Source: Cutaneotrichosporon cavernicola (lineage: Eukaryota > Basidiomycota > Tremellomycetes > Trichosporonales > Trichosporonaceae). Taken from it: DNA of 64,000 nucleotides. Made by a program: the position numbers and the translations under genes. Below, piece after piece: positions 1-64,000 of this stretch (its first letter is position 1; each line of letters begins with the position of its first letter). The DNA is taken from assembly GCF_030864355.1 (NCBI RefSeq), contig NC_083393.1, positions 2,542,001 through 2,606,000 of the forward strand. Reading direction: 5' to 3'. A model generated the notes under the pieces. It did no database searches and was not told the origin of the DNA. It worked only from the letters and a program-made list of their open reading frames with translations.

Positions 1-2415
1 ATTGGCGACGGCGCGCACATCGCGCTCGTACCGGATCGCGCCGAGCTCAGTAAAGGCCATACCCATGACCATCTTCTCCCAGGGACGCACGAGCGTCTCA
101 ACTGTCATGGTGTAGAAGATCTGGTAGTTGTGGTCGGTGAACGACGTCCGATACCCGTCCATGAGGTTTTCCCATCCGCGCACGAAACGGCGACGCACAA
201 GGTCCTGGTCCTCGGCGTCGGCGAACGCGTCCTCGCCCAGCGCATATGTCATGTCCTTGTAGCACTCGTCGAGGAGCGGGCGCAGACGCGGCCGAATAAC
301 CTGTCCGAAGAACTGCTCGAGGCCGCTGCGCGCCACACTGCGGAAATGCGCGGCGAGGTCGGACAAGACGTCGAGCTCGTCGAGCACGGCAGCATGTTCG
401 CGGGGCAGCCAGGCGGCGGGCACGTTCTCGCGCGTCTCGAGCAAAAGTCGCTCGGCGTAGTCGGCACTGACGTCCAGGTCGTTGAGGAAGATCTGCGTGA
501 GCTGAAAACGTAACTTAAGCTCACAATGTATGTCTCTTTCTGGTCCTTTTCACGGATGGCCTTCTCGGCACGGTCGTATGTCACGGGCTGGGCGTACACC
601 CGCTCCATCTTCTTGGAGAGGATGGAGGCATAGTCTTTCTCAAGGACCGTGCTGATGTGCTCACGCAGTGCGTGGAGGGCGGAAAGGCTGCCAGAAGAGA
701 GGACACGGTTAAGCACCACCTTGATGAGGTAGAATGTGTCGTCGAGAATCGAGGACAGGTGCGGCTTTGTCGACGTGTCGGGCAAGTCGAGGCGGTGTGC
801 CTTTTCGACACTGGAACGCAGGTACCATAACTCGAGAGGCTCGTAGTATGTGCGCAGCATGTTCTCGATGGCGCGCTGCGAGCCGCTCTGCTCGACCACC
901 TCGAGGTCGGTGTCGTCCTCGTCAGACTCGGAGAGGCGCGAGTGCACAAAACGACGGAAGAGCGCCCAGCGCCCGCTGAGAGCAACGAGCTCACCGAGCA
1001 CGCGGTCGACGTCGCGCGGGTCCGGCCCGGGGTCCTCTTCGGGGACTGGGGTCGGTGTAGGTCCCGTGGCTGTGGCCGTCTTCACACGCGGCGCGTACGA
1101 CTGCAGTGCATTGGCGACGTTGGACGTTGTGTTCGCCAGCGACGACAGGCTGATCTGTCCCGCGGCCGCAGCTGCCGTGCCACTCGCAAGGCTGGAGAAT
1201 AGGGGCGGTAGCGCCGCGGGATTGGACAAGAATGCAAAGCGCGACGCCTTGGTGTCGCTGATGAGGCGGCCGACGCGACGTTCCTCTTCCCATCCCTCGA
1301 CGAGGTTGCGGACCACGCGGTCGCTCTCTCCCACAAGCCGTCCGACGACGGTACGCATCCGTCCCGTTCCGTAGTACTTGTCGACGGCGGGTTGGTGCTG
1401 GTCGATGATGTGGGCGATAGATTCGAGGAGCGACGTGAGCTGTGATAGATAGTACAACGGCGACGAGGCTAGGGTCAGCGCACCCTGGGCAATACTCACG
1501 CTTGCCAGCAGCCGACGAGCGGCTCTTGACGAGAGATACGACAAAGTTGCCGTACGCCTCAAGGCCTTGGTCCTCGGCCCCAATGCCAGGCCACAGGCGG
1601 AAGTATCGCGACACCTCGTGTTCATCGCGCCGTTCCGCGGCCGAGTCAAATTCCTGCCGGAATGTGTGGAGGAGGAAATCGCGCAGCTCGGCTAGCTGCT
1701 GCGGTGGCGGCAAGGGATTCTGGGGTGTAGGCACGACCGAGCCGGCAAAGCCGCCCTCGGTGATCGTGTCGCGCACACTCATGGCGCGGCGACACGCGCG
1801 CGCTGCGCCCTCCCAATCAGCCTTGTCGATGGCAACTTCCAGCGCTGCAAGGGCGCTTTTGAGCTCTAGGACTTCGGTAACGACATCTGCGGCCTCGCGA
1901 ACGCGCCCAATCTCGTCGTCGAGCTTACGGACCTTGCCGCCAACTCTCTCGCTTGTCTCCCATACGCGCGAGACGCGGGCGACGAGTCCGTCCCCGTCGT
2001 CCCCATCCGCATCCTGCAACCCTAACCCGCGTGAAGATAGCTGCAACCGCGGTGCGGGCGAGGCACGCGGACTCCCAACGCGTGGGGAGTTTGATAGTTG
2101 AGGAGGGGAGAGGGCGGAGACGCGGCCCTTGCGCGTCGGCGTGCCGTAGCGCGATGGTACACGGTATCCATCCACCTCGGAAGAGAGAGCATCCACCTCG
2201 CCAGTGAGGTCGCGGAGGTTTGAGAGGGCACCGTCGACCCCCGTCCGGTCGGCGATTAGCGCGTTGAGCGCGAGGGTGAGGTCGGCCTCGCGTCGCGTCA
2301 GGAGGGCTAGCTGCGCGGCGATTTGTTCTGGCTCGGTGATATCGCGTGGGTCGAGGGGCTCTGGCGACGGCGCCGCCGAGGTGAGAGCGGAGGCGGAGAG
2401 GGAGGCGGCCGTCAT
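1..2415 (-). CDS. COG4: Conserved oligomeric Golgi complex subunit 4 (3' end cut by window edge)
   Basis: COG4 belongs to lobe A of the COG tether, which captures retrograde vesicles at the Golgi. Exons are 2415-1500, 1468-525 and 492-1. Both introns are tiny (31 and 32 nt) with CTGAC or CTCAC branch sites. The N-terminal third is a heptad-rich coiled region broken by a Ser/Pro insert. The family pattern of a short helix followed by RYFRLWPGIG and a GLEAYGNFV-like block is visible near residue 280-300. Further on come SSPLYYLSQLTSLLESIA, IIDQHQPAVDKYYG and YYEPLELWYLR, all typical of Cog4. The intron at 524-493 is placed so that YIIFLNDLDV is joined, which matches the family better than using an earlier AG. 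The start is the ATG at 2415; an upstream in-frame GTG at 2511 is not used here as a start. The C-terminus lies to the left of position 1, so only about 784 residues are visible. Confidence in the identity is high. Confidence 0.9.
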
Positions 2416-2420
2416 CTCAT
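2412..2420 (-). promoter_or_regulatory. Two-codon upstream ORF overlapping the COG4 start codon
   Basis: Reading the minus strand, ATG-AGA-TGA begins five bases upstream of the COG4 ATG, and its TGA overlaps that ATG (ATGAGATGACGG). A scanning ribosome could initiate here, stop at once and re-initiate, so this may lower COG4 translation. This is seen in sequence only, and any effect is inference. Confidence 0.4.
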
Positions 2421-2735
2421 GGGTGTTGTCAAGTTGTGAGTTGGCGGGTGGAGGTGAGCTGGAACTTGGGTGGAGGATACCTGTATTCAGGCACGCGTGG
2501 AGGTCGTCCACTGTGGCAATCTGGGAGTTTCCCTAACATTGAGGAGGAACAACAATTGGATCAGTGCATCAATTGACGTGTCGAATAGTTGAGACTTGGG
2601 AGCCTCTGGAAGGGCAGATTAACAACTATTTGTGACATGGCTTCTATATTGTACATCACTCAGACTCGTTCTCAATCCATCTCCTCGCTGGCCGAGGTCA
2701 CGGCCTGGTCCGTCGACGCAACGGGCCGACACCCT

Positions 2736-2860
2736 TTAGTCGAGGAAGCTGCCAAAGAAGTAACAAACATAAAGCCACGCGTCCTCAAAGAGGCTCTCTG
2801 TCGTCAGCGAGTAAAACCTGGGAACGCACCTGCAGCGGCAGCAATAACGGCGTCGGTCAT
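2736..2860 (-). CDS. Candidate 30-residue membrane microprotein with one intron
   Basis: I do not recognise a family. An ATG in good context (AACGAGATGACC, 2860) opens an Ala-rich start. A 32-nt intron follows (2829-2798, GTGCGT donor, CTGAC branch, CAG acceptor). The second exon runs to TAA at 2736. The product is 30 residues (MTDAVIAAAAESLFEDAW at the front) with an aromatic hydrophobic segment, WLYVCYFFGSFL, near the C-terminus that could form a short membrane anchor. Support comes from the intron having the same architecture as real introns elsewhere in the window, C/G-rich third positions in both exons, and exon lengths (31+62 nt) that close in frame. Tiny subunits of respiratory or ER membrane complexes look like this in size, but I cannot assign one. 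It could also be a fortuitous ORF. Confidence 0.35.
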
Positions 2861-3933
2861 CTCGTTTGGTTGGTGGTGTTTAAAAGAACGCAAGGCAAGT
2901 TGCAGCGTGAGCTGAGACGTGGTGTAGAGTTGGGCGGATTTGATGCCAAGTGTTGGGTGAGAGATGAGAGAATGAAGAGGGAGAGATGGGAAGTGAGGGA
3001 CATTTATGTTTCGCCAACCAAACCGGGAGACATACGAGCCAGCCCAAGTCGATACACAATCGTTGGTCACATGACCGGAGAACACCAAGGGGACTAGTAG
3101 CAGCTGTGAGATCCAGATGGCTTGCCCCCGTGACTGGTTCCCACCTTCTTTCGCCGACAGCGCGGGCGTCCCTAATGACCCGTTATCCCCGTCAATTAAG
3201 ACATCGGAGCTCCGTGAATACAAGTTTGTCTGAATCGGACCGTGGCTTGGCAGCTTGGCGGCGGCCGAGTTGAGTGGCTTCATGTAGGGAGGGGGCCTAG
3301 CAATGGGTGGCGCTTTCCCAAGTAATGCAATCCACAGACATGTCAATTCCGTTAGTGTCGTCTCATCTGGAATATTCATTAACCCACTGAATCTGAAACT
3401 AGCAGCCTGAATATATGGTATGTAGTATTTGAAAAGCAGTATAATGCGTGCAGCAGTTAATGCTGTCCCCCCCCCCGGCCTATGGAGAGAGGAGATGAGA
3501 GCGAAGGCGAACATCTTGGCGCAGATTCGGAGCGGGCCGATGTGGTATGTTGTGGGCTGTGAATTGCTTGGATGGAGGCGAGAGGAAATGTGACCTGTCA
3601 GAAGATGTGGGGCTGGAGACGTAAAGCAGCCGAACACTTGTTTCTTGGCGTTGTGAACCACTCGAGGTATATTTGGAATACACGTTCGAGGTGGGAGCGG
3701 ATCTCGATACCGTTGGAGGTGGAAGCTAGCAATGATCAAGCAATGATCAAGCCCGTCTCAGTACTAAGGAAACTGTGCCAGAATGCAAGGCTGACTCCTC
3801 TGGGATCTGGGCCACTTCATCGCCGCCACACGTGAAGGCGAGTCACAGTCCCTGTCCAAGCAGGTCTACAATGATCTCATGGTTCTACAACTGGCTACTA
3901 AAGAGGCTCCATCGGCAACTGAAGTACTCGTGT
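2861..3933. other. Intergenic region, no supported gene
   Basis: About 1.07 kb between the candidate microprotein and the miniprotein array. It contains a run of nine or more C residues near 3467-3477 and a 12-nt direct repeat (gcaatgatcaa-like) near 3730-3750. Long minus-strand frames exist, but they lack plausible starts, splice structure or codon bias. Confidence 0.5.
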
Positions 3934-4093
3934 TTAGTAGTACGATTTTCCGCAGTAGATGCAATAGAACTGGCCCGTGAAATGGTAATAGGCCGGCACG
4001 CATAGGCCTGGTGTCAGCGCTACTGGGTGTGGACCTACGATCCCCTGTCTGCCCTTGGCAGTAGCGCGAGTACGTCTGAGGGCTCGTAGACAT
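3934..4093 (-). CDS. Cys-rich CxxC miniprotein, array member 1 (42 aa)
   Basis: Last gene of a five-member tandem family. Exons are 4093-4039 and 4007-3934, separated by a 31-nt intron (GTAGGT donor, GCTGAC branch, CAG acceptor). The 42-residue product begins MSTSPQTYSRYCQGQTGD and ends QFYCIYCGKSYY. Cysteines fall at positions 12, 21, 34 and 37. The terminal YCIYC is identical to member 3 and equivalent to WCIHC, YCCWC and YCNFC in the others. The intron is phase 1 and sits in the codon two residues before the second Cys, as in all members. This copy has the most diverged front half: the first-to-second Cys gap is 8 residues rather than 12 or 13, and the GNN motif is reduced to GQTGD. There is no signal peptide or membrane segment. 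A four-Cys metal site is an inference. Function unknown. Confidence 0.6.
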
Positions 4094-4581
4094 CGTGTTT
4101 GAGGTAGGGAGTGTGGAGGGTGGTAAAGGTTTTGTGAGGGGGATTGGGAGGTGGAGAAAGCCAGGAGATGGAACGGGCAGTTCCAATGGTATTTTGGCAG
4201 AAGGAGGGATACGAAGTGTAAACTGGCTGCGAGCACAGGAGAGAGAAGAGGGGGGAAATGTCTGGGGGGACCATCTAGATCTGTCCGTTGAGGTTGTCGC
4301 TCTCGTGCTGGGTGTGTATTTCCCGTGTTGTTGGGTGCTGACAGCCCAGAGAACTGGAAACGACTTTGTTGACGAGGCTGTCACTCTGCATTCCCCCGCC
4401 CAACTAGTGCCCAGCCTGAATCAGTCTGAATATTGAGAACGAGTTCCCACTGATTATCCCGCCATAAGACGCACAACCTGGTACGAAGATAATGAAAATG
4501 GAAACGAACATGATAAGGTGCTACGGCGCGAAATCACTGTCTATGTTGAGAGAAAGAGTGCCCGAGCTGGTCAACTATGAA

Positions 4582-4723
4582 TTAGATGAAAGGGCGGAAG
4601 CACCAGCAGCAGTAGGCCTTGCCGTCCATGAGCCAGCGGACCTCGCAGTTGTCTGTGTGAGCGGCGTTATACCAAGTACTCACAGCCGACGTTGTTTCCC
4701 TCCTCGTCACCTGGGCAGGCCAT
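4582..4723 (-). CDS. Cys-rich CxxC miniprotein, array member 2 (36 aa)
   Basis: The shortest member and a good reference for the family core. Exons are 4723-4684 and 4652-4582, with a 31-nt intron (GTGAGT donor, CTCAC branch, CAG acceptor). The product has 36 residues. It opens MACPGDEEGNNVGYNC and closes AYCCWCFRPFI, with cysteines at 3, 16, 28, 29 and 31. The intron splits the Tyr14 codon after its first base (T|AC), exactly as in member 3, and both read GNN-x-G-Y-x-C across the junction. Between the second Cys and the CxxC lie only 11 residues (EVRWLMDGKAY). A T-rich TTTATT lies about 115 nt upstream. Codons strongly favour C/G at position 3. Without splicing the frame hits TAA soon after the junction, so the intron is required to reach the CxxC. 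Confidence 0.65.
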
Positions 4724-5348
4724 GTTGATAGAAGTTGAGTTGTGGGTGGAGTTGTTGAAGCGCTAGCGCTGGAGTTGTGGAGAGACGAGTTGAGTTGAGA
4801 GGAGTCGGATGGAGACAAGGTGGGGAAGAACTGTGAATAAATGCTCTATTCTGAGAGGGGAGAGAGATGAGAGGTGCGAAGCGTGGATGTGTCTGAACAA
4901 GAACGGAGGGATGTTAAGTGTAGTACCGAAGGTGTCTTGTTGATTCGATGAAAATTACATTCGGCCAAACACGCTTCGCTCGCGCGTCATGCATCCAGGC
5001 CATTGAAGCAAACTATACTTGTTTGCATCTACCAGTACCCAGCAACATGCATGACTAGCTGTCATTCCTACCACAGATAGACATGGGTGTGGGGCGCCAA
5101 GTGGCGGATCATGTGTGGCAGGGGTCACGTGAGAACCATGTACACTCCGCCACATCTGCAACTCGGCACCTGTCCGGTTCCCAGTCCGCCTCTCAGTCTC
5201 GACCCGCAGCGCTCGACGTTTGTACAGTCACGACTGCGCTTCTGGAGATACATCTACTGATCTTCTGCTGACGTACGTCTTCGTTATGTCGCAACTGCTC
5301 CTCTCCTTCTCAGTGATCACCAGCAAATCGTCGTACATCCAGGTCTAT
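4724..5348. other. Spacer between array members 2 and 3
   Basis: About 625 nt. It should hold the promoter and 5' leader of member 2. I looked on both strands for a further CxxC exon (YC-x-x-C or WC-x-x-C followed by a stop) and for a GNN-type first exon, and found neither. Confidence 0.5.
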
Positions 5349-5593
5349 CTATCCCTGCGCCGTGTCATAGTCCGTTAAGCAGTAGATGCAGTAGTGCTGG
5401 CCGGACTCTCCCGTAGCGTCCGATTCTCCCTCAGTGTCCGATTCTCCCGTAGTGTCCGATTCTCTCGTAGTGTCCGACTCTCCCGTAGTGTCGATCGCGA
5501 TGAGGCATTCGTCTGTTGTCAGTAGTGTCCGTCATCTTATCTAGACTTACAGCCCTCGTTGTTACCGTCGTCGTCTCCAGTGCAGTTGGGCAT
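5349..5593 (-). CDS. Cys-rich CxxC miniprotein with five-hexapeptide insert, array member 3 (68 aa)
   Basis: Exons are 5593-5551 and 5512-5349, with a 38-nt intron (GTAAGT, ACTGAC, CAG). The product of 68 residues opens MPNCTGDDDGNNEGYEC and ends HYCIYCLTDYDTAQG, with cysteines at 4, 17, 56 and 59. Between the second Cys and the CxxC is an acidic insert made of five hexapeptides of the type ESD-T-T-G, encoded by an 18-bp minisatellite. The front is nearly the same as member 2 and the back matches member 4 (C-x-x-C followed by GYDT or DYDT). The insert lengthens a linker that is 11-14 residues in the other copies, so this spacing tolerates large changes. A TATA-like element lies about 50 nt upstream of the ATG. 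The ATG context is CACCATGCC. This is the best supported member because both halves and the intron codon match other copies. Confidence 0.68.
5404..5493. repeat. 18-bp coding minisatellite, five units
   Basis: Five consecutive 18-nt units of the form GATTCTCCCGTAGTGTCC (plus strand) run from 5404 to 5493, with one to three differences between units. They lie wholly inside exon 2 of array member 3 and keep the frame, encoding a tandem acidic hexapeptide. Unit number is likely to vary between strains. Confidence 0.85.
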
Positions 5594-5643
5594 GGTGTTG
5601 TGGTAGTTGATGGTTAGAGAGGATGAAGGACGGAGGGACCAGC

Positions 5644-5649
5644 TTATAA
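5644..5649 (-). promoter_or_regulatory. TATA-like element of array member 3
   Basis: The minus strand reads GGTTATAAGC here, about 50 nt before the ATG at 5593, followed by a pyrimidine-rich leader. Similar elements lie near 6735 (TTATAAC, about 130 nt before member 5) and near 6085-6091 (CCATAAAA, about 40 nt before member 4). Confidence 0.4.
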
Positions 5650-5884
5650 CCCCAAATGCCGCAACGGCTACGGCGCTAAGGATGGAGCGAGGGCCACTGA
5701 TGTGTGTCGGTGCGACTCGGGGTGGCGCGTTGTGCAGGGGAGTGTGCCGCAGCTCCTCTATCTGATGGAGTTGCCCCGCGATGTGACGAACATTAGTCGC
5801 CTTTACCAGCCTCCTCACCTCGGGTGACGCTACACACTTTACATCTGATTTTACTCTCCGCCTTTCCCCTAGCTCGCACGTGAT

Positions 5885-6049
5885 CTACCCATGGGACGTG
5901 TCGTAGCCAGAGTAGCAGTGGATGCACCAGAGCTGGGGGCGTTCAACGGTCAGGTCAATGACAATGAAGCAAGGCACTGGTCAGCTATAGTGATGGTACG
6001 CACGGTCCTCGTTCTCGCCGGTTTCGGCGTTTCTGGTACAGGTGGGCAT
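5885..6049 (-). CDS. Cys-rich CxxC miniprotein, array member 4 (45 aa)
   Basis: Exons are 6049-6004 and 5976-5885. The intron is only 27 nt (GTGCGT donor, GCTGAC branch, CAG acceptor), the shortest I accept in this window. The product has 45 residues. It begins MPTCTRNAETGENEDLPC and ends LWCIHCYSGYDTSHG, with cysteines at 4, 18, 33 and 36. The junction codon encodes Leu16, followed by Pro-Cys, the same L-P-C seen in member 5. The segment between the second Cys and the CxxC is beta-like and hydrophobic (FIVIDLTVERPQLW). The ATG context is CACCATGCC. The unspliced frame passes a stop before the CxxC, so splicing is needed. There is no signal peptide. Function unknown. Confidence 0.65.
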
Positions 6050-6352
6050 GGTGAGTGACTGGAGAGGAACGGGGGAAGGGGAGTTTTATGGAGGACAGTC
6101 AGGACGGGATGGGAGGCCGACTGGAAGGTTGGGGACGATCATGGCGGAGGGGGAAGAGGGATTGGACTTGCACCGCCGCTGTGTGATGGAAACTTTGCTC
6201 CGACGGCACTGCGCCACCCTCTCTCGCCCCATCGTCATCCGCGACATACAGATTCCCACTCTACGCTCCACTTCACACAGCTGTACTAGTAGTACACAAT
6301 GTATCTCTGAAGATGTACAACTCTATTCTCTAGCCTCTATGCTCTGTTTGCT

Positions 6353-6604
6353 CTACGTCGACGTCGACGCCGACGCCGACGCCGACGCGCTCGAGTCAGA
6401 CTTGGTCTTGGGTGGCGTGGTGGCCAACTCGTCTACCTGGGGCTTGGGCTTGGGTGGCTCGTCCTGCAGGCAGAAGTTGCAGTACAGCACCTCCTCTTCG
6501 GGGCAGAACACGTAGTCGCACGGTACTGAGGTCAGCGCATACACAGGGGAGGACGGACAGCCGTGGTTGTTCCCGTCAAAGGTGCCAGTGCACGTCTTGG
6601 CCAT
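6353..6604 (-). CDS. Cys-rich CxxC miniprotein with Ser/Ala-rich tail, array member 5 (72 or 83 aa)
   Basis: First gene of the array in transcription order. Exons are 6604-6559 and 6525-6353, with a 33-nt intron (donor GTCCGT, branch GCTGAC, acceptor CAG). The donor is weaker than usual. The intron is a multiple of three with no stop, so the unspliced message is also open and would add 11 residues between G15 and the next Cys. The spliced form restores L-P-C exactly as in member 4, which is why I prefer it. The start is MAKTCTGTFDGNNHG, then LPCDYVFCPEEEVLYCNFC (cysteines 5, 18, 23, 31 and 34), then a Pro/Lys-rich stretch and a low-complexity tail of alternating Ser and Ala ending TST. The tail is encoded by a GACGCC-type repeat. 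It is the only member with an extra Cys and a long tail. A TATA-like element lies near 6735. Confidence 0.62.
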   Translation of the reverse strand: MAKTCTGTFDGNNHGCPSSPVYALTSVPCDYVFCPEEEVLYCNFCLQDEPPKPKPQVDELATTPPKTKSDSSASASASASTST

Positions 6605-6863
6605 TGTCGGATGTGACGTGTGTTGGGTGGTGTGTTGGGTGAAGGTTGGGTATGGATGAGTGTGTGGATTCAAGTTGTGGATGGATGTGTGTGGATTAGT
6701 TGTAGATGGAGAGGATGGGGGAATGCTGGACGCGTTATAAGAAGACAGACGTGTGAGGGGCCATAAGGGGTAGCGATGGCGTCCGAGAGGGATGTGGTGC
6801 TTGTGCACCCCGTTCACCGCTCGTGCGCTTTGATGGTGGGAAGCAGGGAGGCGGGGTTGAGTT

Positions 6864-7259
6864 TCAGTCGTCTGTCCACGGCTCAAACAGCTTGTTTACG
6901 GGTGCGACCTCGGTATGTCGGGTGAGCGATGGGTCCCCTATGAGGCTGGTGAGCGATGGTGTCCGCAGTGGCCGGCCCATCGGCCACACGCCACCCTGCG
7001 CGCCGAACGGGCGCTCGTCGTCGCCAAGCGTGGTCGTTGTTAGGTCCGGGACAAGGAATGTAGAATCTTCTGGCATCCAGGATGGAACGGTGGGTCAGGA
7101 AATGCCCGGAGGTGTCCAGTGAGGTTGTGGACAGAAGGCGCGCTTGCCTCCCACTGCATATTGACTGATGTTAGCAGAAGGAGGGTAACGGCGCACTTAC
7201 GAGTTGGAGAAAGACGACCAGAGGTCGAAGTATGTTGAATTCTCTCCTACGAGGGACAT
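6864..7259 (-). CDS. Small gene with an in-frame TGA or an unresolved second intron
   Basis: The ATG at 7259 (CAGCATGTCC) opens MSLVGENSTYFDLWSSF. A clear 36-nt intron follows (7200-7165, GTAAGT, GCTAAC, CAG). The frame then runs 22 codons to a TGA at 7097-7095, giving a 42-residue product. The same frame stays open beyond that TGA down to 6864, with codon use that looks coding and an acidic, Pro-rich content (FGAQGGVWPMGRPL, VNKLFEPWTDD). Three readings are possible: a 42-residue gene ending at the TGA; a longer gene where a weak-donor intron (GTCCAC, roughly 7132-7067) removes the TGA; or a nonsense-broken gene. I do not recognise the product. Confidence 0.35.
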
Positions 7260-7511
7260 GCTGAGGACGAGAATGAGAGGTTTGGGGAGGTGTGGTCGTA
7301 ATTGACGAGCTAACAGGACATCAAGAAGGATCAAAAAGAGTGTGAGCAAGATGATGATGATGAGTGGATCGCGGTCAAGTGAGAGTACCTGTATTACGGG
7401 GCGAGGAAGTAGTGGGAAGTGGGAGATTGTCTCGATTCAAACACGTCCTCGCACTGCGCACTGCCACATCCCAGAATCTCTATACGTGCCGGGTATCTTA
7501 GTGTCCGCGGC

Positions 7512-8729
7512 TCACAGATTGTACAACTCCTCGGCATTCTTGGCCATGATCGCGGTCATGGCCTCGCTCTCCTCCCCCAGTTCCGCGATGCACTTGCGCA
7601 GCAGCACATACCAAGCCGCACCGCTGACGGGAACGACGGTCGCGGGATCCGAGGGCGCGAGTGCGGGCTGCGAGCCGAACACGATGCGATGCGTACCAAA
7701 CGCCTCGAGAGCCGGCCCGACTGAGGTCAGCTACGTTACATTGAGGGCTCACGGTACATCTTGACGACGCGCTCGAGCTCATGGACGTCCTCCCACCAAG
7801 GGCTGGACCCGGCGACGTGCGTGTCCACGATGGGTGGGAGAACCTTGAGGACGACGTCCGAGTGTAGTGAGAGCTGGGAGAGGTGGCCACAGTGAGTCTC
7901 ATACTCGGCCGAGTGGAGCAAAGGCGACGAGCGCTTGGTGAGCGGTGGGGGGAGGAGGCCGGCTGTGTTAGGAGCGTTGGCGAGTGAGTCGGGGGACGTG
8001 CGGGTCGGAGACAATGGCAAGACGCACCAAAGGAGGGAGAACAAAGACGGCGTCAGCAACAAGTCCTTTGGCGACCAGGCGTACTCACACACGAGGATCT
8101 TGCGCGACGGTGTCCCTGCCGCGACCTCCTCCTCCACCTTTTGTCTACCACCGTCGAGCTGGTTGACGGCCTCATCGACGGCCTCCCAACCCGACTCGCC
8201 TAGCGGCCCAGTACAGGGTACGACGAGGTCAATAGCGGACGCCGTGGTCACGGTCTGCAGGTCCGGGTCATCATCGATAACGCACGCAGGGACCGAGATA
8301 TGCTTCCCGGAGCCGCTGGGGTTAGCCGAGTTGGACAGAGAGGCTCAAAGGACGTTTGTCCAGACAAAGACGGACCTTCTCTCAACGCCCACAGCGACCG
8401 TGACTGAGCCCGTCACAGGCGGCATGTTCTGGAGCTCGGGGAAATGCTCGAGCGGGATGCCGTGATTGTGCGCATCGACGATGGAGGCCGGGTGTACCGT
8501 CGACGGGGAGGGGGGCTGCTGAAGGGCACCTGTAGAAGCGTAAATAGACAGCGAGCACGGAGCGAGAGATGAGATGTGAGGGAGTAGGAGAGGGACACCG
8601 AGGCCGAGGGCGCACAAAGGATAGCATCAGCAAAGGGCGTTTAACAGGCTTGTGAGACTCACTGGGCGAGAGCGGACCGCCGCCAGTGAACAAGCTGCGG
8701 GGGAGGGGAGGCGGCTTCTTGGGTGGCAT
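7512..8729 (-). CDS. Amidohydrolase-like (TIM-barrel metal-dependent hydrolase) protein
   Basis: Five exons: 8729-8663, 8529-8376, 8315-8089, 7962-7753 and 7720-7512. Together they encode 288 residues, near the usual length for small amidohydrolase-2 proteins. Two introns are longer (133 and 126 nt) and two are short (60 and 32 nt). The metal-binding HxH is present as IVDAHNH at residues 39-45, just after a Pro-rich N-terminus. The C-terminal part has the family layout: a LGPALEAFGTHRIVFGS strand and turn near residue 220, then a loop and a final helix ending NAEELYNL. The middle segments are less typical (VTVAVGVER, HCGHLSQLSLHSDVVLKVLP), so substrate and even activity are unknown. One donor is GTCCGT, as in array member 5. 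The class is fairly secure and the exact exon borders of the longer introns less so. Confidence 0.65.
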
Positions 8730-8979
8730 TGTGAATGTCCGCTCTGTCACCCAAGTTTGAGGTAGGTTGGAAGGTTGGACAATGGGACAATGGGAAGAAG
8801 GAGAGAAAGAGAGAAAGAGAGAGAGATGCAAGGGTGGATGGGTTGTGGACCGGGGAAAGGGTCGTGAAGGGCGGCGATCCATGCGTCATGTTACCTGTTT
8901 CAGATCACCACTCCAAACCTGCATTCCATTGTCGTTTGGCATTTCTCTCCTCAGCTGACACCATCTTATCTGCTCATAA

Positions 8980-9026
8980 CAGCTAACAACTTGCAGCTAA
9001 CAACTTGCAGCTAACAACTTGCAGCT
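8980..9026. repeat. 14-bp direct repeat, three full copies plus a partial
   Basis: The unit cagctaacaacttg occurs at 8980-8993, 8994-9007 and 9008-9021, followed by cagct. The copies are perfect. The repeat lies in the spacer between the amidohydrolase start and the MFS permease stop, so a promoter role for the amidohydrolase is possible but unproven. Confidence 0.85.
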
Positions 9027-9084
9027 ATGTTACGTCACATACCCTGTGGCCATACTCCACGGCCACACTATACTGAACTACTAA

Positions 9085-9088
<4 letters not shown>

Positions 9089-9124
<36 letters not shown>
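9089..9124. repeat. AG dinucleotide microsatellite
   Basis: About 18 uninterrupted AG units immediately downstream (in transcription sense) of the MFS permease stop codon at 9133. Confidence 0.95.
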
Positions 9125-9127
<3 letters not shown>

Positions 9128-9132
9128 TACTG

Positions 9133-11031
9133 TTAAAGAATGAAGCGGAACGCCGGGTGACGGTCGCCGAGGTCAAGAATATCTTCGCGGCTCATGTCCT
9201 CGAGGCCCCAGCGCTTGCGGTACTCTGGGTCATCGATATCGTGGTTCTCGGCCCCATCAGGAGCGGGTCCATACTTCTCCTCGCGCTGCCTGTTGGCACG
9301 GCGCAGGCCGAACCAGATGATGGCCGACATGATGCCGTTCATGGCCGCAAACGCGAGGGCCGTGCCGTGGCCTGGCTGGTAGGGTGGCTGCTTCTTGGCG
9401 TCCTGGTTGCGATAAACGAGCGACGCCCAGATACCTCCCGAATTACCAACGGAGAAGATCATGCCCATCGCAACAGCCTTGCGGTAGTGGCTACCGAACG
9501 AGCCGCCAGACCATGAGATGGTGGTCGAGATGAGGGGCGCAATGCTCATGGTGGTGAGGAAGACGGCAAAGTACTGCGCGCCGATCTTTGCGTTGGTGTT
9601 GGGCGTCGTGGTGAGGAGGATGATGTAGCCGATACATGCGAGCGACGACCAGAACATGTTAAAGATGCCACGCTTCATCCACTTGTCGGAGAGGTAAGCC
9701 GTGACCATGGTCGTGATGAAGGCGAGGACGTAGGGCGGCACGGACATGAGGAGCGACTGGGCGCGAGACCACTTTCCGAGAACAGCCACGATCGAGGGCG
9801 CGAACAGCGACTGCGAGTAGATGCACTGCGCCGCACCAACGTAGGCGAGCGAGAAGCAGAGCGTCTTCCAGTCCTTGAGGGCAGAGAAGGCGACGCTCCA
9901 CGAAAAGTTGCCCGACGTACCGAGGCCAGTGTCCTGGCGCAGACGGAGGAGGACAAACTCGCGCTCGAGGGGAGTGAGGAAGCGAGCGCGGTCAGGCCAG
10001 TCGTGGATCATCCAGAACGATGCAACACCAGCGACAAAGGTGAGAAGGCCCTCCATGATGAAGATCCAAGACCAGCCAGCCTTGCCACCGATGCCGTCCA
10101 TCTTGGTAAAGCCATAGCCGAGGGCGCCGCCGAACGCACCAGCGAGCACAGCACCGGCGAAGAAGAACGAGACACGCTTGTTGAGCTCACCACGGCGGTA
10201 CCAGCCGGTGAGGTAAAAGTTGAGGCCTGGGAAGAGACCAGCCTCGGCCATGCCGAGGCAGAAGCGGAGGGCAACGAGCTGCCCGTAGTTGGTGACAAGG
10301 CCCATGAAGATCTGGAAGAGAGCCCACACGACCATGGTGGCTGGGATGTAGATCGACGGGCGCAGCTTCTTGAGCACGAGGTTGGAGGGGATCTCAAAGA
10401 CCACATACGAAACAAAGAAAACGAGCGACGCAACATTGTACATGTTGCCCGTGAGGTTGAGGTCCTTCTCGATCGTGTTGAGCTTGGCCGCACCGATGTT
10501 AATACGGTCCAAGAACGACAGGAGGTAGAGGAGGCTGATGTAAGCAAGGATGTGGGGGTTGGGGCAGAGGGGGTGATTTGGGAGACGGTCTTGAGGGAAG
10601 TGGCGGGTGGTGTGGCGGGTGGTGTGGCGCGGTGTTGCTGGCGCCCCCTAGTGAGAGCCCGTCCGGCGCCACAGCACGCGCGATGGCCATGTCCGCCATA
10701 ACCACATCGGCCATCACCACATCCCGGCCTCCACTCCGGCCCTGGCCTGGTCGTTCGACCTGCGCCACTCGGGCCTTGGGCCACCATGCCACGACCAGCA
10801 CCGTGCCCCATCTCCCGACGCGGAGACCTACACCCCGTACATAGGCATTCACAACAGTACTCACGTCATCCACGGGAGGAGGCGAATGTCAATCTTGCGC
10901 AGCATGGTCTTCTCGAGCGCCGCTCGCTCCTCGGCAGGCATGCTCTCCAGCTGCAGAAGGTACTCGTTGGTCTCGCCGACATAGACGTCCTTCTCGGGCA
11001 CGCCTGTCCCGATCTTTTCCGTGTCGGACAT
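9133..11031 (-). CDS. MFS permease, allantoate/nicotinate (Dal5/Tna1) type
   Basis: A plasma-membrane anion:cation symporter of the ACS group in the major facilitator superfamily. Exons are 11031-10865 and 10534-9133, giving 522 residues. Exon 1 encodes the cytosolic N-terminus with a helix ending LRKIDIRLLPWMT. Exon 2 continues LLYLLSFLDRINIGAAKL, the hallmark of TM1 in this family. Later landmarks are a GYNVASL-like TM2 segment, LRFCLGMAEAGLFPG in TM4, GWSWIFIMEGLLT in TM6, a long central loop, and HYRKAVAMGMIFSVGNSGG with ASLVYRNQDA late in the protein. Substrate cannot be read from sequence; carboxylates, vitamins or small nitrogen compounds are typical. The single intron is 330 nt, about ten times the local norm. 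An AG microsatellite follows the stop. Confidence 0.88.
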
Positions 11032-13043
11032 GGTGTCGATGTAGGTGTAGGTCGTCTAATCCCAGAAGGAGAAGGTGGGGATGGGGAGATGGGAACTCTG
11101 ACCAGGTCGGGTGCGTATTTGTACGTTTTTAACGCAGGACCGATACTTCCCCGGACAACCGGGGCAGCTCCACATCCCACATCCAGCTGGCGGATGGGGG
11201 TAGGGGCCGAGTGGGGGCCAGTGTTTGACTCGGATGGATGGATGCCTTGACTCGGCGACACTGCTGCACTGTTCCTCCTATTCCTGCCTCTGCCTCTGCC
11301 TCTGCCTCCGTCTCTGCCGCCAACTCTAGAGCTTGGTTTTGCTCGACGACGATGTAATACAGGTAACAGGCGCGATAGGACAGGACAGGGCTCCAGGCTC
11401 CAGGACCAAGATTCGATCTATTGCCGGTGCCTACAATTGTTGCTTACCTGACACACATGTCCCAATCTCCAGAGGCAGCTTTTCTTAATCGCCGGTTCAG
11501 GTCTTGCTACCAGTCAGCTGTTGTCAGTCAGAAAACAACAGCGCTCCCTAACTCACATGGACCCACGCGGTTCAAGCCATGCAAACTTCGGCCTCGTCCG
11601 ATTCTGGTTGGCCAAGCCACGACCCTGAGACAAGGTCCTCTGAGCACGCAAATCCACGGGAAGAGATTAACTGCTAAGCGCACTGGACTGGCCCCGCACA
11701 CTAGGCCGATACGACCGAGGCGATACAACGGGAAGGGGGGAGGGCGGAGGGGGGAGGGGAAGGGGGAGGGGGGAGGGGAAGGGGGAGGGGGGAGGGGAAG
11801 CGGGGTGGCAGCGGCGAACAGTCACAACGCTGGGATTGAGTCCAGTCCTCGAAACCGACGCGAAACCGAAACCCATTCCACAACTGATTCAGCACTCCCT
11901 CGGGATGTTAGGTAGGCTAGGTAGGTAACCACGCATGCCACGCAATTGAAGCTGACAAACGCGTCGCTCGTTGCTTATGCATGTCGCATGTCCCCAACCT
12001 TTATCCCCGCTGGACGGTACGGTATTTCGCGGTAACCAACTGCGTTAATTACGGGTATGAGAAACGGCAAAACCACTGATCAGATGATCAGCCTTTCACC
12101 GTGGACATGGGAGACGCCGAGATGCTTCTGCAGGTTCCGAGATTTGGGGAACAAGCGTTGCCGTTCCAGCATGCCTTGGCGGGGTCTTGGCAGCCTGACG
12201 GTGTTGGTATGTTAATTATTAGCATGCCTTAGTGGTAATGGTGGCAAGATCAGATCTGACGTGAGCACCGACACGAGGGGGTGAGTCAGCACGATCTCAC
12301 GTCTGTGCACGGGGTCCAAAATGTCCAAAATACACGCATGCACTTGGCTGAAGTCAGAGTGTGGTTTGAACCTGTTTGTGCGGTAATCTCGTGTCGTCTC
12401 TCAACTGCAGTATTCACATGCACACACTCATCCTCGCCAATCCCTCGCTAATCCCATCGCTGACGTGACGTGAGGCTGACGTTAACATTCGGAACGCGTT
12501 CCCATGCCACCCCATGGAGCCCACGAGATAACCGTGATCTTGAGACGCGTAAGGAGCGGGAAAGGGAACGTCGAGGTGTGTGGGGATATGGAGGACCAAG
12601 CTCCGGCCGGGGTAGTTTATCGCGGCTCATGCCGCCTGTTACTCTAGACGTACGTCAAGACGAGGCGCCCTGGTTGGACACCGTTCGGTGATCAGCCATA
12701 TCAGAATGTCGGTTGGTTGAAGGGCGGTGTTGGTCGTGTTGGCCGTGTAACGGATTCTCCATGCTAAGTCGCGGGCATGCTCTGTTTGGCCGCACCTTGC
12801 CGCACCTTGCCCGCTCATCTTCCACTAGTTGGAGTCACGCGCGCATTTGCCCTTCATTAGTGGCCATGCTCTGCACATGCTCCACATGCCACAACCACCC
12901 CGTGTGCACTCCATTCCTCCTCGCGCTTATGATTATACCCGTCACATCGCGTACGTTGACAAGAAGAACAAGTAGTTATGGGTTACGCGTAGACATCATC
13001 TCAATGGCCATTACCTCCGTATCCGGAGTCGTTACAGATCACT
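11032..13043. other. Two-kilobase intergenic region
   Basis: It separates the MFS permease start from the 3' end of the Sec7 gene. It contains CT-rich leader sequence near 11280-11320 (CCTCTG repeats), a G-rich minisatellite at 11730-11804 and AT-richer stretches near 12030-12250. Plus-strand frames across the G-rich block are low-complexity and unconvincing. No tRNA or coding gene is supported. Confidence 0.5.
11730..11804. repeat. G-rich minisatellite, about 19-bp unit
   Basis: Tandem units of the form ggggggaggggaaggggga recur about three times with flanking degenerate copies. Runs of four to six G are separated by one or two A, so the plus strand could form G-quadruplexes. There is no telomere-type TTAGGG. 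Confidence 0.85.
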
Positions 13044-16000
13044 TTACATCGCCTGCGCCTGCGTCGTGGGTATCTGCCGGCCCTGATCAGCCGACCTGCG
13101 AACGTACGCATCGCCTTCGGGTTCGTGCTCCAATTGCGCCGCCGGCACCATGCCTATCTGGCTTGCGCCTCCGCCCGCGGTGAGCTTGCGGGATGGCACC
13201 TCGCGGCGAATGCTCGGCGCCGAGCGGATAAGGGACCGCTCGACCTTGCGCTCACCCTGGCGCTGCACACGGTGGTTTATCGCGTTGCGCAGCGCCTCGA
13301 CGTACGTCTCGTATTTGAATATCTCCGAGTGGGTGTAGCGCGACTTGGCAGTCCAGTTCTCGCGCGCACGCACCGCGTTCTTGGACCCAGGTGTATACTG
13401 GTGTCAGCTGGAATATTTCAAATGGGCCTTACCAGCCGGCTCATCGGCTCCTCGATCGTCTTGTGTTGGTCGAGTTCCTCCTTTAAGCCCTGGACGTACG
13501 CGCACAACGACTCGAGCTGCGCCTCCTCGTCAAGCGTCGACGGCATCGTTGCGTGTGGTGGAGGCTTCCACTCATTGATGTGGATCTTCTCCAGCTGTAC
13601 ACGGTCATTGCCAGACGACGACGCGCCGCGTACACGGCTGATGGCACCGAGACGAGCACGCGCCCCAAGGCCCATCTTATGGGGCTCGCGATGTTCACGG
13701 GGCTGCGACTCGTGGGGCTGCCCGTTATCGTCAAGCTGGTTGAGCGCCCGCGTCCAGCCGTACTCCATGTTGGACACACCACCCACGAGGGGCTGGCGAC
13801 TCTTCCGCGCTGCCCAGTAGTTGCATGTCGCAACCCACTCGAGCACCAGTTCCTCGGTACCCGCCTGGAACACGCTTATCTCGCCGTTCGGGAACGTGAC
13901 GGTGAAGCAGTGCGGCCGCGATGTACTGTAGCCCGGCTTGGGGAGCGCCATGGCCATGGCGTGCATGAGGCTGTACTCGCCATGGCGGTTCGCGCTCGAC
14001 ATCCAGTTGCCGCCGCCGACCGTGCCACCGCCCATGCTGCTGCTGCCGCCAGAGCCGAAGACGAACATCGACAGGTCGCCCTTCTGGATGACAACAAAGT
14101 ATTGCTTCCAGTCCTTCTTCTGTGGCTTGCGGCCATGTGCTTCGACCTGGATCTTGCGCTGCAGCAATCCCTCTTTAGCCCAGGGCGCGCCGAGGAGAGC
14201 AAGCTCGTCGTCGTTGAGCTCCTCTACCGTAGAGGTCGTCTCACCCGAGCGAATGCTGTGTACCTCGTCCTCCTGCTCGCGGATAACTGTGTGCGACAGG
14301 TTGCCAGCGAAGCCGATTGGGTTGGAGGCTTGGAGGGCCAGGTCACCAATCGAATTGGCATATGACGGCGTGGGGCTCAGGCTACCGTCACCCTGCGAGC
14401 TGAACATGGCGTTGTATGGAGTGTTCTTCGAGTTAGGGCGCATGAGAGCGTTGATACCACCACGCGGCCCGACGCGCAGTCCTCCCAGAGTTGAGGCAGA
14501 GTTGTTGTTGGGGTCGCCGATAGCCGCTATTGGTAGCAGGATACGCTCGTTGCGGACGTTAGAGTAGATCTCCTTCAGTGCATTTTCAGCCTCGATCTCC
14601 CAGGCCTTGGTGTACGTGAACGAGTTGACCGTGGTTGAGGACGCGCCCCGAGATCTCAAGTCCTGCGTCGACGTCGAAGTGAGCTCAGAAGCAGGCGATA
14701 TGAGGTTGCCTGAAGTATTGCGGGGCGTGCCGGCCGCGTTGCGCAGTCTCACGCTCGTGGCCGAGTGGCTCGCTGACAATGAGTCGATGTTGCGCAAGCT
14801 GCCGCTGTCGTTGACCAGGTCCGGAGTCGACTCGCGATCCGGCATGCTCTCCTGGATTGCGCGCATCGAGTTTCGCACGAAGTCGGCGCGCGACATGTGC
14901 TTCTGGATGTCCGCAATGTGCAGATCCGTGTTAAGCATGAGCATGGCACCAGTAACTGTATGCACGACGCCAGGCGTGCCGTACACCGTGTTGGGATTAC
15001 AGTCGTAGAAGCGCGCCGAGAAGCCCTCGATGATGCGGTCAATCTCCTGAGACTCGGCCTTGAGGTGGAGCTTGGCGCAGAGGTCGCGGAAAGCCAGGTC
15101 GAGCTTGAGGCCGCGCATGTCAAAGTGCTGCATGTAATAGCGCAGCGCGGTCTTGTTCACCACGCGAGGTCCACCAAGGAACATGGCAACCTTGTCTGGA
15201 GGAACATGGAGGGCGTCGCCGGCCAGGAACTCCATCGCCAGTTGGCGCCCTTTGTCCTCGTCCGCAATGTCGGCGATGTCGTTCAGGTTGGTGGACGACT
15301 GACCTGCCGAAGACGCGACCTCAACGGCAAGAGAGTCGGTGTCAAGACGAGTGTTCGACGCACTAGCCGCATTCTGCTTCTCCCAGGTAGACTGACGGTC
15401 TGGCCTCTTTGGAGGAACCTCCGGTCCGGCAACAGAAGTACGCGGAGACGGCACTCGCAGCCCAGGAGCTGGTGCTGGAGCGGTGTGAGCATCCGTTTCT
15501 GACGAGTCGTCCCGCGCGGCTTCCGGCTCGATTGTCTCAGCCACAACAGCTGGGGAGGCAGTGTGAGCGCTAGGTGATGCCGATCTTTCCATCGACGGCA
15601 GGGGCAGGGGCTCTGGAACTTGAGAGTCGTCAATGCCAGCAGGAGATCGCTGAACGTGGCCCAACGACGGAGACCGCTCGACCGCGTAGGCGCGATACCG
15701 TGCACCCGCCGCCGTACCGACACTGGCTGAGCGATCAGGACTGACCTGGAGGTGCTCGCTGGACTCTGGCTCGTGAGTTATTGCCATGCCCAGCGCGGCT
15801 GCCTCGGTATGGCCTATCCGGTCGAGAAGCCCCGTGACGTCGTCCGAGAAGGATGACGCCGCCCGCCCAGGCGCACGAGGCGAGTTGCCATCGGCAGTGA
15901 CCTTGCGCGAGCTGGCACGGCTGGGGACAGGGGCTGGTTCGTAGACCGGGTTCTCGGGAGGGCGCAGGACTTGCACCTGCGCGAGCGGCTGCTCATGGAC

Positions 16001-17029
16001 AGATACTGTAGATGCGATGGACGCGGTCCGCGTGGGCGACGGCGCAACGAGCTCGACCTTGGCGGGAACGGTTGGTGCAGCCGCCTCCGCCTCGCGCTGT
16101 TCCGGAACCGCCGATTGTTGTGAGACCCGCGTAACGAGAACGGGCCGGCTCGTGTCAGCGGATGCGCGCGCAGCCAAGTTGGCCGCCTCGCTTGGGTGCA
16201 CGTCGCCATCAGGCAGAGCCGCCTTCGGCACTATTGGCACCGCGGGTCTGGGTGGGATGGGTGGTCGATCGACATTGCCATTCGATGGGGGAGGCTCCAA
16301 GTTGTACTGTGCGTTCCCTGGGAATCGCGGTGACGATGCGAGTTGCGGCGAGCTAGAGGATTGAGGGGAGGCAACGTCCACTTGGGACCGTCCAGACAAA
16401 CTCAGTTGCGAGCCAGACGTCAGAGGCTGTGGGTAGTTAGCAACAGAAGGAGTGCGTACGGCTGCGGTGACCTGTTCACGTACGCCATGATGCTCCTTGC
16501 CTGACGACGAGGATCCGAACATGCGGCCGAACATCCCCTTGCCCTTGGAACGTTTGATCTGACATGTCAGTGACTGATCAAAAGGGAAGAGACTCACCTT
16601 GGAGCCTTCGTCAACGGACGCGTGGCGACCGAGAGGTTCGACGCCAGGTTGTCCCTCAGAGATTGACGGCATCCCCCGTTCTCGGTCCCCGTAATGGTGG
16701 GCGGTCATGGTCGAGTGCGTTGACTGACGGTCCCACTCTTGAGTACTACCGCGTTGGGGTTGCTGAAGCGACTGATTGACTTGGCGGCGGCTGTTTGTCT
16801 GGCCGAGAGAGCTGGTGGACCCCGTAAGCGCAGAGCCGAGATGTGATGCAATGGCAGAAGACGAAGTAGACGTGGTGGGCGTGGACGAGTACTTGGTAGA
16901 TGACCCAGACGTTTGCCGGGTAATGTTCTGCTGTTGCTTCGCGTGTGATCGCTTACCACGAAGTAACGTAGAGAGATCAGGAGTCGAGGCCGTTCCAGAT
17001 GTACGAAAGATGGAACGGCGCTTTGGCAT
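13044..17029 (-). CDS. Arf guanine-nucleotide exchange factor, Sec7 plus PH domains (Yel1/Syt1/EFA6-like)
   Basis: This enzyme would exchange GDP for GTP on Arf GTPases at membranes. Exons are 17029-16598, 16558-13433 and 13397-13044, giving 1303 residues. The N-terminal 560 or so residues are Ser/Pro-rich and probably disordered. A Sec7 domain spans roughly residues 575-715: FLAGDALHVPPDKVA at its front, the glutamic-finger region LKAESQEIDRIIEGF, and TGAMLMLNTDLH. A PH domain covers roughly 940-1060 (WAKEGLLQRKIQVEAHG to LVLEWVATCNYW). A coiled C-terminal tail has the YTPGSKNAVRARENW and EIFKYETYVEAL pattern of Yel1-type proteins. The 39-nt intron at 16597-16559 is in frame and open, so retention would add 13 residues. 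The frame is also open upstream of the ATG to a CTAACACCTTCAG acceptor near 17060, so a 5' exon, coding or untranslated, may exist. Confidence 0.87.
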
Positions 17030-17725
17030 CGCCGCGGCCTCTTCGGCCTTGATCTCCGCTGAAGGTGTTAGCTAGGACAAGTGGCCGGGGTTGGGTCGAC
17101 TCTGGGCGGGGCGACGAGAGGGTGCCCGAGGGGAGGGGAATGGGAAAGGAGGGTGGGGGGAACACGAGAATCGATCGCGAGCAAGAATGTATCGAGAGGA
17201 TAGAGAGAGAAGATGGGCGAGTATCAATGTCGTCCGAGGCGGATGTGCTGGGATGGAAAGGGGAGCCAGTGAGGGCAAAGGCTGCAAGTCGGAAGGCGGA
17301 GGCGAGGGTGACCAAGGGCGGACGGGGGGCCACGGGATCCAAGGTGACCCTCGATTGGTCCATGGTGGGGGGAGGGGAGGGCTACCCATGTGCCATTTAC
17401 CCCCCTGAGTGGGTATGGTGCTCCTCCTCCACCAAAAGCTAAAGGCTCAACCTATACAGTCGCCCAAACCCCAAACGCCATACGCCATGCGCCATGCACG
17501 CGTTCCCGTCCACACTTGCCACTTGCCCGTTGCCCATGGCCCATTGCCCACTACCCCCTACTCCCTATCCACTGGCCACAAGGTGACTATCCACTCCTGG
17601 CAACAAAACAACAACCAAAGGCGGCTCGTTGTTCCTCCCCGATTTCCCTCCCTGGCCTTAACTTGTCAAGGCACGCCTCCACGCCCTCCACCCCTTCGAC
17701 GCGCTCATCTTACACCTAGCACACC
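17030..17725. other. Spacer between the Sec7 gene and the Ser/Pro-rich orphan
   Basis: About 700 nt. The part next to 17030 looks like the 5' leader of the Sec7 gene, with a likely acceptor near 17060 and pyrimidine-rich sequence beyond. A 128-codon minus frame starting at 17363 runs through this leader, is low in complexity and is not accepted as a gene. Confidence 0.45.
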
Positions 17726-18860
17726 TCAAACTCTTCTCCCTTCCCCCCCCCCCTCCCTCATGCACATCGCGCACCCCTTCAGGATACACATCGGTGGCGC
17801 CGGCTCTGCGCCTCCATCGACGTGGGCGCCGCTCATTCTTCTGTATAGACACTGTGATGAACTCACCATCGAGACCGAGGCTTAATTGCTGCGTCGAGTT
17901 CTTGCGTGCCGCCATCCTCGCTGCCCGAGCCTGCGCACTAGCAGAGCTGCCTCCAGAGATTGTCGACGAAAGAGATTCGCGACGAGCGTACGCAGCTGGA
18001 TGTCCAGCAGATCCAGACATGCTCCTGTACAGACCTTTGTTTATGCCCTTGAATGCGCTGGGAGCAGTGTCCGTCTCGAGCGACTGCCGCTTTGACGGGC
18101 GACTAACCGCGTCCGAAACCGAGTGAGCGCGGCTCAGGACAGGCGTGGGTGTGGGCGAGCGTGGCTGCAAGTCGGTGCGACCTGATTCCACGGGAGGTGT
18201 AAGGTTGGGGGATGGGAGGTCGGCGGCAGTGGGGATATGCTCGAGCGGATCGAGCTCGTGCTCGATATCGCCAGCTTGGCGGAGCGTGTTCGGAGAATCG
18301 TCGTCGAGGGGACCAAGAGGTTTGTCGACCACGTCTGTAGTGCGCTGACGGAGGTCGTCGTCGTCAAGCTCGTCGTCGCCGTCGCCGTCGCCGTCGTCGT
18401 CTTCCTCGATCTCGCTGTGAAGCGAGCTGGTACTGCTCAAGTAGAGGACGTCGTCTGGATGAAGGAGGGCCTTCTCAAAGTCCTCGTGGGTCCTGCGGAC
18501 AGGTGCGGTAGCTGCGAAGACGGGTGACGTGGTGTGAGGACTCGAGGAAGGTGGTACCGATGCTGAAGGGGTGATGCGACAGCTTGGGGATGTGGGTGAA
18601 AGGATGGTAGGGGAGAGGTTGTGAGAGTGTTGAATAGGGATGGATGGGATTGGTGGAGGGGGTTCTTGTTGTTGTTTAGGTGGGGGAGGAGGAGAATGTG
18701 GTGAACGTGGTGAGCGTGTAATTGTTGAAGATGAAGTTGGAAGAGGAGAAGGAGAAGGGAGTGTGATTGAGGTTGGGGTTGAGGATGTGGATGATCGGTT
18801 CGAAAATGGCAAGTCTAGTGGTGCTGTTGATGGATTACCTTTACTTTGATTGCCTTTCAT
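17726..18860 (-). CDS. Ser/Pro-rich orphan protein with acidic centre and Cys-containing C-terminus
   Basis: Not recognised. Exon 1 (18860-17867) encodes a Ser/Thr/Pro-rich N-terminus with a poly-Pro block, a helix HEDFEKALLHPDDVLYLSS, an Asp/Glu-rich centre and a Ser-rich C-terminal part ending ARMAARKNSTQQLSLGLDG. A strong donor (GATG|GTGAGT at 17866) follows. The acceptor is uncertain. I prefer GGCGCAG at 17806, a 61-nt intron, which gives a short exon with MCILKGCAMCMREGGG and a stop at 17726, about 357 residues in total. Reading through the donor gives a basic, less protein-like tail. A run of 11 G (minus strand) in the last exon makes the exact C-terminus sensitive to a single-base change or sequencing error. 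Probably an intrinsically disordered regulator. Confidence 0.55.
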
Positions 18861-20670
18861 TCTACTGTATTGTAGCTTGACCCTTGTCTCAAATGAGTTT
18901 CAAGTGGGTGATGATGTGATGATGGTGACTTGGTGACTGGAGGCTCGTGCGTTGTCTGAATGATAGGTGAGGAAGAGGTGACGCGTTGGATGGGTAAAGG
19001 GATCAGGCAGTAGGCAAGGGCTCACTAGAGACTAGAGAGGGCAACCACAAAAGGGGCAAAGAGAGGGAGGGCTAGAGTGTACCAACAACTTGCAACTGGT
19101 CAAAAAGAGGGAATGTTTGTCTCTCACAGAACCCTCTTCTTGAATCCTTGGATCCTTGAATGCCTTGGCTTGATACCGTGATGATGGCGTTGCCCGGGCA
19201 ACTGGGCAAATGGGCAACTGGCTAACCGGGCCGTTGACCAGATCTGGGGTGTCACCTAGGTCGGTTGCTCTTAAAGAGATTAAAGCGGGTGTCTTCGATG
19301 TCTTCCACGGGTTCTTCTGCGGGACACGTCGTATCCCTTGGGTCCAGAGCTCTGGAGAACAACTGTGACCTAATAGTTTCAATGACCGAGGGGCGGGAGG
19401 GAGAACGGGAGGATAACGGAGTATTTGTTCAAGTAGGTAGGTAGGTAGGGTTAGGTTGTCCGAATGTGGTGTTGGTGGCGTTGTTGCTTTAGTGGCGTCA
19501 GATCGATCCAGAAAGCTTGCTTAATACAGGGAGAAGTGGCAAGTGGGCAGAAAGGGCCGCAATCGATATCGTCAACTGGCGCGAGTCGCAATCTAATAGG
19601 CTACGAGATCGAGGCCCTAGATGCCCAATGATTAGGCCCTAAAGGGTGACGGTATGAGTGGTGGGGCTATCAAGGTTATGGATACAAGCAGAGGAAACTA
19701 CATGTAGGAACTGGTGATGAATCAGTGGATGCAAGATGCCAAGATACAAAGATGCAAGAGTCTACGCGATATTTCGACCAATCTATCACGATCTACCATC
19801 CATTTGTCTGGATTGTTACGTCGTCGTCATCGTCGTCGGCTTGATATACAAAGGCTATACAATAAAGGGGGTTGACAAGACAAGCTTTTGACCATCCAAA
19901 GGTACAGGACAGGAACAGTCACAGGCACTTCCGACTTGGACGTCAGAGAGTCACAGCGTCTCCTTTGGCGTCGTCCAGTTTCTCCAATCATTCCACTAGT
20001 TCGTCCCGCCTTGGCTTTCATTGAGCCTGGGCTGGATTTCTTGATCACCCAAGAAGAGATGATCGCGTAAAGTGAAGGATATGGTATCGGGAAGGGCTGA
20101 TTACCCGCCTCGACATGTGTCAGGGCTCAAGGAAGTTCAAGGAAGGTGGAGTGGCATACGTGTCTCATAACAATGTCACCACTTGAGCAAGCAGCAGGTC
20201 ACCAAGTGCTGCAGCACTCCGCTTATAGCCAAACGTTCCCGCGATTATTACTAGGAATCAAACGGGAACGACGAAAAGGACAGAAGGAAGCGAGCCCTGA
20301 TTTACTAATTCGAATATGCCACTGTAATGAACATACACCTGCAATATTTTGACCACTAAACAGAGCTGAACTGTACCAATCGAGATCCGTCCGACATTCA
20401 TTCAGCGGATCAGCAGGCTCATTCAATGACTGCCATTTATTATTCACCATTCATCTCTTGCACATGAACAGAGACCAAATTACATAAGATATTGCTATCA
20501 ACTTAAGTGTAAACATCAAACCATCTTCACTTGCCTTCCATGGGACTCCCGTGCATGGCATGCATGGGCAGCGCAGGGCTAAGGAGGCACTTCTCCTTAA
20601 ATAGTCACGTCATCATCCTCATCAACATGGCACACTCTCCTAACAACCACTTCCAACCCCACTTGTACGT
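18861..20670. other. Intergenic region, 1.8 kb
   Basis: No supported gene. The first part should include the promoter of the Ser/Pro-rich orphan (TG-rich and purine-rich leader), and the last part the 3' region of the SET gene. GTAG repeats lie at 19434-19448. Small frames on both strands lack splice structure and codon bias. Confidence 0.5.
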
Positions 20671-23600
20671 TTACGCCCCTGGGGTGTCCTGGCGCACAGA
20701 GGACAGGCGCGCAGCTCGCAGCGCGCGGTTGGAGGCTGGAGGAGGGGTGGGCTCACGTGGAGGGGCAGGGGCAGGCTGTGCCACAGGCTGTGCTCCATGT
20801 ACGACTGGGACAAAGGCCCAACCCGCAGGCGCACCATTGCGCTTTGCCTTCTCGGCTTGCTTCGGCGTGATACGCGGACCCAGAACAGGGAGCTCGTCCT
20901 CTGGGTTGCGGATCTTGCGGGGCCGACCAGGGCCACGTTTCGCTCCGGGCGGTGGTGACGGAAGGGGGTACTTGCGAGGGCGGCCTGGGCCGGGCTTCTT
21001 CTTCTTGAGGAACGGTGCAGACTTGGCGTAGGGTGCAGATCGCTTGTTGGATGCACCGACGCCGATAGGGCCTGCCTCAGACTCATGCTGCTCTGACTCT
21101 ATCACTTCTCTCTTGATAGATGCATCTGGACCGGTCGTGGGCGTCTGGGTTGGGTCGGAAGCGGCCTCTGAAGCCACAGCAGCAACTCCAGCACTGGCAG
21201 TCACCATTACAGCTGGAGCAGTAACAGTTTTGCTAACAGCTTCAGAGCCTGAAGCGAGCGTGGGGTTAGCTTTAGGTCCAGGCGCAGACCCAGAGTCCCA
21301 AAAGGACTTGGGAGAAACGCGTGGCGCTGGAGCAGTGGTAGTAGTAGGCACAACTGGCGGATGCTTGCGTGGGCGACCAGGCTTGCGTCGCGGCACGCTC
21401 GGGTCAGGTAGCGGGTGGATACGCGGGCGTCCGGGTTTGCGCCTGGGCACGTTGGGATCCGGCAGGGGGTGTATGCGAGGACGGCCTGGCTTGCGTTTGA
21501 TGGGCGTTGCATGAGCCGCGTCAATCGCAATCGATGTGCTCGGAGCGCTCGGTCCAGCACTCGAGCCGGCGGTTGGAGGAGGCGGAGGAGGAGGCATGAG
21601 CATGTCCTTCCGAGGCCGTCCGGGGCCGCGCTTGGCGAAGAGAGGTCTAACTAACTCGCCAGGTGTTGCTTTGCGCTTGCCACGGACCTCGGTCTGGCGT
21701 CCCATGTCCCTCGCCAGCTCCTTGGCAGACTTCTCGCCGGACCGACGGCCAAGGAAACCGACGCAGTTAGACGCACCACACTGGCAACGCACACGGACTT
21801 CGTCGTTGGCCAGCTCGCCGACCGAGAACGCCTCAAAGTTGTAATCGTAGAGGAGCTATGCGATCAGCCGCCAATCTCTTTCCAGTACATTGGACTTACT
21901 TCCTCGCCAGCTTTGATGTCACGAGTGGCCCAGAAACCGATCTCATACTCCTCAAACCCATCACCCAGAGTCTCGAGCTTGCGCACTTCGAGATTGGGGC
22001 TGCAGCCGTGGTTGATGAACCGCGCGTCGTTGCCACGCATACCCTGGCCGTCAGCATCGAAACGTCAGTAAACCAGTGAATGTACATATAAAGTAAACTT
22101 ACCGCGTCGACAACCTCGACACCATCGTAATGGAGAGCGTAAAAGTTGCGCGTGCCCTTGTACTCGCCGTCAATGCGATTGCAGAACTCCCTGAAATATC
22201 AGCGGATACGTCTATCACTTCTGCGGTATTCTCACTCCATGTCGATGACCTGTACATCAGCGCCGTTCATGACAACGGACTGAAACTCACCTCTCCACGG
22301 TAGTCCAAGACAAACTCGCCCTCCGCAATGTTCTCGCCTGCCTGCATTCCAAACCCTCGGGAGCCTGTCTGATTGTTAGATTTGCCACTCAGTTGTGTGA
22401 CTCACCCAAACCACACGGTACGCCTTCTGTTGACGTCGAGTCAGGCTCTTGTTGGTGCACCGTTCCCCAGTTGGGCAGTCCTTGCCGCAGAGATAGTTCA
22501 TGTGTCTGTTCATGCAGTTGTCACCGCAGTCCGAGCTGGGATCGCACTTGCAGACGGCGCGCTCTGCCACGCGCTTGGACCGTTCCACAAACTGGTCTGC
22601 CTGTTAGGGGGAACATTCCACAACTCGTGCGCGCATGGAGGTAGGTACTCACTTGTTCTAAGCTTTCCAAACGATGGCGGGCGCTTCTTACCGTCCAGTG
22701 CGCCACTGTTACGTTCCCACATGATGTTGTAAGGCAGCCGAAACTCAACCTCCTTGTCAAAAAACATCCGATAACCGTGGTCGAGTGGAAATGGTGGGAA
22801 CGACGGCTCCATGCCTTCGGGGGTGGGGATCGGTGGTAGAAACTGAATGGATTTGCGAGGTCGACCAGGCTTCCGTATTCCCTTGTGGTGCAGAACGCGC
22901 TCGACAAGCTGCGCCTCCTCAGGTGGGTCTTCGTCTTGGCAGTATAGCCCTGCCCCCATATACTCCTTGCGCTTAGCTGGGTTGGCCTCTCTGACTTCCT
23001 GCGAGCCGACAGTGATGCCCTCAGCACCCGACCCGGGATTGAGACTGAGGGATAACTTGATCGTGGGGACAGGCGTGACCTCGGCGGCAGGGGCTGTGCT
23101 GGAGCTGGACACGGACGGCACAGGAGGGGAGACAGCTGACGGCGGAGCTGGTGTGGAATCGGTCACATGTGGCGTTGTGTGCGATCGCAATGTGCTCTTT
23201 CGAGTCACCGGCTCCTCCTTCTGTCTCGTGCGCGCGTTCACCTTCAACCGTGAGGCGACCGTCCCTCTGAGTTGTGCGCCACCCGTCAATCGTTTGACAA
23301 CGGTTTTCGCAGATAAAACATTGTGCAGTTTCCCAGGCGGCCGACCTCTGCGACCAGGGACCTTTGCAGTTGCAGGCTTCACGGCGGCCAGTTTGCCGGG
23401 GGGGATAGGCTTCCTGATGACAGCGCCGGTTGTCGTCGCTGTCCGCGTGACGGGAGGCTTGTCGGCCACCACCTCATACTTGTCGTCACCCATCTTCTCC
23501 TTCACAAAGGTCTTGGCAGCGTCCACGACTTCCGAGTCGGGCTGCAGCGCAGCGAGGACCCGTTCACTTGTGATTGGGCGTGGTGACGAGGGTACAGCGG

Positions 23601-23715
23601 CTACCTGCAAAAATGGCGGGAGTGGGGTTACTTTCGAGAAGAAGCGCCGCACCTTGCCATCGGGCTTGCGCAACGACGCAGAGGGCGGTTTGGGGTTGGG
23701 GTACCCGCGCGGCAT
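20671..23715 (-). CDS. SET-domain histone-lysine methyltransferase with multiple AT-hooks (Ash1/NSD/Set2 class)
   Basis: A nuclear enzyme expected to methylate histone H3, with K36 the usual target of AWS-SET proteins. Exons are 23715-22653, 22596-22406, 22368-22291, 22249-22236 (14 nt), 22190-22103, 22043-21900 and 21855-20671, totalling 920 residues. The N-terminal part is basic with a GRRGRPPG hook and a KPGRPRK hook. An AWS domain (VCKCDPSSDCGDNC, YLCGKDC, CTNKS) begins near residue 365. The SET core follows: GSRGFGMQAGENI, FVLDYRGEVIDMEEFCNRI, RFINHGCSPN and LLYDYNFEAF. Post-SET is RCQCGASNCVGFLG. The C-terminal 300 residues carry six (R/K/G)PGRPR(K/I) AT-hooks, three in near-perfect tandem (RKPGRPRIHPLPDP). 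Catalytic motifs look intact. A possible 27-nt in-frame intron lies near 23605-23631. It is probably recruited to AT-rich DNA by the hooks. Confidence 0.9.
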
Positions 23716-23813
23716 TTTGGGCAGAGTATGTAGAACGTAGGAGATAGGGTGGAGAGGGAATAGAAAGTTGTTGTGGGAGATGTTGTGGGAGATGTTGTGA
23801 GGTGGATCTGCGG

Positions 23814-23870
23814 CTGATTGTCAGTTGAGTGACGCGACTTTGGTGGAAACAAAGGGGCACATCCACTTAC
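23814..23870 (-). promoter_or_regulatory. Probable 5'-UTR intron of the SET gene
   Basis: The minus strand reads AACA|GTAAGTGG at 23870 and ends with CAACTGACAATCAG at 23814. This is a 57-nt intron in the local style, about 100 nt upstream of the ATG at 23715. Confidence 0.5.
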
Positions 23871-24970
23871 TGTTATGAGGCACCAGTGAATTGGACGCGT
23901 TGATAACGCTTAACAAGTGATGCGGATGAGCGGTTGGAGGGTATCACGGAGTCTGGGGGTATATTGTGGGTGAAAAGGCGTTTGAGAGTCGTGCTGGACG
24001 TGGATGCAGTGAAGAGAAGACGTGGATGTTTGTGGTTGATGATGAAGAAAACGATGGGATAATGGGAAGAAAGAAAGGTACAAGGTGGTGAGTTGATACT
24101 GAGTGGAAATGGTGATTGTTGTATGTAATTCCTTTGAATTCCCTTGCCAAGGTTTGTTTTCAATTCTCATCCAATACATCTAATCCGGTCACAGTTCACA
24201 CCCCAATGCCTCTCTCTCCTTTCCTCGCGCGTCTCTTCAATACTATCCCATCAACCATTTCTCCGTGACCCCAGACAAGTGGCAGCCGGCTACATGTCCC
24301 ATCTGCATTCCGGCCAGCTACTCTCTAGATTTCTAGATATCTAACTCCCGTAATATGCATGCATAACACTGTCATTACCCACAATATCACCACAAATCAT
24401 TGAAAACTATCGTGCTCGTCGGGTCTCGCCGTGGTGTACACGGCCTACCACAACGCAAGGTTTCGGGCCATACATTGCACGATCTGGCTCCCAGGTTGCT
24501 CTTCTCCCACCAATGAACGCTTTTCTGCATTCCACGTCTCATGTGTTGAGGATCTTGGATACCACGCAAATACCAGTAAACTCGACAAAATTGGTCCAAA
24601 CAATGGTTAAACAAGCAGCGACAAGGTGACAATGCATGGCGAGGTTCCCGCGACCTTGCACTGCTTAGACTTTGATGCTACTGAGTGGATGTGAAGAATA
24701 CGAGGTCGAGGTCGGTTCCGAAGAGGGGGAGGTAAAGGAGATGCAGAGGTATTTGTGTGGCGGTGGCAAAAACTCGTAGATCTCTTTACAGGGAATGCCA
24801 CGTGGTAATACGTTCCTGTCCGTCCCTGATGCCTGATGTTGAGCAACCCCAGCCGACTCGATTCGTCGAGATCAATACAACTACAGCATCAATCATCACC
24901 ATCATCACCACCATCATCACCGTCATCACCATCATCGTCTCCATCTACATACCGACCTGCGCTCTCCACC
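23871..24970. other. Divergent intergenic region between the SET gene and RMD5
   Basis: About 1.1 kb shared by two divergent genes. The RMD5 leader holds an ATC/ACC trinucleotide repeat at about 24888-24946. Otherwise nothing recognisable; small pyrimidine-rich frames near 23910-24180 are not accepted. Confidence 0.5.
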
Positions 24971-26178
24971 ATGTCCACCACCGAAGTAACGGCAGCCGTC
25001 GACGCTCTTGAGGCGCTGGCTGCCCACACCAGCACCTCCACCTCAGCACCCCTCGCCCGTGTCCTCAACGAGAACTTTGCCGTCGCACGCGAGCGAATTC
25101 TTGCCGGCTCGCCGCCCAAGCTTGTCATTGCCGAGCTGCAGGCCAACCTCGCACGTGCTAAGAAAGACGTCGAGAAAGGCTTGAAAGCGTGGTACGCTGC
25201 GCTCGGCAACGTCGGCAAGAGTGTCGACAAGGTACGCGCCACCCAACCACTTGACTGACTCCAGTCCTTTCCGCCGAACCTGTCAGCAATCAGCGCAGCG
25301 TACGACGACCCCCCGCTGTTCGTCGACGCCGCCGCGTCCAAAGCTCTCGACAATATTGTGCTGGACAGCTTGGGACAGCGCGGACTATGGGATTCGGTCG
25401 AGGCGTTCGAGGAGGAAACAGACCTCCACTACGACCCCGATAAGCGCGTGCTTAGCGAGGAGCTGTATCGCATTGTGCGCGACATTGAAGCGGGAAACTT
25501 CTCGTCTGCCATCCGGTGGGCTACCGAGAACAAGGACTTCCTTGCAGCCCCACCACACCCATCCTCCCTCCCTTATCACCTCCACCGTGCCGTCTTCCTC
25601 TCCATCACGGACCGGAAGGAGGCGTTGGCGTACGCCAATGCCCACCTGTTCGTGTACATGTCCACGCAACCGGTCCTATCGCTGGTGACGTCTTGTTTAT
25701 ACGGTGTCGCCGACGACTCACCATACGCCAACGACGCGGCACCGCTTGCGTCCATGTTCACCACCGACTACTGCCGCCGGCACGGGTGGGCGCGTGAGGA
25801 CCCGCTCGAGGTTGTTGTGGATCTGGGGAGCCGCGGAGGTGCTCTCAACGCGATTGAGAAGGCTCGCCGTGTCATGGGCGAGCGGCTGGGCAACGTACGC
25901 AAGTGGGAGGAGCTCCCGGTGAGTTATCTCCAACTGATAGGAGCTGACTGCAGATGGAGGTCCCATTGCCTGCAAGCCGCAGGTACCATTCGGTGTTTGT
26001 GTGTCCTGTGTCCAAGGAGCAAGCTACCGACTCGAACCCACCTACCATGTTGTCATGTGGTCATGTCGTCGCACGCGAGTCGTTCACCCGCATGGTCAAG
26101 ACTGGCAAGCGCTCGGCAAAGTGCCCATATTGCCCGCAGGAGACATCCCTGACTTCGGCGCAGCGACTGTACTTTTAG
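24971..26178 (+). CDS. RMD5: GID/CTLH E3 ligase RING subunit (Rmd5/Gid2)
   Basis: A subunit of the GID (CTLH) ubiquitin ligase that in yeast degrades gluconeogenic enzymes. Exons are 24971-25231, 25265-25918 and 25954-26178, giving 379 residues. The start is CCACCATGTCC. The introns are 33 and 35 nt with TGACTGAC and GCTGAC branches. The front half is helical. A LisH/CTLH-like stretch runs through LSEELYRIVRDIEAGNFSSA, AIRWATENKDFL and YHLHRAVFLSI. The C-terminal degenerate RING reads VCPVSKEQ, then MLSCGHVVARESF, then KCPYCPQE. This matches the Rmd5 type, where several ligands are replaced, and the protein ends a few residues later. Divergent from the SET gene and tandem with STE24. Identity is secure. 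Confidence 0.9.
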
Positions 26179-26597
26179 TTGTAGATATTATTCAATGTGC
26201 GTGTGTGTAAATGACATTGCTTGGATTTGAATGTGGTAGGAGACGGTCAAGCACGTTACGGGCGCAGATGGTCTGGCTGGTGATTGATGGCTGTACGATG
26301 TACGAGTGCGTGAGAGTTTGTCACATTCGGAGTCCCCGCGATCCCCACGATCCCCGCAAAACATGTCGTTACATTACAGTCACCTTTTTGTCCTTTAACG
26401 TCACTTGAAATTGCCGATGGTTAGAGAGCGGAATCAATTTAAAACCCGCCACGTCGTCACCCTTTTACCCAGGTCTGTCTGTCGCGTGTCGCGACCTCCA
26501 CCCAGCGTGACCACTTGTACTCTTGGATCATCACCTCTTTTGTTCTTTGTTCTTGACATTCTCGACGCGTCCTACACACCAACTACACTCATTGACC
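26179..26597. other. Intergenic, RMD5 to STE24
   Basis: About 420 nt holding the 3' end of RMD5 and the STE24 promoter. A 17-nt CGATCCCCACGATCCCC-like duplication lies near 26340-26357. No gene. Confidence 0.5.
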
Positions 26598-28246
26598 ATG
26601 TCGAGCCTGTCAAGTGTTGTCCAAGGCTTGGACGGCATCACCTCACGTCTCGCAGACCTCGCCGACAACCCCGACATCCCTTACGAGAGACTCGTCATCA
26701 GCCTCAGCGCCGTCACCACTATCTGGGAGCTCTATGTCTCGTACGTCCCTTCGTCTGTGGCTACTAACTTGTAGGAGCCGTCAGATGAAGTGTTACTCGA
26801 TCCCTCTGCCACCGCCGGAGCTCCAGCATCATCTCAAGAAGGAGACGTACGACAAGGCACAGGCGTACGGCAAGGACAAGCTCACCTTCAATGTCCGCCA
26901 GACCATGTTCAACTTTGTTCTTGGCGTTGTTGTCATCAAGACGCGCCTGCTTCCCCATGCGTGGGACTGGACTGCAAGCTTCATGGACCTTGTTGGGCTT
27001 GACCAGAGCCGCGTCGTAAGTCCTTCCCAAAGCAATGTGCTGATGCAGATCACCCACTCTCTCCTCTGGATCACGGCCACGTCGCTGGTCAGCGTCATTC
27101 CCAACCTCTTCTGGACTTACCACTTCACGTTCGTCATCGAGGAGAAGCACGGCTTTAATAAGACCACCAAGAAGCTCTGGATTACCGACCAGATCAAGAC
27201 GTTTGCCATTGCAATCGTGCTCGGCCTTCCTTTCCTCGCTGGATTCCTCAAGGTCATCGAGATGGCGGGCAAGAACTTTGTCCCTTGGCTAATGCTGTTC
27301 ATGTGAGCTAAACTGATTCATCTCGTTAGCTGACAACAGGATCTCGGTCCAGCTTATCCTCCAGATCATCTACCCTATTTTCAGTGAGCAATGCGGTCGA
27401 CCATGCAGCTGACGCCAGTCCAGCCACTCTTTAACAAGCTCACCCCCCTTCCGGAAGGCGACGTCCGCCAGCGCGTCGAGAAGCTCGCCAACAAGCTTCA
27501 ATTCCCTCTCAAACACCTCTACGTGATCGACGGCAGCAAGCGCTCGTCGCACTCAAATGCGTGAGTCCTCCTCTGAGACATCCGGCCCTAATGCGTAGCT
27601 ACTTCTACGGCCTCCCGTGGTCGAAGCAGATCGTGCTGTACGACACACTGCTGGACCAGAACACGCCCCCCGAGGTTGAAGCGGTCCTCGCTCACGAGCT
27701 CGGCCACTGGAAGTTCTGGCACCCGGCGCGTCTCCTCCTAATCGCGCAGAGCAACCTGCTGTGGACGCTCGGTCTCTTCGCAGTCTTTATCCACAACAAG
27801 TCGCTTTTTGCGTCATTTGGCTTTGACCCGCGCCTTGCCGTCGGGTCGCCTGTTGGTGGGCCCCAACCCATCCTCATCGGGTTCACGTTGTACCAGCTCC
27901 TCTTTGAGCCCCTCGACACTTTCGTTAAGTTCTTCATCAACTCGAAGACGCGCAAGTACGAGTACCAGGCCGGTAGGTACCTTTCTCCTATGTGTGTTAA
28001 TTTTCAGACCAGTTTGCGATGGGCCTCGGACACGCCAAGGACCTCGGCGCCGCACTCATCAAACTGCACATTGAGAACCTCTCGTCGCCGCACAGCGACA
28101 AGCTCTTCTCCAAGTACCACCACTCGCACCCCACCCTGCCCGAGCGTCTGCGCGCGATGAACGAGTACAAGGGTGGTGACTGGCTCTCAAAGAACCAGTC
28201 GTCCAAGGTCGAGGAGATCAAGGCGAAGGAGAAGAAGGAGCTGTAG
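26598..28246 (+). CDS. STE24: CAAX prenyl protease 1 (Ste24, M48 zinc metalloprotease)
   Basis: An ER-membrane protease that removes the -AAX tripeptide from farnesylated proteins such as mating pheromone. Seven exons: 26598-26740, 26775-27015, 27049-27302, 27340-27383, 27419-27560, 27599-27972 and 28008-28246. They give 478 residues, close to the family length. All six introns are 33-38 nt. The catalytic HELGH is at residues 307-311 (VLAHELGHWKFWHP). The third zinc-ligand region is YEYQADQFAMGLG, rebuilt by splicing at 27973-28007. Other landmarks are YGLPWSKQIVLYDTLL and HHSHPTLPERLRAM. Several hydrophobic segments fit the seven-TM chamber fold. The intron at 27016-27048 is in frame and open; splicing it joins SRVITHSLLWI. 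Converges on OST5 with a 137-nt gap. Confidence 0.95.
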
Positions 28247-28383
28247 TGCAGCGTTGGCACTAGGACTGTAGCAGATCTAAAATAGACAGGCGCCTGCGCC
28301 TAGAGTCATATCTGTACATGGCATGCTAGTCTTGCCAGCTGCTGGTATATGGGGCCTCCAAGCTCCTTGGTACATTATAACGA

Positions 28384-28726
28384 TTACACGTTGACGCCAA
28401 CGGTGCAGAATAGAGCGACCGTGCCAGCGCCCGTGAGCGCAGCTGCGAGCATCGCGATAGGCACCTCGGTCGCGTTGAACTTGCGCGACGACTGACTTTT
28501 GGTCAACTTGGGTAACAGCAGACCACATCGCAGTTGAATGGACAGCGCACTCACGTCGTCATGAAGAACACGAGTGCGAACGCGGTAACGAGGCTGACGA
28601 GCGCGATAGTCGGCAGCGCCGGAGTGGGAATGAGCGGCTTGAAAACCGGCAGCTCGTTGTATACCGCCTGCTGTCAGCTAGAATATTGACATCAAAGCTC
28701 ACCTTGACTGATGCGTATGGTTCCAT
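28384..28726 (-). CDS. OST5: Oligosaccharyltransferase subunit Ost5 (TMEM258 family)
   Basis: A small subunit of the ER complex that transfers the N-glycan to nascent proteins. It is too short and too split to be seen as a single frame: exons are 28726-28703 (24 nt), 28667-28555 and 28495-28384, with introns of 35 and 59 nt. The product has 82 residues, against about 80-86 for the family. It begins MEPYASVKAVYNELPVFKPL and has two membrane spans (LPTIALVSLVTAFALVFFM and IAMLAAALTGAGTVALF). It ends CTVGVNV, comparable to the VGIYV terminus of TMEM258. Divergent from PAN2 with 227 nt between the start codons, so the two share a promoter region. Confidence 0.85.
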
Positions 28727-28953
28727 GGTGAATGAGTGTGGTGACAACAACACCTCATGTTGCTCCTGGTGAACATCTTGACGTGTCCAGAACGTGACGC
28801 AAGCCATTAGGCTTAATTTAATCCCGTTAATAGGCATCTCTAATTGTTCAAGAGGTTACCTCCCACTCGGCTCGCCTCCACCCAACGACAAGACGCGATC
28901 CGACACGTCTGATCTGATCTTCTTGTCATCTTCCATCCGGCAATGAGCTAGCC

Positions 28954-31900
28954 ATGGCCTACAACCCCCTTTCACTCTTCCCCCTCCCCATACAGGCCGC
29001 GGACCCAAAGCCCGTTCCCTCCGCCCTCGCGGTCGACGGATATGCCGACATGCTGTGGGTTGGCAGCGCGGGCGGGCTCGTCAGTGCCTTTGCGAGCCCG
29101 CTCACGCTCACGCGCAACGTCCAGTTTCCTGCTCATGGCACGTCCAAGGCTCGCGAATTTGTCCCCATACCAGGGATACATGCGGGTGTGCGCCAGATCC
29201 GTGCCACGGACCGCGAGGTATGGACCCTCGCCGAAGGAGGCATCAGTGGACGGAAGCGCGGCGGTGCCCCGCGATGGAGCGTAACGTGAGTACCAGCACC
29301 TCCTTCCTTTCCTCCCTCTCCAGTCCGCCAGGCCGTACAGCTGATGGGAGCGATGTGACGCGCTCGCTGAGAGCCATGACGCCCGCGCCGACCAACTCGC
29401 ACGAGGTCTTAGCCGGCGGCACGGGACAGATGCTGCTCATCAACAATGCACGCGGTGATATCGTCCGAAGAGTACGTCTCCAGGAGGTGGAAGCTGATAC
29501 AGTTTGAATCACCCAGCACTGTCGTGCACCTCGGCACGCTGGCGCGGTCGATTGTTTGCGCGTCAGGCTCGGGCCAGGTGTCGCTCCTCGACCCCCGGAC
29601 GGGGTTCAGGCCAGCCGCCAACGTCACGCCCGTCCAGGCGCACACGGGTGGGATGAGCGGCGCCGACGCACAGGGCAACCTCATCGCGACTTGGGGTTGG
29701 ACGCACATGCAGGGCCACCCACTACCAGATCCACTCGTGCGACTGTACGACACGCGCACTCTGCGCGCTCTCCCATCCATCAGCTTTAGCGCTGGCCCAG
29801 CATTTGTCCACCTCCACCCCTCCGATCCGTCCAAGCTCGTGATCGCGAGTCAGTCGGGCATGCTTCAGATTGCCGACATGAACGCGGGCACCAACGAGTT
29901 CCAGCAGCTCGACGTCAACACGTACATCACGTCCATGTCGTTGTCCCAGCGCGGTGACTACCTCGTGTTCGGTGATGGTGACGGCCAGTTACACCTGTGG
30001 ACACAGCATGACACGGGCGACGGTGCGGCCTTAGACGTTAATGGCAACCTCGACCTTCCACCTTTCAACGGGTACGAGGGCATCAAGCCCGAGTGGCCCG
30101 ATCCCGTCGAACCCCCAAATCTGATGACGTTGGAGGACCCGTTACCGCTCAACGCTGTTGGAGTGCCACAATACGAGGATCCACTGCTCTCTAACTTCTC
30201 CCCTGCCGACTACGCCACCGTCTACTCCCCCTTCTTTAATCCGCCAGAACCTATTCCCCAGTCGATCCTCGCCACCCTCCAGTACCAGGACTTTGTCGGA
30301 TACGGCCAGCTGCCCAAAGAGTTCAAGGGCCGGCGCAACGTGGTCACCGCGCGCGCTGGTGCCGGCAAGCAGTGTCTACCGCGCGGCGCTATCGGGAATC
30401 GCCGCGAGAGCGAACCGCGCTTTCGCTCCGAGAAGGATCGCGTGCGCCGAAAGCCGTCTGTCCAGGAGATCGACGAAGAGACGCCGGCCGGCCAGGTGCC
30501 CAAGTACTACCGCAAGGTTGCGATCAAATACTCGCGCTTCGGCATTGAGGACTTCGACTTTGGTTTCTATAACCACACGGCCTATTCAGGTCTCGAGACT
30601 GACATCTCCAACTCGTACACGAACGCGCTGTTGCAGGCGCTGCATTACACACTCCCAATCCGCGCCGTCGCCAAAGCACACATTTGCGTCGACTGCCAGA
30701 AGGAGGCGTGCCTGCTTTGCGAAGCGGGCTTCCTCTTCCGCATGCTTGAGGATGCAAAGGGCACAAACTGCCAGGTATCTAATTTCTCTCGCGCGTTCAG
30801 CGCGACGCCGCAGGCCACGGCGCTAGGCCTCATGGATTCCAACGACAAACTCCCTCAGTACAACCTCATCCAGAACTTTAACCGGTGGCTCCTCTCGACG
30901 TTTACGACCGAGAGCGTCGTCAATGGCAAGAGCTTCAACCTGCGTGCGTCCGAGATTGACAACCTCTCCCTTGCCTCCCCACCGTCTGCTATCAACCAGG
31001 TCCTCGGCATCGCTGTCAAAACGACCAACACGTGCCTGGCATGCAATTACGTCTCGACGCGCGAGAGCGACCTCCAAACCGTCGACCTCGCGTACCCGCG
31101 CAAGGCGGCCGAGGCCGGCACCTTCGCCGATGTGCTGTGCTCGGCCATTGTGCGGTCAAGCACCACCAAGGCGTCGTGTCCCAACTGCAAGCAGTTTGCG
31201 CCGCTCGATTCAAAGCGCGACCTCGCGGGCTCACCCGAGCGCAGCCTGCCGCCTGTGCTGAGCGTCAACGCAATGGTGAGCACCCCGGAACAGCTGGAGA
31301 TCTGGCGCGATCGCACTGAGGGTGGCAAACTGAAGCGCTTCCTCCCGCTCTCAGTCGCGTTCCAGGAGGGGCCCAAGGGTCTCGTGGCCGAGAACAACGG
31401 AGACTCAGGCATTATCTACGACGTCAAGTCAGTGGTTGCGCAGGCGCAGAACGCGCCGGAGAACCCGGCCCACCTCCTCTCCTTTGTGCATGTCACGGAC
31501 GACCAGTGGGTCATGTTCAACGACTTCTTGGTGCGCCCTGTCAAGGAGGAAGAGGTCTTTTCCTTTGCCGACTGGAAGGTGCCGGCCATCATCATGCTCG
31601 AGCAACGCGACAGCGGCTCGCTTCTCGACTACTCGCGCCTGCCCAAGGAGCTCGATTACGAGGTCCTCTTCAAGGACCAGAACTTGGCGAACCATCGCAA
31701 TCCTGCAATGATACAGGCCGAGATGCTCACTCCTGATGAGCTGCCCAAGCCGGGGACGCTGATCAGTATCGACGCTGAGTTCGTGGCACTGCAGCAGGAG
31801 GAGCTCGAGTTCCGGTCGGACGGCACGAAGAAGATCCTCCGCCCTTCCCACATGTCGCTGGCACGCGTCTCCGTGTTACGTGGACCCGGGGAGAAGGAAG

Positions 31901-32597
31901 CTGTGCCGTTCATCGACGACTACATCTACACCAAGGAGGCGATTGCCAACTACCTTACCGAGTTCAGCGGGATCAAGCCAGGCGACCTGGACCCGAACAG
32001 CTCGAAACATACCCTCGTGGCCCTAAAGGTCGCGTACAAGAAACTACGGCTACTTGTGGATCTGGGGTGTATCTTTATCGGGCACGGGCTGAGCAAGGAC
32101 TTCAGAACAATCAGTGCGTATCTTGTCTTCTGGTACTGACATTAGACATCTTCGTTCCTCCAGAACAAGTCCTCGACACCGTCAACCTCTACACGATCCC
32201 TGGTCGCAGCCGCAAGCTCAGTCTCCGCTTCCTCACCTGGTTCCTCCTCAAGAAGGAGATCCAGAGCAAGGAGCATGACTCTATCGAAGACGCGCGCTAC
32301 GCCTACCTCCTCTACAAGAAGTATCGGCAGTTTGAGGACGATGGCCGCTTCGAGGACGTGATGGAGGACATTTTCGCCGAGGGCCACAAGACAGGCTTCA
32401 AGCCCAAGAATGAGGCCGACGCCGCGCGCGCAGACACGCCGACCCCGGGCACGCCGACGTCGTCCAGTCCAGCTCCGGGACCAGCCCCACCAAATAATGG
32501 CGCGTTCCCGCCGCTTCAGAATGCGAGGAGAACCAAGTATGGCCGGGGCCAGTGGGCGCCGTCTGCGCCATTCGTACCAGGACAGCGGCGGTGGTAG
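28954..32597 (+). CDS. PAN2: PAN2, catalytic subunit of the Pan2-Pan3 deadenylase
   Basis: A cytoplasmic 3'-5' exonuclease that shortens mRNA poly(A) tails with Pan3. Exons are 28954-29285, 29324-29471, 29503-32113 and 32146-32597, giving 1180 residues. Order of parts: an N-terminal WD40 propeller (about 1-380), a linker, a catalytically dead ubiquitin-hydrolase domain with zinc-like Cys pairs (CVDCQKEACLLC and CLACNY, CPNCKQF), and a C-terminal RNase T-like DEDDh domain. Exonuclease motifs are visible: SIDAEFVAL (motif I), FIGHGLSKDFRTI with an intron right after it (motif II), and KEHDSIEDARYA (motif III). The C-terminal tail is Pro-rich and ends PFVPGQRRW. All three introns are 31-38 nt. 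Identity is secure. Confidence 0.95.
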
Positions 32598-32913
32598 AGA
32601 GTCAGTAGATTATAGATAGAGACATTGCCTAGGCATGTGCATTCATGCCAAGAGGCTGTAAACGTTGCGGTTGGGAGATTGGCCAAGTGCGGTCATTGCC
32701 GAAGCTGTCAGGCACAAGAAGGTAGACAGACCTAATGGACCTGAATCTCTCTTCATGTCTTGGTCTCATTCTCTTTCGTCAATTACACCACGTTGCCTGT
32801 TGGATATACACTACACCTTATTCACCCCCCTGTCTCGACTATCACCTCTCACGATCATCACTAATCTCCATCTCTCTTCATCCCCACTTCGCCCTTCGCA
32901 TTGTCCAGCCACA
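32598..32913. other. Intergenic, PAN2 to the F-box gene
   Basis: About 316 nt with a pyrimidine-rich leader just before the next ATG. No other feature seen. Confidence 0.5.
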
Positions 32914-34641
32914 ATGCTCGACACTCTTCCACCAGAGATTCTCTACCAGATCGCGCACCATCTAATCCTCTCCTCCTGCCGGCCTCCGGTCGATCTCCTC
33001 TGTACCTGTCGGACACTGCACGCCGCCGCCGCACCGGACCTCAACCCGAACCTGTATGCGTCCGTCTTCCATGCACACTACGACACAGCAGCTGCCCAGC
33101 GCCGCCTAACGTCCCTCGGGCCTAGCGACAGCCCCTACCCCAACCGACCGCGTGACCCCAGTTCCAGCGCAAGGCAGCTGACTCCTGAGCCGCTGAAGCC
33201 TGCCGACTTCGTTGCCGAGCTCCAGACACGGACGCTCGCGCTCGAGAGGTTACATAAGGTCGCAGCGGAAGGCCGCGATCCTAGGGCAGAGGAGCTGTGG
33301 GTTGTGTATCTCATGTTGATTGAGAATGGCAAGTTCCATGACTGAGAGAGTAGTTGGCTAACCTCAGACGTCAAGAACCTCCGCCACCTTGTTAAGCCCT
33401 TCGGGCCTGGCCCCAGCGTCGACATCCTAGCTCTCGTGCGCGACTATCACGACCGCACGCTTATCTCGACGAACGGCTTTAGGTACCCTCCCCAACGGCC
33501 TGTCGACGCGCTCGCGATGTGGATCTCGTGGCTCCTCGACGACTACGCTACCCGCATCCCCAGCCGTCTTCGCGCGCTGCGGCCTTACGTCTTCGCAGCA
33601 CACCAGTACGACCTTTTCTACGCCCCGTGGACGCAGCCTCGTGTCCCTGTGCCCCAGCGTAACAACCAGCACCGCGCACCACCACCGATCGGACCGTACA
33701 CGTCGGTGCACATGCCGCAGAACCACGCCTGCATCGTCCCTGTGTATGGGCGCACGTTGAGCATCGCACCGCCAATCCTCGCACACGCAGCTCAGCTCCG
33801 CTTCTTCACGGCACCGGAGGCTGACTCGCCCTCCACCTTCCCGGGCTTAGGCCCATCCGAACCCTTGAACATGGAAGACTTGCGCACACACCCTCGGCCC
33901 ACCCTGCAGAGCGCACGACATGACGCCGACTTTGAGCGCCTCCTTGCGTGCACGGATGGCTCACAGTCTCCAGGGCGTGCGTTGTGGGCGTGGCGTGGCG
34001 TCTTCGACGGCTGCTGGGAGGGGACGTTTACCTTCCTCGATTACGGTGCGTTCAGGGACATGCTCGCCAACCATCCGGCAGCCATATATTCCGGGCCCTA
34101 TGGAGAGCAGGCGCAAGTATGGAAGCTGCGCGAAACCTTCGTTCGCCCGAAACCAGGTACGCCGGTCGACGGACCTGGTCTCCCTTTGAGGGGCTCGATG
34201 GTGAACGCGGGCTTCCCCGATGACGTGCGCCCTTTCAACCCGAACGCGATCGCGGCGCGAGCCCCCGGCCACTCTCCCGAGGATGCGACGATCGACGACG
34301 CGCTGGAGCGCCAGCTCGCCGCGTTACCGGGGTACGAGAGCATCCCGCCCGACGAGGTCGAGACGGCGCTGGCCCGTGCCGAGCCGGGCGACAACCTCGG
34401 ACTACTCGTCACAGGTGTTGGGCACAGCGCTTGGGGTCGGTTTGTCATTTCCGGACACGTGCGCGTGTGGGACGGCCTTCTGTACCTCGTGAAAGAGTAC
34501 GCGCCGTTCCAGCGGGGCAAGTGGCTCTACCGCGGGTATGTGCTGGGTGACGGAGCCATGGTGGGCCGCTGGCGCGACACGTTCACTCCAGAAGATTATG
34601 TCGGGTACGAGGGAACGTTTATGCTCAAGAAGCGGTCGTAA
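32914..34641 (+). CDS. F-box protein with C-terminal fungal beta-rich domain
   Basis: A likely substrate adaptor of SCF ubiquitin ligases. Exons are 32914-33328 and 33368-34641, giving 562 residues. The F-box is at the very N-terminus (LDTLPPEILYQIAHHLI, then DLLCTCRTLHAAAAP). The C-terminal third has motifs found in many basidiomycete F-box proteins: WAWRGVFDGCWEGTFTFLDY, YSGPYGEQAQVWKLRE, WGRFVISGHVRVWDGLLYLV, and a closing WLYRGYVLGD with WRDTF. The only intron, 33329-33367, begins GCAAGT and ends CTAACCTCAG, so it is a GC-AG intron. No GT donor nearby keeps the frame. Target unknown. Confidence 0.78.
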
Positions 34642-36037
34642 TGGCATGATATGATTGATTCGTTGCCGTGAGATCGATGCGATGTGGTCCATTCACTCTA
34701 GTGAATCCTGTTCATAGCGGCGTCAATGCCGGTAGCTCACACCATTCTTGTGAATTGTGCTGGGTCGACCTGGCTCTTATGGTTATGGAGACATTTTCCT
34801 AGTCCATCACTCATCTTGCTCCTCATCCTCTCACTTTCTAATTCCTTATGTTCCTCCTCACAATCGAGTTCTGAGCACTATCCCCACACTCAATCCCTCA
34901 AGGCAGCTTACCGTACCCCCAAGCATCCAACCATTACACCACCATCTTTACCCTATCAACTCCTACCCACCGCCTACCGACTGCACGCTCGTGGAGTGTC
35001 CTTCTTAACCTGCGGAGTATCAGGACGCTCAGCTTGACGTTGGTTTCGATACAACGGTCGCTTCTCTTCCTCCGTAACTATGCCCCTTCCCGAAGAGCGG
35101 CGCATATTTCCTCCCAATTGAATAGAGAGTGCACACAAGTCGGTCATCTATCTTCCCTCACCCATTGGATACGACCCTATCGATGGGGAGCTCGTAGCGA
35201 AGAAAAGGAAGAGTCTTCTCATCCCTTCGCTCCCGCCCTTTCTGCTGGCACCACAGCAAGCTACTGTAGTCCGCTTCCAACCGCACTTATCAGCACTTGA
35301 GACTTTTGAGGCGCGCTAAGCCGTCTCCTTCTCTTACCCCTCAAAGCTAGTCTTGGCAAGCATCACCACCTTCGGGAGTCTTGCATTTGTAGCCTGTCAT
35401 GTCATAGAGATAGTTACCTCTCAGCATGCCGTAGAGGAATGTTTTTCCACCCGAGGATGTTCCATCTTCAAAATGTTCTTGATTGATTTGAGGGGACGAC
35501 CTCGGCCTGTTTCTGGTGGTTCCAAGATCCATGAGGAAGCTTGAGCAAAAATCCCCGAAAGCCACTGGCATCGCCGCGCCGTCCTGATGCAACAAGCATA
35601 CACAAATCCATATGTCCAGGAATGTTAATGTAGATTGCGCGACAATCGAATAAAGGGGTTGGTCACAAAGTGTCCTATAGCCATGTACATGTAGTTTGTC
35701 AGAGTGACTAGACTGATACTGAGACCTCCCTTCGCACTGGGTCCACATCACTTGCCTGGTGATTTGTTAGTCTTACCTCAAGCTCTGTGACGGGATATGT
35801 AAGGTAGGTTGCGCTGGACAGTTACAGTACCACCTTCCTCCACCAGTTGTCCGCCGATCCGCACAGTGTATAACTTACCATTCTCCATTATCCCTCTCTT
35901 TCACGTTTACTCTTATCACCATCATTCCTGTTACTGTACATCCTTGATAACCTCATCACCCTCCCCAACTCTCTTTTCCTTGCCTATAGGTTCTCTGCTC
36001 CATACTTCCTCTCCCGTCACCTGTAAAACCAGCCACC
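34642..36037. other. Intergenic region, 1.4 kb
   Basis: No gene I can support. A minus-strand frame at 35347-35751 contains GYKCKTPEGGDACQD at its end, but it has no good start or codon bias. The right part should be the promoter of the next orphan, with a TATA-like GTGTATAACT near 35865-35875. Confidence 0.45.
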
Positions 36038-36706
36038 ATGAACCCCAACAACAGCTGGAACTGTACAGGTAACAGCCACCCTCAATTTCCACCTCACCCA
36101 CAACCGAGCGCCTGCTGTCAATGCGGCACCTCCGAATCCCACTTCTGTCGCTTCGGCCATTGGAACTCTCCATCTCCTGTTAAGCCCCCTTATACCCCTT
36201 ATGGAACTTCTGGTGACGACACGGTTCCTCACATATCTCCCGGTCACAACTTCAACGGTCATCCTCCCGCACTCCTTGCACAGACTTCGATACCCTCCAT
36301 CTCCAACCAGAGCCAAATGAGCCAAATGGGCCACTCTTCGAGCTTCTCCCCCTACGGTCCCATCCCGTCGAGCTTCATTGGCCCTCCAGCCTCTGCCAGT
36401 CCCTACGAGTCCTCTCCAGGTGGGCCATCGACCAGCATCTCCCCACCTCAGCCAGGTTTGGCGCTGGGGTCGCTTCCTCTTGTTGCCTGGCCCATGTTGC
36501 GCAACAACCAGCCCCGCGTCTCTCAAGCTTCCCCCGTCCCAGTCAACCCCTCGCGTCCTATTGTGAGGGCGAAGCGCGATCGCAATATCGCCGGACTCGA
36601 CGACGGTGACGACTTGAGGGACGAGACGCTGCAACCTAGCGATAGCACCAACAACAGGGAGCAGAGCAGTGGGCAGCCCCCCTCTAGCAAGTCAAGGACG
36701 AGGTAG
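36038..36706 (+). CDS. Ser/Pro-rich orphan with N-terminal cysteine cluster
   Basis: Not recognised. A single open frame of 222 codons starts at GCCACCATGAAC, an ideal context, behind a TATA-like element about 165 nt upstream. The N-terminus has cysteines at 9, 26, 27, 29 and 37 (WNCTG, ACCQCGTSESHFC). The rest is Ser/Pro/Gln-rich and ends in a basic, acidic and Ser-rich tail. The opening NCTG recalls the miniprotein array, but the Cys spacing differs and I do not claim homology. A coding-like frame without an ATG lies 150 nt downstream (36851-37177) and could be a further exon, in which case the stop at 36706 would be spliced out. Probably a lineage-specific disordered protein. Confidence 0.5.
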   Translation: MNPNNSWNCTGNSHPQFPPHPQPSACCQCGTSESHFCRFGHWNSPSPVKPPYTPYGTSGDDTVPHISPGHNFNGHPPALLAQTSIPSISNQSQMSQMGHSSSFSPYGPIPSSFIGPPASASPYESSPGGPSTSISPPQPGLALGSLPLVAWPMLRNNQPRVSQASPVPVNPSRPIVRAKRDRNIAGLDDGDDLRDETLQPSDSTNNREQSSGQPPSSKSRTR

Positions 36707-36850
36707 AGCGCTCACTATCGAGACGCGTACCGCCGCCCAGGTCGAATCCTGAAGAGAAACATTCTGGACCTCCAGTTGCCTATACATGCCGAGCAGACGC
36801 TTGCTTTCGTACGGCTGAGTGTTGCAGTAGAATAGTGGAGAGTTGACTAG

Positions 36851-37177
36851 AGTGGCGGCTTCCCCTCTATATTCGTTCCTCTAACCGACCTTCCTTCCCT
36901 TCACTCCCGCGACGACGATCCCGAGTACTTCCCCACGAGCTCAGACTCGGACACCGACTACTCTTTCGATACTTCAGAGGCCTACGAGATAGCCTCCCCC
37001 AGAGAGTTGGAACCTGAACACCCGCACAAGGAGTGCACGTTGGAAACCTCTTCGGCTTGTGGAGTACTAAGTATGTACCGCCGTATCGCTGCGTGCATTG
37101 CATCCGAGTCCCCGCACTGCATCAAGACTACATACACGACGCTCTCGGGCTGGAAGTGGTTGCGAGTGTCGCCCTGA
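36851..37177 (+). other. Open frame without an ATG, possible exon
   Basis: A 109-codon frame opens after a TAG at 36848-36850 and closes at TGA 37177. Its front has coding-like C-ending codons and an acidic Ser-rich content (YFPTSSDSDTDYSFDTSEAY). It then includes several Cys. No ATG is available near its front. It could be a last exon of the upstream orphan, through a long intron from a GAG|GTAGAG donor near 36704, or a decayed gene. Confidence 0.3.
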
Positions 37178-37611
37178 GGCGGAGCACATCCTTGATCTTA
37201 TCTGCTCAGGGGCCGATCACGATGTTGTAATGAGGTATGAAGAGAATGCAGAAACGTAAATACAAGGCTACGGCCTTTATCGAACTTGGGTGCCGGGGCC
37301 TACGGGTCATCCAAAACACGAAGTGTACCAGGTCGACGCGGCAGTGCACCGCGCGGTCGTGCGTCGGCGCTGGCACTTGCCTAGCAATACTGACCCGGCA
37401 TCAGCCTCCTCAATGAAGACACGTCACTCCCCACATCGTCGCATGCTTCCATGTAACAGTACGGTCGTCTCGACGCCTTGGATGACAACGACCACGAGGC
37501 CGTCAGTATGTCAGATTTGTTCGCTTCCCGCTTCATTTTGCCCCAGAACACCTGGGTCGCTCATGCATCAGCTGGAGAGGATGGAGGATATCGCGGACCG
37601 TGCGTTGGTGG

Positions 37612-38462
37612 CTAGTAATCATACTCGCCCTGTCCGTTCTCCATAGCCTTGCTGCCCGAATCCGCACCGTTCCCAGACGCCCCACCGCCCGCAGAAGGCA
37701 CCTCGTCATCAAACCAAGCATCCTCGGCATCCTGCTCGGCGATATCATCATCGACCGACATAAAGTCGATAGGATCATACTCGAGAGTCTGGGATTAACC
37801 CCTCCTTTCCTTAAACTCACATCGAGTCCGTCGAGGAACAATTCGAGGAGAGCGCGCTCAAATCGCGCTATCGCCAAACCTTGGTCCTCGTCCTTATCTC
37901 CTCCATCTCCTCCATCTTCCTCATCTTCCTCATCAGACTCGTCGTCAAACTCCTCCCCCACCTCATCCAACTTTCTCTCCCTCGCCCGATTGCGGCGCGC
38001 CTCTTCCCATTCTACCATCTCCTCTTCTTCCGCCAGTAACACCCCAAGCCGCCCAACAAAGTGTTCGTGGCCAGGCATGAATCCCTCTTGTGCCCATTTT
38101 GCCGCTTCTTCTTGAGCGGCTGACGTTTCGGCTCCAGGTGCAGATGCGTGCGGATCACCACCCATTCTTTCCCAGAGGAGGGGCCAACGACGTCTTCCTT
38201 CTCCGGCTGAGAGGGAGATGGGTCGAGGAGAGGATGTGGCCCATACATGGCGGCGGTGCTTGATCTTGGGAATGATGGTACGTTGCCGTGGCGAGAGAGG
38301 ACTGCCGAGTGAGCGGGCGAGAGGGTTGGGGAGGGCGGAGAGGTGTGATCGAAGGATTGAGAGGCGGGTCGAAGAGGACGGGAGGGGACCGGTGTATTTC
38401 TCCACCTCAGCGCGAAGGTCTGGTGGAAGATGTAGTGGTTGCGGGCTGGGATCGACGTCCAT
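37612..38462 (-). CDS. CCDC97-like protein
   Basis: Exons are 38462-37821 and 37788-37612, giving 272 residues; the intron is 32 nt. The start codon (CCATCATGGAC) lies directly next to a TGGA repeat. The body has a charged coiled region, a long acidic run (EEFDDESDEEDEEDGG), and then the conserved C-terminal block of CCDC97-type proteins: LAIARFERALLELFLDGLD, spliced to TLEYDPIDFM, then AEQDAEDAWFDDEVPS. The human member associates with splicing factor SF3B complexes, so a nuclear role is a reasonable inference. Tandem with the larger minus-strand gene upstream (start 42039, stop 38721), 258 nt away. Confidence 0.7.
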
Positions 38463-38464
38463 GA

Positions 38465-38488
38465 TGGATGGATGGATGGATGGATGGA
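38465..38488. repeat. TGGA tetranucleotide repeat, six units
   Basis: Six perfect TGGA units end two bases upstream of the CCDC97-like start codon, so they lie in its 5' UTR. Confidence 0.9.
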
Positions 38489-38720
38489 GTTGGTCTGTTG
38501 TTGTGAGGTGCTCAGTCTCTCTTGCGGGGATCATGACGTATTGGGACACCGTGGGAGAATAGCCCTCGCTACTCCTGATCAAGTGGATGTAGTGTTAGGC
38601 AGCAACAGGTGGCTCCGTCTTTAAACCAACCAGTACAGAGACATATACAAAATGCACTTGTAGGGAACGTTGGTAGACTAGGGGGCTAGATAGTGCGTAA
38701 TGACGGTTACGAGACAGATA

Positions 38721-41700
38721 CTACAGCTCGGCCCACGCGCCCGACTGAGCGCGCTGCCGTCCAAGGCGGCTCCACATCTCGCGCAGGTTGCCAAACTCGG
38801 TAGAGCGCATGCGTCCCTGCGCAGCCTCGGCCTGAACGTTACGCCACAGCTCGCCCAGCACGCCGTCAAACGTCTCGCGGCGGCGGGCAGCAGTGCGCGG
38901 CATCCCCGAGGGTTCGGCGAGGGCAGCAAACCCGAACACAGAGGTACGCGGGCCGTGCATGGCCGACGGTGGTCTACTGTGCCTGGCGGTGTAGTTTCCC
39001 GGCACGGCGTGGAAGGATGACGGTATGGCTGGGGCATGCGTATGTGGCGGGTGTGCCGAGGGCAGTGAGTGCATATGCGCGTGGTGGTGGTGCATGACGT
39101 GGGCGTGGGCGGGGTCGACGCGCTCACCAAAGAACGCGCTGAGCTTACGTGTGCGTCTTCTCGCGACCGAGTGTGCGCTCGCCTCAGGCGTGGAGGGCGA
39201 CAGGGGCTCCGCGACAAGGCCCGTCGCGCGCCCGATGGACTGGATCAGCGCCATTGGTGAGCGAGGCGAGCGCGGGCTTCTGGCTCTCGTCGCTTCGACT
39301 GTTGCACGTCCGAAGTCGATCGAAGAGAATGAGGACCGGCGGTTGGGTGGCGCCGCGTCCTCAAGCTCGGCAATCTCGTCCACAATGCTCGCCAAGCGGC
39401 CCTGATCATTCTCAACCAGCCAGATCAAACTGCGGATCGAGTCTCTGTAGCTCGTGAACGCTACCGACGGGATCAGATCCGTAGATGCCACGGGCTCGTC
39501 CACCACGGTCGATCCTACGGGTCTCGAAGGCGGGGAGCCACTCAGCGCCGCCAGAGCGGATGCGTACGCGTGTGCGCTTGTGGGACTCGCCGCGTCCGAG
39601 TTATCGCCCGCAACGCGCTTGCGTAGACCTTCCAGATCCACGCTTGCTCGCCCTCGAACGGGGAGGAACATGTCCTGCGGAGGGACTCGGCCGAACATCT
39701 GCTCGAGTTTTGACGCACGTTTACGCGCAACCGCCTTCTCCGCTCGGCTCATCGTGTCGGCGTCGTTGAACGCCGGCTGCAGCGACTCAGTTGTGCTCAT
39801 GCGCGGGCCCGCGTGCATGGTGCGAAGGAGACGCGCGGCGAGGCGTGCGCGACCCGTCTCCGACGACGAGACGTGCGAAACACCCGACTGAAGGGAAAGT
39901 GAACTCTCGGACGCGCTTCGACCCTGCGGCGTGCAGCGTGGCACGAGATCGTCCTCGCGCGGATGCAGCGCATGTGGTGGGATGTGTACGCCCAGGAGGC
40001 GTTGGAGCTGACATTAGCAAAACCCCACAGAAGACTTACCTTGGCGAGCTGTTGGCGGCGCTGGCGGCGCGAGGCCTCCTCATGCGTCTCAATTGTCGAA
40101 ACTGTCATGATGGATCTAGGCGTTTCTGGCGTTGGGGGCTGCTGCTGGTCGTCCCTGTTGGCGCTGTGTCGGATCATCGGGCTCGAGCGCACCTGCGTCT
40201 CTGTCGTGCGCACCTCGCGCGTGAGGTTGACGACAATCTTGGCCGGTGGCGGTGTATCGCGACCCATGAGGCTGCGCATGCGACTCAGCCCCAAGCCTGA
40301 GCGCGATCTCTGGTGCGCAAGCCGGCGCGACGCTGACGGTGGCTCCTCGTCCACTTCCTCTGTGCGGCTCTCGCAGCGTGGGACCACGTCGGCGCGCGCC
40401 CACTCGGGCAACCCGCCTGTGGGTGTGTCTGGCCAGACGCCCTCCTCAAGCTTGGTCATGACCGTCGTAGTCGAGAGGCTCGGTTCGACGACATATTGCT
40501 CCACGTGTTTCTCGTGGAGGGGCTCGCCAAGGACACGCTCCAGCTTGCGTGTACGCCGCACCAGCTGGGCTTTGCGCCCCGGGCTCAGGTCGCTCCGGCT
40601 CCCCAGCGAAGGTGGCAAGCGGCTCAGCTCACAGGGCGCTGTAGGCGCCGGGACGAGGTTGAGCTCCAGCGGCGGTGGGCGTGATCGACTAGGAACGCGG
40701 ATCGCCGCGGCATGAAGGAGGCCCGTAGCCGACGTGACGGACTCGCTGTCACCGACAGAATGGCGGCCGCCAGACGCGTCTATTGATGCCACTGACGAGA
40801 GGGAGAGGTGACAACTGTGTCTCTTGTACGCATCCGCCGCACTGTCAGTCAGCGTTGCAACAGTTGGGAACCTTACCCTGCTCTCTTGCCCAGACCCCTG
40901 TCGTTGGCCATCATATTGCGCTCCGTCACTGCGTCGAGGTCAAGCGACCGACCGTGGCGATGCGACTCGCTAGCGTCGCCAGCCCGCTCATCACGTCTTT
41001 CAGGGATGTCGACCGGTGCGAACGGCACCTTGAAGCCAGTGCGGGCTGGAAAGGCCTGAAAGTCGGTATCTTCAGGCCCCAGGAGACTGTCCTCAAAAGA
41101 TGCACAGTCCACGATCTGATCAAGAGCGATCTTGAGCTCAACACTTTCTGTGCCTCGCTTGGAACCTCGGCGTCTTCCTTGGCTGTGAGCTCTATCCATC
41201 TGACTGTTGATCATTGTCGCGGGCCTCTCGTCCTCAGGCCGTTCGGCGACATCCACAAGTAGGGGGGTGCCGACACTGGGAGGAGCTTTGAGTGGGAGCG
41301 CGAGGCTCAACGAACGGACTGGGACAGGGTGATCGACATGAGCTGCCCCTGCCCCTGGTGCAGGGGCCGTCCGGCGTGGTGCTTCAGCCGGTGTGCTCGG
41401 CAACGAAGCGGCCGAGGGTGCTTTGCGATCAGACACAGACACGGGTGATGGTGGTGGAGGAGTGTCAATGAACCCATCCTCGCGCGCTTCGCCGCCACCA
41501 AATGTGCTCGCACTGCTTCGTCGGGCGAGGAACGGATGGTGGCGTTCTCGTGTGCTCCCGTCGTGGGAATGCCTATGCGGGGTGCGGGCAGGTGGCGTGC
41601 AGGGCGAATGGTGCTTGGGGGACGACAGGGCGGGGAGAAGTTGTGGCTCTTGGATGAACGTGCTCAGTGACGATTTGGTGAGCGGTAGCATTGGCGGGCG

Positions 41701-42039
41701 GGTTGAGCGGGTGATACCCGTCCGCAGCGGCGAGACAGCAGTCACCATTGCGGATGCTGTAGCGGATGATGAGGACGTCGCTACCGCTGCTAAGTGTTGT
41801 TGTGAGTGATCTGCAAGTGTGTGGATGTGTATGGGGTGTAGGGATGGTTGTGGCCCACTGGCGATGGGCTGAGGTGAAGGAGTACTGGACTTTGACGAGA
41901 GAGCGGAGGGGCTGCAGTAATGCAAGGCGAGGGGAGGAATCCGCTCGATGAGTGGTAGTTGAGGAGAGGAAGGAGATGATGGAGAAGGGGATGGTGACGT
42001 TGAGGAAGGGAGGGAGTGTAGCAGTGTTGTCGACATCAT
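38721..42039 (-). CDS. Large disordered orphan with four KLxxxxG motifs
   Basis: Not assigned to a family. Exons are 42039-40877, 40841-40040 and 40007-38721, giving 1083 residues. Both introns (35 and 32 nt) have clear donors and CTGAC or CTAAT branches, and the phases close. The N-terminal half is Ser/Pro/Thr-rich. Four short basic-amphipathic motifs recur: RTRKLERVLGEPL, LAKLQRLLGVHIPP (across the second intron), ASKLEQMFGRVPPQD and RTRKLSAFFGERVDP. The last is followed by a His-rich stretch (HAHVMHHHHAHMH). One globular-looking segment, TSYRDSIRSLIWLVENDQGRLASIVDEIAELE, is probably a helical pair. The C-terminus has another helix, GVLGELWRNVQAEA. Likely a scaffold or signalling protein. 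The start is the second of two adjacent candidates (ATGATG). Confidence 0.65.
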
Positions 42040-43236
42040 GAGGGGCGCAGTTCTAGTGAGCAAGATTGTAGGTTAAACCCCAAGTGGCGGGTCGTGGGCG
42101 CGACCTGTGCGGTGGATATCCCCGCGTGCACAAGCGGCCTGCGCTGCAATCAGAGTGCCACAAGGCGACTGATTGCGTTTTTTTCCCAGCGTCGACAAGA
42201 CTATTGTAGAGCTTGGGTTGTGAGTTGTTTCAAAGTGACAAGGAGAAAGAGGTGAAAAGAGAGCCTTGTCGCAAACGCGTGTGATGAAAGTGGTGCAGAA
42301 TCTGATGTCTATAGTTAGGTGGCATCTGTCACCTTGCCATTGCGGTGGCGCATTGCCTTGCCCTCTGCCATCTGCCACCTGCCGCTGCATACCGCCAATC
42401 TCACTCACCTCGGCCCGGGGACTGAGTTCTGGGGTATCCAATCACTCACCGCTACCCCATCCGCCGCTGCTGCCGGGGCCAGGTAGGTCTTGGCGCCATT
42501 GCGGCTACATGAAACGGTGCCCGGCGCACGGGCCTGCCACTGCCCCTCTAGCCCCGTGCGCACCTAAATGGCGACCGAGCGCCACCGCCGTCACCTACGA
42601 GTGCATTCCAAGAACCCCTCGAGGAAATTGAGCAATTAATGCCAGCTAGGCCGCGAACAGCGGCCGAATGGGGTAGACCGGGCTCGAGCCCGACGCCACG
42701 CAGGGGAACAATTGGCTGATGGATGGTCCGAAACCGCAAAGCACCATCCACGAGGAGGGCGACAACAGGAGCAAATCATTTGCGTTTCGAGTCAACCCCT
42801 TTGGTAGAAGTATCTGGGCTCGGGGTTCGGGCGATAGCGACATTGCGGTGAGTCGTTGCGGGACTGGAATTTGAGGTCGCTGCGGGGCGAGAGCTTGCGT
42901 CACGTTTGAGTTTGAGGGGTTGCATGATAGGGAGAAATGGGATATGCGCTGTGTAGACTCGTTGAATACTAGTCAGCAAATACAAAATGGAAGTGAAGAG
43001 TGTGCGAGACAAAGAGGAAGAAGGTCAGAAGCAAACAGTCATTAAAGTTGAGACATGATGACAGTCCAGTTGAGTGGCAATGAGAGGGAAGGAGAAAAGT
43101 GGAGGGGTGTGGAGGTCTCATTGGGTGCATCACGTGACTAAGAATTTCAAAGGCAGCAATTGTTGTGGTGTGCTTGCCGCACTCGTGCAGAGATGGTCGT
43201 CTACATCTCCCTCTCCAACCACACTATTCAAACACA
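42040..43236. other. Intergenic region with one doubtful 49-codon ORF
   Basis: A divergent promoter region between the large orphan and DRS1. A minus-strand ORF at 42925-42776 (MQPLKLKRDASSRP at its front, 49 residues, Ser/Thr/Lys-rich) has an acceptable start context but no other support. Near 42310-42380 lies a short (CATCTGCCAC)-type repetition. No RNA gene seen. Confidence 0.4.
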
Positions 43237-45645
43237 ATGTCGCTCGACTTTATCGGGACCATCGATTCGGACGACGAGGGCCCGCAGGTCGACGTGCGCG
43301 CCGAGTCGTCCAAGCGCGCTGAGGCTGCCGACGAGTTTGCGGCTGACTTTGCCTTCGACCTCGACGGCGCAGGACCCGGCACCCTCGATCTCTGGGGCGG
43401 CGACGAGGTCAAGGGTGCGGAAGGACCGGTAACAGTCGATGACATTATCGAGCGCAAGACGGGCAAGGCACTGCGGTCGTATCGCGAGCGCAAGCGGAGG
43501 AGGGACGAGGGCGAGGATGAGGAGGATGAGGAGAGGAGTGAGGCCAGCGACGAGGGGAGTGACGACGAGGAGGAGGAGAGGGAGGAGGACAACGACCTCG
43601 AGATCGACGGCGACGAGTCCGGGGACGAGGAGATGGAGGCTGACTTTGATGAGGACGATGAGGATGGCCAGGACGAGGATGACGATGAGGACGAGGATGA
43701 TGAGGATGATGGGGACGAGACGGACGGCGGCTCGTCATCTGACGAGGAGGAGGAGACCGCCGCCGAGAAGGCGCGCAAAGACGCGTTCTTCGCAGCCGAC
43801 CCGACAGCCGAGCAGACCGACCTGCCCACTTCGTTCTCTTCGATGAACCTCTCACGGCCGATGCTCCGTGCCCTCACTTCGCTGGGCTTCACTGCGCCAA
43901 CTCCTATTCAGTCGCGTGCTGTCCCTCTCGCGCTACTGGGCCGCGACATCCTCGGTTCGGCGGTGACAGGTTCCGGTAAGACGGCAGCGTTCATGATCCC
44001 CATCCTGGAGCGCCTGAGCTACCGTGACCGTGGGCGAGGTGGACAGGCATGCCGTGTGCTTGTGCTGTGTCCTACCCGCGAATTGGCAGTGCAATGCGAG
44101 CAGGTCGGTAAGGCACTGGCAGAGCGCGGCGGCTTCGACGTCCGCTTCGCCCTGCTCGTTGGTGGCCTCTCCCTCTCGGTACAGGCGCACGCTCTCCGCA
44201 CCCTCCCGGACATTCTGATCGCCACACCCGGTCGTCTCATCGACCACCTGACTAACACGCCCTCGTTCACCCTCTCGGCGCTGGACATTCTCGTCATCGA
44301 CGAGGCGGACCGCATGCTCGAAGCCGGGTTCACAGACGAGCTCGAGGAGATTGTGCGCCAGTGCCCGCGCGGTCGGCAGACCATGCTCTTCTCGGCTACC
44401 ATGGACGACTCTGTCGACGAGCTGGTCAAGCTCTCGCTCGACAAGCCTGTGCGCGTCTTTGTCGACAAGGAGCGTAACACGGCTGCGGGACTTACGCAGG
44501 AGTTTGTGCGTATCCGTGATGACGACTTGCGCTCGCCAGCGCTCCTCACACTATGCCGCCGCACAGTGCGCGAGCGGTGTATCATCTTCTTCCGCTCCAA
44601 AGCGCTTGCGCACCAGATGCGTGTCGTCTTTGGTCTCTGTGGCCTCAAGGCGGCCGAGCTCCACGGCAACCTCACGCAGGAGCAGCGTCTGGTTGCTCTC
44701 AAGGAGTTCAAGGAGGGCCACGTCGACTACCTCCTCGCGACGGACCTTGCATCGCGTGGTCTCGACATCAAGGGTGTTGAGACCGTCATCAACTACGACA
44801 TGCCCTCCCAGCTCGCGCAATACACGCATCGCGTGGGCCGTACTGCACGCGCGGGGCGCAAGGGTCGGTCTATTACGCTCGTGGGTGAGGCGGACCGCAA
44901 GATGCTCAAGGCTGTCATCAAGCAGAGCCGCGAGGACCAGATCCGCCATCGTATCATCCCTGGTGATGCGATTGCCGAGCAGGCTGCGCGGCTCGACGAG
45001 TTGCGCGACGACGTCACCGAGGTGCTCAAGGAGGAGAAGGAGGAGAAGGTAATGCGCCAGGCGGACATGGAACTGCGCAAGGGCCAGAACATGGTCGAGC
45101 ATGAGAAGGAAATCTTCTCGCGTCCTGCCCGTACATGGTTCCAGAGCGAGAAGGACAAGGCGGTTGCCAAGGGTGAGTGGAAGAGGGAATGAGAAGGAAA
45201 AACGTGGCTGAAAGCTAACAATGCAGAGGCTGGCAAGGCTGTTCACACTGGCGAGGCCAAGGCGGCTGCTCGTGCGGCCAAGGCGGACGCGAACGGCAAG
45301 AAGGAGAAGCATGGGCGATACGACGGTCTCTCGCGCCGGCTAAAACGACGCAAGATGGCCAACGACGAGGAGGCACGCGAGAATGCGGCTGTCAAGGTCT
45401 CTGCGGCGATCCGGAGCGCCAAAAGGGCATCGCGACCGGTCAAGATCACCGAGCCTCTCAAGGCCAAGTCTGCGGCGGCCGCGGGCAAGGGTAAGAAGAG
45501 GAAGACGTCGCGGATTGGCAAGGGAAGCGCTTTTGGTGAGAGCCACGAGGGCATGCGGTCCAAGCCGGTCAAGGTCAACCTACAGAAGAAGGGCGGGAAG
45601 ACCAAGGGCAAGGGCAAGGGCAATGGCAAGGTTGGCAAGCGGTAG
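43237..45645 (+). CDS. DRS1: DEAD-box RNA helicase Drs1 (DDX27), 60S ribosome assembly
   Basis: A nucleolar ATP-dependent helicase for pre-60S maturation. Exons are 43237-45172 and 45227-45645, with a 54-nt intron, giving 784 residues. The N-terminus is highly acidic (a long Glu/Asp run at about 90-190). The Q motif is FSSMNLSRPMLRAL with GFTAPTPIQ. Then come Walker A (AVTGSGKTAAF), PTRELAVQ, TPGRLIDHL, DEAD box as VIDEADRML, SAT as LFSATM, and motif VI as HRVGRTARAGRKG. After the helicase core comes the Drs1-type tail: IPGDAIAEQAARLDEL, a coiled charged region, then GLSRRLKRRKM and a Lys/Gly-rich end. Everything needed for activity is present. Start context is ACACAATGTCG. Confidence 0.95.
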
Positions 45646-47009
45646 CGGTAGCGCGGCAAGCCACGCCCTACAGATGGGGTGAGGGGCTGGGCTAGATATG
45701 TATAGACTCTTCAACGTCATGCATTCCATTGCACAAACTTTGGCGTTGGCCGTTGGAAAAGGGTGGTGATGTAACATTATGAGCGAGGGAGGCGAGGGGC
45801 GAGGGGCAATAGTCTGTGCCTAATACCTTGCCGGAAACAGATTTCTGGCTTTGGCAGTTGTCAGCTGCAAAGCTAATCCACATGAATCATATTACCCGTC
45901 AAGACTTGTTTATAGTAAAGGTCGGATCGAACAAATTACTCATGGGCTGATACATCTCTTACTCTCTCGTTCTCAGCAGTTTCAGGCGGTTTGAATGATG
46001 GAGCGTGGAGCTCGGACCTGGGGCCTGGGGCCTGGGGCCCGGGGGCGTGGGGTTGGTAAAAGGGTGGGCATAATGACTTGTTTGGCTGACCGTGTGGACC
46101 TGGTCCGCCTCCCGAGCATCCGGAGGAACCAGGACCCTACCAAGACTGTCCAAAGACCCTTCAAGACCCTTCAAGACCCTTCAATACCCCACAAGACCCT
46201 TGATTCATTCCTCAAAATCTAAACTTGGAACCGTTCAAGCAAGGCATTCGATACCACTTGACGGCATGGCGTGTTTCCCTGTGGGGTGCAGGGAACCTTT
46301 TGCCCCTTGTTTATCTGGTCATGGTTCCAATCTCAACTCAAACTTACACTCCCGATCCAACAAAACAGCCTGACATTTTCGATCCCACACAGCAGCACAG
46401 CACTTGAACATACATGACGTCTTGTAGAACTGGATCATCTAGAGATCCGAGTCCTGTGACTGGGAACACGAGGTGTGAGGTAGGCCAGCTGTTTAGGTGA
46501 GAGCGGGCCGACAGAAGCGCGACGCCTGATTCCCTACCCAAACAAACGAATGACGCGCCCAAACTCCTGGAAAAGTGGTTCACCAGTTGGACTGAATCCA
46601 GGGCACTGCTGAACATCCGTCAAACTGAAGAGCTCAATGAATGAATACACCTTGATCAAAAGTCTAATGATCCCCAAAGGGACCCTAATCATCCTAATGG
46701 CCTCTGACAGCTTACAGATTACTTGCGAGTTGACAGCTCCCATGCGCCCAACTCCCAGCTCCCAGACGGCTCACATGGATAGACCGCCCGACTCCGACTC
46801 TCTCCTTCCTCAAATACCCTTCACCTTCCCCCTTCTCATCTTGTCTCTCTAACCATCAACACCTCTACTAACCCCGACCACCGCCATCTCCTCCTCCATC
46901 TTCAACGCTAATAACCACCGGGCCACGACTCCCCCTGTCGCTTCGCTTTCTTATATCTACCACTTCACCCTGCTTGATCAACTCCACCTACTCATTCACA
47001 CTTTCTAAT
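45646..47009. other. Intergenic region, 1.36 kb
   Basis: A GGGGCCT tandem repeat lies at about 46017-46045 and a 10-bp repeat at 46153-46201. The last 200 nt are pyrimidine-rich leader of the chitin deacetylase gene. No supported gene. Confidence 0.5.
46153..46201. repeat. 10-bp direct repeat
   Basis: The unit aagacccttc occurs three times in tandem (46153-46182). After a 9-nt variant stretch a fourth copy, aagacccttg, lies at 46192-46201. Confidence 0.8.
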
Positions 47010-48057
47010 ATGTTCGCCAAGCTCTTCGCCATCGTCCTCGCCATTGCGTCTGTCGCCCAGGCCGCGCCCTGCAACGGTGCTGCCCGCGTGATCGTAAGCA
47101 CCAAACGAGACGTCACTGACAGGCAGCAAAACTGCGAGGTTTCTGGCACCGTCGCCCTTACTTTTGACGGTGCGTACTACTCTGATGGGAGACAAGGTGG
47201 TGGGCGAGTAGCGGGTGGTCGGTTTGACCTGCGCGGGCGAGCGATCCCCGTGCAACACGATGCGAGCTCGCCAGTCTGAGCGTTTTACATTGATTGCCAT
47301 CAATACAGGCAGAGCCATCGGGGCCCGACGGCTCGTGCTGCTCGGTCATATGAGTCTGCCCAAGCGCGAGGCCCGAAAAGCTTGTGCACCAGGACCGTGC
47401 TCCCAACCCAAGCGCCTAGACCGTGCGCTGATCCCAGACGGACCCGCCGGTTACGACCTTCAGATCGCCAACAGCCTCAACGGCGGCAAGGGTACCTTCT
47501 TCGTTAACGGTAACAACTGGGCCTGTATCTACGACAAGGCCGACGAGCTCAAGGGCCTCTACGCTGGCGGCCACACGATCGGTTCGCACACGTGGTCGCA
47601 CGCTGATCTCGCGCGTCTCAACTACAACCAGATCAACGACGAGCTCGCCAAGGTCGAGGACGCCATGATCAAGATTCTCGGCGTGCGCCCCATCTACTTC
47701 CGCCCCCCCTTCGGAAGCTACAACGACCTCGTGATCCAGGTCCTCAAGGACCGCGGGTACAGCAAGCTGTTCATGTGGACCGACGACACTGAGGACGGGA
47801 ACCGCAACGGTGAGGACGTGCCGTTCGCCAAGAGTGTCTACGACCGCATTACGCGCGACTTCCCCAAGCCCCACCTGGTTCTTAACCACTCGCCGTACTC
47901 GAGCACTGCCAACCAGGTCGTCCCCTACGCCGTTGGAAAGCTCCAGGGCGCTGGGTACAAGCTCCAGACCGTCGACCAGTGCCTCGGCAGCGCCGGCGAG
48001 TGGCCTTACATCTACGTTGGCCAGCCCGGCAACCGCGACTCGTCGTGGAAGTGCTAA
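47010..48057 (+). CDS. Secreted chitin/polysaccharide deacetylase (CE4)
   Basis: Removes acetyl groups from chitin to make chitosan in the cell wall, a feature of basidiomycete yeasts. Exons are 47010-47093, 47127-47169 and 47438-48057, giving 248 residues. The signal peptide is MFAKLFAIVLAIASVAQA, with cleavage expected before APC. The catalytic and metal motif TFDDGP is assembled across the second intron (TFD + DGPAGYD). Next come HTIGSHTWSHADL with the metal-binding His pair, RPPFGSYND, and LNHSPYSSTANQ. Unlike many fungal deacetylases there is no Ser/Thr-rich GPI tail; the chain ends DSSWKC. The second intron is 268 nt, long for this window. A single catalytic domain, so probably soluble or wall-trapped. 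Confidence 0.9.
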
Positions 48058-49145
48058 GCCCACCTTTTCTATTCTCCCGCATTCTCCAGTTGTACGAAGA
48101 GGACACTGGAACCCTTCTCCATGAACATTGAAACGGACACTTAGTAAACCAAACCAGTAATAGTAAGCATTATGACACATGTGCACTACGAGGCGGAGCG
48201 AAGGGGAAGGGGAGGGTGCTCGATTTGGCCATGTCATTTTACTCGACACCGGCGTTGTTCAGGAGGGGGGAACTCTGGTATGTGGCCCAGGAATCAGATA
48301 CGCATGGCCAGATCACATATCTAGGTGATACAGTATGTGAATGCCTCTTGCCTTTTGGTGGACTGGCAGATCAGGCGTACAATGCTGTATGTACAGTAAC
48401 AGCAACGCATTAGTGCGCTGCCTCCCGTCCCAGTCAATCAGAAATGTTGGGTTGGGTGTCCAAGTGAAACGCCGTCGCGATTCATGCACGCCCTTGTACG
48501 TCCAGCATGCTTCCTATGCACGCTTCCCTTCCACGCATGCCACGCACGCCGTGCTAAAAAAGGCACAGTTAACCCTTTGCTGTTGGCCGTTGGTTGGTCC
48601 AATGAACACGGCATGCCGAGTTTCTCCACTACTGTCATGAATGATACTAACGGAAAGCGGAGGGAGAGCGCATGTGGTATGTATGGTCTACAACATGGTC
48701 CTTGCAGTATGTAGAGTGACTAACGAACAGCCTAGTATGCCTAGTACTCGAGATGATCTCACTGCTCCTGTGAACGGCGCGGTACTGTGACACCGTGGAG
48801 GGCATCTGGTGGGTGAATTACTACTCTCCTAATATATTGCACATCCAACATAACACAGAACAAGTTTCAATCTGGACTATGCTGTGACCTACTATCAACA
48901 TATATCCGTGACAGCGCAGTTCACCAACCTCCACCACGTCTCTGACGTATGCAGTTAACGTGCTTGTCACCTTCAACTCAAGAAGACGCCTCACCACCAA
49001 CACCTCTGATCCCACTTCCTCGCGACTCGTCATTATCAAACTCCTTTCTCTCTAGCTCTTCGCTCCGCCTGCCTATCAGAGGAGCTCATTCCTCAGCTCC
49101 TCAGCATCTCCACACTTCCCAAAGAACCTAGGTCGCGAAACGACC
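48058..49145. other. Intergenic region, 1.09 kb
   Basis: No supported gene. The last 150 nt form a CT-rich leader in front of the aminopeptidase. Small frames near 48340-48640 on both strands are not accepted. Confidence 0.5.
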
Positions 49146-51917
49146 ATGAGCGACTACCGCCTTCCCACATCTGTGCGGCCGACGCACTACGAGCTGGCTG
49201 TCCGCACCGACCTGGCGGCGTCACCCCCGCGTTTTGAGGCCGAGGTGACCATCACCCTCGACGTGTTGGAAGACACGTCCAATGTCGTGTTCCACATGCA
49301 CCCCTCGCTCTCGGTCACCCACCTCGCCCTGAACGACGGCGTGACGCAGGAGCTGCCCACCTCTGCACTCTCTACCGACGCGGAGAAGGAGAGGGCTACT
49401 GTCACCCTAGTCGAGCCGCTCAAGAAGGGCTCCGCAAAGCTCTTCGTGCGCTATGAGGCCGAGCTCAACGGCAACATGATGGGATACTACCGCTCCAACT
49501 CGGACCCCGACGAGAATGGGAATCGCCTTGTGTGAGTGATTTAACAATGGCGACAGGGACGGAGTGCTGCGACAGGGACGGAGTGCTGATCCCAGCTATG
49601 CACTCACCCAGTTCGAGCCCACCAGTGCTCGCCGTGCGCTGCCCTGTTGGGATGAGCCGCTCTTCAAGGCGACTTTTGGTGTCACCCTGATCGCGCGCGA
49701 GCACGAGGTCGTGCTGGCGAACATGGACGCCGAAAGCAGCTCGCCATTCCTCCCGGACGCCGTCAAGGTCACTGACGTCTTCACTGACGGGTACGTGGCC
49801 GGCTCGACGCTCGCACCTGCCTTCTCCGGCACTGCCAACCCGGCCGGATGGGTTGCGACCTGCTTTACACGCACGCCGCTCATGTCCACGTATCTTGCGG
49901 CGTGGGCGTGCGGTGAGTTCAAGCACATCGAGGCGATGCACACGTCTGCTCTTACTGGCAAGGTGATCCCACTCCGCGTTTATGCGACGAACAGCATCGA
50001 CCAGGCGCGCATGGCCCTCGACGCCACGGCCTCCGCGCTCAAGGTGTACGAGGAGCTGTTTGGCATCGCGTACCCACTCCCGAAGCTCGACACTCTGGTT
50101 GCGCACGACTTTGACATGGGTGCAATGGAGAACTGGGGCCTCATCACTGGCCGCACCGCAGCCTATTTCGTCAACGAGCGCAGCAGCCTGGCATCCCTCA
50201 AGCGCTGTGGCACGATCCAGTGTCATGAGGTCGCGCACATGTGGTTCGGCAACATTGTTACCATGAAGTGGTGGGACAACCTGTGGCTCAACGAGGCGTT
50301 CGCGACACTCATGGGCTCGCTTGTACTCCCAGAGCGCATCTGGCCCGAGTGGAAGATGTCCGGCGAGTTCCTCGAGGCGCACTGGGAGCGCGCTCTGAGT
50401 CTTGACGCCAAACGTTCTAGCCACCCGATCCAGGTCGAGTGCCCGGACTCGAACAAAATCGCGACTATCTTTGACGCGATCAGCTACTCGAAGGGCGCGT
50501 CAGTTCTGCGCATGCTCATGAGCGTGGTTGGTGAGGAGAAGTTCTTCCAGGGCGTGGCAGCGTACCTCAACAAGCACCTCTACGGGAACGCCGAGATGCA
50601 GGACCTGTGGGACGGCATTTCGACCGCTGTCGGCAAAGATGTCAGTGAGATGATGAACTCCTGGACAATGCGCGTGGGATTTCCCGTTGTGCGCGTCGAG
50701 GAGCTTGGAGAAGGCAAGATCAAGCTGTGGCAGAACCGTTTCCTGTCCACAGGTGACGTTAAGAACGACGAGGACGAGACAACCTGGTGGGTGCCGCTCG
50801 AGATCAAGAGCATCGGCAAGGATGGCATTAAGGTCGACCACGCGGCCGTCCTCTCCGCGCGCAGCACGGAGTACACCATCACCAGCGATGTATTCAAGCT
50901 CAACGCGGAGACCGTCGGCGTGTATCGCGTCGCGTATTCCCCCGAGCGCCTTGCCAAGCTCGGCTCCCAAGCCGCGAACTTCAGCGCAGCGGACCGCCTT
51001 GGGCTCATGTCCGACGCTAGCGCGCTCGCACAGGCGGGGTACACACCCACGAGTGGCGCTCTGGCGCTCGCAGCCGCCCTCGCCAAGGGCGAGAAGGAAT
51101 ACCTGCCGCTGAGCCGGATCTCCAGCTTCCTCTCGGCTCTGGCAGCCGCGTGGTGGGAACACCCACTGCGCGAGACGATCGACAAGCTCCGCATCGAGAT
51201 CTTCAAGCCTGTCGTCGAGCGTATGGGTTACGAGTTTGTCTCCACCGACGAGCCGGAGGTGCGCGAGCTCCGGAAGCTTGCGATCAGCGTTTGTGCCCGC
51301 GCTGGTGACGCCGACGTCGTCTCCGCCCTGCAGGAGCAATTCGCCTCGAAGGGCGGCGATATCGTGCCGGACCTGCGCCAGATCACGTTCCGCACGGTGT
51401 CAGCGAACGGCGGTGAGAAGGAATATGAGGCCATGCTCCGCGTGTACGAGCAGCCTCCCGTGCCGATGGCGCGCAACGACGCGATCTGGGCACTCACAGC
51501 TACACGCGACCCCACGCTCGTGCGGCGCGCGCTCGACATGATCCCCAGCGACGCGGTCAAGGACCAGGACGTCTACCTCCTCTTCATGGGACTGGCCGCG
51601 AACCCCGCTGCGCGCCGCGACGGCGCCCAGTACCTCATGGACCGGTGGGACGAGCTCAACAAGCGCTTCCATGCGAGCTACGGCCTTCGTAATGCCATTG
51701 CTGGAGCGTTTGGAGCGCTCTCGAGCAAGGAGGACCTCGCAAAGGTCGAGGCGTTTGTCAAGAACAATGGTGAGTACTCACATGCACAGAGCTGACAGCA
51801 GACACGGCCAAGTATGCGACGATCCTCGACCAGGCGGTCGAGGGGATGCGCGCTCGTGCGGCGTGGGTTGAGCGCGACACCGATGACGTGTCTGGGTGGT
51901 TCGCGAAGGGCGACTGA
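49146..51917 (+). CDS. M1 zinc aminopeptidase (Aap1/Ape2, puromycin-sensitive type)
   Basis: Removes N-terminal residues from peptides; the cytosolic members also trim proteasome products. Exons are 49146-49531, 49596-51769 and 51802-51917, giving 891 residues, the usual length. The front reads RLPTSVRPTHYELAVRTDL. The substrate-binding GAMENWG is at about 304-310. The zinc site HEVAHMWFGN begins near 339, and the second ligand helix is LWLNEAFATLMG. The junction of exons 1 and 2 rebuilds LVYALTQFEPTSARRALPCWDE, which fixes the splice sites. The C-terminal ERAP1-like helical domain follows. There is no signal peptide. The first intron is 64 nt because it contains a 19-bp tandem duplication. 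The stop is at 51917 in a 116-nt last exon. Confidence 0.93.
49550..49587. repeat. 19-bp tandem duplication inside an intron
   Basis: gcgacagggacggagtgct is present twice, head to tail (49550-49568 and 49569-49587), within intron 1 of the aminopeptidase gene. The copies are identical. Confidence 0.9.
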
Positions 51918-52146
51918 TTGCGGCGGGCAGACGGAGTAGCGGCTGAAGGAGGGAGGTTTGTAGATAGCATAAAGCGGAGATATAGAAGTACACATCGCCT
52001 TGAGACACCGAATGATTCAACGTAGTTGGAAAGCAAGCCAAGTCCCCTTTCCTTCCTCGTCAGGTAGTCTTGGAGCATTCGCGGCCAGGCAAACCTCCCA
52101 TTAGAACGTATCAACCCTAAGAAATCGACAAACATCATCATCAATC

Positions 52147-52267
52147 GGCGAGATGGCCGAGCGGTCTAAGGCGCTGTGTTAAGGTGGCTCCCAAACCTAC
52201 GAGAGTAGGATCTGGGTATGAGCATCTCCGCAGTCTTCGGACGTGGGTTCGAATCCCACTCTCGTCA
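52147..52267 (+). tRNA. tRNA-Leu (anticodon AAG) with 43-nt intron
   Basis: The acceptor stem pairs GGCGAGA with TCTCGTC, discriminator A. D arm is GGCCGAGCGGTCTAAGGC. The anticodon stem CTGTG (52174-52178) pairs with CGCAG (52229-52233), including one G-U, with loop TT-AAG-G. A class II variable arm (TCTTCGGA) is followed by the T arm GTGGG-TTCGAAT-CCCAC. The intron begins one base after the anticodon (about 52185-52227), the canonical place for splicing by tRNA endonuclease. The mature tRNA decodes CUU/CUC. The 3' CCA is not encoded. Confidence 0.92.
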
Positions 52268-53290
52268 ACAGGGCATTCAGTTGCTCAGCCAACCCTTTTG
52301 CATGTAGGAGAGTCAGGAGATGTTGGCAAAGGGAGATATTTGTCGAGGAATGATAATGAGTTCTTGGTCGTCTTGTTTGGTTCCGTGCGGTACCAAGTTT
52401 AGTCTGATGTCGCGACGTCCTCATGCCATGGCAGAACTACTGAATCGAAAGTCGCACCCGTCGACCCAGCCGCTGTGCCGCGAGTCCCCTCTCTCAGAGC
52501 GAGTGAAGCTGACGCGTCATGAACACAACCAACCCCCGAGGGACCAGGCTGTGTGGCGGAAATGATACCACACGATATGGCTACATGATGTCGATCTCTC
52601 AGCTCCGAACAAACAGATATGCCACCGTCCGAAGTGTTCCGGCGCGGGTGACCTCCCACTCCTGTAGTGGACCAGGCTCGTCTCACTCACCCCAGCCCTC
52701 GTACCTGCCTGCCATTAAACTGGACGTGTTAGTCCCAGCGTCCCCAACTACAGACCCGGCTGACCAAGACCGCGCTCCCAACCGCCGCTCTCCTTTGGTG
52801 CTTCCCCAGAACGCCATTTCGACCGCGTCGCTTCTGCTAAACTGCTGAATACCCAAAATATTGCTTCCGGGTTATCACCAAAATTACTGCAGAACTGCAG
52901 AATTAGTCTCCGGCTTGTCTTGCCGTGCCAAGGTTTACCAGTTCTGCAGAAACATCCAGTAGTCACAAGATGTCTCACAGCAGACGATCCGGGGAGAACG
53001 GGGCAAAAGGTGGGGAGATGGGGGAGATCCAGTTGGGTCAGAGTAGGATGAACTGAGACATGTTGTCTTGGTTGCCCACCAGATCAACGGGCGGGCCTGC
53101 ACACGACCATGGCTAGGCCCTGGTTTGGCCCCATCAAGATATGTCAAGGATCGACATGTTGTAGTTCAGCAGTTCAGGCCGACAGCTGCGTTGATGGTTG
53201 GCGTCTCATCAACATTTAGCGAGAGCAAACTAATACATAAACGCGCGCTAAGAGACTTGGGCCCCACAGAAACTCTGGGTCGAATACAAC
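52268..53290. other. Intergenic, tRNA-Leu to the sugar porter
   Basis: About 1 kb. CTGCAGAACTGCAG and TTCTGCAGAA palindromes near 52884-52955 could be regulator sites for the transporter, but this is conjecture. No gene. Confidence 0.45.
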
Positions 53291-54951
53291 ATGCCCTCCC
53301 TCGCCGTCTTCCTAGGTATCTTCGCCTCCTTTGGAGGTTTCCTGTGAGCCTTGCTCCGGCTACCATGACTGATATCAGTTTCGGATATGACACGGGCTAC
53401 ATCGCAGGATGCAAGGAGATGCAGGCCTTCCTGCGCGTCTACGGAGATTTGCAGGCGGACGGAACGTACAAGCTGTCGACGGGCACCGACTCGCTCATCA
53501 CCTCGATCCTCAGTGCCGGCACGTTTGTGGGTGCCCTTGCGGCTAGCACGATCGGCGACTGGTTAGGCCGTCGCCTCGGTATTGCCATCTATGTGGCCGT
53601 GTTCTCGGTCGGCGTCGCCCTCCAAACTGGGGGAACTAGCCTCGGTACTTTTGCTGCTGGGCGTGTGCTCGCTGGCCTTGGTGTTGGTGGCACGTCAGTC
53701 CTCGTGCCAGTATACCAGGCCGAGTGTGCACCGCGTCATATCCGCGGCATGATCGTCTCCGGATACCAGTGGTTCATTACTGTTGGCCTTCTCATCGCTG
53801 CCATTGTGGTCGACCAAACAAAGGACCATTCGGGCAAGTCGGCGTATCAGATCCCGATCGGGATCCAGTTCGTTTGGGGCGCAATCCTCGCTTTCGGCCT
53901 GCTTATCCTCCCGGAATCGCCCCGTTGGCTCCTCTTCAAGGGCCGTGAAGAGGCGGCGCGTGCAAGCCTCGCTAGACTTGCTAGTGCCGACGTGTCTTCA
54001 GACGCCGTGAGCAAGGAATACGACGAGATCTTGGCGACGCTCGAAGAGGAGCGCAAGTACGGCGGCGGTAGCTGGTCCGACTGCCTCCGCATGGGACCCC
54101 AGCGTACTTTCCAGCGTATTATCACTGGCATGATTCTTCAAGCGTTTACCCAGCTCAGCGGTATCAACTTTATCTTCTACTACGGCACCTCGTTCTTCAG
54201 TACGTCAGCCATAGGAAGCGCTGACATTAGCCGCGAGTGGTATTTCGAACCCATTCCTCATCACGATTGCGACCAATGTCGTCAATGTCGGCATGACCAT
54301 TCCGGGCATGCTCCTCGTCGACCGTCTCGGTCGCCGGCCGATGCTGCTGTACGGCAGCGCTGGCATGGCTGTATCGCAGATTATCGTTGCGGCTGTCGGC
54401 GTCGCCCGCCCAATCACCGACCAGGCGGCGCAAAAGGTTCTCGTGGCCTTTGTGTGCATTTTCATCGCCCACTTTGCGAGCTGTATGGCCCCCCTAAGCT
54501 GGATTGTCACCTCCGAGCTGCCGCCATACGCCCTTCGCACAAAGAGCATGTCACTCAGCACTGCCAGTAACTGGATCTTGTGAGTGATTCCAAAAGAAAA
54601 ATAGCTGACAGAAGCAACTTTGCCATCGGGTACGCGACGCCGTACCTCGTCAACACGGGGCCCGGGAACGCGGGTCTCAAAACCAACGTCTTCTGGATCT
54701 GGGGCGGGTGCTGCCTCGCCTGCTTCGTCTTCACATACTTTATGATTCCCGAGACAAAGCAGCTGTCGCTCGAGCAGATCGACCTGCTGTACCTCAACGC
54801 GACACCGCGCACCTCCAACTCGTACCGCATGGAGCTTATCAACGGAGGCATCCACCGTATGCGCAGCGGGCGCCTGTCTGTTTCCGACAAGGGGGCTGGT
54901 GCGATCGAGCATGTCGACGAATCCACGTACACCAAGCCCGAAGAGGCCTAA
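53291..54951 (+). CDS. MFS sugar porter (hexose/pentose transporter family)
   Basis: A 12-TM plasma-membrane sugar transporter. Exons are 53291-53343, 53379-54199, 54231-54579 and 54615-54951, giving 519 residues; introns are 35, 31 and 35 nt. The first intron lies inside the TM1 motif (GGFL|FGYDTG). Signature elements: DWLGRRLGI after TM2, GRVLAGLGVGGTS, PESPRWLL before the central loop, QLSGINFIFYYGT in TM7 (typical sugar-binding stretch), DRLGRRPM, and IPETKQLSLEQID after TM12. The cytosolic tail carries no recognised sensing domain. Substrate not determinable. The ATG at 53291 is chosen because it places a hydrophobic TM1 at the N-terminus, with only a few residues ahead; a longer upstream frame is unsplit and lacks the intron logic. 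Confidence 0.9.
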
Positions 54952-55329
54952 GGTGTGCCGAGAGTCCCACTCGATGTATATCCACGTCAGCGGGTGGCGC
55001 CTTGTGCTTTGTGAAGGTTGTGATATAAGTAGCAGTTAAAGAAAGATGATATGATGGTCGCCGCCGCTCTTAGTTCCTGGACTCGGAGGTTCGATGACCT
55101 TGCTGTCCGCCCTCGCATGAACCGGAGGAAACAGCTTGGTCTTGACCATTTTACGCTGTTCTTGTAGGCATAAGCCCCTCTCGCACCCAAGATTACCTCG
55201 TGACATGTCTCGGATCCCTCCCCATCTCCTCTTTCGGATCCGAGATAACTCGTGTGACTTTACCTCGCCACCATTTCCACAACTTGCCCATCGTCATGCA
55301 TCTCATTCACTCACTCACACGAACTGGCG
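54952..55329. other. Intergenic, sugar porter to the RNA-repair gene
   Basis: About 378 nt. Pyrimidine-rich leader with CACTCACTCACAC directly before the next ATG. No other feature. Confidence 0.5.
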
Positions 55330-57750
55330 ATGCGCCTCGACGCTTCGGGCCTCAAGCTGGTGGAGTATCGCGGCGGCCTCGCCCTGGTCGGCCCATCTCT
55401 CAATGCGGCATTCAATCAGTTCAAATGCGACACACCTCCATCGCACCCGCACATCACGCTCCTAACGCCCGCCGAGCGTAACGCGGCAACTGCAATCCCA
55501 GACATCCCCACGAGCCACGTGTACGTCCTCGGGCCCTCCGGCAAGGATGGGGGATGGCTCGTCGTCCTCTGGAACCACGGTGATGTGTTCCGCTCCTCCC
55601 TCGGACTTGCCGGCAAAGCATACCACATAACGCTTTGGGAGAACCAAGTCGACCATTCGCTGGATAAGAGTCTGGATGCGGCACTGAGATCCGGACTCGA
55701 AGTTGACCTCGACGCCATAGGGCTCGATCACGCAATCGTCGCCGCTTCGGGCCATTGGAAGACGCAGCTGGCCGAACACCTCATCATCTCCCATCCCGAG
55801 TGTTATAGGGGGTACGCCCGCCTCGCAGAGGCGACAGATATCCCCGCTCTCTCGGCGGCGTGCTATGCCCGCGCGGTATCCCTCTATCCGGCTCTACTCC
55901 CTTGCGCTGTGAGGGCACTCACGCGCCTCCGCGACGTACCTTACGGTGTGCTTTCAAATATCGCCAACCCAGTCGGAGCGGAACACCTCGTCCACCCCTG
56001 GCCGTTGGAGCTCGGCGACGCCCTCTCCCATCTCCTGTGGACCGCCCCCGTCGAGAAACGCACTCGCGTCCCTCTGCCCTCGACAACACTCCCGCGTTTC
56101 TTCTCATGGCTCTATCCCGCCCGCTTAGGGGGAATGTCAACCCCCCGCCGCGCGAGTGACATCGACGCCCTCGTCTCCATAGGCGTAACCCACCTCCTCA
56201 CATTAACGGAGGAGGAGCCTCTTCCATCAGCGTGGATTCCACCGACCATAACCCACCTCTTCGTCCCCGTGCCGAACTACGGGACACCAACTCTAGCCGA
56301 GATGGACGTCATCTTGTCCCGTTTCATGGACGGCGGGCGCTGGGTGGTGCATTGCGGCGGGGGGGTTGGGCGCGCCGGCACCGTGCTGGCCTGTCTCGTC
56401 GCCATGCTGGGCCGGGGGAACGAGGATCCCACCGACAGGCCAAAGATGGCCGCGCATACTGCCATTGCACTGGTACGGACAGCGCGTCCGACGAGTATCG
56501 AAACGAGGGAACAGGAGGCCTTTGTCAGCGCATGGGTCAGCCATCGTTGGCGCCGGGCCGATACGCCGGTTATGGCTATTGAGCCAGTCTCCCACCTGGT
56601 CAAGGAGGGGACCCTAGCTCGAGCCGTTGTGATGATCGGCCGACCCGGGAGTGGGAAAAGCTGGCTCGCGACCGCCATTTCGAAACGCACAAAAGCCGTC
56701 GTCGTGAGCGGCGACGTTGACGGACGCGCGGCGTGTGAGCGTGCCGCAGCACAAGCCACCTCATTACCGGACGACACGCTGTTCCTTCTCGACCGGTGTA
56801 ATCCTACCACTCAAGAGCGGCATGAATGGCTAACCCTCCTTCCCCCCGCCATGGCCGTGTACTTTGACTACACGCCTGCCCTCTGTTCCTCCCGCCTAGC
56901 CACGCGAATCGGACACCCAATCCGCGCCGGGCGAGGAGCGAATGCCCTGGCCCAGATGGACCGGTTGATGTCTCCCCCATCGATGGAGGAGGGGTGGACT
57001 GGCATCCTTCGAATCTCGAGTTTCGCCGCGTCCCGCGACGCAGCGCTGTTACTTGGCGGCATCCCACCGCTCCTCAAGTTTCCGCGCACCCCACATCTTC
57101 TGGACCTCGGTGCGGCGGCAGCAGACGACCTGGTCTCGCCGGCGGATATCAGAGGACCCGCCAGCGTGGAGGAGAAGCTGGACGGTGCGAATATGGGACT
57201 TTCGCTCGATTGGGACGGCAAGTTGGTCGCGCAAAACCGGAGTCATTGGGTGTCTTCAGCCAGCGCGCCGCAGTTTCGGGCACTGGACACCTTGCTCGCC
57301 TCCCACGATTCAGCATTGCGCCGGATTCTGGGTCGGGATCAACACTTTCCAGAACGGTATATCCTCTACGGCGAGTGGATGGCTGCGCGGCATAGTGTTC
57401 ATTACGCCTCCTTGCCGTCATTGTTCGTCGCTTTCGATCTGTATGACCGCGTCGACAGCAGTTTTGTTTCACGCACCGTGTTGGAGCGCACGTTGAGGGG
57501 AAGCGGTGTTTCCATTGTGCCCCTCCTAAAAGAGATTCGGGAGGGAGAGGTGTTGGCTAGGGACGAAGTGATGCGCCTCCTGCAGCAGACTAGCGTGTTT
57601 GGGACGGAGAGGCGGGAGGGCGTGTACGTCCGCTTTGAGCGGGACGGGCAGACGGTCGGGCGGGGCAAGGTCGTGCGCGGTGACTTTATCGCCGGGAATG
57701 CGCACTGGGGCCGCGCGCCGCTCGTATTGAACCACGTGGCGGAGAGTTAG
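55330..57750 (+). CDS. Four-domain RNA-repair protein: 2H phosphoesterase, DSP phosphatase, P-loop kinase, RNA ligase
   Basis: An intronless 806-residue chain. Domain order, by motif: (1) 2H phosphoesterase with two HxT motifs, SHPHITLLT (His41) and AYHITLW (His99); (2) a helical linker (about 140-240); (3) a dual-specificity phosphatase fold with the P-loop VVHCGGGVGRAGT (Cys342, Arg348); (4) a kinase-type P-loop VVMIGRPGSGKSW (437-444) with SGDVDG and LLDRCNPT behind it; (5) a nucleotidyltransferase with EEKLDGANMG (nucleophile Lys616), NRSHWV (Ia), YGEWMAA (III), FVAFDLYD (IIIa), EGVYVRFE (IV) and GRGKVVRGDF (V). Kinase plus 2H activity would prepare broken RNA ends and the ligase would seal them. 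Canonical fungal tRNA ligase Trl1 has ligase-kinase-CPD order; this is nearly reversed and adds a phosphatase. The DSP general-acid position is Asn316 (VPVPNYG) rather than Asp. Domain calls are firm; pathway is inference. Confidence 0.85.
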   Translation: MRLDASGLKLVEYRGGLALVGPSLNAAFNQFKCDTPPSHPHITLLTPAERNAATAIPDIPTSHVYVLGPSGKDGGWLVVLWNHGDVFRSSLGLAGKAYHITLWENQVDHSLDKSLDAALRSGLEVDLDAIGLDHAIVAASGHWKTQLAEHLIISHPECYRGYARLAEATDIPALSAACYARAVSLYPALLPCAVRALTRLRDVPYGVLSNIANPVGAEHLVHPWPLELGDALSHLLWTAPVEKRTRVPLPSTTLPRFFSWLYPARLGGMSTPRRASDIDALVSIGVTHLLTLTEEEPLPSAWIPPTITHLFVPVPNYGTPTLAEMDVILSRFMDGGRWVVHCGGGVGRAGTVLACLVAMLGRGNEDPTDRPKMAAHTAIALVRTARPTSIETREQEAFVSAWVSHRWRRADTPVMAIEPVSHLVKEGTLARAVVMIGRPGSGKSWLATAISKRTKAVVVSGDVDGRAACERAAAQATSLPDDTLFLLDRCNPTTQERHEWLTLLPPAMAVYFDYTPALCSSRLATRIGHPIRAGRGANALAQMDRLMSPPSMEEGWTGILRISSFAASRDAALLLGGIPPLLKFPRTPHLLDLGAAAADDLVSPADIRGPASVEEKLDGANMGLSLDWDGKLVAQNRSHWVSSASAPQFRALDTLLASHDSALRRILGRDQHFPERYILYGEWMAARHSVHYASLPSLFVAFDLYDRVDSSFVSRTVLERTLRGSGVSIVPLLKEIREGEVLARDEVMRLLQQTSVFGTERREGVYVRFERDGQTVGRGKVVRGDFIAGNAHWGRAPLVLNHVAES

Positions 57751-57974
57751 CATAAACATGTTAGAGCTGTTACGTCGAGATTAGAATGCTGGTGACGTGT
57801 TGACGAGGTTGCGTCAGAATCATCCCGAATGAGCTTGACAAGCCCAACAATGCAACGGGTATATGGTCTATCCTACACGCCAGTGTGAGGTGGTCTACGC
57901 GTCCCCATCCCGGCTTTGCCTCGTCCGTGAGGATCTATCGTTCGAGTCGTCCGGTAGAGTCGGTGAATACGCGC

Positions 57975-58331
57975 CTACGCCTTGTTACGGCGCAGTGCCG
58001 CGGCGATCTGCTGCGCCTCACTCGGCTTGACTGGGCTAGCGGGCCGCGGAGAAGAATACGATCCTGAGGGCGAGTACCGCGGCTGACGTGGCGACGGGGC
58101 AGGCACCTCACCTTCGGCTTTGGCTTTGGTAGTTGATTTACGGGGACGGGTGCGCGGCGCGTTCCACCACCGCATGGCGGACATGACAGGCTGTCCGGCG
58201 GCGACGAGGAGGAGGCCAACGAGGACGAAAGGCGCTACGCCAAAGGCACAGACGGCGAACGCGGCCGACATGATGAAGCGGAGAACCAGCGAGGGCTGGG
58301 GGTTGGTGATCTTGGGGGCCGTCACGGACAT
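57975..58331 (-). CDS. Small membrane protein, family unknown
   Basis: A single-exon ORF of 118 residues starting CATCATGTCCG (58331); an upstream in-frame start would only add a few residues. After a polar start (MSVTAPKITNPQPS) there is a long hydrophobic stretch, about residues 15-50 (FIMSAAFAVCAFGVAPFVLV then GLLLVAAGQPVMS), long enough for one or two spans. A basic, Ser/Pro-rich tail ends in a short helix EAQQIAAALRRNKA. Codon use fits neighbouring genes. I do not recognise a family. Convergent with the RNA-repair gene. Confidence 0.6.
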   Translation of the reverse strand: MSVTAPKITNPQPSLVLRFIMSAAFAVCAFGVAPFVLVGLLLVAAGQPVMSAMRWWNAPRTRPRKSTTKAKAEGEVPAPSPRQPRYSPSGSYSSPRPASPVKPSEAQQIAAALRRNKA

Positions 58332-59176
58332 GATGGGTTGGAGGTGTTGGAGGATGGATGAGTTGGAGATTGGATAGAATAACAAATGGTCGTACGGTGA
58401 AACTTGTCCAGGTTTGGGGGTGGATGGATGGGACGCCCTAAACGCCCCTATTCCTGTTCCTGAAAGATTGTAGATTTGCCACGTGGGATACCTACCTTTG
58501 TCTGCTTCTGACGTGTGGGAGGCACCTCTTTTGATCTTTGATCATTCGGGACGAGGGCCAACTAGGCCAACTAGGCCAACTATGCGGGGATCATTAGGTA
58601 CAATATGATGATGAGAGCACGCGAGTACCTGCGATAGAGGAGACAGTGTCGCGGTCGCCTGTCGGGGGTCCCGATTCCCTGGCCAGCTCGCCAGGTTCGC
58701 GGGGAGGTTGGCGGGGACATTACAAATGAACACAATGGGTCCAAGATCAACGTCGACTGGGAATTGAGTGAAATAGGTCCCAACTTGGGCAACTCACGGG
58801 CGCCGCGATGACAATCGTGCTTGACCTCGTGATGAGCTTTCAAGTTGCAGATTTGCGGGATCAGCACTGTGACTACAGGAATATCTGGTCGTCATCAGCA
58901 TCAGTTCGGGCCGCCAAACTGTACCATCCGCGGGTTTCCAGATTAGGCCCCTTGAGCCTTAAGCTCCACTGCGATTCCAGCAAAGCGCAACCGTTCAAAC
59001 TACTTGCCCAGTCACAAGTCCTAAGATACCTGCTCCAACCAACCCTCGGCGCCCGCTGCCCACATTTCCATATCTAGGTTCCGAGTCAGAAGGCCCTGTT
59101 TCCTTGGCGGCCGACGCTCATTCGACATATCGCCGTGACTCAGCTTCTGACATGTAGCGTACATATTATTCTAGGC
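58332..59176. other. Intergenic region, 845 nt
   Basis: A short GGCCAACTA direct repeat occurs three times at about 58556-58581. No gene supported. Confidence 0.5.
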
Positions 59177-60346
59177 TTAGCGGTCAACGTCCATGCCCCT
59201 CTCCACCTTGACTTCCTCCTTGTCCTTGTCCTCGGGCGCTGACGCCGAGGCCTCGCGCTCGCGCTTGCGCTCAGCCTCAGTAACCACCGTCCGTGCGGCC
59301 TTGCACGCCGGCTCGTCCTCCTCCCCACTACTACCAGCGCGCGGATAAAATATCGTATCGGGGTCGCGCGGGTACACTTGTGCGATGACGCCAGGCGGTG
59401 GCCAGACCTCTGGCACGGCCCGCGAGACGGCTGGCCAGCCACGTCCGTGCCCGCTCGGAGGGCGGTCCGCGTACGGCTGAACTGGCGTGCTACTCGCCCA
59501 TGCGGGTGCCACGCGCAGACTGCGTCCGCGCCCGACAACCGCCGCATTGGCGTGGTAGCGCGGGTCCGAAAATCCACCGAGCTTGTCAATGTGCCGGCGC
59601 ACCGTGCGCGCCGCGAGGGTGGGATTGGGCACGCGTTCCCGGTGGTCACCGAGGGCTAACCGCGCAAGAGTACCCGAAAGCGGATTGGGGCCCGGCGCGT
59701 CGTGCCGCGGCGGCGTGGATGCCGACGAACTCGGCGCGCTCTCGGGGCCTGGGGGGGGCGCGTCGCGCGCACTGCTTGTTGGGAAGCCTGTGGGCGAGCC
59801 CGGGCGTGAGCGGCGGTGGCTGAGCGGCAGGCTGTGGCTGTGGATTGGTGCGTGGACTTGGGGCGGGGCTGATTTAACCGGCTGCGGGTGTACCAGCCCG
59901 TTAGTTGGGGCGGCATTCACAAGCGACGCGGGAAGAGGACAAGCGACGCCGTCGCGTACCTCGCCGCGGAAACCCGTGGGCGTCGTCGGCCGCGAGCGCT
60001 TGCGCACGTCCCACAGTTCGCGCTCGGCGACGAACAGCGGCTCGGGCCACCCGGCCAGCGCGACCATGTAAGGCGCATGTCCGAGGCTCCCCGTGTGGCT
60101 TGAATTGGAATGGCTGTGGCCGTGGCTATGACCATAACTCGACGCGCCATGTGAGAGGGTACGCGCCATTACCGAACCCAAGCTCGTGCCCGGCGACGTG
60201 CCCGCGCTCGGCGGGGTGCTTGCGAATGTCGAGGCCGACGAACTCAAAGGAGGCACGGGTGCGCCCGGAATCGGGACGGGCACGGGACGCAACGGCGCAG
60301 GTGGCGAGTGTAGCACCGTGCGCCGCGGCGACGTGATGGGTGGCAT
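59177..60346 (-). CDS. Pro/Ser-rich disordered orphan
   Basis: A single-exon ORF of 389 residues, intronless. The start MPPITSPRRTVLHSPP has a possible Ser-Pro phosphosite cluster. A His/Ser-rich patch (YGHSHGHSHSNSSHTG) is followed by the most structured segment, APYMVALAGWPEPLFVAERELWDVRKRSRP. Later parts include RTVRRHIDKLGGFSDPRYHAN and a charged Lys/Glu C-terminal helix ending GMDVDR. No DNA-binding or catalytic motif seen. Codon use is strongly C/G-ending, supporting expression. The pattern fits a lineage-specific regulator. Confidence 0.6.
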   Translation of the reverse strand: MPPITSPRRTVLHSPPAPLRPVPVPIPGAPVPPLSSSASTFASTPPSAGTSPGTSLGSVMARTLSHGASSYGHSHGHSHSNSSHTGSLGHAPYMVALAGWPEPLFVAERELWDVRKRSRPTTPTGFRGEVRDGVACPLPASLVNAAPTNGLVHPQPVKSAPPQVHAPIHSHSLPLSHRRSRPGSPTGFPTSSARDAPPPGPESAPSSSASTPPRHDAPGPNPLSGTLARLALGDHRERVPNPTLAARTVRRHIDKLGGFSDPRYHANAAVVGRGRSLRVAPAWASSTPVQPYADRPPSGHGRGWPAVSRAVPEVWPPPGVIAQVYPRDPDTIFYPRAGSSGEEDEPACKAARTVVTEAERKREREASASAPEDKDKEEVKVERGMDVDR

Positions 60347-61820
60347 GTGAGGACCGGCTTAGCGCCGGTGGGACTGAGGTGGCCGGTGGCGAAGATGGCG
60401 CTGGCGGATACGAGCTCGCGCTCAAGATAGCAGGTTTTTGGTTTACGCGCTCGGACGCGCGGAGCTGAGCTGCAAGTGTTGCAAACAAAGGAAATTTTCG
60501 ACTCAAGACTCGCTGCCGGTCGAACAAGCAGGTTGGGGGGAGGGGGATGGTGGAGGATAGCTGTGGGAGGGGTGTAGGTTATGTGCGAGTGGTTGTGGAG
60601 GGTTGAAGACGGAAGAGTGTGGATTGTATAGGAGGGAGGGAATGGCGACTGGCTCTCAGTGACTTGGTACCTTTGCAAATACCTCGTTGTTGGGGAAGAG
60701 TAGGAGGATCGGCTGACAGGGTTGCCGGGCGGTAGGTTGTGGATGGATGGGGATGGTGAATGAGGGAGTTGGGGTGGTCCAAGCGCTACGTAGGTGAGAG
60801 TACGAGTAGGCGACTACTGGAGGAGTGTTTGATGTTGTTAGTGTGTTGATGATTTGAATGAGAAAGACAACAGGTGATGATGGGGTTGGAGTGGAAGGGA
60901 AGGGGGTTCAAGAGCAATTGAGCAAGTGTCTCAGTTGATTAGGGAAGGGTAGAAGGACAGAGGTGTACAGGTTCCTACGGTTGGGATGGATGCCGGGTAT
61001 CTACATTCGGACACCACCATACCCGCCATCCCCGTCACCCCCCGCCCGGTTGCACCCCTTCCGGCCTCACTCGTCATTCTCCCCATTGTAGCCTTGACAC
61101 CTTGACACCGGCCCATGCATTGCCCCCTCGTGCCTTGTCAATCTACTGTTTCTCGCGTATCTCCATGTACAACAACCTGTACATCTCGACAATACCGCAC
61201 ACGACAATGATCAGGTATATAGAACAAGAAAAAAAAATCGAGGTGCGGAACTGTCGGATAGAAAGTGGCGTTGCCCCAGATTAGCCCTAATCCGCTCTCA
61301 AACCCTCTCCTCCATTCGCTAACCCCCATGAATCCTTGGAGTCGATAGAGCCATCAGTCTTTGAGCAATCGTCCTTCATGTTCTCATGCCCCTAGTTTCC
61401 GGCTAGGCATAAACATAACACTCCATGCTCGGGTATCATCGACCGGCATTCAACGTCATATCCCCTCATCACTCCGACACATGACCCCCTTCCCCTCAAA
61501 GAGGCGCAGTGGACGCTCAACAATGATGCATAGTTTGCCGGCTACGTCCACTCTTACCACTCCAGCCTTCAGTACATTCGACGTAGTAGAGCATGGGAAC
61601 TTGCCGAGGTCGAGCCGATAGATCTGGGTGTTAGGGTACCTGTTGGAGTCGTTTTCGAATCCAGCTGTCTGGATCTGACGCCACAGCCGCCGGCTATGCA
61701 ACCTCTTACAAAATCCTACCCCCCTTGCTGGTCAACCCTGGCTCCACCTGGTCGTTCCATAAACAACTCAATGCATATGCGGATCGTCCTCGCTTCAGCG
61801 TCTACCCTGCCCCTTTACTC
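60347..61820. other. Intergenic region, 1.47 kb
   Basis: It holds the leader of the disordered orphan (TG-rich, purine-rich in plus sense) and a gap before the MCH1-like gene's 3' end. An A-run of eight lies near 61231. No coding or RNA gene supported. Confidence 0.5.
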
Positions 61821-64000
61821 TCATGCCACACGCCTCCCGCGCGCCGCAGCCGTACGCTCGCGTCGGATCCCCGCAATCACACTCAGTATGAGAGCCAACA
61901 CACATGCCAACGCGCTGACGCGAATAGCGGTGGCGTAACATTCGCGGCCCACGAGGCATTCGTGGGCATCGGTTGCGCCGGCAAGAGCCTGGACGGAATC
62001 TCCTGAGCGCTCGTTTATACGGCTAAACCGATGAACACCGATGCTCCTAGTTACCGACGCAGGCGCTAGCTCTGGTCCACCTATGCGACGGACAGAGTGC
62101 GCATCGTACACTTTCCCTGCGGTCAGCATGTTTGATCACAGGACGCAGCCCACCAAAGAGCGTAAGGAACATGTTACCGCCGACCGCCGGCGCCATGCTC
62201 GTAAAGCCCCAATTCTGACCAAAGTGGGCTCCCGTCAGCGCCAACCCTCGGCAATCAGTTCAACTTACACATCCCAAACCACTCGAGGACCAGCATGGGT
62301 AGGACATTGAAGAGTGCACCGTACGCAGTGCCAAGCGCTGCGGATACCATCCACAGCCGGTCCACATCGGTTGTCGCCAGCACTGCCACCTCGGTACCAA
62401 TAAACATTAGCGCCACGAGCGGGAGGAACCATATCTGGCGTTAGTGTTTGCCGGCCTTTTGTTATTGTACGATTAGACGGCCGACCGTCCGACAACCCCA
62501 CGGGGCGGTAGTCGTGCAGTACGAGCCGGTAATCAAGGTTGGTTCTTGCGATATTCCGCAGATGAGGCTGCCACCCCACTCGTCTCAGAGCTTTGACCGG
62601 CACGCCAAGACCCCGGCCATGGAATGCCCAAACGCATAAGCTCAATCGGCGTCCCGTGCTCAATCTTTTGGCGATGGACCGAGGCACCAGCAATGCCGGA
62701 GGCTCGCTTGCACGAAACGTCATGGGTGGCAGCTGACAGGAACTTTTAGGCCACGTCCGAAGCCATCGCTTCAGATGGTTGCCGTGTTATGCCTAGGCCT
62801 TCTCCAATGGATGGCTGGCTGCCAGTGGTTTTGGGCACAGATCCTGCGGAAGGGCTGATATGACTGCGGTGCTTTGGCCAGTTTGCTTGGCTAGGTTGCG
62901 CGTTGAACGCCGATCAGCACCGCTAAGCCACCTCGCTGCATGTGACAGGATTTGAGTGGCGCTTGAGTCGCACTGCGAACTCGCGCACCAGGTGACACGC
63001 TCAAGGTGGACCCATGGACAGAGTCAAAACAGTCCACCACGTCATGTGATGCTGAACATCCAGTCATGACCTCTCGAACAGCGTGCAGCGCCAACGCCGA
63101 ATCGCGCCGTTCTCGCAAACAGACCTATGGCGGTCGCAGTTCCCAGCACGCATGACTCACCCTGCGCACACCAAAGCGATGTTTGATGAGGTCGCTGAAC
63201 GCGCCTCCGAGGATACGGCCAGCGCAGTTGAACACGGAGATGGTCGCGACCTGTGACGCCTGCATGGCGCCGACCTTTTGCTTGTCGTAATCCCACCCGT
63301 CTCGGGCGAGCGCGAGCGTGACGGCTGGTGTCAGACAAACCTCCAAAGCTTTCGCGATGCCTCCTCACAACCCCCATCTCCGCTAATCTCTGTGCGGTTT
63401 TCGACTTACCGCCGACATTGTTGATCCACTCCAGCCCTACCCCGCACAGAATAGCCAGGATCGAGAACAGCAGCAGGAAGTCGGTCTCGCGGAACAGCGC
63501 CGGCGGGCCAATATGAATCTCGGTTGGCGGCAGACTCGCTGTTGAGCCGCGGCGCTTCCGTGACCCAGGCGTGCGCGTGCGCGGCGTACGCGAAGGCGTC
63601 TGCAAGTCGCCCGGGGAGTCTGCCCGTGAGGGAGTGTGCGGAAGGAGCGGATCAGACGGGCTGGGCTCGTCGGCCAGCTCGACGTCGGGTCTGCGCTCGT
63701 GACTCCGGTAAGGGAGTTCCTGCCCCGGCTCGAGCAGGGCTGCCTGATGCACGAGATCCTCGTCGTCGGTGTGGTCTTCGTCGGACGAGTCTTCATGCGG
63801 AGGGTATGGGCGAATGACAAAGGTGCCGACGAGGTTGGGCAGCATCGTGCCCCACGCCAGGATAAGGAGGAGGCCGCCTGCCTCGTCGTGGTATAATGCG
63901 TGGCCTAGCGCAGAGAAGACCTGGTGTGAGCTGCAACTTGAAGACCTGCTGCTGTCGCGCTCTGTCCGTTGGCCGGTGAGCCACTCACAAAAGCACTGAG
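61821..64000 (-). CDS. MCH1: MCH1-like (nodulin-like) MFS transporter, 5' end cut by window edge
   Basis: Monocarboxylate-transporter-related family; the yeast protein has no settled substrate. Exons visible: 64000-63989 (partial), 63920-63410, 63324-63161, 62434-62269, 62228-62154 and 62116-61821; phases close from the second exon on. Landmarks: VFSALGHALYHDEAGGLLL and NLVGTFVIRPYP before an acidic central loop (EDSSDEDHTDDEDL), FRETDFLLLFSILAILCGVG starting the second half, QVATISVFNCAGRILGGAFSD, AYGALFNVLPMLVLEWFGM, then SHFGQNWGF and NMFLTLFGKVYDAHS, the pattern of Mch1. The third visible intron (63160-62435) is 726 nt, against 37-85 nt for the others. The N-terminal membrane spans lie beyond 64000. 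Confidence 0.82.

Follow-up and report, generated by a model that had tools for sequence, protein, structure and literature searches.

A gene family of cysteine-patterned miniproteins with a shared intron position in Cutaneotrichosporon cavernicola

The five-gene array

In the Cutaneotrichosporon cavernicola DNA analyzed here, a stretch of 64 kb that is referred to below as the window, five two-exon genes are located in a row on the minus strand, from position 6604 down to 3934. Their spliced products contain 72, 45, 68, 36 and 42 amino acids, and the genes are termed g1 to g5 in that order.

g1: 6353..6604, minus strand; exon 1 6604-6559, intron 6558-6526 (33 nt), exon 2 6525-6353; 72 aa
g2: 5885..6049, minus strand; exon 1 6049-6004, intron 6003-5977 (27 nt), exon 2 5976-5885; 45 aa
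g3: 5349..5593, minus strand; exon 1 5593-5551, intron 5550-5513 (38 nt), exon 2 5512-5349; 68 aa
g4: 4582..4723, minus strand; exon 1 4723-4684, intron 4683-4653 (31 nt), exon 2 4652-4582; 36 aa
g5: 3934..4093, minus strand; exon 1 4093-4039, intron 4038-4008 (31 nt), exon 2 4007-3934; 42 aa
Tandem repeat: 5407..5492, minus strand; unit of 18 nt, 4.8 copies, inside g3

An earlier note on this DNA had described five minus-strand genes for proteins of 36 to 72 aa, and all of these coordinates and lengths were re-derived exactly. The intron lengths (33, 27, 38, 31 and 31 nt; 27-38 nt in the note) are likewise right, and in all five genes the intron is in phase 1 and splits the codon two residues before the second cysteine (Cys2). 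The proposed pattern, C-x(8-13)-C-x(n)-[YW]-C-x2-C, fits every array protein, and a turn precedes Cys2 in the four for which it was claimed (DGNN, TGEN, DGNN and EGNN), g5 being without the GNN turn. The frame of g1 remains open without splicing, giving 83 aa; its orthologue in Cutaneotrichosporon sp. HIS471 is deposited as the spliced form. The array adjoins a COG4 gene, whose intron, read by eye, is 31 nt long.

Family members beyond the array

By reading around YCxYC sites, the same cysteine pattern and intron were found in four more genes, c3a, c3b, c6 and c7. A further gene, c3c, has an intron three residues before Cys2 and a different cysteine spacing (x6 and x15), which places it outside the family pattern; it is counted as a probable tenth member.

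c3a: L070 minus 6723, starting at about C3:2629722, minus strand; 73 aa
c3b: L070 minus 3982, starting at about C3:2626981, minus strand; 47 aa
c3c: L058 minus 2604, starting at about C3:2627955, minus strand; 46 aa, phase-1 intron with CTGAC
c6: L067 plus 2026, within C6:1508900-1509400, plus strand; 95 aa
c7: L072 plus 1386, within C7:61400-61700, plus strand; 45 aa

The non-array members are spread over three other contigs, where c3a, c3c and c3b constitute a second cluster, on one strand and within 2.8 kb. The phase-1 intron is located two residues before Cys2 in nine of the ten genes, with c3c as the exception. The family had been regarded as locally expanded; the tandem array is real, but it is only one part of the family, given that three other contigs carry at least four further genes that share the pattern, plus a near-match.

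YCxYC codon patterns occur at 45 sites in the genome versus 103 in the reversed control. All 45 were examined, giving four members (g3, g5, c3b and c7) and two more doubtful cases, and four further [YWF]CxxC classes, with 152 sites, gave five members (g1, g2, g4, c3a and c6). The number of ten genes is a lower bound, with 80 of 147 further [YWF]CxxC sites read. A weak exon-2 match among these 80 was rejected, being without the branch motif and absent from the any-phase scan described below. A candidate in L057 was also left out (48-nt intron, no CTNAC), and the many models from a looser two-exon scan, which have non-consensus splice sites, were rejected as chance. The DNA pattern on the donor side has three exact matches, all inside the array; when up to two mismatches are allowed, it has 101 matches versus 112 in the reversed control, that is, the background level, and no family member was found at the 27 non-array places with this pattern that were scanned. 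Nor were additional members found in the 11 kb flanking the C3 and C7 genes. Protein searches of the organism's own genome with g2, g1 and g5 returned only self-matches, and are therefore uninformative on copy number.

Deposited models and the orthologue in HIS471

Some members have already been deposited as spliced protein models. CcaverHIS002_0109600 (P0001, 68 aa) of C. cavernicola is identical to spliced g3 and is present on four contigs, while CcaverHIS002_0606470 (P0003, 95 aa) and CcaverHIS019_0309870 (P0004, 73 aa) are identical to spliced c6 and c3a, respectively; the splice models of c6 and c3a predate the database match to P0003 and P0004. Among the matches found, three of the ten genes (g3, c6 and c3a) are present in the protein database. 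In addition, CspHIS471_0109320 (P0002, 70 aa) of Cutaneotrichosporon sp. HIS471 is the orthologue of g1, with 84% identity over 79%; all five cysteines of g1 are kept, and the splice is at the same place. Although P0001 to P0004 are family members, they are listed as hypothetical or uncharacterized, with no Pfam domain and no grouping as a family. The Cutaneotrichosporon assemblies are described as annotated by BRAKER with mapped RNA-seq reads as hints (PMC10568926); this makes expression likely, though the use of hints does not amount to reads at these junctions.

The earlier note had made the family depend on conservation in related species. As seen through the protein database alone, this holds for one sister-strain orthologue, that of HIS471, and no other species was found. 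The database searches gave 132, 7 and 37 candidates, and C. cavernicola and HIS471 were the only sources of homologues among them; because these searches depend on shared five-residue words, relatives in other Trichosporonales may well be missed.

Rarity of the pattern and splice signals

The strict scan rule consisted of an ATG, a Cys-bearing exon 1, a phase-1 GT-AG intron, two residues followed by Cys, and a later [YWF]CxxC. When both strands of the window were scanned, it returned exactly the five array genes, and none of 30 first-order simulated windows gave a model. A looser splice-site rule returned the same five, and across 160 third-order simulated windows it gave 4 models in total; both rules were framed with the finding already in view, so these counts measure the rarity of the pattern and are not a blind prediction. 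The any-phase scan admitted an intron one to four residues before Cys2 and required CTNAC. In 360,472 bases (from 167 sources, with overlaps included in the count and some of the places preselected) only the ten genes were returned, every model being in phase 1, and 20.5 Mb of simulated DNA gave one model, in phase 0.

The branch-point motif, CTNAC or CTRAC, was used for the first choice of none of the ten genes. All ten family introns, the five of the array among them, have CTNAC 1-3 nt ahead of the AG, and the narrower CTRAC is present in nine of the ten and in four of the array's five. In the window as a whole, by comparison, only 84 of 7952 AGs and 57 of 3128 YAGs have a CTRAC 0-4 nt in front of them. 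Among the intron-like stretches of the window that bear CTRAC, a length of 30-39 nt is the commonest (23 of 45 candidates, some array introns included), versus 3 of 14 and 2 of 8 for decoy motifs. Based on this peak and the 31-nt COG4 intron, the intron lengths in the array fit the local norm.

Relationship among the members

When the members were compared with shuffles that kept the cysteines fixed, z exceeded 2 in 22 of the 36 pairs among nine members and did not in the other 14; therefore, the likeness extends beyond the cysteines. The top scores were those of g2-g3 (7.7), g3-g4 (6.7), and c3a-c7 and g5-c7 (5.0 each). By score, the closest relative of g5 among the members tested is c7, which is on another contig. 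In the codons of the shared cysteines, the third base is variable (77% identical). Outside the shared cysteines, identity at the three codon positions is 0.39, 0.36 and 0.40, in an alignment that misplaced the first Cys of g5, and such near-equal values give no sign of selection there by this test. The DNA shared within the array is concentrated at the start, at the splice donor and at the CxxC (repeat families D3, D5 and D7), a distribution that would fit old duplications in which the core was retained. The splice signals, the RNA-seq-hinted deposited models, the HIS471 orthologue and the likeness beyond the cysteines in these 22 pairs together bear out what the earlier note had proposed, namely a real paralogous family.

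Features of the proteins

All nine members that share the intron position have the pattern C-x(8-13)-C-x(9-14; 38 in g3)-[YWF]-C-x2-C, and c3c misfits. Cys1 and Cys2 are separated by 12 residues in six of the nine (including g1, g3 and g4), by 13 in g2 and by 8 in g5 and c3b. The spacing between Cys2 and Cys3 is 9-14, extended to 38 in g3 through the 18-nt tandem repeat; that the loop tolerates this insert suggests that it is outside the core. The nine members contain four or five cysteines and c3c contains seven, and CC and CxC occur once each among the members, both in g4. A fifth Cys is present in g1 and g4, with extra cysteines also in c6 and c3c; these additional residues leave other chemistry possible.

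The pI values are 4.1-4.5 for g1 to g4 (4.1-4.7 when c3b is included), 8.4 for g5 and c3a, and 5.1-7.6 for the rest. The basic g5 and c3a and the near-neutral c3c (7.6) speak against a single acidic role. As judged from hydropathy only, none of the ten members has a leader-like hydrophobic stretch, with 12-residue means from 0.27 to 1.75, the highest being that of g2. An AlphaFold model from a four-sequence alignment (mean pLDDT 47, pTM 0.23) neither supports nor opposes a fold.

Comparison with known families

The earlier note knew of no described family with this pattern, in agreement with our searches of Pfam, NCBIfam, PHROGs and PDB. In Pfam, there was no match over the cut-off, the best E being 0.04; NCBIfam gave no match for P0001, P0002, g2, g4 and g5; and nothing above the cut-off was found in PHROGs or PDB. 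In the literature searched, no description of the family was found. The PDB matches to Bud20, RNF213, a bromodomain protein and the like (E 0.13 or worse) and the weak matches in Pfam and PHROGs were rejected as chance or local CxxC likeness.

The best PDB match is the Bud20 zinc finger (E 0.13 and 0.44), whose likeness is confined to the knuckle, GQHYCIHC in Bud20 versus GQHYCIYC in g3. For g5, Pfam lists zf-C2H2_jaz (PF12171) with an E of 5.1, far under the cut-off; the two His that follow the CxxC in C2H2_jaz are absent from every member, so that the site would be a Cys4 one. Fungal metallothioneins are tiny, leaderless, Cys-bearing, often tandem, and have many CxC or CC clusters. The members are similarly small, apparently leaderless and tandem, but they have one CxxC and two lone cysteines. 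Fungal small secreted Cys-rich proteins are short, Cys-patterned and fast-changing, with clustered genes, whereas a leader-like stretch was seen by hydropathy in none of the ten members.

Interpretation

We are almost certain that these genes constitute a real protein-coding family that had not been described previously. As found in C. cavernicola and HIS471, it is apparently young and lineage-restricted. Its core would comprise about 35 residues, C-x12 (8-13)-C-x9-14-[YWF]-C-x-[YWFH]-C, in which Cys2 often follows a turn that resembles GNNxG or xNxG. Tandem duplication may have enlarged the family both in the array and in the second cluster, which is on a different contig; other members occur singly. 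The four cysteines could together hold a single metal ion, with zinc, the usual ligand of Cys4 knuckles, as the likeliest candidate; the CxxC with its flanking aromatics would form the knuckle, and Cys1 and Cys2 the other half. That the four shared cysteines make up one such Cys4 site seems an even chance or slightly better. The apparently leaderless, mostly acidic and fast-changing proteins would then act in the cell on protein partners and not on DNA. The acidity of most members, which speaks against nucleic acid binding, favours docking or competitor modules, but a role of this kind is the weakest of our inferences and must be called doubtful. Taken as a whole, the four shared cysteines, the [YWF]CxxC pair, the lack of a leader-like stretch and the mostly acidic composition fit an intracellular Cys4 metal knuckle, and our best reading, which we hold with fair confidence, is that of small Cys4 knuckles, probably binding zinc, which act inside the cell and belong to an undescribed and apparently lineage-restricted family.

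Could the cysteines form disulfides instead? Antagonistic peptides are small, Cys-patterned and fast-changing, and clustered genes are common among them. The present family resembles them in these respects and has extra cysteines in g1, g4, c6 and c3c. Its products might leave the cell by a leader-independent route and act, for instance, as antagonistic peptides on other microbes. However, all ten members lack a leader-like stretch by hydropathy, a single CxxC with a fixed aromatic is more like a metal knuckle, and two members are basic while most are acidic; we consider disulfides with export improbable. Growth of an array is a known route to a higher metallothionein dose, and tiny, apparently leaderless, Cys-bearing genes in tandem would suit a minimal metallothionein-like store of zinc or copper in the same way. 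Nine members have only four or five cysteines, with a single CC and CxC (g4), and their conserved aromatics would be needless for a store, which leaves metal buffering a small chance.

Alternatively, these could be related transcripts of decayed or newly arisen genes, retained by chance, whose proteins the cell either does not produce or can do without. Homologues were found in two sister taxa only in the database searches, identity is nearly equal among codon positions outside the cysteines, and one C3 copy looks degenerate. Nevertheless, the four cysteines, the splice signals and the phase were kept while introns and flanks diverged, and the HIS471 orthologue retains all its cysteines; such an origin is improbable. 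Chance open frames with a common pattern, for which only the framing of the rule after the finding speaks, are already contradicted by the simulations, the branch-point motif, the deposited spliced models and the orthologue, and their probability is close to nil.

Implications

Duplication commonly gives rise to orphan families of small proteins that share an intron; what stands out here is the four-Cys core together with the second cluster. Proteins of 36-47 residues are skipped by gene finders, and consequently most members are missing from the protein database, among the matches found. A splice-aware motif search can recover miniprotein families that are missed by open-frame searches, as the self-matches of the own-genome protein searches illustrate. 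In a bolder form of the Cys4 reading, which is speculative and in our view unlikely, the family would represent a minimal Cys4 metal fold not seen before, about 35 residues long, which arose in one yeast lineage and spread via at least two tandem clusters; its members would differ chiefly in the tail and in the loop between Cys2 and Cys3, and would serve as interchangeable binding modules built on one fixed knuckle. If our interpretation is true, the family would be a clean case of a small family grown within one yeast lineage, with the shared intron as a marker for finding more of it, and it might also provide a metal-binding fold of very small size.

Tandem repeats and lengths of intron-like stretches in the window

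Two of the minus-strand family genes in the window, g1 and g3, contain short tandem repeats.

g3, window 5407-5492: tandem repeat with a unit of 18 nt, 4.8 copies
g1, window 6355-6388: repeat with a unit of 6 nt, 5.7 copies

The 18-nt repeat encodes a six-residue unit, which is located within the loop between the second and third Cys of g3, and the 6-nt repeat encodes the Ser/Ala tail of g1, where the orthologue in the sister strain HIS471 has two residues fewer. On both strands of the window, the lengths of intron-like stretches bearing the CTRAC branch-point motif peak at 30-39 nt; introns of this size are very short by fungal standards.

Sites around the members on contigs C3 and C6

A TATA-like ATAA..CCCAGCCTCT stretch, noted by eye, is common to c3b (second cluster, contig C3) and c6 (contig C6), about 50 bases upstream of their starts.

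L070 4066-3982, minus: region with the TATA-like stretch, c3b (by eye)
L067 1957-2026, plus: region with the TATA-like stretch, c6 (by eye)
L067 from 1442, plus: candidate YCIYC site (sequence reading)
L070 about 3443-3342 (C3 near 2626400), minus: member-like stretch (sequence reading)

The candidate site shares the strand of c6 and precedes that gene by about 0.6 kb. It consists of a Cys followed 13 residues on by YCIYC and a long tail, with an AG where family members have the acceptor but no clear first exon. No CTNAC gene model passed the two-exon scan here, in any phase, 1-4 residues before the second Cys.

The member-like stretch, inside the C3 cluster, opens with ATG, Thr and Cys as in family members, which is followed by an early stop codon, and ends in the YCMYC site found by the genome search for YCxYC. 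As read from its sequence, this stretch looks like a decayed copy.
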